From Deltaproteobacteria bacterium (GTDB lineage: Bacteria; Desulfobacterota; Syntrophorhabdia; Syntrophorhabdales; JANXAF01): a stretch of DNA of 41,141 bases. This document shows positions 1 to 41,141 of the stretch, piece by piece. Position 1 is the stretch's first letter; every line of letters starts with the position of its first letter. The DNA lies in contig JAOADT010000003.1 in the NCBI GenBank assembly GCA_026417175.1, forward strand, positions 1 through 41,141, in the 5' to 3' direction. Under the pieces are notes generated by a model, which saw only the letters and a program-made list of their open reading frames with translations, was not told where the DNA came from and searched no databases. The position numbers and the translations under genes are program-made.

Positions 1-1
1 G

Positions 2-529
2 TACCCCAACCTTCCTATACTGGAGAACAAAAAGGTTCTTTTTGATGCCATAGTGCAAGGCGTAAAAGAAGGGATTTTCGGTCTAAGGGTTGGAGAGCGC
101 ACCTATTTTCGTGAATCACTGGGGCTTTCGCAGCTTGAGGATGATGCCGTCCTTCAGCGCGAGCCAGAGATAGTCTCAAAGCCAGAACCCGAACCGATTG
201 TAGAAAGAGGACTTAAGGAGCCTCTACTAAGTCAAGATGAGGAAACTCAAAAGAAGCCCCAACAAGCCGGCCCAGTCGGAGAAAAAGCTATACACGAGTA
301 CAACCTTGATGTGGTAATCCCCTGGGATAGACTTTCTGATTTTGTACGAGGGGTGGTAATGCCACTACGCCAAGAAGGTGCCCAGATAAGAGTCCGTATA
401 AGCTTGAAAGCCCAAAGTGAAATGGGCATCAAACCAACTACGTTGGAGCACACAGTCCGTGAGACACTAAGGCAGATCGGAGCTCAGGTCGTGGAAGAAA
501 GCGAGTATTCCCCTAAAAGCACAGATTGA
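2..529 (+). CDS. DUF499-type ATPase, C-terminal part (5' end outside window)
   Basis: The reading frame is open from the first bases of the window, so this is the 3' end of a longer gene, and the internal GTG at 53 is not a real start. The visible 175 residues begin YPNLPILENKKVLFDAI, pass through an acidic, Pro/Glu-rich linker (about residues 55-100), and end in a compact module containing VIPWDRLSDFVRGV and LRQIGAQVVEE. This matches my recollection of the C-terminus of DUF499 proteins, large AAA-type ATPases often encoded with DUF1156 methyltransferases and a HerA-like helicase in anti-phage loci. The Walker motifs and partners would lie upstream, outside the window. The family call is recognition from memory; the defence role is inferred. 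Confidence 0.5.
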   Translation, partial: YPNLPILENKKVLFDAIVQGVKEGIFGLRVGERTYFRESLGLSQLEDDAVLQREPEIVSKPEPEPIVERGLKEPLLSQDEETQKKPQQAGPVGEKAIHEYNLDVVIPWDRLSDFVRGVVMPLRQEGAQIRVRISLKAQSEMGIKPTTLEHTVRETLRQIGAQVVEESEYSPKSTD

Positions 530-836
530 GTTTGAAATATGTAATTAGATGAGCAGGAGGGTTTCGTTTTTTCTCCCAAAAAGTCCAGACAGCGAAAGAT
601 GGTTTTTCATACTTAAAACTAGATGATCATAATGTTTTTTTGTTGCTTACACCAGATCGGTTACGGTGAAGAATAAGTTGAAAGCTCTGGACATATAGAT
701 AGACTTGTTTTTATCCTGATGTGTAATCTTACGAACTCTGTAATGTACAAGGTATTCTCTAGAACTAAAGAGTTATAACGATAAAGTCAGACACCAGATT
801 GCCTAAGAATTCTAATTTGGTATAGAATTACACAAA
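530..836 (+). other. Intergenic region, no gene seen
   Basis: The 307 bases between the DUF499 gene and the helicase hold no ORF with coding character on either strand, no tRNA and no convincing terminator hairpin. The only signal I can support is the candidate promoter at its right end (799-828). Confidence 0.5.
799..828 (+). promoter_or_regulatory. Candidate promoter of the helicase gene, leaderless layout
   Basis: TTGCCT (799-804) and TAGAAT (823-828) are separated by 18 bp. The -10 ends only 8 bases before the ATG at 837 and no Shine-Dalgarno sequence is visible, so the transcript would start at or next to the start codon. Confidence 0.4.
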
Positions 837-2867
837 ATGACAGAACGCAATATTCAGCTTTGGTACCAGCTTAATCCCGCGCAATACGCCGCTGTTACTA
901 CTCTGGATGGCCCTGTTCTTGTTATAGCCGGTGCTGGTACAGGAAAGACAAGAGTGATAGAGTACAGGGTATTAAATCTTGTCCAATCTGGGATAAGCCC
1001 AAACTCTATTCTTTTACTCACATTCACAAGAAAAGCAGCAAAAACTATGCTTGATAGGGCCTCAAGACATGATCCCAGGTGCAAAGACGTCGAAGGCGGG
1101 ACGTTTCACTCCTTTGCATATAAGATTCTTAAGCGTTACTCAAGGCTTATCGGCCTAGATTCTTTTTTGGTTTTGGATGAGGCAGACAGCGAGGAGGCAA
1201 TCCATAAGTGCTGTACTCTTTTGGGTTTCTTTGACAAGGAGAAGAGATTCCCAAAAAAGGATACATTGAGAGCCATAATGAGTATGGCTGTCAATAGAGG
1301 TGTAAAGATAGAAGAAGTTCTAAAGAAGGACTATGGCCATTTCCTGGAATACGCCCGGGATATAGAAGAGCTCCGAAAGAAGTACACCGAGTATAAGATA
1401 ACCAGGAACTATGTTGATTACGACGATTTATTGATCTATTTAAAAATTTTACTTGAAAACAAAAAACTAAGGGAAAGACTGTCTGAAAAATACAGATACA
1501 TCATGGTCGATGAGTATCAAGATACAAATATTATTCAGGCGGATATCTCGTACCTTCTCGCAGAAAAACACAGAAACATAATGGTAGTAGGAGACGATGC
1601 CCAAAGTATTTACGGCTTTAGAGGTGCATCCCATGAGAACATGATGACCTTTCCTAAAAGATTTCCTGAATGTAAGATAATCAAACTCGAAGAAAATTAC
1701 CGAAGTACGCAGTCCATACTGGACCTTGCTAATGCGGTTCTAGATAACATGACGAACAAATATTCCAAATGTCTAGTCTCGGCAAGGAAAGTGTCCGGAC
1801 AAAAACCTGTATTTTACCATTTTAAAGACTCATACGAAGAAGCGGAATGGGTGGCGGAAAGAATAAAGACTCTCCATGATGAGGGCATTCCCTTCTCACA
1901 TCAGGCTGTACTTTTTAGGTCTTCGTATCTTTCAATCCCTCTAGAGGTTGCTCTTAGTAAGAGAAACATTCCGTATCAGGTTTTTGGAGGCTTAAAATTC
2001 TACGAGACCGCCCACGTGAAAGACGTGATATCCCATCTTAAAGTGATTCTCAATCCAAAAGATGAGCTTGCCTGGAACAGGGTTCTCATGCTTATCGAAG
2101 GAATAGGGCCTAGAACGGCAGATAAGATATTCGGAGAAATTGGAGCCTTATCTGATTTAGGATCGGTACTCAACGAAGTCTTTCCCAGATACACCTCTTT
2201 GAAAAAGTTTTCTGAAGGGTTAAGACGTCTGGAAGAGGCTTTAAAGAAGGCACTTGATAATTCACTGAGAGTGGCAGAAAAATATTCTATAATCTGTGAG
2301 TACTATGAGCCCATACTCAAAGACAGATACGATGACTGGAACTTAAGGTTAAATGATCTTGAGGTCTTAGGTCAGATAGCTGAAAGGTATGAAACAGTTG
2401 ATGACTTCCTTACTGATTTTGCCATTGAGCCTCCTGAAAAGGGAATTTCAGCTATTGATCCCTCAACGCCAGAGGAAGAAAGACCGCTTACACTTTCTAC
2501 TATCCATTCCGCAAAGGGACTTGAATGGGAAGCGGTATTCATAGTAGGGCTTGCAGATGGGATCTTGCCTGTAAGTTTTTCACTTAGTTCCCAGGAAGAG
2601 ACGGAAGAGGAACATAGGTTGTTCTATGTGGCTATTACAAGGGCAAAAAACCATCTTTTCCTTAGTATGCATCATGAGGGGACAAAAGGTGGAATAAATA
2701 GATTTAACAAAGTATCGAGATTTTTGGACACCCCAAATGTGTTATCGAGACTTGAGACAGAACCTCCATACAGCTTCGAGCATAAGGAGGACAAAAAACC
2801 TGAGGCTTTAGAGCAGATCTACGATAAAAAGTCCCTAATCGATAAGGTGACAAGATTTTTTAAATAA
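837..2867 (+). CDS. UvrD/PcrA-type superfamily 1 DNA helicase
   Basis: An ATP-dependent 3'-5' DNA helicase of the UvrD/Rep/PcrA family, 676 residues, acting in repair and removal of proteins from DNA. Visible motifs in order are: Q-motif region LNPAQYAAV (12-20), Walker A AGAGTGKT (31-38), motif Ia LLTFTRKAA, Walker B DEYQDTN, motif III VVGDDAQSIYGFRG, motif IV ENYRST, motif V TIHSAKGLEWEAVFIVGL and motif VI VAITRAKNHLFL. The usual C-terminal PcrA Tudor-like tail is not obvious, and the length is slightly below the 720-750 typical of UvrD. No Shine-Dalgarno sequence precedes the ATG, but the protein begins exactly where the family normally does, so the start is credible. The gene stands alone or co-transcribed with the downstream hydrolase. 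Confidence 0.92.
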   Translation: MTERNIQLWYQLNPAQYAAVTTLDGPVLVIAGAGTGKTRVIEYRVLNLVQSGISPNSILLLTFTRKAAKTMLDRASRHDPRCKDVEGGTFHSFAYKILKRYSRLIGLDSFLVLDEADSEEAIHKCCTLLGFFDKEKRFPKKDTLRAIMSMAVNRGVKIEEVLKKDYGHFLEYARDIEELRKKYTEYKITRNYVDYDDLLIYLKILLENKKLRERLSEKYRYIMVDEYQDTNIIQADISYLLAEKHRNIMVVGDDAQSIYGFRGASHENMMTFPKRFPECKIIKLEENYRSTQSILDLANAVLDNMTNKYSKCLVSARKVSGQKPVFYHFKDSYEEAEWVAERIKTLHDEGIPFSHQAVLFRSSYLSIPLEVALSKRNIPYQVFGGLKFYETAHVKDVISHLKVILNPKDELAWNRVLMLIEGIGPRTADKIFGEIGALSDLGSVLNEVFPRYTSLKKFSEGLRRLEEALKKALDNSLRVAEKYSIICEYYEPILKDRYDDWNLRLNDLEVLGQIAERYETVDDFLTDFAIEPPEKGISAIDPSTPEEERPLTLSTIHSAKGLEWEAVFIVGLADGILPVSFSLSSQEETEEEHRLFYVAITRAKNHLFLSMHHEGTKGGINRFNKVSRFLDTPNVLSRLETEPPYSFEHKEDKKPEALEQIYDKKSLIDKVTRFFK

Positions 2868-2998
2868 AGTCTCACCTTACAAGCCAAAAAAATTCGGTTC
2901 TTGGTCTTTGTGGTAATTGGTTTCGATCCGGCTTGCCACGCAGGTACCTATTGATCTTTTTATTGACAAACCCGGGAAAATTGTTGTGCCATATAGCC

Positions 2999-3982
2999 AT
3001 GGCTGAAGAGATTCTAGAAAACCTTTTTAGGATTTCCATTCCACTTTTGGGTAGCCCGCTTGGTAATCTAAACTCTTATCTGATTAAGGGTGAAGAAAAG
3101 TTTCTTCTTATTGATACAGGATGGAACGAAAAGAGCTGCTTAAATCATGTTGTCTCGGAGCTTAAAAAATTAAATGTAGACTTAAAAAGGATGGACATAT
3201 TCATCACCCACGTACATGCGGATCATGCGGGTTTAGCATCTGCCCTTGCTTCCCAAACATCAAAGGTCTATTTCAATCGCGAAGAGGCACCCATTGTCAA
3301 TTCAACTCCGTCGAGAAGGAAAAAGCGACAAAAAACAATCTACAATATCTACCTTTCAAATGGTTTTCCAGATAAAGAACTAAAAAAATCTTTTAAGAAT
3401 CATCCAGCTATAAAATACGGGCTATGGGACCAAATGGATTTTTTCATTGTGGAAGAAGGTCATAGTATAGATATTGGGAGCTACTCTTTCACATGTATCA
3501 AAACGCCAGGCCACTCCCCGGGTCACACATGCCTTTATGAGCCAAATAAAAAGATTCTCATATCTGGAGACCATATTCTTTTCGATATTACTCCAAACAT
3601 CACATTTTGGCCAGAACTTCCCGACTCCTTGAAGAAATATCTAGAAAGTTTGGAGAAGGTGTACGCTTTGGATGTAAAACTCGTTTTGCCTGGTCATAGA
3701 AACCTCATGAATGACCATAGAAAGCGCATAACAGAATTAAAGGCACATCATGAAGAAAGAATGAAAGAGATCATCTCTGCACTTAAGACCGGAGAAAAAA
3801 CCGTCTTTGAAATAGCACCTTTTGTTAGGTGGGACATAGGCTATAAATCTTGGCAGGAATTCCCTCTTACCCAGAAGTGGTTCGCCTTTGGTGAAACTCT
3901 GGCCCATCTTAAGTATCTTGAGGAAATGGGAGTTGTAAAAGAAGAGCAAAAATTGGGTCAAATCCTTTTCTTTCTGACTTAG
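2999..3982 (+). CDS. MBL-fold metallo-hydrolase
   Basis: Zinc hydrolase of the metallo-beta-lactamase fold, 327 residues from the ATG at 2999. The metal-binding motifs are all present: HVHADHAG, then GHSPGHT, then SGDHILFD, then LPGHR. The last 90 residues (from about HHEERMKEII) form a helical, winged-helix-like extension as in LACTB2-type and related hydrolases. An in-frame TTG at 2933 would add 22 residues of unrelated sequence, so the ATG at 2999, followed by MAEEILENLFRI, is preferred, although no clear ribosome binding site precedes it. The substrate cannot be told from sequence; a thioester, glutathione adduct or nucleic-acid role is equally possible. Confidence 0.85.
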   Translation: MAEEILENLFRISIPLLGSPLGNLNSYLIKGEEKFLLIDTGWNEKSCLNHVVSELKKLNVDLKRMDIFITHVHADHAGLASALASQTSKVYFNREEAPIVNSTPSRRKKRQKTIYNIYLSNGFPDKELKKSFKNHPAIKYGLWDQMDFFIVEEGHSIDIGSYSFTCIKTPGHSPGHTCLYEPNKKILISGDHILFDITPNITFWPELPDSLKKYLESLEKVYALDVKLVLPGHRNLMNDHRKRITELKAHHEERMKEIISALKTGEKTVFEIAPFVRWDIGYKSWQEFPLTQKWFAFGETLAHLKYLEEMGVVKEEQKLGQILFFLT

Positions 3983-4219
3983 CACAACTAAGTTAAGAGT
4001 TTATTTACCTTAAGCAGCAGAAACTGATTCCTTTTTTCCATTTTCCGTACGCCATAAAGTATGCGAACCCTAATCGGCCTTTTTTATTAATCCCTTCTAA
4101 TAATATCCTCCTATGTCATTTCGTGAATCTAAATGCGACTAAAAGTTTCTAATTGTATCAAAGACTTAACTTTCACAATCTCTCAGATGGACTTTGGCAG
4201 TAAAAACTAGAGGCTTTTA

Positions 4220-4294
4220 TGGTAGGCGCGACGGGTATTGAACCCGTGACCTCTACCGCGTCAAGGTAGCGCTCTCCCGCTGAGCTACGCGCCT
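4220..4294 (-). tRNA. tRNA-Val (anticodon GAC)
   Basis: Read on the minus strand, a complete cloverleaf of 75 bases. The acceptor AGGCGCG pairs with CGCGCCT, the D-arm starts GCTC, the anticodon stem CTACC/GGTAG encloses the loop TTGACGC, and the T-arm is ACGGG-TTCAATA-CCCGT. Discriminator A and an encoded CCA close the 3' end. Anticodon GAC reads valine codons GUC and GUU. It lies between the convergent hydrolase gene and the end of the glycosylase operon. Confidence 0.97.
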
Positions 4295-4311
4295 AAACAG
4301 AAATTTCTATA

Positions 4312-4340
4312 CTTATAACACCCTCAACCATTTAAGTCAA
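4312..4340 (-). promoter_or_regulatory. Promoter of tRNA-Val
   Basis: On the minus strand, TTGACT (4340-4335), a 17-bp spacer and TATAAG (4317-4312) preceded by TGT, an extended -10. Predicted transcription start is near 4305, about ten bases before the mature tRNA 5' end. Confidence 0.7.
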
Positions 4341-4351
4341 TACTAGGAATT

Positions 4352-5026
4352 TCAGGTTTTTCCAGATTCTAATGGACAGCCTTTGCAGATTGGAACTTTC
4401 CGGCAGTGCTTCTGTCCAAGATACACAATAAGAGCGTGAAACTCATTGTATATGTAAGTATCTTCAGGCAGATTACTCATAAAGAAAGCTTGAATTCTTT
4501 CGTATTTTGCCCTTCCATCAAAAAGCCCGTGATTTATAAGAAAACGCCTCGTGTAAGCATCTACAACAAAGATCGGTTTCTCTAAAGCATAAAGTAGAAT
4601 ACTGTCTGCGGTTTCCGGACCGACACCGTCAACACCTAGCAATCTTTTCCTCAATGTGTGTTGGTCCATCCTTTTCATCAATTCCAAGTCTCCTTTAAAT
4701 TCATCAAAGAGAAAATCAACTAGAGCTTTTAATCTTTTTGCCTTCAAGGTGTAAAACCCGACTGGCCGTATAACCTCTGAAAGCTCTCCTACATCTATAG
4801 ATCTGAGAGCGTGCAGATCTATAAGATTCTTTTTTTTCATATTAGCTATAGCCTTCTCGACGTTTTTCCAAGCCGTATTCTGGGTGAGTATGCAACCAAT
4901 CATAACTTCCAGCGGAGACTCTGCCGGCCACCAGTTTCTTTTTCCATATGCTTTGAGAAGTCTCTCAAATACGCAAAGAAGGAGCTCTTTTTTGGGATCT
5001 TCCTTATTCATCTCCCAATTCGGCAC
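4352..5026 (-). CDS. Endonuclease III-like DNA glycosylase, MagIII type
   Basis: A helix-hairpin-helix GPD-family DNA glycosylase of 224 residues. The motif LLGVDGVGPETADSILLYA is the HhH element, followed by the catalytic aspartate in FVVDAYTRR. The lysine that makes Nth a bifunctional lyase (after GVG in the HhH) is replaced by Pro-Glu, so a monofunctional glycosylase is predicted. The C-terminal cysteine cluster has only three cysteines (HCRKVPICKGCPL), not the four needed for the Nth iron-sulfur cluster. Both traits fit the 3-methyladenine glycosylase MagIII subgroup, as does WWPAESPLEVMIGCILTQNT. The GTG at 5026 overlaps the upstream gene by 23 bases; ATG at 5011 is the alternative start. 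It is the last gene of the nfnAB operon. Confidence 0.8.
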   Translation of the reverse strand: MPNWEMNKEDPKKELLLCVFERLLKAYGKRNWWPAESPLEVMIGCILTQNTAWKNVEKAIANMKKKNLIDLHALRSIDVGELSEVIRPVGFYTLKAKRLKALVDFLFDEFKGDLELMKRMDQHTLRKRLLGVDGVGPETADSILLYALEKPIFVVDAYTRRFLINHGLFDGRAKYERIQAFFMSNLPEDTYIYNEFHALIVYLGQKHCRKVPICKGCPLESGKT

Positions 5027-6599
5027 AGTTTGCTGTTTTGTAACCTTTTATCTTTTTACCTCTCATCAGTCTAAAGAAGGTTTCCACGATGTCTCTTTCT
5101 TGAGGTTCTTCAAAAAATTCATTTTTTTTCACATCATAGGCTATAAACCGCTTCTCTTTCAAAAGTGTCTTTAGTATCTGGTCATCTAGTTCATCTGAAA
5201 GTCTAACGTCCCTCAGGTTGAGTTTAGACTCTGCCGAATCCACAAGTCTTTTCACGAAATTTATAAATCGGGAGAGTTTCAATAGGGTAAAAAGTGAATT
5301 CCTAGAAAAAAAAGGATTCGCCGGTAATAGCACGCTTGATCTCATGTAGTGAAGTTTTTCTGTCCAGTCTGATCCCAGTACATTTTCCACATTAGGATCT
5401 CCAGGGGTCAAATAAAAAACGCTGGGCCCGAGCAGACATCTCTTTTCTGAAAGGTAGACCATGGTTTTAAGTACGTCCTCTAATTTCTGGTTGGGTAATC
5501 CTACGATGAAATGTATCTCCATTTGTAGTTCAGAAGATTCAAGCCTGGAGAGGGTATCATGTAAGTCTTTTGGAAAACGTCTCCCTTGACGCTTAACTAC
5601 ACAGGGCGATACATCTACAAGTGAAAGGTTAATTTTTTTAAAACCTGCTTCTACCATATCTTTTAGCAACTTACTGGTTAGACCTTCCATGTATATGCCA
5701 TTCATAGCCGAGAGGGTAAGCCCTTTCCCTTTAAATATGTTTAGAAGTCCTATGAACCGCTTTTTACCATGAAGGAGCATATCGTCCTCTAGGTCTATCC
5801 ATTCTATTCCCAACGATCTTAGTGCCTCTATTTCAGACTCTACAGAGGCCAAAGATCTCTCTCTGTAGGGAACCGGCATCCTCGAACAAAAGGAACATTT
5901 ATACGGACATCCCCTTGAAGTAATAACAAATGCATATCTTTTCTTTCCTATTAAATAGTCCTCATTGTACACGAATCCATGGTGGGGGACAAAGTCAATT
6001 TCGGACTCGAAGTTTATTTTGGTAGACACTAAAATTTCGCCATTTTCTCTGAAACATAATCCTGGTAGCTCCTTTATTCTTTTTAGTCTTCGATTCTCTA
6101 AGCTACAAAGGAGTTCAAGAAGGGGGGTTTCACCTTCACCTCTGATTACATAATCAATACATCCTTCTCTCAAAAGAACATGTGGAACAGCGGTCGCATT
6201 ATGCCCTCCACATATTGTGATCATATCCCCTTTTATTTTTTTTGCCATCTTCGCTATACGAATTACTTCTCCTACATAAGCAGAAAAAAGGGAAGAGATA
6301 CATAAAACGTCGGGTTTTTCCGATTTTATTAGGCTTTCTATTGTTTCTTCAGCTAAGCCATATCTTCCGTACCTTCTAAAAAGTGAAAAAGGAGAGTAAG
6401 TATCTTCTTTATAGTACTGGGATAATTCTTGGAAAGGATTTTCAGACTTTTTTGGCTTTTTTCCTTTTCTTAAATCTACTATTTTGACTTCGTAAAAGTC
6501 TTTTACCTTTGTTGCCAGATAAATTAGTCCGAGGGGATAGCTTCTTATCGGTGTATTGTAAAAATCCTCAATAGGTGGTTGAACCAAAAGTAACTTCAA
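5004..6599 (-). CDS. B12-binding domain radical SAM protein
   Basis: 531 residues. The N-terminal half is a cobalamin-binding Rossmann domain (PLGLIYLATKVKD near the start, GGHNATAVPHVLLREG and YVIRGEGETPLLELL around residues 140-175). The C-terminal half is a radical SAM TIM barrel with the cluster motif CPYKCSFC and a following DLEDDML strand. Proteins of this class catalyse radical methylation, ring formation or carbon-carbon chemistry on lipids, bacteriochlorins or secondary metabolites; nothing here fixes the substrate. It starts 13 bases after nfnB stops and overlaps the glycosylase gene, so it belongs to the same transcript, though no functional link to the neighbours is apparent. Confidence 0.85.
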   Translation of the reverse strand: MKLLLVQPPIEDFYNTPIRSYPLGLIYLATKVKDFYEVKIVDLRKGKKPKKSENPFQELSQYYKEDTYSPFSLFRRYGRYGLAEETIESLIKSEKPDVLCISSLFSAYVGEVIRIAKMAKKIKGDMITICGGHNATAVPHVLLREGCIDYVIRGEGETPLLELLCSLENRRLKRIKELPGLCFRENGEILVSTKINFESEIDFVPHHGFVYNEDYLIGKKRYAFVITSRGCPYKCSFCSRMPVPYRERSLASVESEIEALRSLGIEWIDLEDDMLLHGKKRFIGLLNIFKGKGLTLSAMNGIYMEGLTSKLLKDMVEAGFKKINLSLVDVSPCVVKRQGRRFPKDLHDTLSRLESSELQMEIHFIVGLPNQKLEDVLKTMVYLSEKRCLLGPSVFYLTPGDPNVENVLGSDWTEKLHYMRSSVLLPANPFFSRNSLFTLLKLSRFINFVKRLVDSAESKLNLRDVRLSDELDDQILKTLLKEKRFIAYDVKKNEFFEEPQERDIVETFFRLMRGKKIKGYKTANCAELGDE

Positions 6600-6612
6600 C
6601 CCAGTAATGGTG

Positions 6613-8022
6613 TTACCATTTCTGAGTCCTTAAATACTCATCTATGGAGATTGCCGCCTTTCTACCCGCACCCATGGCCAAAATTACTGTTGCTGCACCT
6701 GTTACTATGTCGCCTCCAGCCCATACCCTTTCTTTTTTTGTCTTTCCCGTTTCAGGATCTGCTATGATGTAACCCCGTTCGTTGAGCGCCAGTCCTGGAG
6801 TATTTTGGGTCAAAAGTGGATTAGCTGCTGTACCAAGTGCTACTATAATCAAATCGAATGGCATTTTAAATTCTGACCCTTTAACAGGAACGGGTCTTCT
6901 TCTACCAGAGGCATCTGGTTCTCCCAATCCCATTCTTATACATTCCATCTCTTTTACCCAGCCGCGCTCATCTCCTATAAATCTTACCGGATTTGTAAGT
7001 AGATCAAAAATTATACCTTCCTCCTCCGCATGGTGAATCTCCTCTTTTCTTGCAGGCATTTCCTCTCTTCCCCTTCTATACACGATGTGAACCTCTTCTG
7101 CTCCTAGCCTAAGGGCAGTCCTTGCCGCATCCATAGCCACATTTCCCGCGCCAATGACTGCTACTCTCTTTCCTTTACTTATAGGCGTATCGTATTCTGG
7201 AAATAGATAGGCTTTCATAAGATTAGCCCGGGTCAAGTATTCATTAGCCGAATAGACTCCACACAGGTTTTCGCCAGGTATGTTAAGAAAAAGAGGCAAT
7301 CCTGCGCCTAATCCCAAAAATACCGCGTCATACTCTTCCAAAAGCTCATCCACAGTTTTTATTCTTCCAATCACCCAGTTAACTTCTATCCTTACCCCTA
7401 AGCTCTTTAGATAGTTTATCTCTGCGTCTACTATTTTTTTTGGCAATCTAAACTCTGGAATTCCATAGATCAATACACCGCCAGGCTTGTGAAGTGCCTC
7501 AAATATTGTGACCTCGTGGCCCAAAACTATTAAATCTGCCGCGACCGTAAGACCCGCAGGCCCAGATCCAACGACAGCTACCTTTTTCCCCGTTTTTTCC
7601 TTTATCTGGGGGATTGAAATTTCCCCATTTTCCCTCTCCCAGTCAGCTGCAAATCTTTCTAGCCTTCCTATTGCTACAGGCTCATCTTTTTTTGCCAACA
7701 CGCACTTACTTTCACACTGTACCTCCTGGGGACAAACCCTTCCACACACCGCAGGAAGAGCATTTTTTTCTTTGATTTTTCTGGCGGCAGATAAAAATTC
7801 GCCTTCTTTTATAAGTTTTATAAAAGCTGGAATATCGATCTCCACGGGACACCCTTCTACACAGGCTGGTTTCTTACACTGAAGACATCTTTCTGCTTCT
7901 AGTTTTGCTACATCTGGAGGATAACCCAAAGGCACTTCATTAAAATTATGGATCCTATCTTTCGGTTGTTGTTCTGGCATTTTTTGCCTTGGTATTTTTT
8001 CTCTTTTCTTTTTCTCCTCCAT
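6613..8022 (-). CDS. NfnB / GltA-like NADPH-dependent FAD oxidoreductase subunit
   Basis: 469 residues of the glutamate synthase small-subunit family, the large subunit of NfnAB (NADH-dependent reduced ferredoxin:NADP+ oxidoreductase) or SudAB sulfide dehydrogenase. The N-terminus carries cysteines 46, 49, 54, 58 and 93, 97, 103, 107 for two [4Fe-4S] clusters. It is followed by an FAD dinucleotide-binding motif VGSGPAG (151-157) and an NAD(P)-binding motif IGAGNVAMDAAR with VYRRGREEMPAR, the arginines that select NADP(H). It lies 15 bases after nfnA. Pairing with nfnA rather than with a glutamate synthase large subunit argues for flavin-based electron bifurcation between ferredoxin, NADH and NADPH. 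SudA versus NfnB cannot be settled by eye. Confidence 0.85.
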   Translation of the reverse strand: MEEKKKREKIPRQKMPEQQPKDRIHNFNEVPLGYPPDVAKLEAERCLQCKKPACVEGCPVEIDIPAFIKLIKEGEFLSAARKIKEKNALPAVCGRVCPQEVQCESKCVLAKKDEPVAIGRLERFAADWERENGEISIPQIKEKTGKKVAVVGSGPAGLTVAADLIVLGHEVTIFEALHKPGGVLIYGIPEFRLPKKIVDAEINYLKSLGVRIEVNWVIGRIKTVDELLEEYDAVFLGLGAGLPLFLNIPGENLCGVYSANEYLTRANLMKAYLFPEYDTPISKGKRVAVIGAGNVAMDAARTALRLGAEEVHIVYRRGREEMPARKEEIHHAEEEGIIFDLLTNPVRFIGDERGWVKEMECIRMGLGEPDASGRRRPVPVKGSEFKMPFDLIIVALGTAANPLLTQNTPGLALNERGYIIADPETGKTKKERVWAGGDIVTGAATVILAMGAGRKAAISIDEYLRTQKW

Positions 8023-8037
8023 TTTTAACCCCCCTTG

Positions 8038-8871
8038 TCACCCACAGGTGCAGTTAAATTTTTCCATTGAAAGTCTCTCTTCCTGTTCATATGCTGAAAG
8101 TCTCTTCTCCAGTTCATCAAAATCTACCTGATGACCATCAAACTCGGGACCATCCACACAGGTAAATTTGGTTTTTCCGCCCACAGTAACCCGGCATGCG
8201 CCACACATACCCGTCCCGTCCACCATTATGGAGTTTAGACTCACAACTGTTGGCACACCGTATTCTTTAGTCAAAAGGGAAACGTATTTCATCATCGGAA
8301 CAGGACCTATCGCCACAACAAGCCCTATGTCTTTTTTATTATCCAAAGTTTTTCTTAAGACATCAGTAACGAATCCCTTTTCTCCATAACTACCGTCGTC
8401 GGTAGTTACATACAGTTCATCACTTATTTCCTTCATTTCGTTTTCAAGAATTAAAAGACCCTTCGTTCTCGCTCCAATTATGGATATGACGTAATTTCCA
8501 GCTTCCTTGTATCCTCTAGTTATGGGATAAAGTACTGCTACCCCTGTGCCCCCTCCTACACAAATCACTTTACCCACCTTTTCAATGTGAGTCGGCCTTC
8601 CTAGAGGTCCAACCAAATCCTGTATATATTCGCCTGGATTCTTCGTACTTAAAAGAGCGGTAGTTTTTCCCACAACCTGAAATATCAGATCTATTGTCCC
8701 TGATTGAGTGTCAGCCCGAGCTATAGTTAATGGTATGCGCTCCCCTTGTTCGTTAACTCGCAATATGATGAACTGTCCAGGTTTGGCCTTCTTTGCTATA
8801 TAGGGAGCGTCTACTCGGATAAGGATCACCTTTCCTTGAACTAAAGTTTTTTTTGATAATATTTTGAACAA
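8038..8871 (-). CDS. NfnA / SudB-like FAD-[2Fe-2S] subunit
   Basis: 277 residues with a ferredoxin-NADP reductase fold. The FAD-binding motif RIPLTI is at 45-50, the nucleotide-binding loop GGGTGVAVLYPI at 106-117, and the C-terminal iron-sulfur site comprises D218, C223, C226 and C238 in VDGTGMCGAC...TCVDGPEFDGHQVD. The Asp-plus-three-Cys pattern is what is known for the [2Fe-2S] cluster of NfnA. The start is TTG at 8871, chosen because a GGGGGG Shine-Dalgarno (8883-8878) sits six bases upstream and the protein then begins MFKILSKK as family members do. First gene of a four-gene operon. Confidence 0.87.
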   Translation of the reverse strand: MFKILSKKTLVQGKVILIRVDAPYIAKKAKPGQFIILRVNEQGERIPLTIARADTQSGTIDLIFQVVGKTTALLSTKNPGEYIQDLVGPLGRPTHIEKVGKVICVGGGTGVAVLYPITRGYKEAGNYVISIIGARTKGLLILENEMKEISDELYVTTDDGSYGEKGFVTDVLRKTLDNKKDIGLVVAIGPVPMMKYVSLLTKEYGVPTVVSLNSIMVDGTGMCGACRVTVGGKTKFTCVDGPEFDGHQVDFDELEKRLSAYEQEERLSMEKFNCTCG

Positions 8872-8910
8872 TTTATACCCCCCGAGTATGAGAATTTATT
8901 CACATGGACA

Positions 8911-8939
8911 AATATAAAACCTTTTTTGCACCAGGTCAA
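8911..8939 (-). promoter_or_regulatory. Promoter of the nfnAB operon
   Basis: On the minus strand TTGACC (8939-8934), 17-bp spacer, TATATT (8916-8911). This gives a 5' leader of about 33 bases containing the GGGGGG ribosome binding site. The outer edge of its -35 overlaps the palindrome at 8938-8949. Confidence 0.65.
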
Positions 8940-8974
8940 CAAATTTGTTTTCTTTGAACTTCAATAAATTTGTA
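8938..8974. promoter_or_regulatory. Candidate IclR operator: palindrome plus imperfect copy
   Basis: AACAAATTTGTT (8938-8949) is a perfect 12-bp palindrome. A second AAATTT-centred imperfect copy lies at 8963-8974, its centre 25 bp away. The first touches the nfnA -35 and lies just upstream of the iclR -35 (8954); the second falls inside the iclR promoter spacer. AT-rich palindromes in this position are usual for IclR-family operators, but binding is inferred. Confidence 0.4.
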
Positions 8975-8983
8975 TGATATAAA
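8954..8983 (+). promoter_or_regulatory. Promoter of the IclR-family regulator
   Basis: TTGAAC (8954-8959), 18-bp spacer, TATAAA (8978-8983). A transcript start near 8990 lies downstream of the in-frame TTG at 8970, which supports the ATG at 9000 as the true start codon. Confidence 0.6.
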
Positions 8984-8999
8984 TACGACTGTTTTACAT

Positions 9000-9779
9000 A
9001 TGTACACGGCCCCAGCTATAAAGAAAGCTTTCCGCATTCTTAGACTGATCGTAGAGAAAAATCGTCCGTTGAATGTGACTGAGATCGCAAAGTATCTCGC
9101 CTTAAGCAAAAGCACAACCTATGGAATATTAAAAGCACTTGAAGAAGAACAACTTGTTCTCAAAGATAGGACAAACAAGAGATACGTAGTTGGAAAAGGA
9201 CTCATGGACCTTTCTAAGAAAGTTTTTAAGTGGTTCGAGCTCACCATAGTTGCACGGCCGCTCATTGAAGAGCTCGTCCAAAAAGTGGATGAAACTGCGT
9301 TCTTAGGGATTAAGGAAGGGGAAAAGATAAGAGTTATAGACGTAGTTGAGGCCCACAAAGAACTCAAGGTTTCACCAAAAATAGATACCCTTTTCCCGGT
9401 CAACACGTCCGCCTTTCTTAAACTATATCTGTCCCAATATGACCTCCCCGAAGTAAAGAGTATGCTAAAGGATATGAAAATTCCAAAATACACTGAAAAC
9501 ACCATAACTGAAACGGATAGACTAGTGCTCGAAATTGCTAAAACTAAAGATCAGGGGTATAGTATAGATAAAGAGGAATACATAAAGGGAATCAGGGCCT
9601 GCGCAACGATTGTCCCTAATGTGGGAAACAGTTTCGTGACTTTATGTATACTAGGATTTTCTAATTCTTTAACCGATGAAAAAGTAACACAAACAGGAGA
9701 GATTTTAAAAAAAATAGCCCGTTCAATTTCGGAAAGGATGCATTTTCTAAATGGAGAGATTCTTGGGATGTTGAAATGA
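9000..9779 (+). CDS. IclR-family transcriptional regulator
   Basis: 259 residues from ATG 9000 (MYTAPAIKKAFRILRLI). The N-terminal winged helix-turn-helix reads LNVTEIAKYLALSKSTTYGILKALEEEQLV; the C-terminal effector domain contains DQGYSIDKEEYIKGIRACA, the family's characteristic motif. Such regulators respond to small carboxylic or aromatic acids as repressors or activators. It is divergent from nfnA, with a palindrome between the two promoters, so it may control itself and the nfnAB operon. It is also followed 62 bases later by the NEW3/ABC genes on the same strand. An in-frame TTG at 8970 would add ten residues but lies upstream of the predicted transcription start. Confidence 0.88.
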   Translation: MYTAPAIKKAFRILRLIVEKNRPLNVTEIAKYLALSKSTTYGILKALEEEQLVLKDRTNKRYVVGKGLMDLSKKVFKWFELTIVARPLIEELVQKVDETAFLGIKEGEKIRVIDVVEAHKELKVSPKIDTLFPVNTSAFLKLYLSQYDLPEVKSMLKDMKIPKYTENTITETDRLVLEIAKTKDQGYSIDKEEYIKGIRACATIVPNVGNSFVTLCILGFSNSLTDEKVTQTGEILKKIARSISERMHFLNGEILGMLK

Positions 9780-9841
9780 TAAATTAGTAACAGTATAAAT
9801 AAATTAATACAAGTGAAACATTTCTAACAAGGGAGGTTAAT

Positions 9842-11062
9842 GTGGAAATGGCGAGAAAGAAAATTGTGTTGATATTTATGGTTTGTTTTCTCTCTCTACT
9901 ATTTTATTGGCCAAGTTTTAGCGCTGAAACCAAGAAAAAGGTGGAAGATTATGAAAAACTACCAGAGAGATCACTCACGATGGCTGCAGAATTTCCAGGG
10001 ATTGAAGTACCTCCAGGGGAGTCCGTAAATATGAATATTACCTTTTTTAACAGGGGTAAAACCACAGAATCAGTTAACGTAAGGATCGTTTCAAAACCAG
10101 AAAACTGGAGGACAAGAATAAAGAGCGAGAATTTTACTGTTACTGCTGTATCTGTCCCTTGGGGCGAAGATAAAACTGTGGTATTCGAGGCAGAACCTGA
10201 CAGATCGGTTAGGCCAGGTGATTACCCATTTGTAATAGAAGCCAAAACGTCTGATGAGAAGATAGTTCTCACACAGAGAATACTCGTAAAGGTGAGAGAA
10301 TTTGAAAAGGGTGCAGCCAGGGGTATAAAGCTTACAACCTCGTATCCAGTGCTTAAAGGTCCTTCTGATGCAAAATTTGAATTTTCAGTTGAAGCTGAGA
10401 ACAAATTAGACAGAGATGCGGTCTTTAACCTTTCGGCACAGGTGCCAGAGGGTTGGGAGGTGAATTTCAAACCTGCCTACGAGTATAAGACCATCTCGAG
10501 TCTTAAGCTTAGGGCAAACCAAAGCCAAAATCTCACAGTCGAGATCACACCTTATAAAGATGCAAAGCCTGGTAGTTACCCTGTAATAGTAAGAGCAACG
10601 TATGGTGAAATGAAGGCAGAGATTCCTCTCACTGTTGTCATCACAGGTACTTACTCTATAGATGCGGGTACTCTCACTGGTTTATTAAGTCTAGAGGCAA
10701 GACAAGGCAAAAAAACATCCGTCACTGTGTTTTTAAAGAATACGGGAAGCGCAACGTTAAATAACATTGCTTTTACATCTTTCAAACCAGAAAACTGGAA
10801 AGTTGAGTTTAATCCGGAAAGAATAGCTGTTCTTGAACCCAATCAGATAAAACAGGTTGAGGTTTCAATAACACCTTACGAAGAGGCTTTGGTCGGAGAT
10901 TACTCGGTTACGGTAAATATTGATGCTGGAAGAACTTCCAAGAATCTTGAATTTAGGGTGACCGTGCGGGCTGCAGCGGTATGGGGATGGATAGGTGTTG
11001 GTATAATCGCATTTGTTATCGTCGGTTTGATGGTTCTTTTTAGGGTTGTGGGGAGAAGGTGA
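9842..11062 (+). CDS. NEW3-domain membrane-anchored exported protein
   Basis: 406 residues. A signal peptide or anchor occupies about residues 6-28, ending SFSAE. There follow three similar beta-sandwich segments of the NPCBM-associated NEW3 type (SKPENWRTRI, VPEGWEVNF and FKPENWKVEF mark the same strand in each, with PGDYPFVI, PGSYPVIV and VGDYSVTV closing strands). A C-terminal membrane helix runs over about 380-402 and ends RVVGRR. The start is GTG 9842, five bases after GGGAGG (9831-9836); ATG 9848 is less well spaced. It overlaps or abuts the ABC ATPase gene (GGTGAAATG), so the protein is probably the extracytoplasmic partner of that exporter. Substrate unknown. Confidence 0.75.
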   Translation: MEMARKKIVLIFMVCFLSLLFYWPSFSAETKKKVEDYEKLPERSLTMAAEFPGIEVPPGESVNMNITFFNRGKTTESVNVRIVSKPENWRTRIKSENFTVTAVSVPWGEDKTVVFEAEPDRSVRPGDYPFVIEAKTSDEKIVLTQRILVKVREFEKGAARGIKLTTSYPVLKGPSDAKFEFSVEAENKLDRDAVFNLSAQVPEGWEVNFKPAYEYKTISSLKLRANQSQNLTVEITPYKDAKPGSYPVIVRATYGEMKAEIPLTVVITGTYSIDAGTLTGLLSLEARQGKKTSVTVFLKNTGSATLNNIAFTSFKPENWKVEFNPERIAVLEPNQIKQVEVSITPYEEALVGDYSVTVNIDAGRTSKNLEFRVTVRAAAVWGWIGVGIIAFVIVGLMVLFRVVGRR

Positions 11063-11063
11063 A

Positions 11064-11813
11064 ATGAGCGTTGCCGTAATTGAAACCCAAAACCTGACAA
11101 AACAGTATGGTCCACAGAAGGCTGTGGACAATGTTACATTTAATGTATACGAGGGTGAAATTTTTGGTCTTTTGGGACCAAATGGTGCTGGTAAAACAAC
11201 AATCATCCTTATGCTCCTTGGACTCACTGAACCGACTAGTGGCAGAGCGAGAGTCCTTGGGGTTGATCCCACAAGAGACGCCATAAAGGTTAAAGGCATG
11301 ATTGGTTATATGCCAGAAAATGTAGGATTCTATAATGACATGAACGCCATTCAAAGTCTAAAGTTCATAGGGGAGTTAAATGGTATCCCCAAAGATATTC
11401 TACAAGAAAGGATAGAATCTGCTCTTAAGACCGTCGGGCTCGACCAGGATGCAAAGAAGAAAATTGGAGCTTATTCGAGGGGAATGAGGCAGAGGCTTGC
11501 CATAGCTGAACTACTGATTAAAGAACCAAAAGTAGCCTTTCTGGATGAACCAACCTTGGGACTTGATCCAGATGCCACATCTAGAGTTATTGAACTGATT
11601 GAAACATTAAGAAAAGAGAAAAATATGACCATAGTTCTATGTTCCCATTATCTTGAGATGGTTCAGAAACTATGTAACAGAGTTGCCATAATGATAAAGG
11701 GAAAGATGGTAGCCCAAGGAGAGATAGAAAAACTAGCGCGAGAAAAATTTGGAATAGGACAGGAAGAGTACACACTTGAAGAGATTTACATGAGGTATTT
11801 CATGGAGGCTTAA
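11064..11813 (+). CDS. ABC transporter ATP-binding protein
   Basis: 249 residues, a DrrA/CcmA-type ATPase of ABC-2 exporters. Walker A is LLGPNGAGKTT, the Q-loop lies in GYMPENVGF, the signature is the variant YSRGMRQRLAIAELL, Walker B is VAFLDEPTLGLDP and the switch histidine is in LCSHYLEMV. The ATG at 11064 is preferred to the GTG at 11046 because GGAGAAGG (11052-11059) is correctly spaced and the sequence then begins SVAVIETQNLTKQYG. The start lies one base after the NEW3 gene stop, implying coupled translation. Confidence 0.92.
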   Translation: MSVAVIETQNLTKQYGPQKAVDNVTFNVYEGEIFGLLGPNGAGKTTIILMLLGLTEPTSGRARVLGVDPTRDAIKVKGMIGYMPENVGFYNDMNAIQSLKFIGELNGIPKDILQERIESALKTVGLDQDAKKKIGAYSRGMRQRLAIAELLIKEPKVAFLDEPTLGLDPDATSRVIELIETLRKEKNMTIVLCSHYLEMVQKLCNRVAIMIKGKMVAQGEIEKLAREKFGIGQEEYTLEEIYMRYFMEA

Positions 11814-11816
11814 ATA

Positions 11817-12773
11817 ATGGGAGGATTGAAAGTTATCTTTAAAAAAGAGCTCTCAGATCATTTCACTAGTTATAGATTTCTTATTATTTTTTCATTGATA
11901 TGGATGGTCAGTCTATTAATCACATACATGGTGGGCACAAGTATCAGAGACGAGCTTTCGGGTGTCACAAAACCGAAGTACGTTTTTCTCTTGCTTTTCA
12001 TGTCTTCAGGAGGCTTTTTTTCGTTCATCCAGTTCGTCGCATTTTTTGGCCCCTTGATAGGTGTGATATTGGGGTTTGATTTGATAAATAGAGAAAAAAA
12101 TGAAGGAACTTTAAGTAGGGTCCTTGCCCAGCCAATTTATCGGGACGCTGTTATAAATGGGAAGTTTCTAGCGGGAGTTGTGACAATAAGTATAATGATG
12201 ACATCCATAGTCCTTGTAATTTCCGGACTTGGATTAAAGGTCGTTGGGGTTGTCCCTGGAATCGATGAGATCTTAAGGATCGTTATATACCTTGTCATAA
12301 GTATAGTTTACATATCTTTCTGGCTGGGCATAGCAATACTTTTCTCCATCCTTTTCAGAAGTGTGACCACATCTGCTCTCGCTTCTTTGGCGGCTTGGAT
12401 ATTTTTTACTTTCTTTGTCCCCTTAGGAGCTGGAATAGCTGCAAAATCATTTGTTCCGCCTGGAGAAGCAGACAAAACAGAAATTATTTTAAAACAGCTT
12501 TCTATTCAGAGGTCTGTCTCTCTAATTTCTCCTGTATCGCTATATTCTGAGGCATCTTCCACTATAATAGATCCCACTAAAAAGACTACAAGAGCGTACG
12601 TTTTGATGGGACCCTTTGAAAAACTTTCAATTGAACGTTTTTCCGGACCATTACCAATTTCACAGAGTCTTTTGATTGTGATTCCCTATATTATTTCTAT
12701 CGTGGCCATAACAACCATTTGTTTTGCTGTCTCATATACTGTCTTTTTAAGACAGGAGATAAGATCTCTTTAA
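11817..12773 (+). CDS. ABC-2 type transporter permease
   Basis: 318 residues with about six predicted membrane segments (LIIFSLIWMVSLLITYMVG, FSFIQFVAFFGPLIGVILGF, VTISIMMTSIVLVISGLGL, IVIYLVISIVYISFWLGI, a segment around SLAAWIFFTFFVPLGAGI, and a last one at SLLIVIPYIISIVAITTICF). The motif DLINREKNEGTLSRVLAQPIYRD between the second and third segments is typical of NosY/GldF-like permeases. A roughly 80-residue extracytoplasmic loop precedes the final helix. GGAGG at 11804-11808 serves the ATG, and the gap to the ATPase gene is 3 bases. Together with the NEW3 protein and ATPase it forms a three-component exporter of unknown substrate. Confidence 0.88.
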   Translation: MGGLKVIFKKELSDHFTSYRFLIIFSLIWMVSLLITYMVGTSIRDELSGVTKPKYVFLLLFMSSGGFFSFIQFVAFFGPLIGVILGFDLINREKNEGTLSRVLAQPIYRDAVINGKFLAGVVTISIMMTSIVLVISGLGLKVVGVVPGIDEILRIVIYLVISIVYISFWLGIAILFSILFRSVTTSALASLAAWIFFTFFVPLGAGIAAKSFVPPGEADKTEIILKQLSIQRSVSLISPVSLYSEASSTIIDPTKKTTRAYVLMGPFEKLSIERFSGPLPISQSLLIVIPYIISIVAITTICFAVSYTVFLRQEIRSL

Positions 12774-12776
12774 AAA

Positions 12777-12804
12777 GCATGTCAGGTTAGACATGCGTTT
12801 TTTT
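12777..12804 (+). terminator. Terminator-like hairpin overlapping the next start codon
   Basis: A perfect 7-bp stem, GCATGTC (12777-12783) with GACATGC (12790-12796), encloses the 6-base loop AGGTTA and is followed by G and seven T. It begins 4 bases after the permease stop. The AGG in the loop is the only Shine-Dalgarno-like sequence for the phosphoesterase, and its ATG (12793-12795) lies in the 3' arm, so the element could act both as terminator and as a translation block. Confidence 0.75.
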
Positions 12805-13593
12805 CTCATCACCTTTTTCTGTATCTTTCTCAGTTATTATGGTCACGCAGATCCTAATTATTTTCAATTTGGTGTAATAGGAGACACATCTATAGGACAA
12901 AATGAAAAGGTTTTTGTCCACTTCGTGGCTCATCTCCGAAAGATGGGTATAAAAACGTTTTTTCACACAGGGGATGTAATCCATAAACCTGGATCTGAAG
13001 CGCAATGGGACAGATTCTTAGAGATTGTAGGGGAAGAGATGGAATTCCACATCTCCTTAGGAAATCACGACGTAAACTCTGCAAAGTCTTTAATGGTTTA
13101 CAGAAATAGGATTAAAAAACCTCCCTATTACTCATTTGAGTCAGGGGATGCAATTTTTCTTATACTATGTACTGAATTACCGAAAGAAGAAGCCAAAATC
13201 GCGGGAACACAGAAGTCCTGGCTAGTAGAAAAATTAAAAAAGAATTACAATTACAAATTTGTTTTCCTTCATAGACCTCTTTTTCCAACTATATTTGGCA
13301 AATCATTTTGTCTGGATAGATTTCCGGAAGAAAGGGATAGCCTCCATAAACTTTTTTCCGAAAACGGGATTACATGCGTTTTTTCAGGCCATGAACATAT
13401 TTATAATAGGACAAAAAGGGATGGGGTCACCTACTTGACGACCGGGGGTGGCGGATCCAGATTGCTTGTACCAGTGGAAGAGTACGGCGGTTTTCATCAT
13501 TATCTTCTTGCAAAAAGAAGTAAGGATGGATATATTTTTTCGGTTTTTGACTTGAAGGGACGTATAAGAGATGAATTTATGATCAAAAAATGA
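12793..13593 (+). CDS. Exported calcineurin-like metallophosphoesterase
   Basis: 266 residues. A hydrophobic signal peptide (MRFFLITFFCIFLSYYGHA, cleavage likely before DP) precedes a metallophosphoesterase domain. All five metal/phosphate motifs are visible: GVIGDTS, FHTGDVIH, SLGNHDVN, FLHRPLF and SGHEHIYNR. Closely related folds include purple acid phosphatase-like and periplasmic phosphatases. The ATG lies inside a terminator-like hairpin (12777-12804), so expression may depend on read-through or on ribosomes leaving the permease gene. No other good start exists before the signal peptide. It is followed by the tiny bS22-like gene, whose ribosome binding site overlaps its stop codon. Confidence 0.85.
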   Translation: MRFFLITFFCIFLSYYGHADPNYFQFGVIGDTSIGQNEKVFVHFVAHLRKMGIKTFFHTGDVIHKPGSEAQWDRFLEIVGEEMEFHISLGNHDVNSAKSLMVYRNRIKKPPYYSFESGDAIFLILCTELPKEEAKIAGTQKSWLVEKLKKNYNYKFVFLHRPLFPTIFGKSFCLDRFPEERDSLHKLFSENGITCVFSGHEHIYNRTKRDGVTYLTTGGGGSRLLVPVEEYGGFHHYLLAKRSKDGYIFSVFDLKGRIRDEFMIKK

Positions 13594-13601
13594 GGTGAAA
13601 A

Positions 13602-13694
13602 ATGGGTAGTGTGCTAAAATGGAGAAGAAAAAAAATGAGAAAACATAAGTATCGTAAATTAAGAAAGAGAATGAGACACCAGAGGAAGAAGTAG
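13602..13694 (+). CDS. AURKAIP1/COX24-domain (bS22-like) mini ribosomal protein
   Basis: A 30-residue, extremely basic protein beginning MGSVLKWRRKKMRKHKYRK and ending RMRHQRKK. The pattern MGSV-x-K-xRRK-M-x-KHKxRKL-x-K-x-R-x-QR is that of the AURKAIP1/COX24 family, known as bS22 on the mycobacterial small ribosomal subunit. GAGGTG (13592-13597) gives a good ribosome binding site overlapping the phosphoesterase stop. The 3' end overlaps the convergent nfo gene by 36 bases. Automatic annotation usually misses it because of its length. Family identity is strong; a ribosome-bound role here is by homology. Confidence 0.85.
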   Translation: MGSVLKWRRKKMRKHKYRKLRKRMRHQRKK

Positions 13695-14486
13695 GGATCT
13701 CACCATTTTCATATTCTCGTGATCCATCTTCCCCATTTCCGGCGTTTCAAGAACGGCACAAAGATCGTTGATTCTAGGATCGTTCAGGATCCACCTGAAA
13801 GTTTCTTGCCCTATTTTACCGCGACCTATGTGCCAGTGTCTGTCAACCCTACTTCCGAGATCCGTTTTAGAGTCATTAAGATGGATAAGACCAATTTTAC
13901 CCTTTCCTAAAATTTGATTAGAATACTCAATTAACCTGTCCCATACTTCGAAACGTCTTATATCTATCCCAGCTTGAAAAAGGTGAGCGGTGTCCAAACA
14001 GACTTTTACGTACTCCTTTTTTATAACCTTGTCAAAAATTCTCGCGATCTCCTCTAAGGTTGCTCCTATAGAATTTTTATATCCTGCCGAGTTTTCAATA
14101 AGTATATTTATCCTAAAAACTTTTAGTGCCTCATTAAGAGCATTCGCAACCTGAATCAATCCTTCTTCTTTATCTGACCGTGATCCGCAATGTACAACAA
14201 TACAGTCTATTCCAAGTTCTAACGATAACTCAATCTCTTCAAAAAACGCTGAGATGTCTTTGAAAGAGCCTTTGGCAAGGTTTGGGAGGTAAGAAAGATG
14301 GGAAAACACTGGTAGAGAAGAAAAAAGTTTCCTGAAAGTAACTATTTCCTCACTCTTTAATTTTTTCCTCTTCCACGACCTCGGGTTTTTTACAAATATT
14401 TGGATGCATTGACACCCAAGCTTTTCGGTTTCCTTGTACGTTTTTTCAAAGCCTTTTGAAACACTCATGTGAAAACCAACTCGCAC
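13659..14486 (-). CDS. nfo: Endonuclease IV, apurinic/apyrimidinic endonuclease
   Basis: 275 residues of the Nfo TIM-barrel family, which cleaves DNA 5' to abasic sites during base-excision repair. The metal ligands of the trinuclear zinc site are all present in order: HLSYLPN, VVHCGS, IENSAGY, CLDTAHLF (Asp and His), IHLNDSK, RVDRHWHIG (Asp and His) and VLETPE. The GTG at 14486 is needed to include RVGFHMS, which matches the family N-terminus IGAHVS, so ATG 14468 is too late. No ribosome binding site is visible and a -10-like TATAGA lies just upstream, a leaderless arrangement. Convergent with the bS22-like gene. Confidence 0.93.
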   Translation of the reverse strand: MRVGFHMSVSKGFEKTYKETEKLGCQCIQIFVKNPRSWKRKKLKSEEIVTFRKLFSSLPVFSHLSYLPNLAKGSFKDISAFFEEIELSLELGIDCIVVHCGSRSDKEEGLIQVANALNEALKVFRINILIENSAGYKNSIGATLEEIARIFDKVIKKEYVKVCLDTAHLFQAGIDIRRFEVWDRLIEYSNQILGKGKIGLIHLNDSKTDLGSRVDRHWHIGRGKIGQETFRWILNDPRINDLCAVLETPEMGKMDHENMKMVRSLLLPLVSHSLS

Positions 14487-14493
14487 AATTATA

Positions 14494-14522
14494 TCTATAC
14501 CAGACTAGGCAGTTTTTTTAAA
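14494..14522 (-). promoter_or_regulatory. Possible leaderless promoter of nfo
   Basis: On the minus strand TTTAAA (14522-14517), 17-bp spacer, TATAGA (14499-14494) with an upstream TGG extension. Seven bases separate the -10 from the GTG start. The -35 is weak, so this rests mainly on the -10 and the missing Shine-Dalgarno. Confidence 0.3.
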
Positions 14523-14625
14523 CTTTCCGTCCTTAGGTTTTTGGTTGTGTAAACTCATTGTTTTTAAAATAAATTGCTTGACATCTTTTATATTGTAAAG
14601 TCTCATCATACAGTCGTTTCAGTAT

Positions 14626-15434
14626 ATGAGACAACGGAAAACGAAAAGTCACTCGAAAGGACATTACTATAAATCCTTTCTGAGGGTAATGGCAACCGAT
14701 TTATCCAAAAAGTGTTCTTCCTCTAATACGGTGTACCACTTAACTATGGCCTTAGTTGATCTCGGTTATGTAGTAAAAGATGATGCATCCTCTACGTATT
14801 CTCTTTCTGTAAAGTTTCTCAAACATGCAAAACGAAGTGGAGCGCGAAACAGTCGGACTTTTCATCAAAACCTTACCTTTCGGACTCAAGTTTTCACACC
14901 TGAGAAGGAAATAGCTTAGCTGTTTTTAATAGGGACGAATGCTAGTGATCGCGAAAAGAGACAACGATGGACAAGTAAAAGTGGTTCAGGAAATCGGGGT
15001 GCTGCGTCCAATTCACTGCACAGCACTCGGAAAGGTTTTAGCTGCTTATCTTCCAGATAGATAATTGGAAAATCTTATAAGAAATACCAGATTTGGAAAG
15101 ATGACACGTAATACAATTGTCTCTGCAGAGGAATTTCGAAAAGAAATTACTCTAATCAGACAAAGGGGATACGCCATAGATGACGAGGAACATATAGATG
15201 GTATAAGGTGCGTAGCTGTACCTGTAAAAGACCATTTCGGTGATGTTTGTGCTGCCCTTTGTGTAGTTGGACCGAAACACAGATTAAGCATGAAAAAAAA
15301 TCAAAAACATCATAAAGGACCTTTTCTCGGTTGCATCAAATCTTTCCAAAAGATTAGGATTTGAGATAAACAAGGAGGGGGTAGAAAGACTGATGATTTT
15401 TAAAATTTTCAGTAAAAAGGAGGTTTGCAGGTGA
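14626..15434 (+). pseudogene. IclR-family regulator pseudogene
   Basis: Pieces of one IclR protein lie in all three frames. ERTLL (frame of 14628), then TVYHLTMALVDLGYVVKDD (helix-turn-helix end, frame of 14626), then LAVFNRDEC, then LVIAKRDNDGQVKVVQEIG with LRPIHCTALGKVLAAYLPD (frame of 14939), then EEFRKEITLIRQRGYAIDDE. Lesions visible are a TAA at 14670, a shift near 14690, a one-base loss near 14941 (TGCTAG where TGCCTAG restores the frame), an in-frame TAA at 15062-15064, and a shift in the A8 run at about 15291-15298 that separates SVASNLSKRLGFEI from the rest. The original stop (15432-15434) overlaps the GTG of dctP, so it was once coupled to the TRAP transporter it presumably controlled. 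Confidence 0.9.
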
Positions 15435-15443
15435 AGATATTTC

Positions 15444-16433
15444 TTGCTCTGTAGGTTGTTTATAGGGATTTTTGTAAGCATCATATTTTTCGTCCCTGTA
15501 ACACTAGCACAGCAACCTAAGTATGTGCTCAAATTTAACCATGTACTTGGTCCACAGGAGCCACACCATGCTGGATTTCAAAAATGGACAAAAAATGGTT
15601 TCGATAGGACAAAAGGCGAACTCAAGATTGAAGTGTTCCATAGTGCGCAGCTAGGTGTAGAAGAAGATATAATAGAGCAAATAAGACAGGGAGCAAACTT
15701 TGGCCAAAATACGGACTCTGCACGAATGGGTAACTATGTTCCTGGCATTGCTGTCATGAACGGTCCTTATTTCGCAGAGACACTCGAAGAAGTGCAAAAG
15801 CTAAAAACCCTTCCAACGGTGAAAGCATGGCTCGATGAACTTGCAAACAAGTTCGGGATAAAGATTCTCTCTTTTAGCTGGGTTCAGGGATACAGGCATT
15901 TCTTCACAAACAAGCCTATCAAAAATCCGGAAGATCTAAAAGGTTTGAAGATCAGAACGCCACCAGCTCCAATTTGGCAGGAGTCAATAAGAGCACTGGG
16001 CGCAACCACTGTTGTGTTAGCTTTTGGCGAAATGTATCCAGTTCTTCAACAGGAAGTCGCTGATGGGGTAGAACTTGTTTACGCAAGTATACCGGCTGGC
16101 AAATTTTGCGAGGTTTTAAAATATTCCAACGAAACAAGGCACATTATGTTAATAAACTTCGAAGCGGTAAGTACTAAGTGGTTCAACGGTCTCCCACCTG
16201 AATACCAGAAGATCTTGGTTGAAGAATGTGAAAAAGCTGGAATTGAAACCTCCAAACTCATTTTAGAAAAGATAGAAAAGGAGGTAAAAGCCGATCTAAA
16301 AAATAGAGGTATAGTAATCGTAGAAGATGTGAATCTGGCAGCATTCAGGAAGGCGGGAGAAAAAGCTTATGAAGTGCTAAAGATTTTAGATGTGAAGGAG
16401 AAGATGCACAGAGAGATGGGTAAGAAAAAATAA
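15444..16433 (+). CDS. dctP: TRAP transporter solute-binding protein DctP (frameshifted 5' end)
   Basis: The body is a full DctP-type periplasmic binding protein, 329 residues as written: signal peptide core FIGIFVSIIFFVPVTLAQQ, then KYVLKFNHVL, AQLGVEEDIIEQIRQG, and the substrate-carboxylate region LKGLKIRTPPAPIW followed by LGATTVVLAFGEMYPVLQQ. The natural start is probably GTG 15431, seven bases after GGAGG (15419-15423) and overlapping the old iclR stop. But VKIFLAL from that start runs into a stop and the rest lies in another frame, so one base near 15452 appears inserted (CTGTAGG where CTGTGG would read on). A TTG at 15444 could restart translation weakly. Substrate probably a sugar acid or other carboxylate. 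Confidence 0.8.
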   Translation: MLCRLFIGIFVSIIFFVPVTLAQQPKYVLKFNHVLGPQEPHHAGFQKWTKNGFDRTKGELKIEVFHSAQLGVEEDIIEQIRQGANFGQNTDSARMGNYVPGIAVMNGPYFAETLEEVQKLKTLPTVKAWLDELANKFGIKILSFSWVQGYRHFFTNKPIKNPEDLKGLKIRTPPAPIWQESIRALGATTVVLAFGEMYPVLQQEVADGVELVYASIPAGKFCEVLKYSNETRHIMLINFEAVSTKWFNGLPPEYQKILVEECEKAGIETSKLILEKIEKEVKADLKNRGIVIVEDVNLAAFRKAGEKAYEVLKILDVKEKMHREMGKKK

Positions 16434-16436
16434 GAA

Positions 16437-16466
16437 GGAAGGCCCATCGCGGGCATTCCGCTTTTT
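16437..16466 (+). terminator. Rho-independent terminator after dctP
   Basis: GGAAGGCCC (16437-16445) pairs with GGGCATTCC (16451-16459) with one G-A mismatch, loop ATCGC, followed by GC and five T. It sits 3 bases after the dctP stop, where TRAP operons often attenuate so that the binding protein is made in excess over the membrane subunits. Confidence 0.65.
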
Positions 16467-16480
16467 CTGTGTGAGAAGCT

Positions 16481-16957
16481 ATGAAGGAGTCTTTCTTTTA
16501 TAATCGTATTTGTGAAGTGGAAGTGTTCTTAATAAGTTATTCCTGGTTTTATTTTTAGGTCTTATATTTATCGCTGCCGTTACAAGATATATGGGCCATC
16601 CCATAAACTGGTCAGTTGATGTAGCTGTCTGTCTTTTCACATGGTGTACTTTTCTAGGTGGGGATGTGGCTTTAAGAAGGGATAAACTTATGTGTGTAGA
16701 CGTGTTAGTCAGAAACCTACCCCCCAAAGATAAGATGGGTCATCCAGCTTACCAATTTGGGAATAATATTGGTATTTCTCGGAGCACTGGTCATTTATGG
16801 AGCAAAGATGTCATATACAACAAGGTTCAGAACTTTCCAGGGTATACCGTGGTTTAGCTACACATGGGTTACACTCAGCGTTCCGGTTGGTAGCACTCTT
16901 ATGATCTTGACCATACTCACTAAACTGAGAGACCATCTAAGATCCTGTGGGCATTGA
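16481..16957 (+). pseudogene. dctQ: TRAP transporter small membrane subunit DctQ, frameshifted
   Basis: A four-helix DctQ protein can be assembled only by changing frame twice. MKESFFYNRICEVEVFLIS starts at ATG 16481. A shift near 16545 leads into VLFLGLIFIAAVTRYMGH and INWSVDVAVCLFTWCTFLG, with GGDVALRRDKL, the usual DctQ motif. A second shift near 16740 leads into LGIILVFLGALVIYGAK and ending LTILTKLRDHL at 16957. The 3' end overlaps dctM by 11 bases as in intact TRAP operons. Two frameshifts in 160 codons make a functional product unlikely. Confidence 0.85.
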
Positions 16958-18241
16958 AATGCTTCTCGTTTTTCTTTTCTTTGTGTGCTTTCTCCTGATG
17001 GGTATGCCTGTTGCATTTGCCATTGGGATCTCGGGAGTCATTTTCTTTTTACAAAATCCACAGCTTCCATTCACTATGATAATCCAGCTTCCATTGTCCC
17101 AAACTCAGAATTTTCCACTTTTGGCTATCCCACTCTTTATATTTGCCGCAAACTTGATGAATGAAACAGGTATAACGCTCAGACTAATTAAACTGGCAGG
17201 TCTCTTGGCCGGGCATTTACGGGGAGGACTCGCCCAGGTTAATGTGGTTTTAAGCACTCTTATGGGTGGTGTTTCAGAGTTAGCCATTGCGGATGCTGCA
17301 ATGGAAGCAAGAATTTTGGGCACCCAAATGATTAAAAAAGGTTTTTCAAAAGGCTACACGAGCGCAGTCACAACTATCACAGCCTGTATAACCCCAATAA
17401 TACCTCCTAGTATTGGCTTATCCTTTATGGAACCATAGGACAGGTCTCAATAGGTAAACTATTTGCAGGAGGTATCATTCCAGGACTTCTCATGATGGTA
17501 GCAATAATGATCGTGGTTTCAATTACATCGAGAAAAAAGGGGTACGTTCCAGAAAGGGAACGTCCATCTGCCGGCGAGATTATATCTGCTTTGGCAGCGA
17601 GCATATGGGCTTTTCTTTTTCCAATAGTTTTAATCGGGGGTATTCGATTCGGTATATTTACACCCACTGAGGCTGGGGCTTTCGGGGCGATTTATGCAAT
17701 TGCTATAGGTCTCTTTTTTTACAAGGAACTTTCGTGGGCTAGATTCAAAAACGCTTTGGAATGTACGATGATTGATATTGGTGCCATAATGATAATAATC
17801 GCCTATTCTGGGATCTTCGGATACGGTTTAGCATATGATAGAGTGGGTGAAGCGATTTCAAAATTTATACTAGATTTTTCTCAGAATCATTATGTCCTTC
17901 TCCTAATGATTGTTTCTTTCGTATTAATAGCAGGTATGTTCATAGAGAGTGTGGTTATAATCCTGCTATTTACTTCTATACTTCTTCCCTTGGTTTCAAA
18001 AGTTGGAGTTGATCCTGTCCACTTTGGACTCATATTTATGATTGTAGTTGTCCTTGGGCTTGTAACACCACCTGTGGGTGTATCCATGTACACAGTATGT
18101 TCCATACTCGACTGTTCTATTGAAGATTATATGAAGGAATTTCTGCCTTTTCTTTTTGCCATAGTCGCTGTGGATGTTCTCATAATATTCTTTCCCCAAA
18201 TTGTTCTTTTTCTACCTAATCTAATCTTCGGTAAGGGGTAA
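16947..18241 (+). pseudogene. dctM: TRAP transporter large permease DctM, frameshifted
   Basis: Two halves of a roughly 430-residue DctM lie in different frames. The first (16947-17438) runs MLLVFLFFVCFLLMGMPVAF ... LMGGVSELAIADAAMEARI ... ITPIIPPSIGL and then breaks. The second resumes as LILYGTIGQVSIGKLFAGG and continues to 18241 (LFPIVLIGGIRFGIFTPTEA, LGLVTPPVGVSMYT). Restoring one C at about 17414 (GGCTTA to GGCCTTA) joins them. The motif PPSIG...ILYG spans the break, so the lesion hits the conserved core. The true start may be ATG 16959 rather than GTG 16947. The second half could be translated only from an internal start and would lack half the helices. Confidence 0.87.
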
Positions 18242-18246
18242 CTAGA

Positions 18247-18861
18247 ATGAGACTTAAGGATAAAATCGCTATTATTACGGGAAGTGCAAGGGGGATTGGA
18301 AAGGCAATAGCGCTCAGGTTCGCCCGAGAAAAGGCGAAACTTTCCCTTGTGGACATAAACGAAGAAGGATTAAAGCTTGTAAAAAAAGAGGTGGAGAAAG
18401 AAGGCACGGTAGCTATCACAATAGTCTGCAACGTCGCTAAATTCGATGAGGTTAAAAGAATGGTAAGAAATACCTTAGAAACATTCGGAAGGATTGATAT
18501 ACTCGTAAACAATGCGGGAATTATAAGGCGCGGCAGCATAGAAACGGTTACAGAAGAAGACTGGGATACGGTGATCGAAGTAAATCTCAAAGGAACTTTT
18601 AACTGCTCAAGAGCTGTGATGGAGATTATGAAAGAACAAAGGTATGGAAAAATTATAAACATTTCCTCTATTGCGGCAAAGCTGGGAGATATTACATCAG
18701 CGCCTGGTTACGGTCCATCAAAAGCCGCAATAGATGCTCTAACAAAAACCTTTGCTAGACAACTGGCAAAGTATGGCATTAACGTTAATGCGGTTTCTCC
18801 TCATGCTATAGAGACGGATATGAGCGCCCAATGGTCAGAAGAGAAAAGAGCGGTACGCTGA
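18247..18861 (+). CDS. Short-chain dehydrogenase/reductase, 3'-truncated
   Basis: 204 residues of the classical SDR family. Cofactor motif TGSARGIGKAIA, NNAG, catalytic Ser in ISSIAAKLG, and YGPSK (Tyr, Lys) are present, ending VSPHAIETDMSAQWSEEKR followed by AVR and a stop. Full-length relatives carry about 45 more residues (the PLGR...PEDVA...GG segment) that form the substrate pocket and tetramer interface, so the product is probably inactive. It lies 5 bases after dctM and was probably the first catabolic enzyme for the TRAP substrate, for example a sugar-acid dehydrogenase. It is the last element of the decaying locus. Confidence 0.75.
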   Translation: MRLKDKIAIITGSARGIGKAIALRFAREKAKLSLVDINEEGLKLVKKEVEKEGTVAITIVCNVAKFDEVKRMVRNTLETFGRIDILVNNAGIIRRGSIETVTEEDWDTVIEVNLKGTFNCSRAVMEIMKEQRYGKIINISSIAAKLGDITSAPGYGPSKAAIDALTKTFARQLAKYGINVNAVSPHAIETDMSAQWSEEKRAVR

Positions 18862-18923
18862 TGGACTGAATCCAGAATAAAAACTTGCACTTCAAGCTGG
18901 AAATGTATTAAAAAGAGTAATTA
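18862..18923 (+). other. Possible gene remnant between the SDR and the phosphofructokinase
   Basis: One frame across the SDR end reads RYADGLNPE, a stop, then KLALQAGNVLKRVINGKEK, which looks like the tail of another protein, not of an SDR. This suggests a deletion joined the SDR to the 3' end of a lost gene. I cannot name that gene. Confidence 0.3.
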
Positions 18924-20171
18924 ATGGCAAAGAAAAAGTTAGCAATAGTCGTTGGAGGGGGTCCTGCGCCGGGAATAAATGGTGTTATAAGTTCCGCAAC
19001 TATAGAAGCTTTAAACCACGGACTGGAAGTTTATGGGATAGTCGGAGGCTTTAAAACCCTTTTTGAAGGAAATATAAATAACTTTCTCCCCTTAACAATA
19101 GATCACGTTTCAAGAATCCATACCACCGGAGGATCTATCCTAAAAACGTCAAGAGATGCTCCGGAAAACGTACAAGAAAAATTCAAGACATTAATTTCCA
19201 CTCTTTATCAGAGTGGTATAAACTACCTCATAACTATCGGTGGGGAAGGAACATTATTTATGGCCTCATGGATAGAGAGGGAAACAAGAGGAAAGATATC
19301 CGTCGTTCATACTCCTAAGACTATCGATAACGATATTCCCCTTCCTGGGGGATTCTCCACATTTGGTTACCAGACCGCTTGCCATGTAGGTGTTAATATA
19401 GTGAAAAACATAATGGAAGACGCAAGAACTATGGATAGGTGGTATTTTATAACTACTATGGGTAGACACACGGGTCACTTAGCTTTAGGCATCGGAAAGG
19501 CAGCTGGTGCTACAGTAACACTAATACCGGAAGAATTTTTTGAAAAAAAAGTATCTTTAAAAAAGGTTGCAGACATATTAGCCGGCGCCATAATAAAAAG
19601 GTACTCAATGGGTAGATCTTATGGCGTCGCCATACTTGCGGAAGGGATTGTGGAGAAATTCGATATGGATGAACTCTCAAAGATAGAATTTATAGAAAGA
19701 GATGAGATATCAGGCAAGATAAGAATATCTGATATCCAACTCGGCCGTATCCTCAAAATTTATGTATCGGATACCTTGAACGAGTGCGGAATAAAAACGA
19801 ATATAGTTTCCATGAATATAGGTTATGAACTGAGAGCCGCCGACCCCATCCCTTTTGATATAGAGTATACGAGAAATTTAGGATACGGCGCGGTGAACCA
19901 TCTACTCAAAGGTGGTACAGGTGCCCTAATCGCTGTGTATGAGGGAAGAATAATGGCTGTACCTTTTGTGGAAATGTTTGACTCAAAGGGTAACGTTAAA
20001 ATAAGGAAGGTGGACATAGACTCTGAACTATACAGGGTAGCAAGGGAATACATGATAAGGCTCGAAGAAGAAGATTTTGAGGGCCAAAGATTAAAAACAC
20101 TCGCAGATACTGCACATATGACCCCCGAAAAATTCAGGGAACGTTTTGGGTATCTTTTTGGTCTCTGCTGA
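18924..20171 (+). CDS. PFK-family 6-phosphofructokinase
   Basis: 415 residues of the PfkA superfamily, phosphorylating fructose 6-phosphate in glycolysis. The phosphate-donor loop GGGPAPGING is at 11-20, the motif GGEGT at 106-110, the catalytic segment PKTIDNDIP at 131-139 and MGRHTGHLALG follows. The two donor-selecting positions are mixed: G109 is what ATP enzymes have (PPi enzymes have Asp there), while K132 is the PPi-type lysine. The length and KTIDND form place it in the clade shared by PPi-dependent enzymes and long ATP enzymes. The donor is therefore uncertain, with ATP favoured by G109. It is intact although it directly follows a decayed locus, and its 3' end overlaps the convergent WPF-repeat gene by 38 bases. 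Confidence 0.85.
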   Translation: MAKKKLAIVVGGGPAPGINGVISSATIEALNHGLEVYGIVGGFKTLFEGNINNFLPLTIDHVSRIHTTGGSILKTSRDAPENVQEKFKTLISTLYQSGINYLITIGGEGTLFMASWIERETRGKISVVHTPKTIDNDIPLPGGFSTFGYQTACHVGVNIVKNIMEDARTMDRWYFITTMGRHTGHLALGIGKAAGATVTLIPEEFFEKKVSLKKVADILAGAIIKRYSMGRSYGVAILAEGIVEKFDMDELSKIEFIERDEISGKIRISDIQLGRILKIYVSDTLNECGIKTNIVSMNIGYELRAADPIPFDIEYTRNLGYGAVNHLLKGGTGALIAVYEGRIMAVPFVEMFDSKGNVKIRKVDIDSELYRVAREYMIRLEEEDFEGQRLKTLADTAHMTPEKFRERFGYLFGLC

Positions 20172-21450
20172 AAGGTACGAAGAAAAGTGTAACCTTTGAT
20201 TTCTGAAAACCCAAAAGACCACAGAAAAACTTTATAGCGGTTTCGTTTTCTTCTTTTTTTACCTCAAGCAAGAAAGCTAATCTTCTCTTCCAAGTGTTTT
20301 TTTTCCTTTCCTGGGTGTAGAGTCCGTACAAGATGTTGAGACCCTCCCAGTCCCCCTGTTTTTTATATTCCACAATTGAAAATAAAGGATTTATGATTTT
20401 TTGAAATCCTTCAAATTTAAACGGAAACACAAAGGGTACAGCCAATTTAGAACTTCCCTCTTTCTTTTCATATCCAAAAAAAGGCCATAAATTTACAAAT
20501 AGAGCTTCCTTTTTTCTCTCATATCGGTTTAAAAGTAGAAACTGGATATCAATTTCCTTTTCCTCCTCATCAATAGATTCCTTTTTTGTATAGAGAAATG
20601 GCCAGAGAAATCCTTCTGTTTTGTATTCGGCGCTAACCATATTTTTAAACAAAGGGAAAATACTTACCCCTTTTTCTTTTCCTTCTGATACCGTAATAAA
20701 AGGCCAAAAATAAGAAACTTTTGTCCTATATGGGTTTTTAAATCTGCAATAAAGAGGAAACATAACACAAAGAGACTCTAAAGATCCGGACTCCTTCTTT
20801 CCTGTTAAATAGAAGGGTACGAAATAAAATGAGCTGTACGGATCCTCTGTATCCAAGCCTTTTATTTCACGGTAAATAAAGGGCCAAAAAAAGAACTCAG
20901 TTTTTTTTCTCCCCTCTATCTCTCTCCTTCCATAAAAAGGAAACACCTTGAATCCTTTTTCTTCTCCACTATAAATTGAGAAAATAGGCCAAAAAAAATT
21001 CTCTTTTTTTCTTTTCTCCACTTCCGTTGAACTGTATAAAGGCCAGAGAAAGAATCTTATATCTTCATTACCAAACCTATTTTTTAAATGACCATAAATC
21101 GGAAATAATCCACCGTAGGTTTCATTATTTTCTTTTCCATAAAAGAAAAGAAAAAAAGAGTAGTTTTTACGCTCTTTTTGCTCTTGAGACATGTAGAAAG
21201 GCACAAAATACGATTTTTTAGGTCCAAACCTGGCCAGAGGATAGGGAAACCTCACCACCCCTCCATTCTCATTCTCATATATAAGAAAAAGAGGTCTCAC
21301 TATAAGCTCTTCCTTTTCCTCTTTATCCGTCAAGGATATAAAAGGGCCTAATAACCTTTTTTCCTCTCCGAACTCATAAAAAAACGGCCAGATAGCGTAC
21401 GAACTCAAAGGAAGAAACAGAAAAATGATAAGAAGAGACCTTATGAGCAT
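20134..21450 (-). CDS. Secreted WPF-repeat protein, unknown function
   Basis: 438 residues. A signal peptide (LIRSLLIIFLFLPLSSYA) is followed by about 18 short, regularly spaced aromatic strands separated by charged turns: WPFFYEFGEE, RPLFLIYENE, YFVPFYMSQE, FFLWPLYSST, FFWPIFSIYSGEEKG, FKVFPFYGRR, FFFWPFIYREI, YFVPFYLTGK, VMFPLYCRF, YFWPFITVSEGKEKG, SIFPLFKN, GFLWPFLYTKK and so on. Alternating aromatic/aliphatic strands and Lys/Glu turns every 15-20 residues suggest a beta-barrel or an extended beta-solenoid at the outer membrane. I know no functional assignment. Its start shares a base with the mlaD stop, making it the last gene of the Mla operon. Confidence 0.75.
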   Translation of the reverse strand: MLIRSLLIIFLFLPLSSYAIWPFFYEFGEEKRLLGPFISLTDKEEKEELIVRPLFLIYENENGGVVRFPYPLARFGPKKSYFVPFYMSQEQKERKNYSFFLFFYGKENNETYGGLFPIYGHLKNRFGNEDIRFFLWPLYSSTEVEKRKKENFFWPIFSIYSGEEKGFKVFPFYGRREIEGRKKTEFFFWPFIYREIKGLDTEDPYSSFYFVPFYLTGKKESGSLESLCVMFPLYCRFKNPYRTKVSYFWPFITVSEGKEKGVSIFPLFKNMVSAEYKTEGFLWPFLYTKKESIDEEEKEIDIQFLLLNRYERKKEALFVNLWPFFGYEKKEGSSKLAVPFVFPFKFEGFQKIINPLFSIVEYKKQGDWEGLNILYGLYTQERKKNTWKRRLAFLLEVKKEENETAIKFFCGLLGFQKSKVTLFFVPFSRDQKDTQNVP

Positions 21451-22475
21451 TAGAATAATATGCCCAAAAGTGTCCCGAGCACTGTAATAGGTGTCATTTC
21501 TTGAATTCCATCAGAAGCTCTCTGTATATCTTTTACTGCCTTTTTCGTCTCCACATAAAGGGTTTCATCTTTGGCAAGTTTTCCCAAAGTTCCTTCACCC
21601 TTATTTACAGACTCAGCTATTTCTTTTAAGTATCTTACAGTCTCTCTTGTCTCAACGTACATGGAATCGTCTTTCAAAAGCTTTCCTAGAGTTCCTTTAC
21701 CCTCTTCAACCTCTCTTGCTATGTTTTTTATCGTTCCCATCGCCTCCCTTCCCTCATTTAGTAAGGCTCTTGCCTCTTTATATGCCGAATCGTCCTTAAT
21801 TAATAATCCTAGCGTTCCCTTCCCCTCTTCAACATCTTTAACTATCTTTCTTAGTCCAGATAAAGCCTCGTCTGCATTACTGACAACTCTTGTTATGCTA
21901 TCCTTGTTTTTCGAGATAATCTCGCTAAACTCTCCTGTGGCATTTCTTATGTTTTTTAAACTTTCTTTCAAGTTTGCCTTCTCCTTTTCTCCTATAAGAC
22001 CTTTGAGATCACCCATCACATCCCCAAAATTGGATGCCGCCTTATCAATCCTTTTAAACATATCTTCTATAGAAGGTGTGACTTCCACATTCTCTATTAC
22101 CCCGCGTTCTGCAAGATACGATCTGTCTTTTCCCGGTAGAATCTCTATATATTTGTCCCCCAAAACACCCTCAGTTCTAATCACCACGGAGCTGTCCCTT
22201 GGAATTTTTACATCATCTCTTATAATCATCACAATTTTTGCCCTAAAACCTTCAAGATTCACACTCTTTACTTGTCCCACCGTTACTCCCGCTAATTGGA
22301 CCGGTGATTTAGTATCTATCCCCGAGGCATTTTCAAGAAAAACAAAAATCTCATATCCCTTTTCTTTAAAGAACCCGAACCTCTCAATTTTAAATGACAT
22401 GTAAAAAAGGAGGAGTATGCCACAGAGGACAAGTAACCCCACCTTGAATTCAGGACTTAATTTATCTTTTTTCAT
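21450..22475 (-). CDS. mlaD: MlaD-family MCE-domain lipid-transport protein
   Basis: 341 residues. One N-terminal membrane helix (VGLLVLCGILLLFYMSF, 12-28) anchors the protein in the inner membrane. It is followed by a single MCE domain (about 38-115, with SGIDTKSPVQLAGVTVGQV and GVLGDKYIEILPG), then a long helical region. The C-terminal half contains three copies of a EGKGTLGKL-KDD-YVE motif and ends in a short hydrophobic tail. Family members form hexameric rings passing phospholipids between inner membrane and periplasm. The start overlaps mlaF by 14 bases. It is longer than E. coli MlaD (183), as usual in Desulfobacterota relatives. Confidence 0.87.
   Translation of the reverse strand: MKKDKLSPEFKVGLLVLCGILLLFYMSFKIERFGFFKEKGYEIFVFLENASGIDTKSPVQLAGVTVGQVKSVNLEGFRAKIVMIIRDDVKIPRDSSVVIRTEGVLGDKYIEILPGKDRSYLAERGVIENVEVTPSIEDMFKRIDKAASNFGDVMGDLKGLIGEKEKANLKESLKNIRNATGEFSEIISKNKDSITRVVSNADEALSGLRKIVKDVEEGKGTLGLLIKDDSAYKEARALLNEGREAMGTIKNIAREVEEGKGTLGKLLKDDSMYVETRETVRYLKEIAESVNKGEGTLGKLAKDETLYVETKKAVKDIQRASDGIQEMTPITVLGTLLGILF
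21549..21833 (-). repeat. Three-copy internal repeat in MlaD
   Basis: Residues 215-234, 256-275 and 290-309 repeat the pattern V-E-E-G-K-G-T-L-G-K-L-x-K-D-D-x-x-Y-x-E at spacings of 41 and 34 residues. The repeats occur in the predicted helical periplasmic part and are visible at DNA level as GTTCC-rich blocks on the plus strand. Confidence 0.85.
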
Positions 22476-23232
22476 TTTGACCCCCTATCTCTTTTATTCT
22501 TGATGCATCTAAAAACTCTTTAATGTCTGGATTTTTACTCACGCTTATCTCCTCGGGCGTACCATACGCTATTATTTTTCCTCCACTTAGCATAGCAACC
22601 TTGTCCGCAATTCTAAACATCCCTATTATGTCATGACTTATGACAACATACGTTTTTTTCAGCTTTCTTTGGGTCTCTTTAATGAGGTCAGAAATTGTAA
22701 GAGACATAACAGGATCTAAGGCACTGGTCGGTTCATCGAAGAGAACGATGGGCGGGTCGAGTACAAGAGCCCTTGCAAGACCCGCTCTCTTTTTCATCCC
22801 GCCAGAGACCTCGCTAGGAAGCTTATTGGCGTGCTCAAGTAGACCCACCTGTTCGAGTTTTTCATCTACTATTCTTTTTATCTCCTCTTTTTTTAGCCTA
22901 GTCCTTTCAACGAGCGGAAAGGCCACATTCTCCCATATGCTCATGGAGTCAAACAGAGCAGCCTCTTGAAAGAGCATTCCGAAATTCAACCTTATTCCGT
23001 TGAGTTCTTTCTCGCTTAGTTTAGTGATTTCCTTCCCGTCCACCCAAATCTCTCCGCTGTCAGGCTTTATAAGCCCAATTATGTGCTTCAAAAGAACACT
23101 CTTTCCGCTTCCGCTTTTTCCGATTATGACCGTTATTTTACCTCTTTCTATCTCCAAGTTTATCCCATCGAGAACCTTCTGATTATCGAAACTTTTTTTT
23201 AAATCCACTATGCGAATGACTATATCTCCCAT
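22462..23232 (-). CDS. mlaF: MlaF-family ABC transporter ATPase
   Basis: 256 residues, the ATPase of the Mla phospholipid transporter. Walker A is VIIGKSGSGKSVLLKHI, the signature VSGGMKKRAGLARALVLDP, Walker B IVLFDEPTSALDPV and the switch histidine lies in VISHDIIGMF. The GGMKKRAGLARA signature is diagnostic for the MlaF subgroup. One base separates it from mlaE and it overlaps mlaD. No MlaB STAS subunit is encoded beside it, so the complex may be MlaEFD only or use an MlaB from elsewhere. Confidence 0.93.
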   Translation of the reverse strand: MGDIVIRIVDLKKSFDNQKVLDGINLEIERGKITVIIGKSGSGKSVLLKHIIGLIKPDSGEIWVDGKEITKLSEKELNGIRLNFGMLFQEAALFDSMSIWENVAFPLVERTRLKKEEIKRIVDEKLEQVGLLEHANKLPSEVSGGMKKRAGLARALVLDPPIVLFDEPTSALDPVMSLTISDLIKETQRKLKKTYVVISHDIIGMFRIADKVAMLSGGKIIAYGTPEEISVSKNPDIKEFLDASRIKEIGGQNEKR

Positions 23233-23233
23233 A

Positions 23234-23998
23234 TCAGAAAAGCAGTGACGTAAGTACGTAATCTGCTACAAGGATCGCCACACACGAAATGACTACAGCT
23301 TCCGTAGTGGATCTACCAACACCTTCAGCTCCACCCCTTGTATAAAAACCTTTATAACATGACACTAGACTGAATATGACGCCAAAGCAAGCAGCCTTTA
23401 CAAGTCCCATGTATATGTCCTGAAATTCCAAATACTTATAGATTCGGTTTAGGAAGGCCCCTTCGTTCACATCGAGTAATTTGACAGCTATAAGATAACC
23501 TCCTGCTATGCCAAGAAAATCAGAAATGATCGTTAAAACGGGCAACATAAAGAATGATGCTACAACCCTGGGGACAACCAGATACTTTATTGGATTTAAT
23601 GACATAACCACAAGTGCATCTATCTGCTCGGTGACCCTCATAGTTCCTATCTCCGCAGCCATTGCCGAACCAGCCCTGCCAGCAACCATAAGACCGGTGA
23701 GAACGGGCCCTAGTTCCCTTGTCATACTCAAAGCCACTGTAATCCCTATTAAACCTTCAGCACCAAACTTCCTAAATCCATAGTATGTCTGTAATGCTAG
23801 GACCATTCCTGTGAATGTTCCAGTGAGAAATACAACGGGTAAGGATTTTACTCCAACAAACTCCATCTGCTTGACGATGTAGTTAATCTTGAGTGGCCTT
23901 TTAAAAGCGAGAAGCACACACTCAAAAAACATAAGACCGGCTAATCCCAGTTCTGTTATAAATTTTCTTAGAGGCGAAGAGATCGAATAAATGCTCAT
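23234..23998 (-). CDS. mlaE: MlaE-family phospholipid transport permease
   Basis: 254 residues of the MlaE/YrbE family with an N-terminal amphipathic elbow helix and about five membrane helices. Conserved stretches seen are FTGMVLALQTYYGFRKFG, TRELGPVLTGLMVAGRAGSA, AEIGTMRVTEQIDALVVM and the closing GGAEGVGRSTTEAVV. It forms the inner-membrane core that MlaF drives and MlaD extends into the periplasm. The first 4 bases of its gene overlap the stop of alr, so cell-wall precursor and outer-membrane lipid genes are translated from one message. Confidence 0.94.
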   Translation of the reverse strand: MSIYSISSPLRKFITELGLAGLMFFECVLLAFKRPLKINYIVKQMEFVGVKSLPVVFLTGTFTGMVLALQTYYGFRKFGAEGLIGITVALSMTRELGPVLTGLMVAGRAGSAMAAEIGTMRVTEQIDALVVMSLNPIKYLVVPRVVASFFMLPVLTIISDFLGIAGGYLIAVKLLDVNEGAFLNRIYKYLEFQDIYMGLVKAACFGVIFSLVSCYKGFYTRGGAEGVGRSTTEAVVISCVAILVADYVLTSLLF

Positions 23999-25128
23999 AT
24001 GTAGTATCTTCTCACGTCTTTAGATATCCCACAGAATATCTCATATGGGATAGTATTCAGTTTATCAGCAAGTTCCCAAGCTGTTATCCTTTCTTTTTCG
24101 GTTTTACCAAGTAGGATAACGGTGTCTCCTTTTTCCGCATTCACATCCGTTATGTCTATAAGCGTCCAATCCATGCATATCCTTCCAACAACGGGACATC
24201 TTTTTTCTTTCACTATCACATAAGCACAATTAGAGAGCCCTCTCCTATATCCATCTGAATATCCACAAGGGATAAAACCTATTCTCGTTCTCCTTTTTGT
24301 AACGAAAGTTCCTCCATAGCTTAGCCTAAAACCCTCCCCGAATTCTTTTACGTATGCGATTCTGCTTTTAAGAGAGAACGCCTCTTCTACACCAAGACTA
24401 CCTTCCAGTTCTCGAGAAGGGTATGACCCATATAGACCTATACCCACTCTAACCATGTTAAAGTATGCCTCGGGATAGTTTATGATTCCGCCAGTGTTGG
24501 CCATGTGAATATGTACTGGTTTAATCCCGTAAGAACCGAAAAGTCTTAGAACATTTTCGAACGTATCTACTTGCTTTAAGCCATATCCGTTCCTCTTTTC
24601 CGATTCAGAGAAATGGCTCATTATACCTTCAATATGAAGGCGAGGTTCGTTTTTCAAAAGATCAATGAGACTCCCCGCTTCTTCTGGCATAAAACCGAGC
24701 CTTCCCATACCTGTATCGAATTTTACGTGTATCACAATATCTCTCTTACTTTTTTTCGCAAAATCGATGATTTTCCTTAAGCTTTCAAGTTCATGAATAA
24801 CAGGCGTAAGATTGTAACTGACCAACGACTTTATTCCGTCTGGAGAGAATATTCCACCAAGGATTAGGATTTTGCCTCCTATTCCCGCTTTCCTCATTTC
24901 TATACCTTCATTAACTGAAGAAACTCCGAAAAAATTGCATCCTGAATGGTAAAGTCTCTTCGAAACGTGTATCATACCGTGGCCATACGCATCAGCTTTA
25001 ACTACACATAAAACTTCCACGTCTTTTCCCACTCTGCCTTTTATCAATTTATAATTTCTTTCTATTGTGCCTAGATTTATCTCGGCAAAAATCCTATCTT
25101 TTGCCGAGTTGCCTGAAGATTTTTTCAT
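23995..25128 (-). CDS. alr: Alanine racemase
   Basis: 377 residues. PLP-dependent enzyme interconverting L- and D-alanine for peptidoglycan. The Schiff-base lysine is in VLCVVKADAYGHG near residue 43, the barrel has FDTGMGRLGF and VRVGIGLYGSYP, and the second catalytic base (Tyr) is in RLSYGGTFV, followed by PVVGRICMDWTLID. The length fits the family. The ATG at 25128 lies inside hemL, giving a 35-base overlap, and a perfect 10-bp hairpin spans the overlap. Located between heme-precursor and Mla genes. Confidence 0.93.
   Translation of the reverse strand: MKKSSGNSAKDRIFAEINLGTIERNYKLIKGRVGKDVEVLCVVKADAYGHGMIHVSKRLYHSGCNFFGVSSVNEGIEMRKAGIGGKILILGGIFSPDGIKSLVSYNLTPVIHELESLRKIIDFAKKSKRDIVIHVKFDTGMGRLGFMPEEAGSLIDLLKNEPRLHIEGIMSHFSESEKRNGYGLKQVDTFENVLRLFGSYGIKPVHIHMANTGGIINYPEAYFNMVRVGIGLYGSYPSRELEGSLGVEEAFSLKSRIAYVKEFGEGFRLSYGGTFVTKRRTRIGFIPCGYSDGYRRGLSNCAYVIVKEKRCPVVGRICMDWTLIDITDVNAEKGDTVILLGKTEKERITAWELADKLNTIPYEIFCGISKDVRRYYI
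25081..25108 (-). repeat. Perfect 10-bp inverted repeat at the hemL/alr overlap
   Basis: CTCGGCAAAA (25081-25090) and TTTTGCCGAG (25099-25108) flank an 8-base loop. It contains the hemL stop and codes for residues 8-16 of Alr. No T-run follows on the minus strand, so it is not a standard terminator; it could modulate translation of alr or be chance. Confidence 0.6.
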
Positions 25129-26386
25129 AAGCCTCGATAGTGGCAGTGATCTCTTCCTCCGTATGAGCTAATGTCAAAAATGAAGCCTCGTATGGACTGG
25201 GGGCAAAAAAGAAACCAGATTCCAGCATAAGTTTGAAAAATTTTTCGTAAAGGATTTTATCTGAGCTTTTTGCGCTTTCATAGTCTCTAACTCTTTTTTC
25301 AGTAAAAAACCCCGAAAACATTCCGCACACAGCGTTTATGGTGTAAGGTACTTTGTATTTTTTCGCTACCTTCTCCACCTCTTCTTTTATCTTTTTCACA
25401 TTTCTTTCAAGATATTCGTATGCCTCTTTGCGCTCCTTTAGATACTGGACCACATATTTACCCGCTCTTACGGCCACAGGATTTCCAGAAAGCGTGCCAG
25501 CCTGATACACTCCACCTAATGGAGAGATACTTTCCATTATTTGCCTCTTCCCTCCGAATAGACCTACTGGAAAACCACCACCAATTATCTTTCCTAGACA
25601 AGTAATGTCAGGATCTATCCCGAAGATAGTTTGTGCACCACCATATGCAACCCTAAACCCAGTAATTACCTCGTCAAATATAAGAACAATACCTTTTTCC
25701 TTGCACAATGACTCGAGATTTTTAAGAAAATCTGGATCTGGTAATATAACACCCATATTCCCCATAATCGGTTCCACAATTACACATGCCACGTCTCTGT
25801 CTTCTTTTACTATTCTCCAGACAGAATCTATATTGTTGAAATCTGCGACATGCGTATTTTTTACGTGATCATCCAAAACACCCTTACTTTCCGGTTGGCT
25901 AAGTGTGGCCATTCCAGAACCGCCACTCGTAAGAAGGAAATCCGCGTGCCCATGATAAGCGCCTTTGAACTTTATGATGTTCTTTTTTCCCGTGTAACCA
26001 CGGGCTAGTCGTATGGCGCTCATTGTTGCTTCTGTTCCAGAGTTTGTAAGTCGCAAAAGTTCGATAGAGGGAAAAGCCTCAATAATAAGTTCCGCAAACT
26101 CTACCTCATAAGGGTGACAGAGACCGTAACTTGTTCCGGATTTCACTGCATCCTTTATCTCTTCAACTAGTCCCCCGTGAGCATGGCCAAGAATTATGGC
26201 ACCCCAGGAACAGACGTAATCTATATAAGCATTTCCATCTACATCAAAAAGGTGGGACCCATATGCCCGCTCCACGTAAAAAGGTATTTCATTCACTGAG
26301 ATGAATGATCTAACTGGACTGTTCACACCACCTGGAATAAGTTTTTTTGCCTTCTCAAAAAAGATCTGAGATTTTTCTCTATTCAT
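25094..26386 (-). CDS. hemL: Glutamate-1-semialdehyde 2,1-aminomutase
   Basis: 430 residues, class-III aminotransferase fold. It converts glutamate-1-semialdehyde to 5-aminolevulinate, the C5 entry to tetrapyrroles. Recognisable parts are LIPGGVNSPVRSF, RLTNSGTEATMSAIRLARG, FKGAYHGHADF, LIFDEVITGFRVAYGG and the PLP lysine in LGKIIGGGFPVGLFGG. It ends near TIEAYEKIF and is of full length. It overlaps the ahbB-like gene by 8 bases upstream and alr by 35 downstream. The neighbouring siroheme decarboxylase-like gene supports a tetrapyrrole role. Confidence 0.95.
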   Translation of the reverse strand: MNREKSQIFFEKAKKLIPGGVNSPVRSFISVNEIPFYVERAYGSHLFDVDGNAYIDYVCSWGAIILGHAHGGLVEEIKDAVKSGTSYGLCHPYEVEFAELIIEAFPSIELLRLTNSGTEATMSAIRLARGYTGKKNIIKFKGAYHGHADFLLTSGGSGMATLSQPESKGVLDDHVKNTHVADFNNIDSVWRIVKEDRDVACVIVEPIMGNMGVILPDPDFLKNLESLCKEKGIVLIFDEVITGFRVAYGGAQTIFGIDPDITCLGKIIGGGFPVGLFGGKRQIMESISPLGGVYQAGTLSGNPVAVRAGKYVVQYLKERKEAYEYLERNVKKIKEEVEKVAKKYKVPYTINAVCGMFSGFFTEKRVRDYESAKSSDKILYEKFFKLMLESGFFFAPSPYEASFLTLAHTEEEITATIEAYEKIFRQLGKR

Positions 26387-26840
26387 GTTTTAATGATAGT
26401 CCTATCTTTTTAAATTCTCTTTTGCTCAAAAAGATTTTGAAATCCTTTAACCCTGTTTTCTCTGAAATTTCCTTTACCTTTTCATAAAATTCCCTCTCAT
26501 TTTTTGTGTGGATTACGGTGTAGAGATTGTAGTCCCAAAATCCACTCGTTTCCCTTTCATAACAATGACTCACTTCAGGAAAAGAAGCCATTATCTTTCC
26601 TTTTTCCTCTACCTCATCATCTTTAACTTTCCATACGACCATACCATTATAGAGATATGAGACCTTTCTATGGTGAAGAATTGCAGCTATTCTCCTTATT
26701 TTTCCCTCTTCCTTCATTCGTTTTAGGGCAAAAATAAGTTCCATCTCTTCCATTCCCAAGCTTTTTGCAAGAATCTCGTACGGCTTTTCTGTCAGCGGAA
26801 AATCCGCTGGGATTTTCCTTAGGATTTCTCTTTCGTCCAT
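26379..26840 (-). CDS. AhbB/NirDL-type siroheme decarboxylase-like protein
   Basis: 153 residues from ATG 26840. An Lrp/AsnC-like winged helix (LTEKPYEILAKSLGMEEME) leads into the motif RRIAAILHHRKVSYLYNGMVVW and then SHCYERETSGFWDYNLYTVIH, both characteristic of the AhbA/AhbB and NirD/L/G/H family. In sulfate reducers AhbA and AhbB together decarboxylate siroheme on the alternative heme route. The conserved His in HHRK and HCYER fit the active site. No AhbA, AhbC or AhbD partner is in the window. A TTG at 26876 would extend the N-terminus but coincides with the -35 of a promoter whose start point falls at the ATG, so 26840 is preferred. Confidence 0.8.
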   Translation of the reverse strand: MDEREILRKIPADFPLTEKPYEILAKSLGMEEMELIFALKRMKEEGKIRRIAAILHHRKVSYLYNGMVVWKVKDDEVEEKGKIMASFPEVSHCYERETSGFWDYNLYTVIHTKNEREFYEKVKEISEKTGLKDFKIFLSKREFKKIGLSLKHE

Positions 26841-26847
26841 TTGACAT

Positions 26848-26876
26848 AGTTTACATACAAAGGGTAAGGTTTTCAA
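26848..26876 (-). promoter_or_regulatory. Promoter of the ahbB-hemL-alr-mla operon
   Basis: On the minus strand TTGAAA (26876-26871), 17-bp spacer, TAAACT (26853-26848), seven bases before the ATG at 26840. No Shine-Dalgarno is present, so a leaderless message is likely. Confidence 0.5.
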
Positions 26877-26893
26877 ATCGAAATAAAAATTTT

Positions 26894-26922
26894 TTGATCA
26901 AATAAAAAAACTGTGCTATAAA
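26894..26922 (+). promoter_or_regulatory. Promoter of the PAS sensor kinase
   Basis: TTGATC (26894-26899), exactly 17 bp, TATAAA (26917-26922) with the extended element TGC directly before it. Transcription would start close to AGGAG (26927-26931), which serves GTG 26936. Confidence 0.7.
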
Positions 26923-26935
26923 CCCTAGGAGAAAA

Positions 26936-29659
26936 GTGAGCGAAACTAAAGGTAAAAAAAATAAAAAGACAGACCTTTTGAAAATACTTCTTAATACCAC
27001 GCCTGAGTCAATATTGATAACTGACGTTGAAGGAAAAATTCTAGTTGCAAACGCTACATTGGCTAAGAGGATTGGAAAACCTGTTGAGGAAATAGTAGGT
27101 TTAACCTTTTATGATATTTTCCCCGAAGAGGTCGCTAAAAGACGAATTGATAATGTTAAGGAAGTTATATCTAGTAAAGAACCACAGATATTTGAGGATG
27201 AAAGGGAAGGTAGATATTATCAGGCCCACATGAGTCCAATATTTGGGGATTCTGGCGAGGTAGAAAAGGTACTCATTGTGGCATTTGATATTACTGCTAG
27301 GAAACAGGCGGAAAAAAAGGCAATTGAGGAAAGGGACAGACTTTTTTCAATACTAAACAGTATAGAGGAAGCCATATACATCTCAGACATGGATACTTAT
27401 GAGATTCTTTATGCAAATGAATTTTTGAAACGGATACTCGGTCGAGATCCTGTGGGAGGTATATGTTATAAAGAGTTTCAGGGCTTTGATCGTCCTTGTA
27501 GTTTTTGCACGAACGAGATAATCCGAAACTTAAAAGGAAATCCTTACCGCTGGGAGTATTATAATCCCGTTTTAAAACGATACTTTGACATAACCGATAA
27601 GGTCATTACCTGGGTTGACGGAAGAGAAGTAAGATTTGAGATGGCCGTAGATATAACAGAAAGAAAAAACGCCGAGATTGCTCTGAAGTTAAATGAAGAG
27701 CTCTATCGATCTTCAATTTCAAATTTAAGGGAAGGATTTATAAGGGTGACATTAGACGGTAAGATCATCATGGTTAATAACTCTTATGCAAAAATGTATG
27801 GATATTCTTCACCTGAAGAGATGATGAAATCAGTACAAGATATTGGTAAGGATCTCTATGTTAACCCCGAAGATAGAACAAAAATGTTAGAGATGATAAT
27901 GAAATACGGTTTTGTAGAAAACTATGAATCCCAAAGGAAGACTAAAGACGGAAGAATAATCTGGGTGTCGACTAACTCAAGAGCAATAACAGATGAACAA
28001 GGAAACATTTTGTACCTAGAAGGAACTGATATAGATATCACGGACAGGAAAAAAGCAGAAGAAAAACTCAAAGAAGAAAGGAAAAAGTTTGGCATTCTAA
28101 TAGAGAATTTGCCTTTTGGGGCCGTCCTTGTAGATCCAAAGGGAAAGTATCTTTACGCAAACAAAAAGTTCACAGAGATGACAGGATACACTTTGGAGGA
28201 GGTTCCTGATGGAAAAACCTTCATAAAGAAAGCTTTTCCTGATGAAAAATCAAGACTGGAGGTGATCTCTCTTTGGAAGGAGGATACAAAAAAATTCAAA
28301 GTTGGAGAATCCATACCCAGAACTTTTACTGTGACCTGTAAAGACGGAAGTGTAAAAAGACTAACAGTTACAACGGTTTTTGTAGCCGAGAACTTATACG
28401 TCATGGGTTATGAAGATGTAACCGAGGCAGAAAAAAACGCACTTTTACTTCGTGAAAGCGAAAAGAAATACAGATCAATTGTAGAAAATGCATCGGAGGG
28501 TATATTTCAATCTACGCTTGATGGCATGTATGTATTTGCGAATCCTGCAATGGTAAAGATGCTCGGTTATTCTTCCTTCGAAGAACTCAAAGAGGCCATA
28601 ACCGATATACGATCACAACTCTATGTGAATCCTGCCGACAGAGATAAATTTTTACAGATCTTAAAGGAAGAAGGGAAAGTAATAAATTACGAGACTCAGC
28701 TTTACAGAAAAGATGGAAATGTCATATGGGTAAATGCAACAGCCTGGCCTGTATATGATGAACAAGGAAACTTCCTTTACATTCAAGGTATTGCAGAAGA
28801 TGTGACCGAAAGAAAAAAGAAAGAAGAAGAGCTTAACTCCCTCAGAGAACAGTTTTTACAAGCCCAAAAAATGGAAGCCATAGGGCGCCTAGCCGGCGGA
28901 ATAGCGCACGATTTCAATAACGTCCTTACAGTCATACTTGGTACCTGCCAGCTTGCGCTTTTGAGTTTGGAAGACAAGGAAAAAATGAGAAAGAACATAG
29001 AGACCATAATGAACTCAGCGGAAAAAGCGGCATCTTTAACAAGACAACTTCTCGCTTATAGTAGAAGGCAGCTAATGCAACTTACGGTTCTTGACCTAAA
29101 TAAGTTGATAATGAGTATGGAGGATATGCTAAAGAGGCTTTTGGGCGAAGAAATAGAGATAACAACGTACCTTGAGAAAAATCTAGGTAAAGTAAAGGCT
29201 GACCCGACGCAGTTGCAGCAAGTGATAATAAATCTGGCCGTGAACGCAAAAGATGCTATGCCAGATGGTGGAAAGTTGATTCTTGAGACCTATAACGTTG
29301 AGTTAAATGAGGATTATGCCCGCACACATCTTGGGGTGAGTCCTGGAAGCTATGTAATGTTTTCTATAACTGACACGGGCACGGGTATCCCCAAAGAAAT
29401 AATGCCTCATATCTTTGAGCCTTTTTTTACCACAAAGCAGAAAGGGGAAGGAACAGGTCTTGGTCTATCCACGGTTTATGGGATTGTAAAACAGCTGGGG
29501 GGTCATATATACGTCTACAGTGAGGAAGGTAGAGGAACGACTTTCAAGATATATCTACCCCGTGTCGATGAGAAAGCAGAAAGACCGAAAAAGAAAGAAA
29601 GGATTGAAGAAAAAGTTGTTGTTCCACAGCGAGAAGACGATACTTCTGATCGAGGATGA
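26936..29659 (+). CDS. Multi-PAS sensor histidine kinase
   Basis: 907 residues, no membrane segment, hence a cytoplasmic sensor. Five PAS domains lie at about 10-125, 130-250, 255-375, 380-500 and 505-630; several end in the DITxRK motif that links to the next domain. The second contains a cysteine pair PCSFC and ICYKEF, typical of a PAS variant. The kinase core has GGIAHDFNNVLTV with phospho-accepting His658, N-box NLAVNAKDAMPDGG, DTGTGIP, FEPFFTTKQKGEGTGLGLSTVYG. This is the class usually fused to a C-terminal receiver, and that receiver follows in another frame. The GTG start is backed by AGGAG. Its signal is unknown; PAS domains may bind heme, flavin or small ligands. Confidence 0.92.
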   Translation: MSETKGKKNKKTDLLKILLNTTPESILITDVEGKILVANATLAKRIGKPVEEIVGLTFYDIFPEEVAKRRIDNVKEVISSKEPQIFEDEREGRYYQAHMSPIFGDSGEVEKVLIVAFDITARKQAEKKAIEERDRLFSILNSIEEAIYISDMDTYEILYANEFLKRILGRDPVGGICYKEFQGFDRPCSFCTNEIIRNLKGNPYRWEYYNPVLKRYFDITDKVITWVDGREVRFEMAVDITERKNAEIALKLNEELYRSSISNLREGFIRVTLDGKIIMVNNSYAKMYGYSSPEEMMKSVQDIGKDLYVNPEDRTKMLEMIMKYGFVENYESQRKTKDGRIIWVSTNSRAITDEQGNILYLEGTDIDITDRKKAEEKLKEERKKFGILIENLPFGAVLVDPKGKYLYANKKFTEMTGYTLEEVPDGKTFIKKAFPDEKSRLEVISLWKEDTKKFKVGESIPRTFTVTCKDGSVKRLTVTTVFVAENLYVMGYEDVTEAEKNALLLRESEKKYRSIVENASEGIFQSTLDGMYVFANPAMVKMLGYSSFEELKEAITDIRSQLYVNPADRDKFLQILKEEGKVINYETQLYRKDGNVIWVNATAWPVYDEQGNFLYIQGIAEDVTERKKKEEELNSLREQFLQAQKMEAIGRLAGGIAHDFNNVLTVILGTCQLALLSLEDKEKMRKNIETIMNSAEKAASLTRQLLAYSRRQLMQLTVLDLNKLIMSMEDMLKRLLGEEIEITTYLEKNLGKVKADPTQLQQVIINLAVNAKDAMPDGGKLILETYNVELNEDYARTHLGVSPGSYVMFSITDTGTGIPKEIMPHIFEPFFTTKQKGEGTGLGLSTVYGIVKQLGGHIYVYSEEGRGTTFKIYLPRVDEKAERPKKKERIEEKVVVPQREDDTSDRG

Positions 29660-29999
29660 CGAACATGTCCTTAAGGTGACCTCTCAAATGCTAAAAAGTC
29701 TGGGCTTTAATGTCATTGAAGCACAAAATGAGGAACAAGCAGTAGAAGCTGCACGAAATCTAAAAGAGAAACTTGACCTTATTCTCACGGATGTGGTTAT
29801 CCCCGGGATTAGGGCTCCTGCCCTTACGGTTCGGTTAAAAAAGCTACACCCCGAGGCTAAGGTTCTATTCATGTCCGGGTATACGGAAAACGCCATAGCT
29901 CACTACGGTATCATATATCCTGGGGTCAATTTCATTCAAAAACCTTTTACAGTAGAAGAAATTGGAAAAAAAATCGTTGAGGTCCTTAAGAAGGATTAG
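29604..29999 (+). CDS. Receiver domain, out of frame with the upstream kinase
   Basis: A complete CheY-like receiver beginning ILLIEDDEHVLKVTSQML, with the phospho-acceptor in LILTDVVIPG, FMSGYTENA and the lysine in FIQKPF. It lies in a different frame from the kinase, whose ORF stops at 29659 after reading through the same DNA. The natural fusion point would be between VVVPQRE (kinase frame) and EKTILLIEDD (receiver frame), consistent with loss of two bases in a GAGAAG stretch near 29631. Alternatively it is a separate overlapping gene started at TTG 29604 or 29616 behind AAAGGA. The start is therefore uncertain. The 3' end overlaps motB by 14 bases, convergently. Confidence 0.75.
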   Translation: MKKKLLFHSEKTILLIEDDEHVLKVTSQMLKSLGFNVIEAQNEEQAVEAARNLKEKLDLILTDVVIPGIRAPALTVRLKKLHPEAKVLFMSGYTENAIAHYGIIYPGVNFIQKPFTVEEIGKKIVEVLKKD

Positions 30000-30675
30000 A
30001 TTTTAAGATTATAATTTCTATTCTCCTGTTTAATGCTCTACCCACGGGGGTCTCATTTCCTGCAATTGGTTTATATTCGGCGTAACCGGAAGCAGAGAAC
30101 CTATTGGGAGGAATGCCTGTTTTCTCTATGAAATATCTCACAACTTCGGTTGCGCGTCTTACTGATAATTCCCAATTTGATTTAAACTCCGAATTACTGA
30201 TAGGCAAGTTATCCGTATGACCCTCTACTCTTATATGGTTTGGTATTTTTTTTATTAAAGGCGCTATTTTATGGATCGCGTTTTTCGCGTTTTCCTTTAA
30301 CTCAGCCTTTCCCTCATCGAAAAAAGCTCTGTCTAAGATTCTTATGACTATTCCCCTTTCATCACTTACCACCGATACTTGGTTTAATCCTTGCATTACT
30401 TTCAACTCTTCTAACTCTTTTTCTATTTCACTCTTCAAAAGCTCGTTTTCATCGAGCACACCCTTTCCAGTTAACCCTCCCTTTTCAGCGATACCAGAGC
30501 CCGAAACAAATATGGTTTTCAGGTGTCTAGAGACCTCTTTGTATTTCTCAGCATCCTGCTTTGAAAATGCGTACATCATTATGAAAAAAGCCAAAAGTAG
30601 TGTAATAAGATCGGCGTATGTTATTAACCATCTCTCCACATTTTCATGGTCTTCGTGTCTTTTCCTCTTTCCCAT
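29986..30675 (-). CDS. motB: Flagellar stator protein MotB
   Basis: 229 residues. A basic N-terminus (MGKRKRHED) is followed by one membrane helix, TYADLITLLLAFFIMMYAF, with the ion-carrying Asp22, and a C-terminal OmpA-like peptidoglycan-binding domain (VEGHTDNLPI, NWELSVRRATEVVRYF, GNETPVGRALNRRIEII). It anchors the stator to the cell wall. It begins 3 bases after motA stops and is the last gene of the sigma-28 operon. Confidence 0.95.
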   Translation of the reverse strand: MGKRKRHEDHENVERWLITYADLITLLLAFFIMMYAFSKQDAEKYKEVSRHLKTIFVSGSGIAEKGGLTGKGVLDENELLKSEIEKELEELKVMQGLNQVSVVSDERGIVIRILDRAFFDEGKAELKENAKNAIHKIAPLIKKIPNHIRVEGHTDNLPISNSEFKSNWELSVRRATEVVRYFIEKTGIPPNRFSASGYAEYKPIAGNETPVGRALNRRIEIIILKSNPS

Positions 30676-30678
30676 GTC

Positions 30679-31440
30679 TTATCTTTCTTCCCTTTTCTCA
30701 GGGACAAGAAAAGAAAGGAGTTTCATCTTTATTACCCTTGGGTTTTCCCCTACGGCAAGTGATATTATGCCTTCTTTTATGAGTTCCAGATGAAGCGCTT
30801 CCTCCTGATGCTTCGCTTTCAGCTTGTCCGAAATTGGAAGATATATAAGGTTTGCCATTGCAACACCCCAAAGAGTAGCTATAAATGCTGATGCTATAGC
30901 GGATGCCATATTTGAAGTATTTTCCATGCTGGATAGTGCGTGTATCAGACCTAAAACTGTTCCCATAATTCCAAGTGTCGGGGAAAAACCACCCAGTTTT
31001 TGAAAAAAAATTGCCCCTTGTCTGTGTCTCTCTTCGATGTAAGAAATTTCTATATCGAGAATTTCTCTAATTTTGTTTGTGTCGAATCCGTCGATTGCAA
31101 GCTGAAGGGCCTTTTTCAGAAATGGGTCCCTTATTCTTTCAAGGTCAGACTCAAGACTTAAGAGTCCTGTCTTTCTCGTTTTCTGAGCGAGATTAAAAAT
31201 CGTCTCAATCAGTTCCTGGGGATTTAATTTTTTATCGAAAAAGGCAACCTTTAATATTGCGGGTAGACTCATTAGCTGCCGAAAAGAGGCCGTTATGGTG
31301 GCAGCTCCAAACGTTCCGAAGACCACTAGTATTACTGCGGGAAGCTGAAATAAAGAGGAGACCCTCCCACCTTCTAAGAGAAAAGATACAATCACTGCCC
31401 CGATTCCTATTAGAAGACCAAGTACTGTCGTTACATCCAT
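30679..31440 (-). CDS. motA: Flagellar stator protein MotA
   Basis: 253 residues with four membrane helices: VLGLLIGIGAVIVSFLLEGG, LPAVILVVFGTFGAATITA, LGGFSPTLGIMGTVLGLIHA and ASAFIATLWGVAMANLIYLP. The cytoplasmic loop (about 60-145) carries the charged residues that contact the rotor protein FliG, and PTLGIMGTVLGL holds the conserved proline of the ion channel. It lies 2 bases after the PilZ gene, so c-di-GMP sensing and stator synthesis share a transcript. Confidence 0.95.
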   Translation of the reverse strand: MDVTTVLGLLIGIGAVIVSFLLEGGRVSSLFQLPAVILVVFGTFGAATITASFRQLMSLPAILKVAFFDKKLNPQELIETIFNLAQKTRKTGLLSLESDLERIRDPFLKKALQLAIDGFDTNKIREILDIEISYIEERHRQGAIFFQKLGGFSPTLGIMGTVLGLIHALSSMENTSNMASAIASAFIATLWGVAMANLIYLPISDKLKAKHQEEALHLELIKEGIISLAVGENPRVIKMKLLSFLVPEKREER

Positions 31441-31442
31441 AA

Positions 31443-32021
31443 TTACTCATCCGCTTTACTCTTTTTTATCATCTCTCTCTGTCTTTTCAGGATGTAACTT
31501 ACAAGCAGGTCCCTGTCTTCCTCCGTTATCTCTATATATCTTGCGGCTACTTCCCACAAAGATTTTCCATTCTTTTTTTCTTCTTTGACCCTTAAAATTT
31601 CAGCTATCGTTCTTATTTTAGATGTGAAAGAGAATGGAAGGTAAATTACGAGTTCTAGGTAAGGTTTTTGAGGCCTCTTCGGCGAAACAAATCTTATACC
31701 TGAACCACTTACATCCACTGTGAAGAGGCATTTAAAGAAAGAAGGTCTATCTCTTTTCTTCTCGATCCATTCTAAGATTGTGTCAAGCTTTCTATTTATA
31801 GCGTCAAGGTAAGCAAGAAAAATCTCAAATTCTTGTGTCCTCTTTTGCCTTTTTTGCTCATTAGGGTTAAGTAATATGCTTTTCAAAAAAGTTTTTTGAA
31901 AATCATCGTTCATTCTTTCTCGTACTTTTTCAAACTCATATTCTTCTATTTCTCTAAATTCAACTAAGAGGTCCTCTTTCAGTCTAAAATACTGTCGTCT
32001 TTCACTATCAACCATTTTCAC
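31443..32021 (-). CDS. PilZ-domain c-di-GMP-binding protein
   Basis: 192 residues. The start ERRQYFRLKEDLLVEF includes the RxxxR half of the c-di-GMP site and VDVSGSGIRFVSPKRP the D/NxSxxG half, separated by an insert of about 85 mostly helical residues (DDFQKTFLKSILL... EWIEKKRDR). The rest is a short beta-barrel ending in EVAARYIEITEEDRDLL. Position between an HD-GYP regulator and motA suggests it tunes the motor, as YcgR does, when c-di-GMP is high. It overlaps the HD-GYP gene by 14 bases. Confidence 0.85.
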   Translation of the reverse strand: MKMVDSERRQYFRLKEDLLVEFREIEEYEFEKVRERMNDDFQKTFLKSILLNPNEQKRQKRTQEFEIFLAYLDAINRKLDTILEWIEKKRDRPSFFKCLFTVDVSGSGIRFVSPKRPQKPYLELVIYLPFSFTSKIRTIAEILRVKEEKKNGKSLWEVAARYIEITEEDRDLLVSYILKRQREMIKKSKADE

Positions 32022-33486
32022 CCTTCTTGAATTGTCCCTCTCGCCGGATCATGTCTACGAAAACGTCTGCCACTTCTGGATCAAACTGCGTGCCTCGACA
32101 CCTTATTATCTCAGCTACTGCCTCGTCTTTTGTCATGGCTTTTCTATAAGGTCTATCTGTTACCATAGCATCGTAAGCATCGCATACAGCTATTATACGA
32201 GCACTCAATGGAATATCTGTGGAACTTAGGTGATCTGGATACCCTCGTCCGTCGTACCTTTCATGATGGTACCTTACGATCTTTGCCTCATTTGAGAGAA
32301 TCTCAAACCTGCTTATTATTTCCTCTCCGTATAATGAATGGTTTTTCATTATTTCATATTCTTCGTCCGTGAGTCGACCTGGTTTCAAAAGGATACTGTC
32401 TGGAATTCCTATCTTACCTATATCATGAACGGGACTAATGACTTCTAATGCGTTTCTTTCGTAATCAGAAAGGCCCATGAGATTAGCCAACTTTAAACTG
32501 TTGCGGGTAACCCTTCCGCAATGGCCCTGTGTGTATGCGTCTCTTCTGTTTATAGAAATTATGAGCGAGTTAAGGGTCTGGATAATACTGTCGAAAAGGC
32601 TTTCATAAAGCATCTTGTTTTCTATTTGAGTCGAGGCTTTTTCAGCTATAAGCTTAAGCAGAAATAACTCTTCCTGAGCAGATTTTTCTTTTTCATTTTT
32701 CTTCTTTTCTAGTCCTAAAAAACCTATACACTCACTTCGTATTACCAACGGGACAAGAAAGAGATCTTCTAGCTCGATATGTTTTTTTAGAGATCTTAGG
32801 TCTTTTGTAAGATTACCATCAAAAGTGATTCTTCTTTCCATTTTTCCTTTATCGCCTATTATCCTTACAGGAAAAATCTCCTCTTTTTCTCCATCAAATA
32901 TGTAGTACGCCGCAGATCTTCCTTCGAATATGTCTTTTGTAATCTCAAGTACTTTCTCGAAGACGTCCTCGTGAACCCTCACCGTATTGAATTTGGCTGA
33001 TATCTGATACATAGCAGTGAGTTCCTTTATCTTGTTCTGGAGTTCCCTATTGAGAAGCATTATCTTCTTTTTATCCTCGAGAGAATCTTGAATTCTCAAT
33101 TTTTCAGTAAGAAGCTCCTTTTCTCTTTTAGCCCTCAAAAGCACAAGCAAAAGTTTATCAAACTCAATAGGTTTTAATATAAAATCTGTGGCACCTTTTT
33201 TCATGGATTCAACCAAGATGTTAGGCTCAAAATACCCTGTCATCATTATGACAGGGGTTGTTGGATCCTCAAGTTTTATTCTCTCAAGTAATGAGATTCC
33301 ATTTGTGTCAGGGAGTTTTATGTCTGCTATTACTATGTCAGCTTTTTCCCTGTTTAAGACTTTTGTCGCCTCTTGTCCGTTATACGCCTTGAATACGTGG
33401 CAGCCATTAAGCTTTAGAAACTCAGCTAGCATGTCAACTATATCAGGAACATCATCTACTACTAGCACCTTTGTTTCTTCTAACAT
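32008..33486 (-). CDS. Response regulator with GAF and HD-GYP c-di-GMP phosphodiesterase domains
   Basis: 492 residues. The receiver (5-120) has acidic pair DD at 11-12 and phospho-acceptor D55 in IVIADIKLPD, with ILKPIEFDKL. A coiled linker and a GAF-like segment (about 165-300, SAAYYIFDG, LVIRSECIGFLGLEKK) follow. The C-terminal HD-GYP domain carries QGHCGRVTRNSLKLA, the metal-binding VHDIGKIGIPD, HSLYGEEII and the HHERYDGRGYPD motif. It should hydrolyse c-di-GMP when phosphorylated, favouring swimming. It sits between a second response regulator and the PilZ gene. Confidence 0.92.
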   Translation of the reverse strand: MLEETKVLVVDDVPDIVDMLAEFLKLNGCHVFKAYNGQEATKVLNREKADIVIADIKLPDTNGISLLERIKLEDPTTPVIMMTGYFEPNILVESMKKGATDFILKPIEFDKLLLVLLRAKREKELLTEKLRIQDSLEDKKKIMLLNRELQNKIKELTAMYQISAKFNTVRVHEDVFEKVLEITKDIFEGRSAAYYIFDGEKEEIFPVRIIGDKGKMERRITFDGNLTKDLRSLKKHIELEDLFLVPLVIRSECIGFLGLEKKKNEKEKSAQEELFLLKLIAEKASTQIENKMLYESLFDSIIQTLNSLIISINRRDAYTQGHCGRVTRNSLKLANLMGLSDYERNALEVISPVHDIGKIGIPDSILLKPGRLTDEEYEIMKNHSLYGEEIISRFEILSNEAKIVRYHHERYDGRGYPDHLSSTDIPLSARIIAVCDAYDAMVTDRPYRKAMTKDEAVAEIIRCRGTQFDPEVADVFVDMIRREGQFKKGENG

Positions 33487-33517
33487 TTGTATCCCTCTTC
33501 TTCGAGGTTCTTCTCTC

Positions 33518-34087
33518 TCATTCTATTAGCAACCTCCCCTTTTTTAGTTCTTCTAACTTTCTTATTTCGTTAATCAGATGTTCTGTGTCACTAGAAGGAA
33601 AAACTTTCGTCTCTTTTTCTGCCTTTTTATCAACACTTTTATACTTTTCTATTTCCTCGTATAGCTTTTGAAGCTTTGAAAAAAGCTCCATGTTCAGCTT
33701 TTTCAGATTGATCTTATCCTTTGCGTTCTTCACTATGACTTTGAGTTCGTCGAGCCTGAACGGTTTGATTATGTAATCAAACGCTCCGAGTTTTACCGCA
33801 TCTATAGCGGTATCGAGTGAGGCATAGGCAGTAATAATGATGAATTCGGTAAGATCATCTATTTTTTTTATCTTTCTTATCAACTCAATACCAGATAGGC
33901 CTGGCATGCTAAGATCGGTGATTATTAAATCGTATCGGAATTTTTTGTACTTCTCTATTGCTTCATTTCCATCTTTTGCCCCTTCTATGACTTCCGCTTC
34001 ATCTTTTAGATACTCAACTAAAAGGGAGACAACATCATAGTTGTCATCCACGATGAGGATACTGAAATGGCTACTTTTCTGGTTCAT
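33518..34087 (-). CDS. Response regulator with C-terminal coiled coil
   Basis: 189 residues. CheY-like receiver in the first 120 (LIVDDNYDVV, D58 in LIITDLSMPG, IIITAYASLDTAIDAV, YIIKPFRLDEL), then about 65 charged helical residues predicted to form a coiled coil, with no DNA-binding domain. It could act through protein contact, for example on the kinase for the adjacent HD-GYP regulator or on the motor switch. It overlaps the DVU0524-like gene by 17 bases. Confidence 0.88.
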   Translation of the reverse strand: MNQKSSHFSILIVDDNYDVVSLLVEYLKDEAEVIEGAKDGNEAIEKYKKFRYDLIITDLSMPGLSGIELIRKIKKIDDLTEFIIITAYASLDTAIDAVKLGAFDYIIKPFRLDELKVIVKNAKDKINLKKLNMELFSKLQKLYEEIEKYKSVDKKAEKETKVFPSSDTEHLINEIRKLEELKKGRLLIE

Positions 34088-34280
34088 GTTTTCTTACCAT
34101 CTCTACCATCTTGTCTCCGATCCTCTCGAAAAGAACTTTTTTCATTGCTTCTTCGGAAATTATAACACGGTCTTCTGATGCTTCATGTGTTGGTACCTTT
34201 TCTTTAGGTTTTAGCTTCATCTTCATGTGTTTCATGTAAGTTCTGATCACAGCTGAAATCTGGTAATCCGATATGGTCAT
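34071..34280 (-). CDS. DVU0524-like FlgM-associated small protein
   Basis: 69 residues starting MTISDYQISAVIRTYMKHM, then Lys-rich sequence and EDRVIISEEAMKKVLFERI. This matches my memory of the DVU0524 family found beside flgM and flagellar hook genes in Desulfovibrio-like bacteria; the function is not established. It is the first gene after the sigma-28 promoter, with GGAG six bases before the ATG. Confidence 0.65.
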   Translation of the reverse strand: MTISDYQISAVIRTYMKHMKMKLKPKEKVPTHEASEDRVIISEEAMKKVLFERIGDKMVEMVRKHEPEK

Positions 34281-34298
34281 ACGCTACTCCTTGTCTTC

Positions 34299-34325
34299 TT
34301 ATCGGCAGGGCAAGGAAAAACTTAA
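34299..34325 (-). promoter_or_regulatory. Sigma-28 (FliA) flagellar promoter
   Basis: On the minus strand TTAAGTTT (34325-34318), exactly 11 bases, then GCCGATAA (34306-34299). This matches the sigma-28 consensus TAAAGTTT-N11-GCCGATAA with one mismatch. Transcription from about 34292 would read the DVU0524-like gene through motB. Confidence 0.88.
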
Positions 34326-34339
34326 GAGAAAGTTATCTT

Positions 34340-34663
34340 TTATTCTTCCCTCTCAAAAAATGCTGGCATAGGCGGAAAAGGAAACCGTGAACGGTATGAT
34401 AATAATGCTTTCTTCCTCTGGGTTAGGTTTTCCATACTTTTTAAAACCTTACTTTTTATGTTCTCAAGTCTTTTCAGAATCTCCTGCTCTTTTATTAAAT
34501 GCTCCATTCTTACCCAGGTTAATGAAGTTTCTGTTTGTGTTATGATATCAAAGATTTTGTCTCTTTCCATGAGAATCTCTAAAAAGATTTCATCGTCTTC
34601 TTCTGAAAGGGCGCAATCGGTAAAAGAATTAAATTTAAATATTAGCTCTTCTAAATGCATCAT
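34340..34663 (-). CDS. Small helical protein, FliT-like
   Basis: 107 residues, nearly all predicted helix with a heptad pattern (LILKFNSFTDCALSEEDDEI-like start, RMEHLIKEQEILKRLENIKSKVLKS). This fits flagellar export chaperones of the FliT/FlgN type in size and composition, and the place just upstream of the sigma-28 operon agrees, but there is no diagnostic motif. The start overlaps the stop of the large glycosyltransferase gene by 4 bases, which ties the sugar-transfer genes to the flagellar cluster. Confidence 0.45.
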   Translation of the reverse strand: MMHLEELIFKFNSFTDCALSEEDDEIFLEILMERDKIFDIITQTETSLTWVRMEHLIKEQEILKRLENIKSKVLKSMENLTQRKKALLSYRSRFPFPPMPAFFEREE

Positions 34664-37600
34664 GCAAAAAGCGAAAAAATGTCACTCCTACTTGGTATAT
34701 CTCGTCTGGCCAGATCTGCTTTCGTTAAAATAAGGTACTTCTTCCCTTCCAAACCGTTTAAAAGCTCTTCTCTTTGTCCGTCAAAAAGTACGATATCTGG
34801 AAATTCACTGAGTCCCATCTCCTTGATGTATGACTCCATTTGATCCTTTATAAACTCAAGATTTTCACCGTTTGGATATACTATTAATTGCATTGCTTTA
34901 GAGTAAGGATGAGTCAAATAATAATCGAACTTCTTTTTCCAGTGTTTTTTGTCCCATTCCATGATAAAGAACGTATCATTGCACAAAGGAAAAATTAGCC
35001 TTTCGATAGTTGCGTTTACGTACAGAGCTTTCTCTATAAGTTCATCTTTTCTCGAAGCGCGGGGTATTCCCCATTTTTCCATCAGCTTCCTTTCATTTTC
35101 AACGATGGAAAGCTCATAATCTAATCGCTCATTTATAAACGTTCTATTTCCGAAATGGTATACGAAGGACTCGCAGCAAATTAGGGTTTCATATCCTACC
35201 CTTTGCACCCTTATGCAGAAATCGTCGTCTTCAAAATTCCCTGGATAGAACCTTTCATCAAATCCACCTATTTTTTCAATGACCTCTCTTTTGATTGCCA
35301 TGCAGAGCCCGATCACATAGTTTTGTCTTATATACTTATTTTTGTTCTCTTCCCTTATTTTTGTCGCGTATGCGGCTAATATTCCAAAGTCTACCTTATG
35401 TGGAGCCTCAAATTTTAGAGGGCAGTTTTGAATCATTTGAGCACCGTAAACATAGTTAGACATAGGCCCAGTAATACCTATCTCTTTTTTTCCAACAAGT
35501 GGTTTTAAAAGGCTTCTTAGCCATCCAGGAGTCACGATAGTGTCATTGTTAAGAATCACAATGTATTCTCCTTTAGAGACCTCAATCCCTCTATTAAATC
35601 CTCCAGCAAAACCTAGATTGTCAAGCGATCTTAAATATTTGATGTCAACAATTTTGCCTTTATCTTTCCAGCCTACAACGTCGTTCAAGAACGATCTTAT
35701 AGATCCATTGTCAACAAGGACAATCTCATAGGGAACATCTGTATACCTTGTCAAAGACTCAATACACGTTCTTGTATAGGGCCAGTTGTCCTTGGCCAGT
35801 ACAATAATGCTTGCCATCCCAACGTTTTGACCTAGTTCAATGAATTCTATTTTTTCTTTTTTGATTTCAATTGGTTTTTCAAAAAATCTCCGACCAATTT
35901 CCATACTCAAAAAAATTGAGCTTAGTCTCTTTTTCACAGCTTCAGGGGAATAAGTGTCCTCGATGAACCTTTTTCCGTTAGCGGACAAAGTTTCCCAAAC
36001 TTCTCTGTTTCTGTACACCCGTATTACCTCATTGGCAAATTTTTCCTTATCGTCTCCTATGAGTACGTTTACACCATGAGTGAGACCCATCCCTTCTGCA
36101 CCGATAGACGTCGTTACCACAGGAAGTCCAAACGAAAGTGCCTCTCCGATTTTGCCTTTCATTCCAGCTCCATACCTAAGGGGGGCCACTGAAACTCTCG
36201 CTTTCTTAAGGTAGGGAGAGAGATCCTCTACATATCCTGTAACGATGATATCTTCTGATGCTAATCTCATAACGTCTTCTTGCGGAGAATTTCCTATAAC
36301 AAAAAGCTTTACATCCTTTAATGTCTCTTTAATCAACGGAAATATTTCATTACAAAGATAGAAAACCGCATCTCGGTTGGGAGCATGTCTAAAGTTTCCC
36401 ACGAACACCAGATCTCTAGTTTCCTCAAATCTTTTTATGAAGTCAATCTTTTCGTGCACATTAGGAACTATGTCTATGGGAATATCTCCAATTAGTTTTT
36501 CTATGGCATTTTTATCATTTTCAGTTACAACCCATACCCTATCTGCCTGCCTGTACGTGTGTATCTCTTGTTCCTTGTTTTCAAGGGCTTTTTTTATAAG
36601 ATTCTTGTCCCCCGCCAATTCAGCTTCTCTTAGTTCCCTCACAAAATGAATATCCACCGAGTCCACAATTAAAGGTACATTCTGACCTAATTTTCGAAGC
36701 ATTGGTATCCATTGCTTAGCCAGGTTCCAAAATTCTATAATTACGAAATTAAAATCACGTTCCCTGAAAAACTGCGAAAATGTCCCTATATCAAAAACAT
36801 TAAATTTTTTAAAGTGTTGGAATACGTAGTTTTCTATTCCTAACTCTTCTAATACCGGTCTATAGATGTTCTCTAATTCGTTACTCATAGCGATGAAAGT
36901 CACGTCATACCCAAGCTCCCTCATAAGCTTCAAAATGTTAAATATTCTCAACGAGCCTGACGCCCTGTCATACATAGGATACAAATGATCAAGTACAAGT
37001 ACTCTTTTCGATCTCTTTGAAGGACGCGGCAATTTTTCCCACCTACTCTTAAAGACGGCCAAGTCGTTGGCACTTAATTCGTTTAGTCTATGTCTAACAA
37101 ACCGTTGTGATAACATTTCTCGTTTTGCTTCCACAATGCCCTTGAGTTGAAACGCACGAAAACTTTTTTCATAAAGCTCATAAAGCTCTTTCGTGAGCAA
37201 ATTTCTTTTTTGATCCGATAAGCCAGAAGAAAGAAGCGAAATCTCAATAGCATGAACTTTGTCTTTCATTTCTTCGATTTTTGGTTCTATCTCTTTCCAT
37301 TTCTCATCTGCTCCATCTACCATGCAATACCTTTGCACGACCGGATAGGGATGCAACAAGCTAAAAAGGAATAAAGCCCTTCCCTGTCTTTCACACCTCT
37401 GGCAAAATTGCTCGTAACTGATTTGTCTTATCATGAAACTTTTTGCCTGCCTGTTAAAAATCACTCTGAGCCCAAAACTAACTAGTCTAAAGCCAAGTTC
37501 GATATCTTCAATGATGTATCGAAAATCCTGATTGAATATGCCGTGCTTAACCAAAAACGATCTTTTACATGAGGTTCTACCACCCCAGAAATAGGTGAAG

Positions 37601-38085
37601 TCGAGTTCTTGGCCATCCTTTAGGTTATTGTACGAAAATAAAAACTGTCCAACATCTGTAACGTACTTCATTACAGGAGTTATATGAACACTTGGATGCC
37701 ATGTTGTGTAACCAAGACAGGCAAAGTTCTCTAAACGATACTCATTATGAAATCTAAGATGCTCTTTCAGTAAGTTATAATCTGCCACGTCATCGTCATC
37801 AAAGAAGAGAATAATGGGTCCTTCAGATACGAAAATAGCCAGATTCTTTGCCGCAGAGATTCCAGAGTTTTCCTGAAACACATACTTAAGATTTATTTGG
37901 TTGCTGTAAGATCTTGAAACCCATTCTGTATCATCGGTAGATCCATCATTTACCACAACTACCTCGTAAAGGTCTTTCGATATAGATTGATTCTTAAGGC
38001 TCTCAAGAGACTTCTTCAGAAGATGAGCCCTGTTATAAGTCGGAATTAGTACACTGATTAATGGATTCCGCTCTCCATCTTTCAT
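34660..38085 (-). CDS. Trimodular glycosyltransferase (GT2-GT4-GT2)
   Basis: 1141 residues, no membrane helix. First GT2 domain about 8-245 with VVVNDGSTDDTEW and the metal site FFDDDDV (94-100), then a helical linker to about 355. A GT4 (GT-B) domain from about 360 to 740 has LDHLYPMYDRASGS, VGNFRHAPNRDA, VTGYVEDLSPYL and LRYGAGMKGKIGEALSFGLP. A second GT2 from about 770 has ASIIVLAKDNWPY, VLVDNGS, VILNNDTIVTPGWL and the family's NFEDDDFCIRVQ. Such fusions build a short glycan in steps on a protein or lipid. It follows the second glycosyltransferase gene without a gap and overlaps the FliT-like gene. Confidence 0.87.
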   Translation of the reverse strand: MKDGERNPLISVLIPTYNRAHLLKKSLESLKNQSISKDLYEVVVVNDGSTDDTEWVSRSYSNQINLKYVFQENSGISAAKNLAIFVSEGPIILFFDDDDVADYNLLKEHLRFHNEYRLENFACLGYTTWHPSVHITPVMKYVTDVGQFLFSYNNLKDGQELDFTYFWGGRTSCKRSFLVKHGIFNQDFRYIIEDIELGFRLVSFGLRVIFNRQAKSFMIRQISYEQFCQRCERQGRALFLFSLLHPYPVVQRYCMVDGADEKWKEIEPKIEEMKDKVHAIEISLLSSGLSDQKRNLLTKELYELYEKSFRAFQLKGIVEAKREMLSQRFVRHRLNELSANDLAVFKSRWEKLPRPSKRSKRVLVLDHLYPMYDRASGSLRIFNILKLMRELGYDVTFIAMSNELENIYRPVLEELGIENYVFQHFKKFNVFDIGTFSQFFRERDFNFVIIEFWNLAKQWIPMLRKLGQNVPLIVDSVDIHFVRELREAELAGDKNLIKKALENKEQEIHTYRQADRVWVVTENDKNAIEKLIGDIPIDIVPNVHEKIDFIKRFEETRDLVFVGNFRHAPNRDAVFYLCNEIFPLIKETLKDVKLFVIGNSPQEDVMRLASEDIIVTGYVEDLSPYLKKARVSVAPLRYGAGMKGKIGEALSFGLPVVTTSIGAEGMGLTHGVNVLIGDDKEKFANEVIRVYRNREVWETLSANGKRFIEDTYSPEAVKKRLSSIFLSMEIGRRFFEKPIEIKKEKIEFIELGQNVGMASIIVLAKDNWPYTRTCIESLTRYTDVPYEIVLVDNGSIRSFLNDVVGWKDKGKIVDIKYLRSLDNLGFAGGFNRGIEVSKGEYIVILNNDTIVTPGWLRSLLKPLVGKKEIGITGPMSNYVYGAQMIQNCPLKFEAPHKVDFGILAAYATKIREENKNKYIRQNYVIGLCMAIKREVIEKIGGFDERFYPGNFEDDDFCIRVQRVGYETLICCESFVYHFGNRTFINERLDYELSIVENERKLMEKWGIPRASRKDELIEKALYVNATIERLIFPLCNDTFFIMEWDKKHWKKKFDYYLTHPYSKAMQLIVYPNGENLEFIKDQMESYIKEMGLSEFPDIVLFDGQREELLNGLEGKKYLILTKADLARRDIPSRSDIFSLFA

Positions 38086-40488
38086 TTAAAAACCCCCATC
38101 CATTCCAAAAACCTTTATCACTCTAAAACAGTCCTCATACTTCAAGTGAGGTTTCTTTTCGAGAAACGAAACTCTTATTTTATGTGTTTCACCCCAATCA
38201 TAATTAGCTACTGGCTTTCTAATACTGTGGTCTACCGGGGTGTTATCTATAATTCCCATTTTGAGTCCTCGCCTTAAAATCTCTAAGGCCCAGTAATTTT
38301 CATAACCCCATCCCATCGGAGAAGTAAGATCAAAGGGAAATACAATGTCGTAGATCGATTTATGAACACTGAATATTGGACCAATTTCCACAAACATGGT
38401 CTGACGTGCAATGACACCTCTGTGCTGCCCCACTATTGGATGATCAATAAATGAATTAATAGTTCTTGCGGGCTGCGCAAGCGCAAATTCGCATTTAGAC
38501 TGAATGTAGAGAAACTCATCCAGAAAGCCTAAAGGCAAAATAACATCATCGTCACATACGATGATATATTCATAACGGCTGAGATCTAAGTCTAGAAGTA
38601 ATTCGTTTAGCAATTCAAACTTTCCCTTTTTTTCATATATGCTTCTTACTGTCACTCTCTCTACCTCTTTGTTTGGAGGATCTCCCCCAAGTGAGATCCA
38701 CGACTGTTCAACGAGGTAATTTCTAGACTCTTTAAATCTCACCACTATGTCATAAATGGTGTTTATCTGGTCTGCAAGGTAAATTCCGAGAACTAAAACA
38801 TGGCAAGGAAAAGTTCTTTCAGAATTCACTGTAAAAGGGTGAAATATTCTTGGCCGTTTCTCATCAAGATCTATTTCTTCATCCTTACCCAAGAAGAGAA
38901 ACTCACTGCGCGGATGGTAAATGATCTTCAAATTATTTGAAGCGATCCTTAATCCCAAATCCACAAGGGCAGAAGAAAATTGTTCGTACATGGTATCGAA
39001 TCCTTTAATGAAATCCCATGCTTTCTTCGATACTGCCATTGAATACCTCGATCCGGAGTGAATTTCACAAACATAGTTGAACCTTGGATGGAATTTTGAA
39101 AAGCCTTCTCCATAACCCATCCATCTTTGACCTCTCAAAAAAGAATATCCTGCTTCCATTAGCTTATTATCAGAAGAATTGGTGATCTTAGATGTAGTTG
39201 CATCAGCCCTTCCAGACTGAATCATCTTCTTAAGTGGAAGAAGACTGCTTTCGGCTAATGCCAATTTGGGATGAACAAAAAGAATATTAGTAAATGGGGA
39301 CTCTTTACAAATTTTGTTAATTGCTCCAATCAGAGATTCTCCCTCTGCCAGGAAGTACCAACCTAGCCCAAAAGGGAGATTTCGATCAACCCCTTTGATT
39401 GCTTCCTCGACATGCTCCTTTTTACCCACCACAATAACATCGTCAACACCTACTGCAAGGTTTCTTTTTATGCTCTCGAGACACAGCCGTAGCCGATATC
39501 CACCTGATTCAACGGGTATAACAATCGATAAGGAAAAGCCATCTGACGGTTGTACAGAAAAACCATCTTTGTCTTTCCCTCCAACTTTCTCACTTTTCTC
39601 GCCCGAATTGAGATTTAGTAAGATTTTTTTACATACCTCGTAGGTTTCTTCCGAAAGTTCACCCTTTTGGCTTTCCAGATCTTCCATGCCAATTGAGTGT
39701 TCTCTTAGTCTAAGTTTGATCCCTCTTTCCGCGTCTTGGTTGTAGAGAAGTTGTGTCATTCGGTTCAGCATAACAATTATCTCGGCACCGAGCAGTCCCT
39801 TTTGTTTATGATTCAATCCTGACCACATTCCCTTATTATGAACTCTGTAGACGCCCATACAGTCTGGTAAGTACACAAAGTCCCCTTTTTTTGCACTGAG
39901 GACGTGCAAGATCCAATCCCATCCTATTCTCATCTTAAAATACTCTTCCGGAATCTCCTCAACGTTAAGATTTTCTCTCCTGTATACTACAGAACAGGTT
40001 GCGATAAAATTTGTTACGAGAAGGTCTTTTAATTGAAACACCTTTGTATAAGGTAATCCAATAAACTTCTGTATAAATTTTCCGGACCCATCTCTCATTT
40101 CCACTTGGTGAAAGCAAAAGGAATAATTAGGGTTAGCCTCGAGAAACTCGATTTGCTTCGCAAGTTTGTAAGGATCTGTCCAGTAGTCGTCGCCCTCACA
40201 GAGGGCTATATACTTACCCCTAGCCATAGGCAGTACAAAATCAATCAGAGGTCTAAATCCTTGTGAGCGTTGATTTTCTTTCTGAAAAATGCATAAAAAA
40301 ATATCAGGGTACCTATCTCGGTAGAATTTGATTATCTCTGCAGTTCCATCTGTCGAAGCATCATCATGTACTATGATTTCGAAAGTAAAATTTGTCTTTT
40401 GTTTCAAAAAGCCTAAAATGGCATCATGTATATATTCCGCATGATTATAGGTGGTGCAGCAAATACTAACTAGTGGAATTTTTTCCAT
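38086..40488 (-). CDS. Multidomain glycosyltransferase with three GT-A-like modules
   Basis: 800 residues. Module one (about 5-235) is a classical GT2: SICCTTYNHAEYI, IVHDDASTDGT and CEGDDYWTDP. Module two (about 320-555) begins SLSIVIPVESGGYRLRLCLE but lacks an obvious DxD, so may be non-catalytic or bind acceptor. Module three (about 565-800) contains the metal motif IVCDDDVILPLGF and SPMGWGYENYW, resembling glycosyltransferases of the DUF707-like kind. It abuts the 1141-residue enzyme with no spacer and follows the acyltransferase by 2 bases, so all three form one sugar-modification operon. Confidence 0.8.
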   Translation of the reverse strand: MEKIPLVSICCTTYNHAEYIHDAILGFLKQKTNFTFEIIVHDDASTDGTAEIIKFYRDRYPDIFLCIFQKENQRSQGFRPLIDFVLPMARGKYIALCEGDDYWTDPYKLAKQIEFLEANPNYSFCFHQVEMRDGSGKFIQKFIGLPYTKVFQLKDLLVTNFIATCSVVYRRENLNVEEIPEEYFKMRIGWDWILHVLSAKKGDFVYLPDCMGVYRVHNKGMWSGLNHKQKGLLGAEIIVMLNRMTQLLYNQDAERGIKLRLREHSIGMEDLESQKGELSEETYEVCKKILLNLNSGEKSEKVGGKDKDGFSVQPSDGFSLSIVIPVESGGYRLRLCLESIKRNLAVGVDDVIVVGKKEHVEEAIKGVDRNLPFGLGWYFLAEGESLIGAINKICKESPFTNILFVHPKLALAESSLLPLKKMIQSGRADATTSKITNSSDNKLMEAGYSFLRGQRWMGYGEGFSKFHPRFNYVCEIHSGSRYSMAVSKKAWDFIKGFDTMYEQFSSALVDLGLRIASNNLKIIYHPRSEFLFLGKDEEIDLDEKRPRIFHPFTVNSERTFPCHVLVLGIYLADQINTIYDIVVRFKESRNYLVEQSWISLGGDPPNKEVERVTVRSIYEKKGKFELLNELLLDLDLSRYEYIIVCDDDVILPLGFLDEFLYIQSKCEFALAQPARTINSFIDHPIVGQHRGVIARQTMFVEIGPIFSVHKSIYDIVFPFDLTSPMGWGYENYWALEILRRGLKMGIIDNTPVDHSIRKPVANYDWGETHKIRVSFLEKKPHLKYEDCFRVIKVFGMDGGF

Positions 40489-40490
40489 TG

Positions 40491-41141
40491 TTAAACCACC
40501 TTTCGTTTATCAGAATGGAATTTTGTCTCAATTCTTCTCGGAACACCCCTGTGTTTTTCCTCGGCTCGTTTTATTACTTTTGCAGGCACGCCAGCAATTA
40601 CGACAGATTCATCGTTAACATCTTGGACGACTACAGCCCCTGCTCCAACTATAACATCTCTCGCAAGTCTGACATGAGAGCTCACGACTGAGCCTGCACC
40701 TAAAAAACATTGTTCTCCAATTTGGGCGTTTCCAGCAATTGTTACATTGTTTGCAAGATGACAGCGAGGTCCAATTTTTGCTCCGTGCCCTATTTTTGTC
40801 CCGTGTGCAATCATCGTATCACGACCTATCTCCGTAAACTCATTCACCGATCCTCTCACGACCGTTACATTAGTTCCAATGAAGCACCCGTCCTCGATTA
40901 AAACACCTCCTACTTGAGGCTGGACAACCCTCTGGCCGTTTTTATCCCATACCCAGGAAACTCCGGTAGCTCCAATACAAGAGCCCGCTTCTATAGTTAC
41001 ATTTTCGCCAATTAATACGCTATCGTATATAACAACATGTGGGTGAATAGTGCTACCTCGCTTAATTTTGCATTTTCCAACACCCAGAAATCAATTTTAG
41101 CTCGCGTAACATTTTTACCTTTTGAGAGGATAGTGTAAGGC
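40491..41141 (-). CDS. LpxD-like hexapeptide-repeat acyltransferase (partial, likely frameshifted)
   Basis: Left-handed beta-helix enzyme. From 41090 downwards one frame gives about 200 residues of hexapeptide repeats (STIHPHVVIYDSVLIG, IEAGSCIGATGVSWVWD, IGRDTMIAHGTKIGHGAKIG, AGAVVVQDV, VIAGVPAKVIKRAEE); GTG 40859 is internal. The frame meets a TGA at 41091-41093, while the adjacent frame carries YTILSKGKNVTRAKIDFWV to the window edge. One A missing in the AAAA at about 41070 would join them (ENAK to IKRGST). The gene continues beyond the window. It probably N- or O-acylates a nucleotide sugar used by the glycosyltransferases that follow 2 bases later. Confidence 0.75.

Follow-up and report, generated by a model that had tools for sequence, protein, structure and literature searches.

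The gene that closes an mlaEFD operon in the window (the whole 41,141-nucleotide stretch of DNA analysed here) encodes a predicted secreted protein with Trp-Pro-Phe (WPF) repeats. We conclude with high confidence that this protein and MlaD are functional partners. The explanation that we favour, with moderate confidence, is that it acts in the envelope to dock the C-terminal tails of long-form MlaD proteins to the outer membrane, in place of the β-barrel that some other MlaD proteins carry themselves. Our computations define a WPF protein family, its linkage to mlaEFD, its exclusion of the MlaD barrel, its correlation with an MlaD tail, an all-β model and an export signal read from the sequence.

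The mlaEFD–WPF operon

The operon occupies the minus strand from 25128 to 20134 in the order alr–mlaE–mlaF–mlaD–WPF, within a draft genome of 2.15 Mb that is 96% complete. Its products match the Pfam models MlaE (1e-88), MlaD (2.5e-20) and ABC (1e-35), and its features are as follows.

20134..21450, minus strand: WPF-repeat protein gene, 438 aa, ATG start; conserved family; AF2 model with pLDDT 91
21394..21450, minus strand: WPF signal peptide (MLIRSLLIIFLFLPLSSYA), predicted by eye, with cleavage before IWPFF
21448..21452, minus strand: TAATG, the one-base overlap of the mlaD stop and the WPF start, read from the sequence
21450..22475, minus strand: mlaD of the long form (341 aa), with a single MCE domain and without a C-terminal barrel
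22131..22361, minus strand: MCE (MlaD) domain (PF02470, 5e-21)
21510..21863, minus strand: GxGTLGxLxxDxxLY repeats of MlaD, presumably helical, limits approximate; seen in the translation, with the same repeats in relatives
21453..21509, minus strand: conserved C-terminal tail of MlaD (GIQEMTPITVLGTLLGILF), candidate WPF docking element, from the tail profile
22462..23232, minus strand: mlaF, ABC ATPase, by Pfam
23234..23998, minus strand: mlaE, permease, by Pfam
23995..25128, minus strand: alr, alanine racemase, upstream neighbour, outside the conserved link

An earlier reading of this DNA (the sequence-only reading) had proposed that the operon lacks mlaC and mlaA and ends in a secreted protein whose start shares a base with the mlaD stop. 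All three points held. The mlaD frame stops at TAA, the last base of which is the A of the WPF ATG, and the signal peptide of the WPF protein is recognizable by eye as MLIRSLLIIFLFLPLSSYA followed by IWPFF. Neither MlaC (PF05494) nor MlaA (PF04333) was found in the whole 96%-complete genome, in searches in which E. coli and Caulobacter controls scored, and the genome has a single copy of mlaD. The two findings that had been named as refuting the proposal, WPF genes lying consistently away from Mla genes and mlaA or mlaC elsewhere in the genome, thus turned out favourably for this genome. The C-terminal repeats of MlaD had been called unusual, but the GxGTLGxLxxDxxLY motif proved to be standard in long MlaDs of these phyla. 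In the window MlaD, the repeats form an extended and presumably helical region after the MCE domain; the protein gave no barrel match and its C-terminal end is TPITVLGTLLGILF.

Two further regions of the window were noted. The TRAP transporter genes at 16591–18241 (plus strand) are apparently interrupted, with a DctQ-like open reading frame that spans just 88 aa and with the DctM-like permease in two pieces (16947–17438 and 17492–18241), and are either pseudogenes or assembly frameshifts. At 34660–40488 (minus strand), a tandem pair of glycosyltransferase-like genes, both large (1141 and 800 aa), lies near response-regulator and MotA/MotB-like genes.

The WPF family, its neighbours and the MlaD tail

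The window protein has no credible match in Pfam or NCBIfam, and no model in either names the family; DUF3843 (E 0.04) and other weak Pfam matches were dismissed as chance. Sequence searches of the PDB returned noise only, and the protein used alone as a query had no match in the genome contigs. The WPF protein or a homologue is nevertheless present in 63 of 148 Thermodesulfobacteriota genomes, the window's own counted, and the gene is therefore no chance open reading frame. Searching named genomes with a 12-row alignment extended the carriers to Thermodesulfobacterium, Thermosulfurimonas, Caldimicrobium, Nitrospinota and Verrucomicrobiota, to one Lentisphaerae record and to one record each under the labels Planctomycetota and Myxococcota. 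At a cut-off of E < 1e-30, we counted 154 distinct members. Identity ranges from 22 to 61% in a 40-row alignment, and the family feature, present in the window copy, is a series of W-P-hydrophobic corners that alternate with charged turns. Twelve of 40 family members weakly match the Leptospira model NF047486 LA_1737 of NCBIfam (best E 1e-7), whereas the window protein does not. A lipobox-like cysteine stands at the signal-peptide site in 33 of 117 homologues, an inexact fraction that comes from a crude regular expression with false positives and false negatives; many WPF homologues thus appear to be lipoproteins. In the window copy the signal peptide is plain, with no lipobox by the regular expression. 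Verrucomicrobiota also encode proteins of 435–1292 aa with WPF-like repeats (L185–L187 and L204–L207), none of them near mla genes and all of them weak matches except L185. Such weak matches in long proteins were excluded from the member count; they possibly represent a wider superfamily.

Most members, 119 of the 154, adjoin mlaEFD. The order is mlaE–F–D–WPF in 72 and WPF–mlaE–F–D in 42, and in the remaining 5 the cluster is the same but its gap slightly exceeds the cut-off. The first order prevails in Thermodesulfobacteriota and the second in Verrucomicrobiota, and the existence of two opposite orders argues against simple inheritance of an ancestral arrangement. The alr gene is not part of this link because it is a neighbour mostly in Thermodesulfobacteriota. 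A further 34 members lie away from mla genes, some of them on short contigs; they come mostly from Thermodesulfobacterium/Caldimicrobium, Nitrospinota and Desulfofervidaceae, and every such genome that we checked encodes mlaD elsewhere. In Thermodesulfobacterium and a relative (L051 and L098), the WPF gene stands apart from mlaEFD and is followed by a coaD-like gene (phosphopantetheine adenylyltransferase). MlaD was present in all 25 WPF genomes checked in the named set and, in a sample of 145 Verrucomicrobiota genomes, in 65 of 65 strong WPF carriers compared with 68 of 80 others (p=6e-4).

Families of the phylum that lack WPF have the same operon, often as alr–mlaE–mlaF–mlaD, with an MlaD of 490–575 aa. 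The last 180 residues of this barrel-type MlaD are predicted to form a β-barrel (AF2 pLDDT 86; strands of 6–13 residues), for which the best PDB match is a designed 10-stranded transmembrane barrel (TM 0.52/0.62). Among the 148 Thermodesulfobacteriota genomes, 63 have WPF, 20 have the C-terminal barrel and none has both (Fisher p=9e-6; 20, 11 and 0 at the family level, p=0.011), and WPF is rarer where MlaC (p=4e-7) or MlaA (p=2e-4) is present; related genomes are not independent, so these exclusion and depletion p-values are indicative and overstate independence. Seventeen genomes encode WPF, MlaA and MlaC together; by eye, WPF lies beside a long MlaD in these genomes and MlaC/MlaA beside a separate short one (in G010, for example, 349 aa on contig C61 and 163 aa on contig C11). 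At least one of WPF, barrel and MlaA/MlaC occurs in 57 of 58 families, and the best reading is that three ways to the outer membrane coexist within one phylum. In a tree of MlaE, the MlaC-linked forms make up one clade and the barrel forms fall among the WPF forms in about three places. An AU test did not reject a single barrel clade (p=0.12), and we therefore do not claim that WPF and barrel replaced each other repeatedly. One locus, L164, was left out of this tree and kept among the 45 non-WPF MlaDs of the tail test; it comes from a genome without WPF (G079) and has two long MlaDs (594 and 652 aa) with no barrel match and no tail, and thus a C-terminal extension of yet another kind.

MlaDs adjacent to WPF share a conserved hydrophobic stretch at their very C terminus, xxTPITVLGTxxGxxF-stop, which reads ...EMTPITVLGTLLGILF in the window and EQTPITVLGTVLGTVLK, ETTPVVSFSSIFFGAF or DSGPITAVGVVANALF elsewhere. 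We trained a profile on 51 Thermodesulfobacteriota tails, which score by construction, and used a threshold of >5 bits. The tail scored above it in 115 of 129 MlaDs paired with WPF. These comprise the 51 training rows, 55 of 66 other WPF-adjacent MlaDs (mostly from other phyla, with some additional Thermodesulfobacteriota) and, from WPF genomes in which the two genes are apart, 9 of 12 MlaDs. It was found in none of 60 other MlaDs, made up of 45 barrel, paralogous, WPF-less or short proteins and 15 further MlaC-linked short ones. That the tail is kept where the WPF gene is elsewhere, and is absent from paralogues in WPF genomes, fits a docking element; it may in part be a mark of common descent. 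On these sequence patterns, the idea that WPF binds MlaD through the tail is evenly balanced. The MlaDs of two Nitrospinota WPF genomes (L244 and L245) have no tail. Each is the sole MlaD found alongside the respective WPF protein (L084 and L099), and either a second MlaD is missing from the draft or the partner is a different one. Linkage in two gene orders, exclusion with the barrel and the MlaD tail strongly support the central proposal of the sequence-only reading, that the WPF protein is a replacement partner for MlaA and MlaC on MlaEFD.

Predicted fold and competing roles

AF2, run with 40 sequences, predicted a protein of about 45 strands, mostly of six residues, arranged in hairpins (pLDDT 91, pTM 0.76); an earlier count of 18 aromatic β-strands was too low. 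About 22 conserved prolines, mostly 14–20 residues apart, mark corners that are hydrophobic or aromatic (L-W-P-L/F-Y/F), and the turns opposite these corners are strongly charged. This pattern probably gives the sheet a hydrophobic edge and a charged one. Foldseek found no global match to the model among solved structures (TM in query at most about 0.19). The best high-probability local matches were the TCP domain of CPAP (TCP10, prob 0.99, E 0.04) and ciliary central-pair proteins, and MORN-repeat models showed local 3Di similarity as well; WD40/IFT proteins (E 5e-5, TM 0.13, rmsd 27) were dismissed as a global fold match. The model thus locally resembles single-layer β-meanders, not a typical transmembrane barrel. 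CPAP is a eukaryotic centriole protein, and its TCP domain has no sequence relation to the WPF protein. The domain stands free as a single-layer meander and uses one of its edges to bind a proline peptide (PMC3776556), and the conserved proline in the MlaD tail suggests, as a lead only, a similar mode of binding.

A fold of this kind might itself carry lipid. In the main rival to tail docking, the WPF protein would be a long open β-sheet that crosses the periplasm beside or beyond MlaD with acyl chains on its aromatic side, like TamB/YhdP or LptA. Some 45 consecutive strands would reach about 215 Å if fully extended, which is near the width of the periplasm; one WPF edge is strongly hydrophobic, and the structures that Foldseek matched locally are open sheets of a single layer. 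However, AsmA-type grooves have strands longer than the roughly six residues of WPF strands, no TamB or AsmA match was found for the WPF protein in Pfam or the PDB, and MlaD is itself already extended by a long helical part. We consider such a conduit unlikely, and the bridge that the sequence-only reading had offered is not our first choice.

The plain signal peptide of the window copy, which is without a lipobox, would also suit a soluble periplasmic lipid carrier or a folding or assembly factor for the MlaD tail. Grasekamp et al. raised unidentified proteins as possible helpers in folding the barrels of barrel-less MlaDs (PMC10665443). Against both roles, lipobox-like sites in many lineages suggest a membrane anchor, Pfam scans gave no match to MlaC (PF05494), and the size and extended fold are unlike those of a carrier; we regard them as improbable.

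Slightly less probable still is an integral outer-membrane β-barrel, the other form that had been envisaged, acting as a one-for-one substitute for the MlaD barrel. It would explain why WPF and the fused barrel are mutually exclusive, and the many strands and aromatic residues would be in keeping with it, but the strands are too short (mostly 6 residues compared with about 8–12 in transmembrane strands) and their hydrophobic residues form corners, not spans. Foldseek gave no global match to outer-membrane barrels, whereas the barrel domain of MlaD matches clearly, and many homologues are apparently lipoproteins. The barrel of the sequence-only reading is thus not supported. The 34 members away from mla genes might suggest a passenger in the operon whose envelope role is unrelated, but opposite gene orders in different phyla, the correlation with the tail and the mutual exclusion of WPF and barrel make this scarcely credible.

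A candidate link to the outer membrane

Docking of MlaD tails by the WPF protein could work as follows. MlaEF in the inner membrane would power the MlaD hexamer, and the long helical C-terminal part of the hexamer would form a periplasmic tunnel. Here, a short conserved hydrophobic MlaD tail and the separate WPF protein would stand in for the barrel of MlaD. The WPF protein, an extended β-meander that is hydrophobic along its Trp-Pro-Phe edge and charged along the other, would lie on the inner side of the outer membrane; many lineages would have it as a lipoprotein, the window's lineage in a soluble or peripheral form. By binding the six MlaD tails it would connect the exit of the tunnel with the outer membrane and let phospholipids pass, by analogy with PqiC and PqiB. 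We infer the outer-membrane location, the binding of the tails, the MlaD tunnel and the transfer of lipid with its direction, and for the WPF protein we lean towards docking on the outer-membrane side.

Known systems offer partial parallels. Veillonella parvula has MlaEFD with a long MlaD that bears a C-terminal β-barrel (Grasekamp et al. 2023, PMC10665443). Both systems have MlaEFD without MlaA or MlaC, a long MlaD with an extended helical part and a presumed transenvelope route, but the window MlaD ends in the short conserved tail, not in a barrel, and the WPF protein is encoded separately; the Veillonella-like barrel form occupies the same operon position in other families of the window's phylum. 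PqiC, the outer-membrane lipoprotein of E. coli PqiABC, receives the C terminus of PqiB (PMC10897342). Like PqiC, the WPF protein has its own gene next to that of an MCE protein, and many WPF proteins seem to be lipidated in the same way. However, the PqiC family (ABC_trans_aux) had no match in any WPF member scanned, and PqiB has three MCE domains compared with one in the window MlaD. The window shares homologues of MlaE, MlaF and MlaD with canonical MlaABCDEF, from which it differs in that its genome has no MlaA or MlaC and its MlaD is long, not short.

A literature search of open-licence papers found no description of the WPF family, the tail signature or the three-way division within a phylum; judged by these papers and Pfam, the transport engine was already known and these three elements appear to be new. 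In a survey, most MlaDs were of the long form, MlaA and MlaC were mostly confined to Proteobacteria and the barrel was present on only about 10% of MlaDs; for the link of the others to the outer membrane, the authors named unidentified proteins as one option (PMC10665443). We give even weight to the broader idea that WPF is a fourth route from an MCE transporter to the outer membrane, beside MlaA/MlaC, the fused barrel and PqiC, in which the edge of the β-meander would capture six MlaD tails and open the tunnel in at least Thermodesulfobacteriota, Verrucomicrobiota and Nitrospinota. The WPF family is a concrete candidate for the missing outer-membrane link of barrel-less long MlaDs in several phyla. 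The MlaD tail motif would tell which transporters use WPF, and a protein family that has no Pfam or NCBIfam name gains a predicted role.
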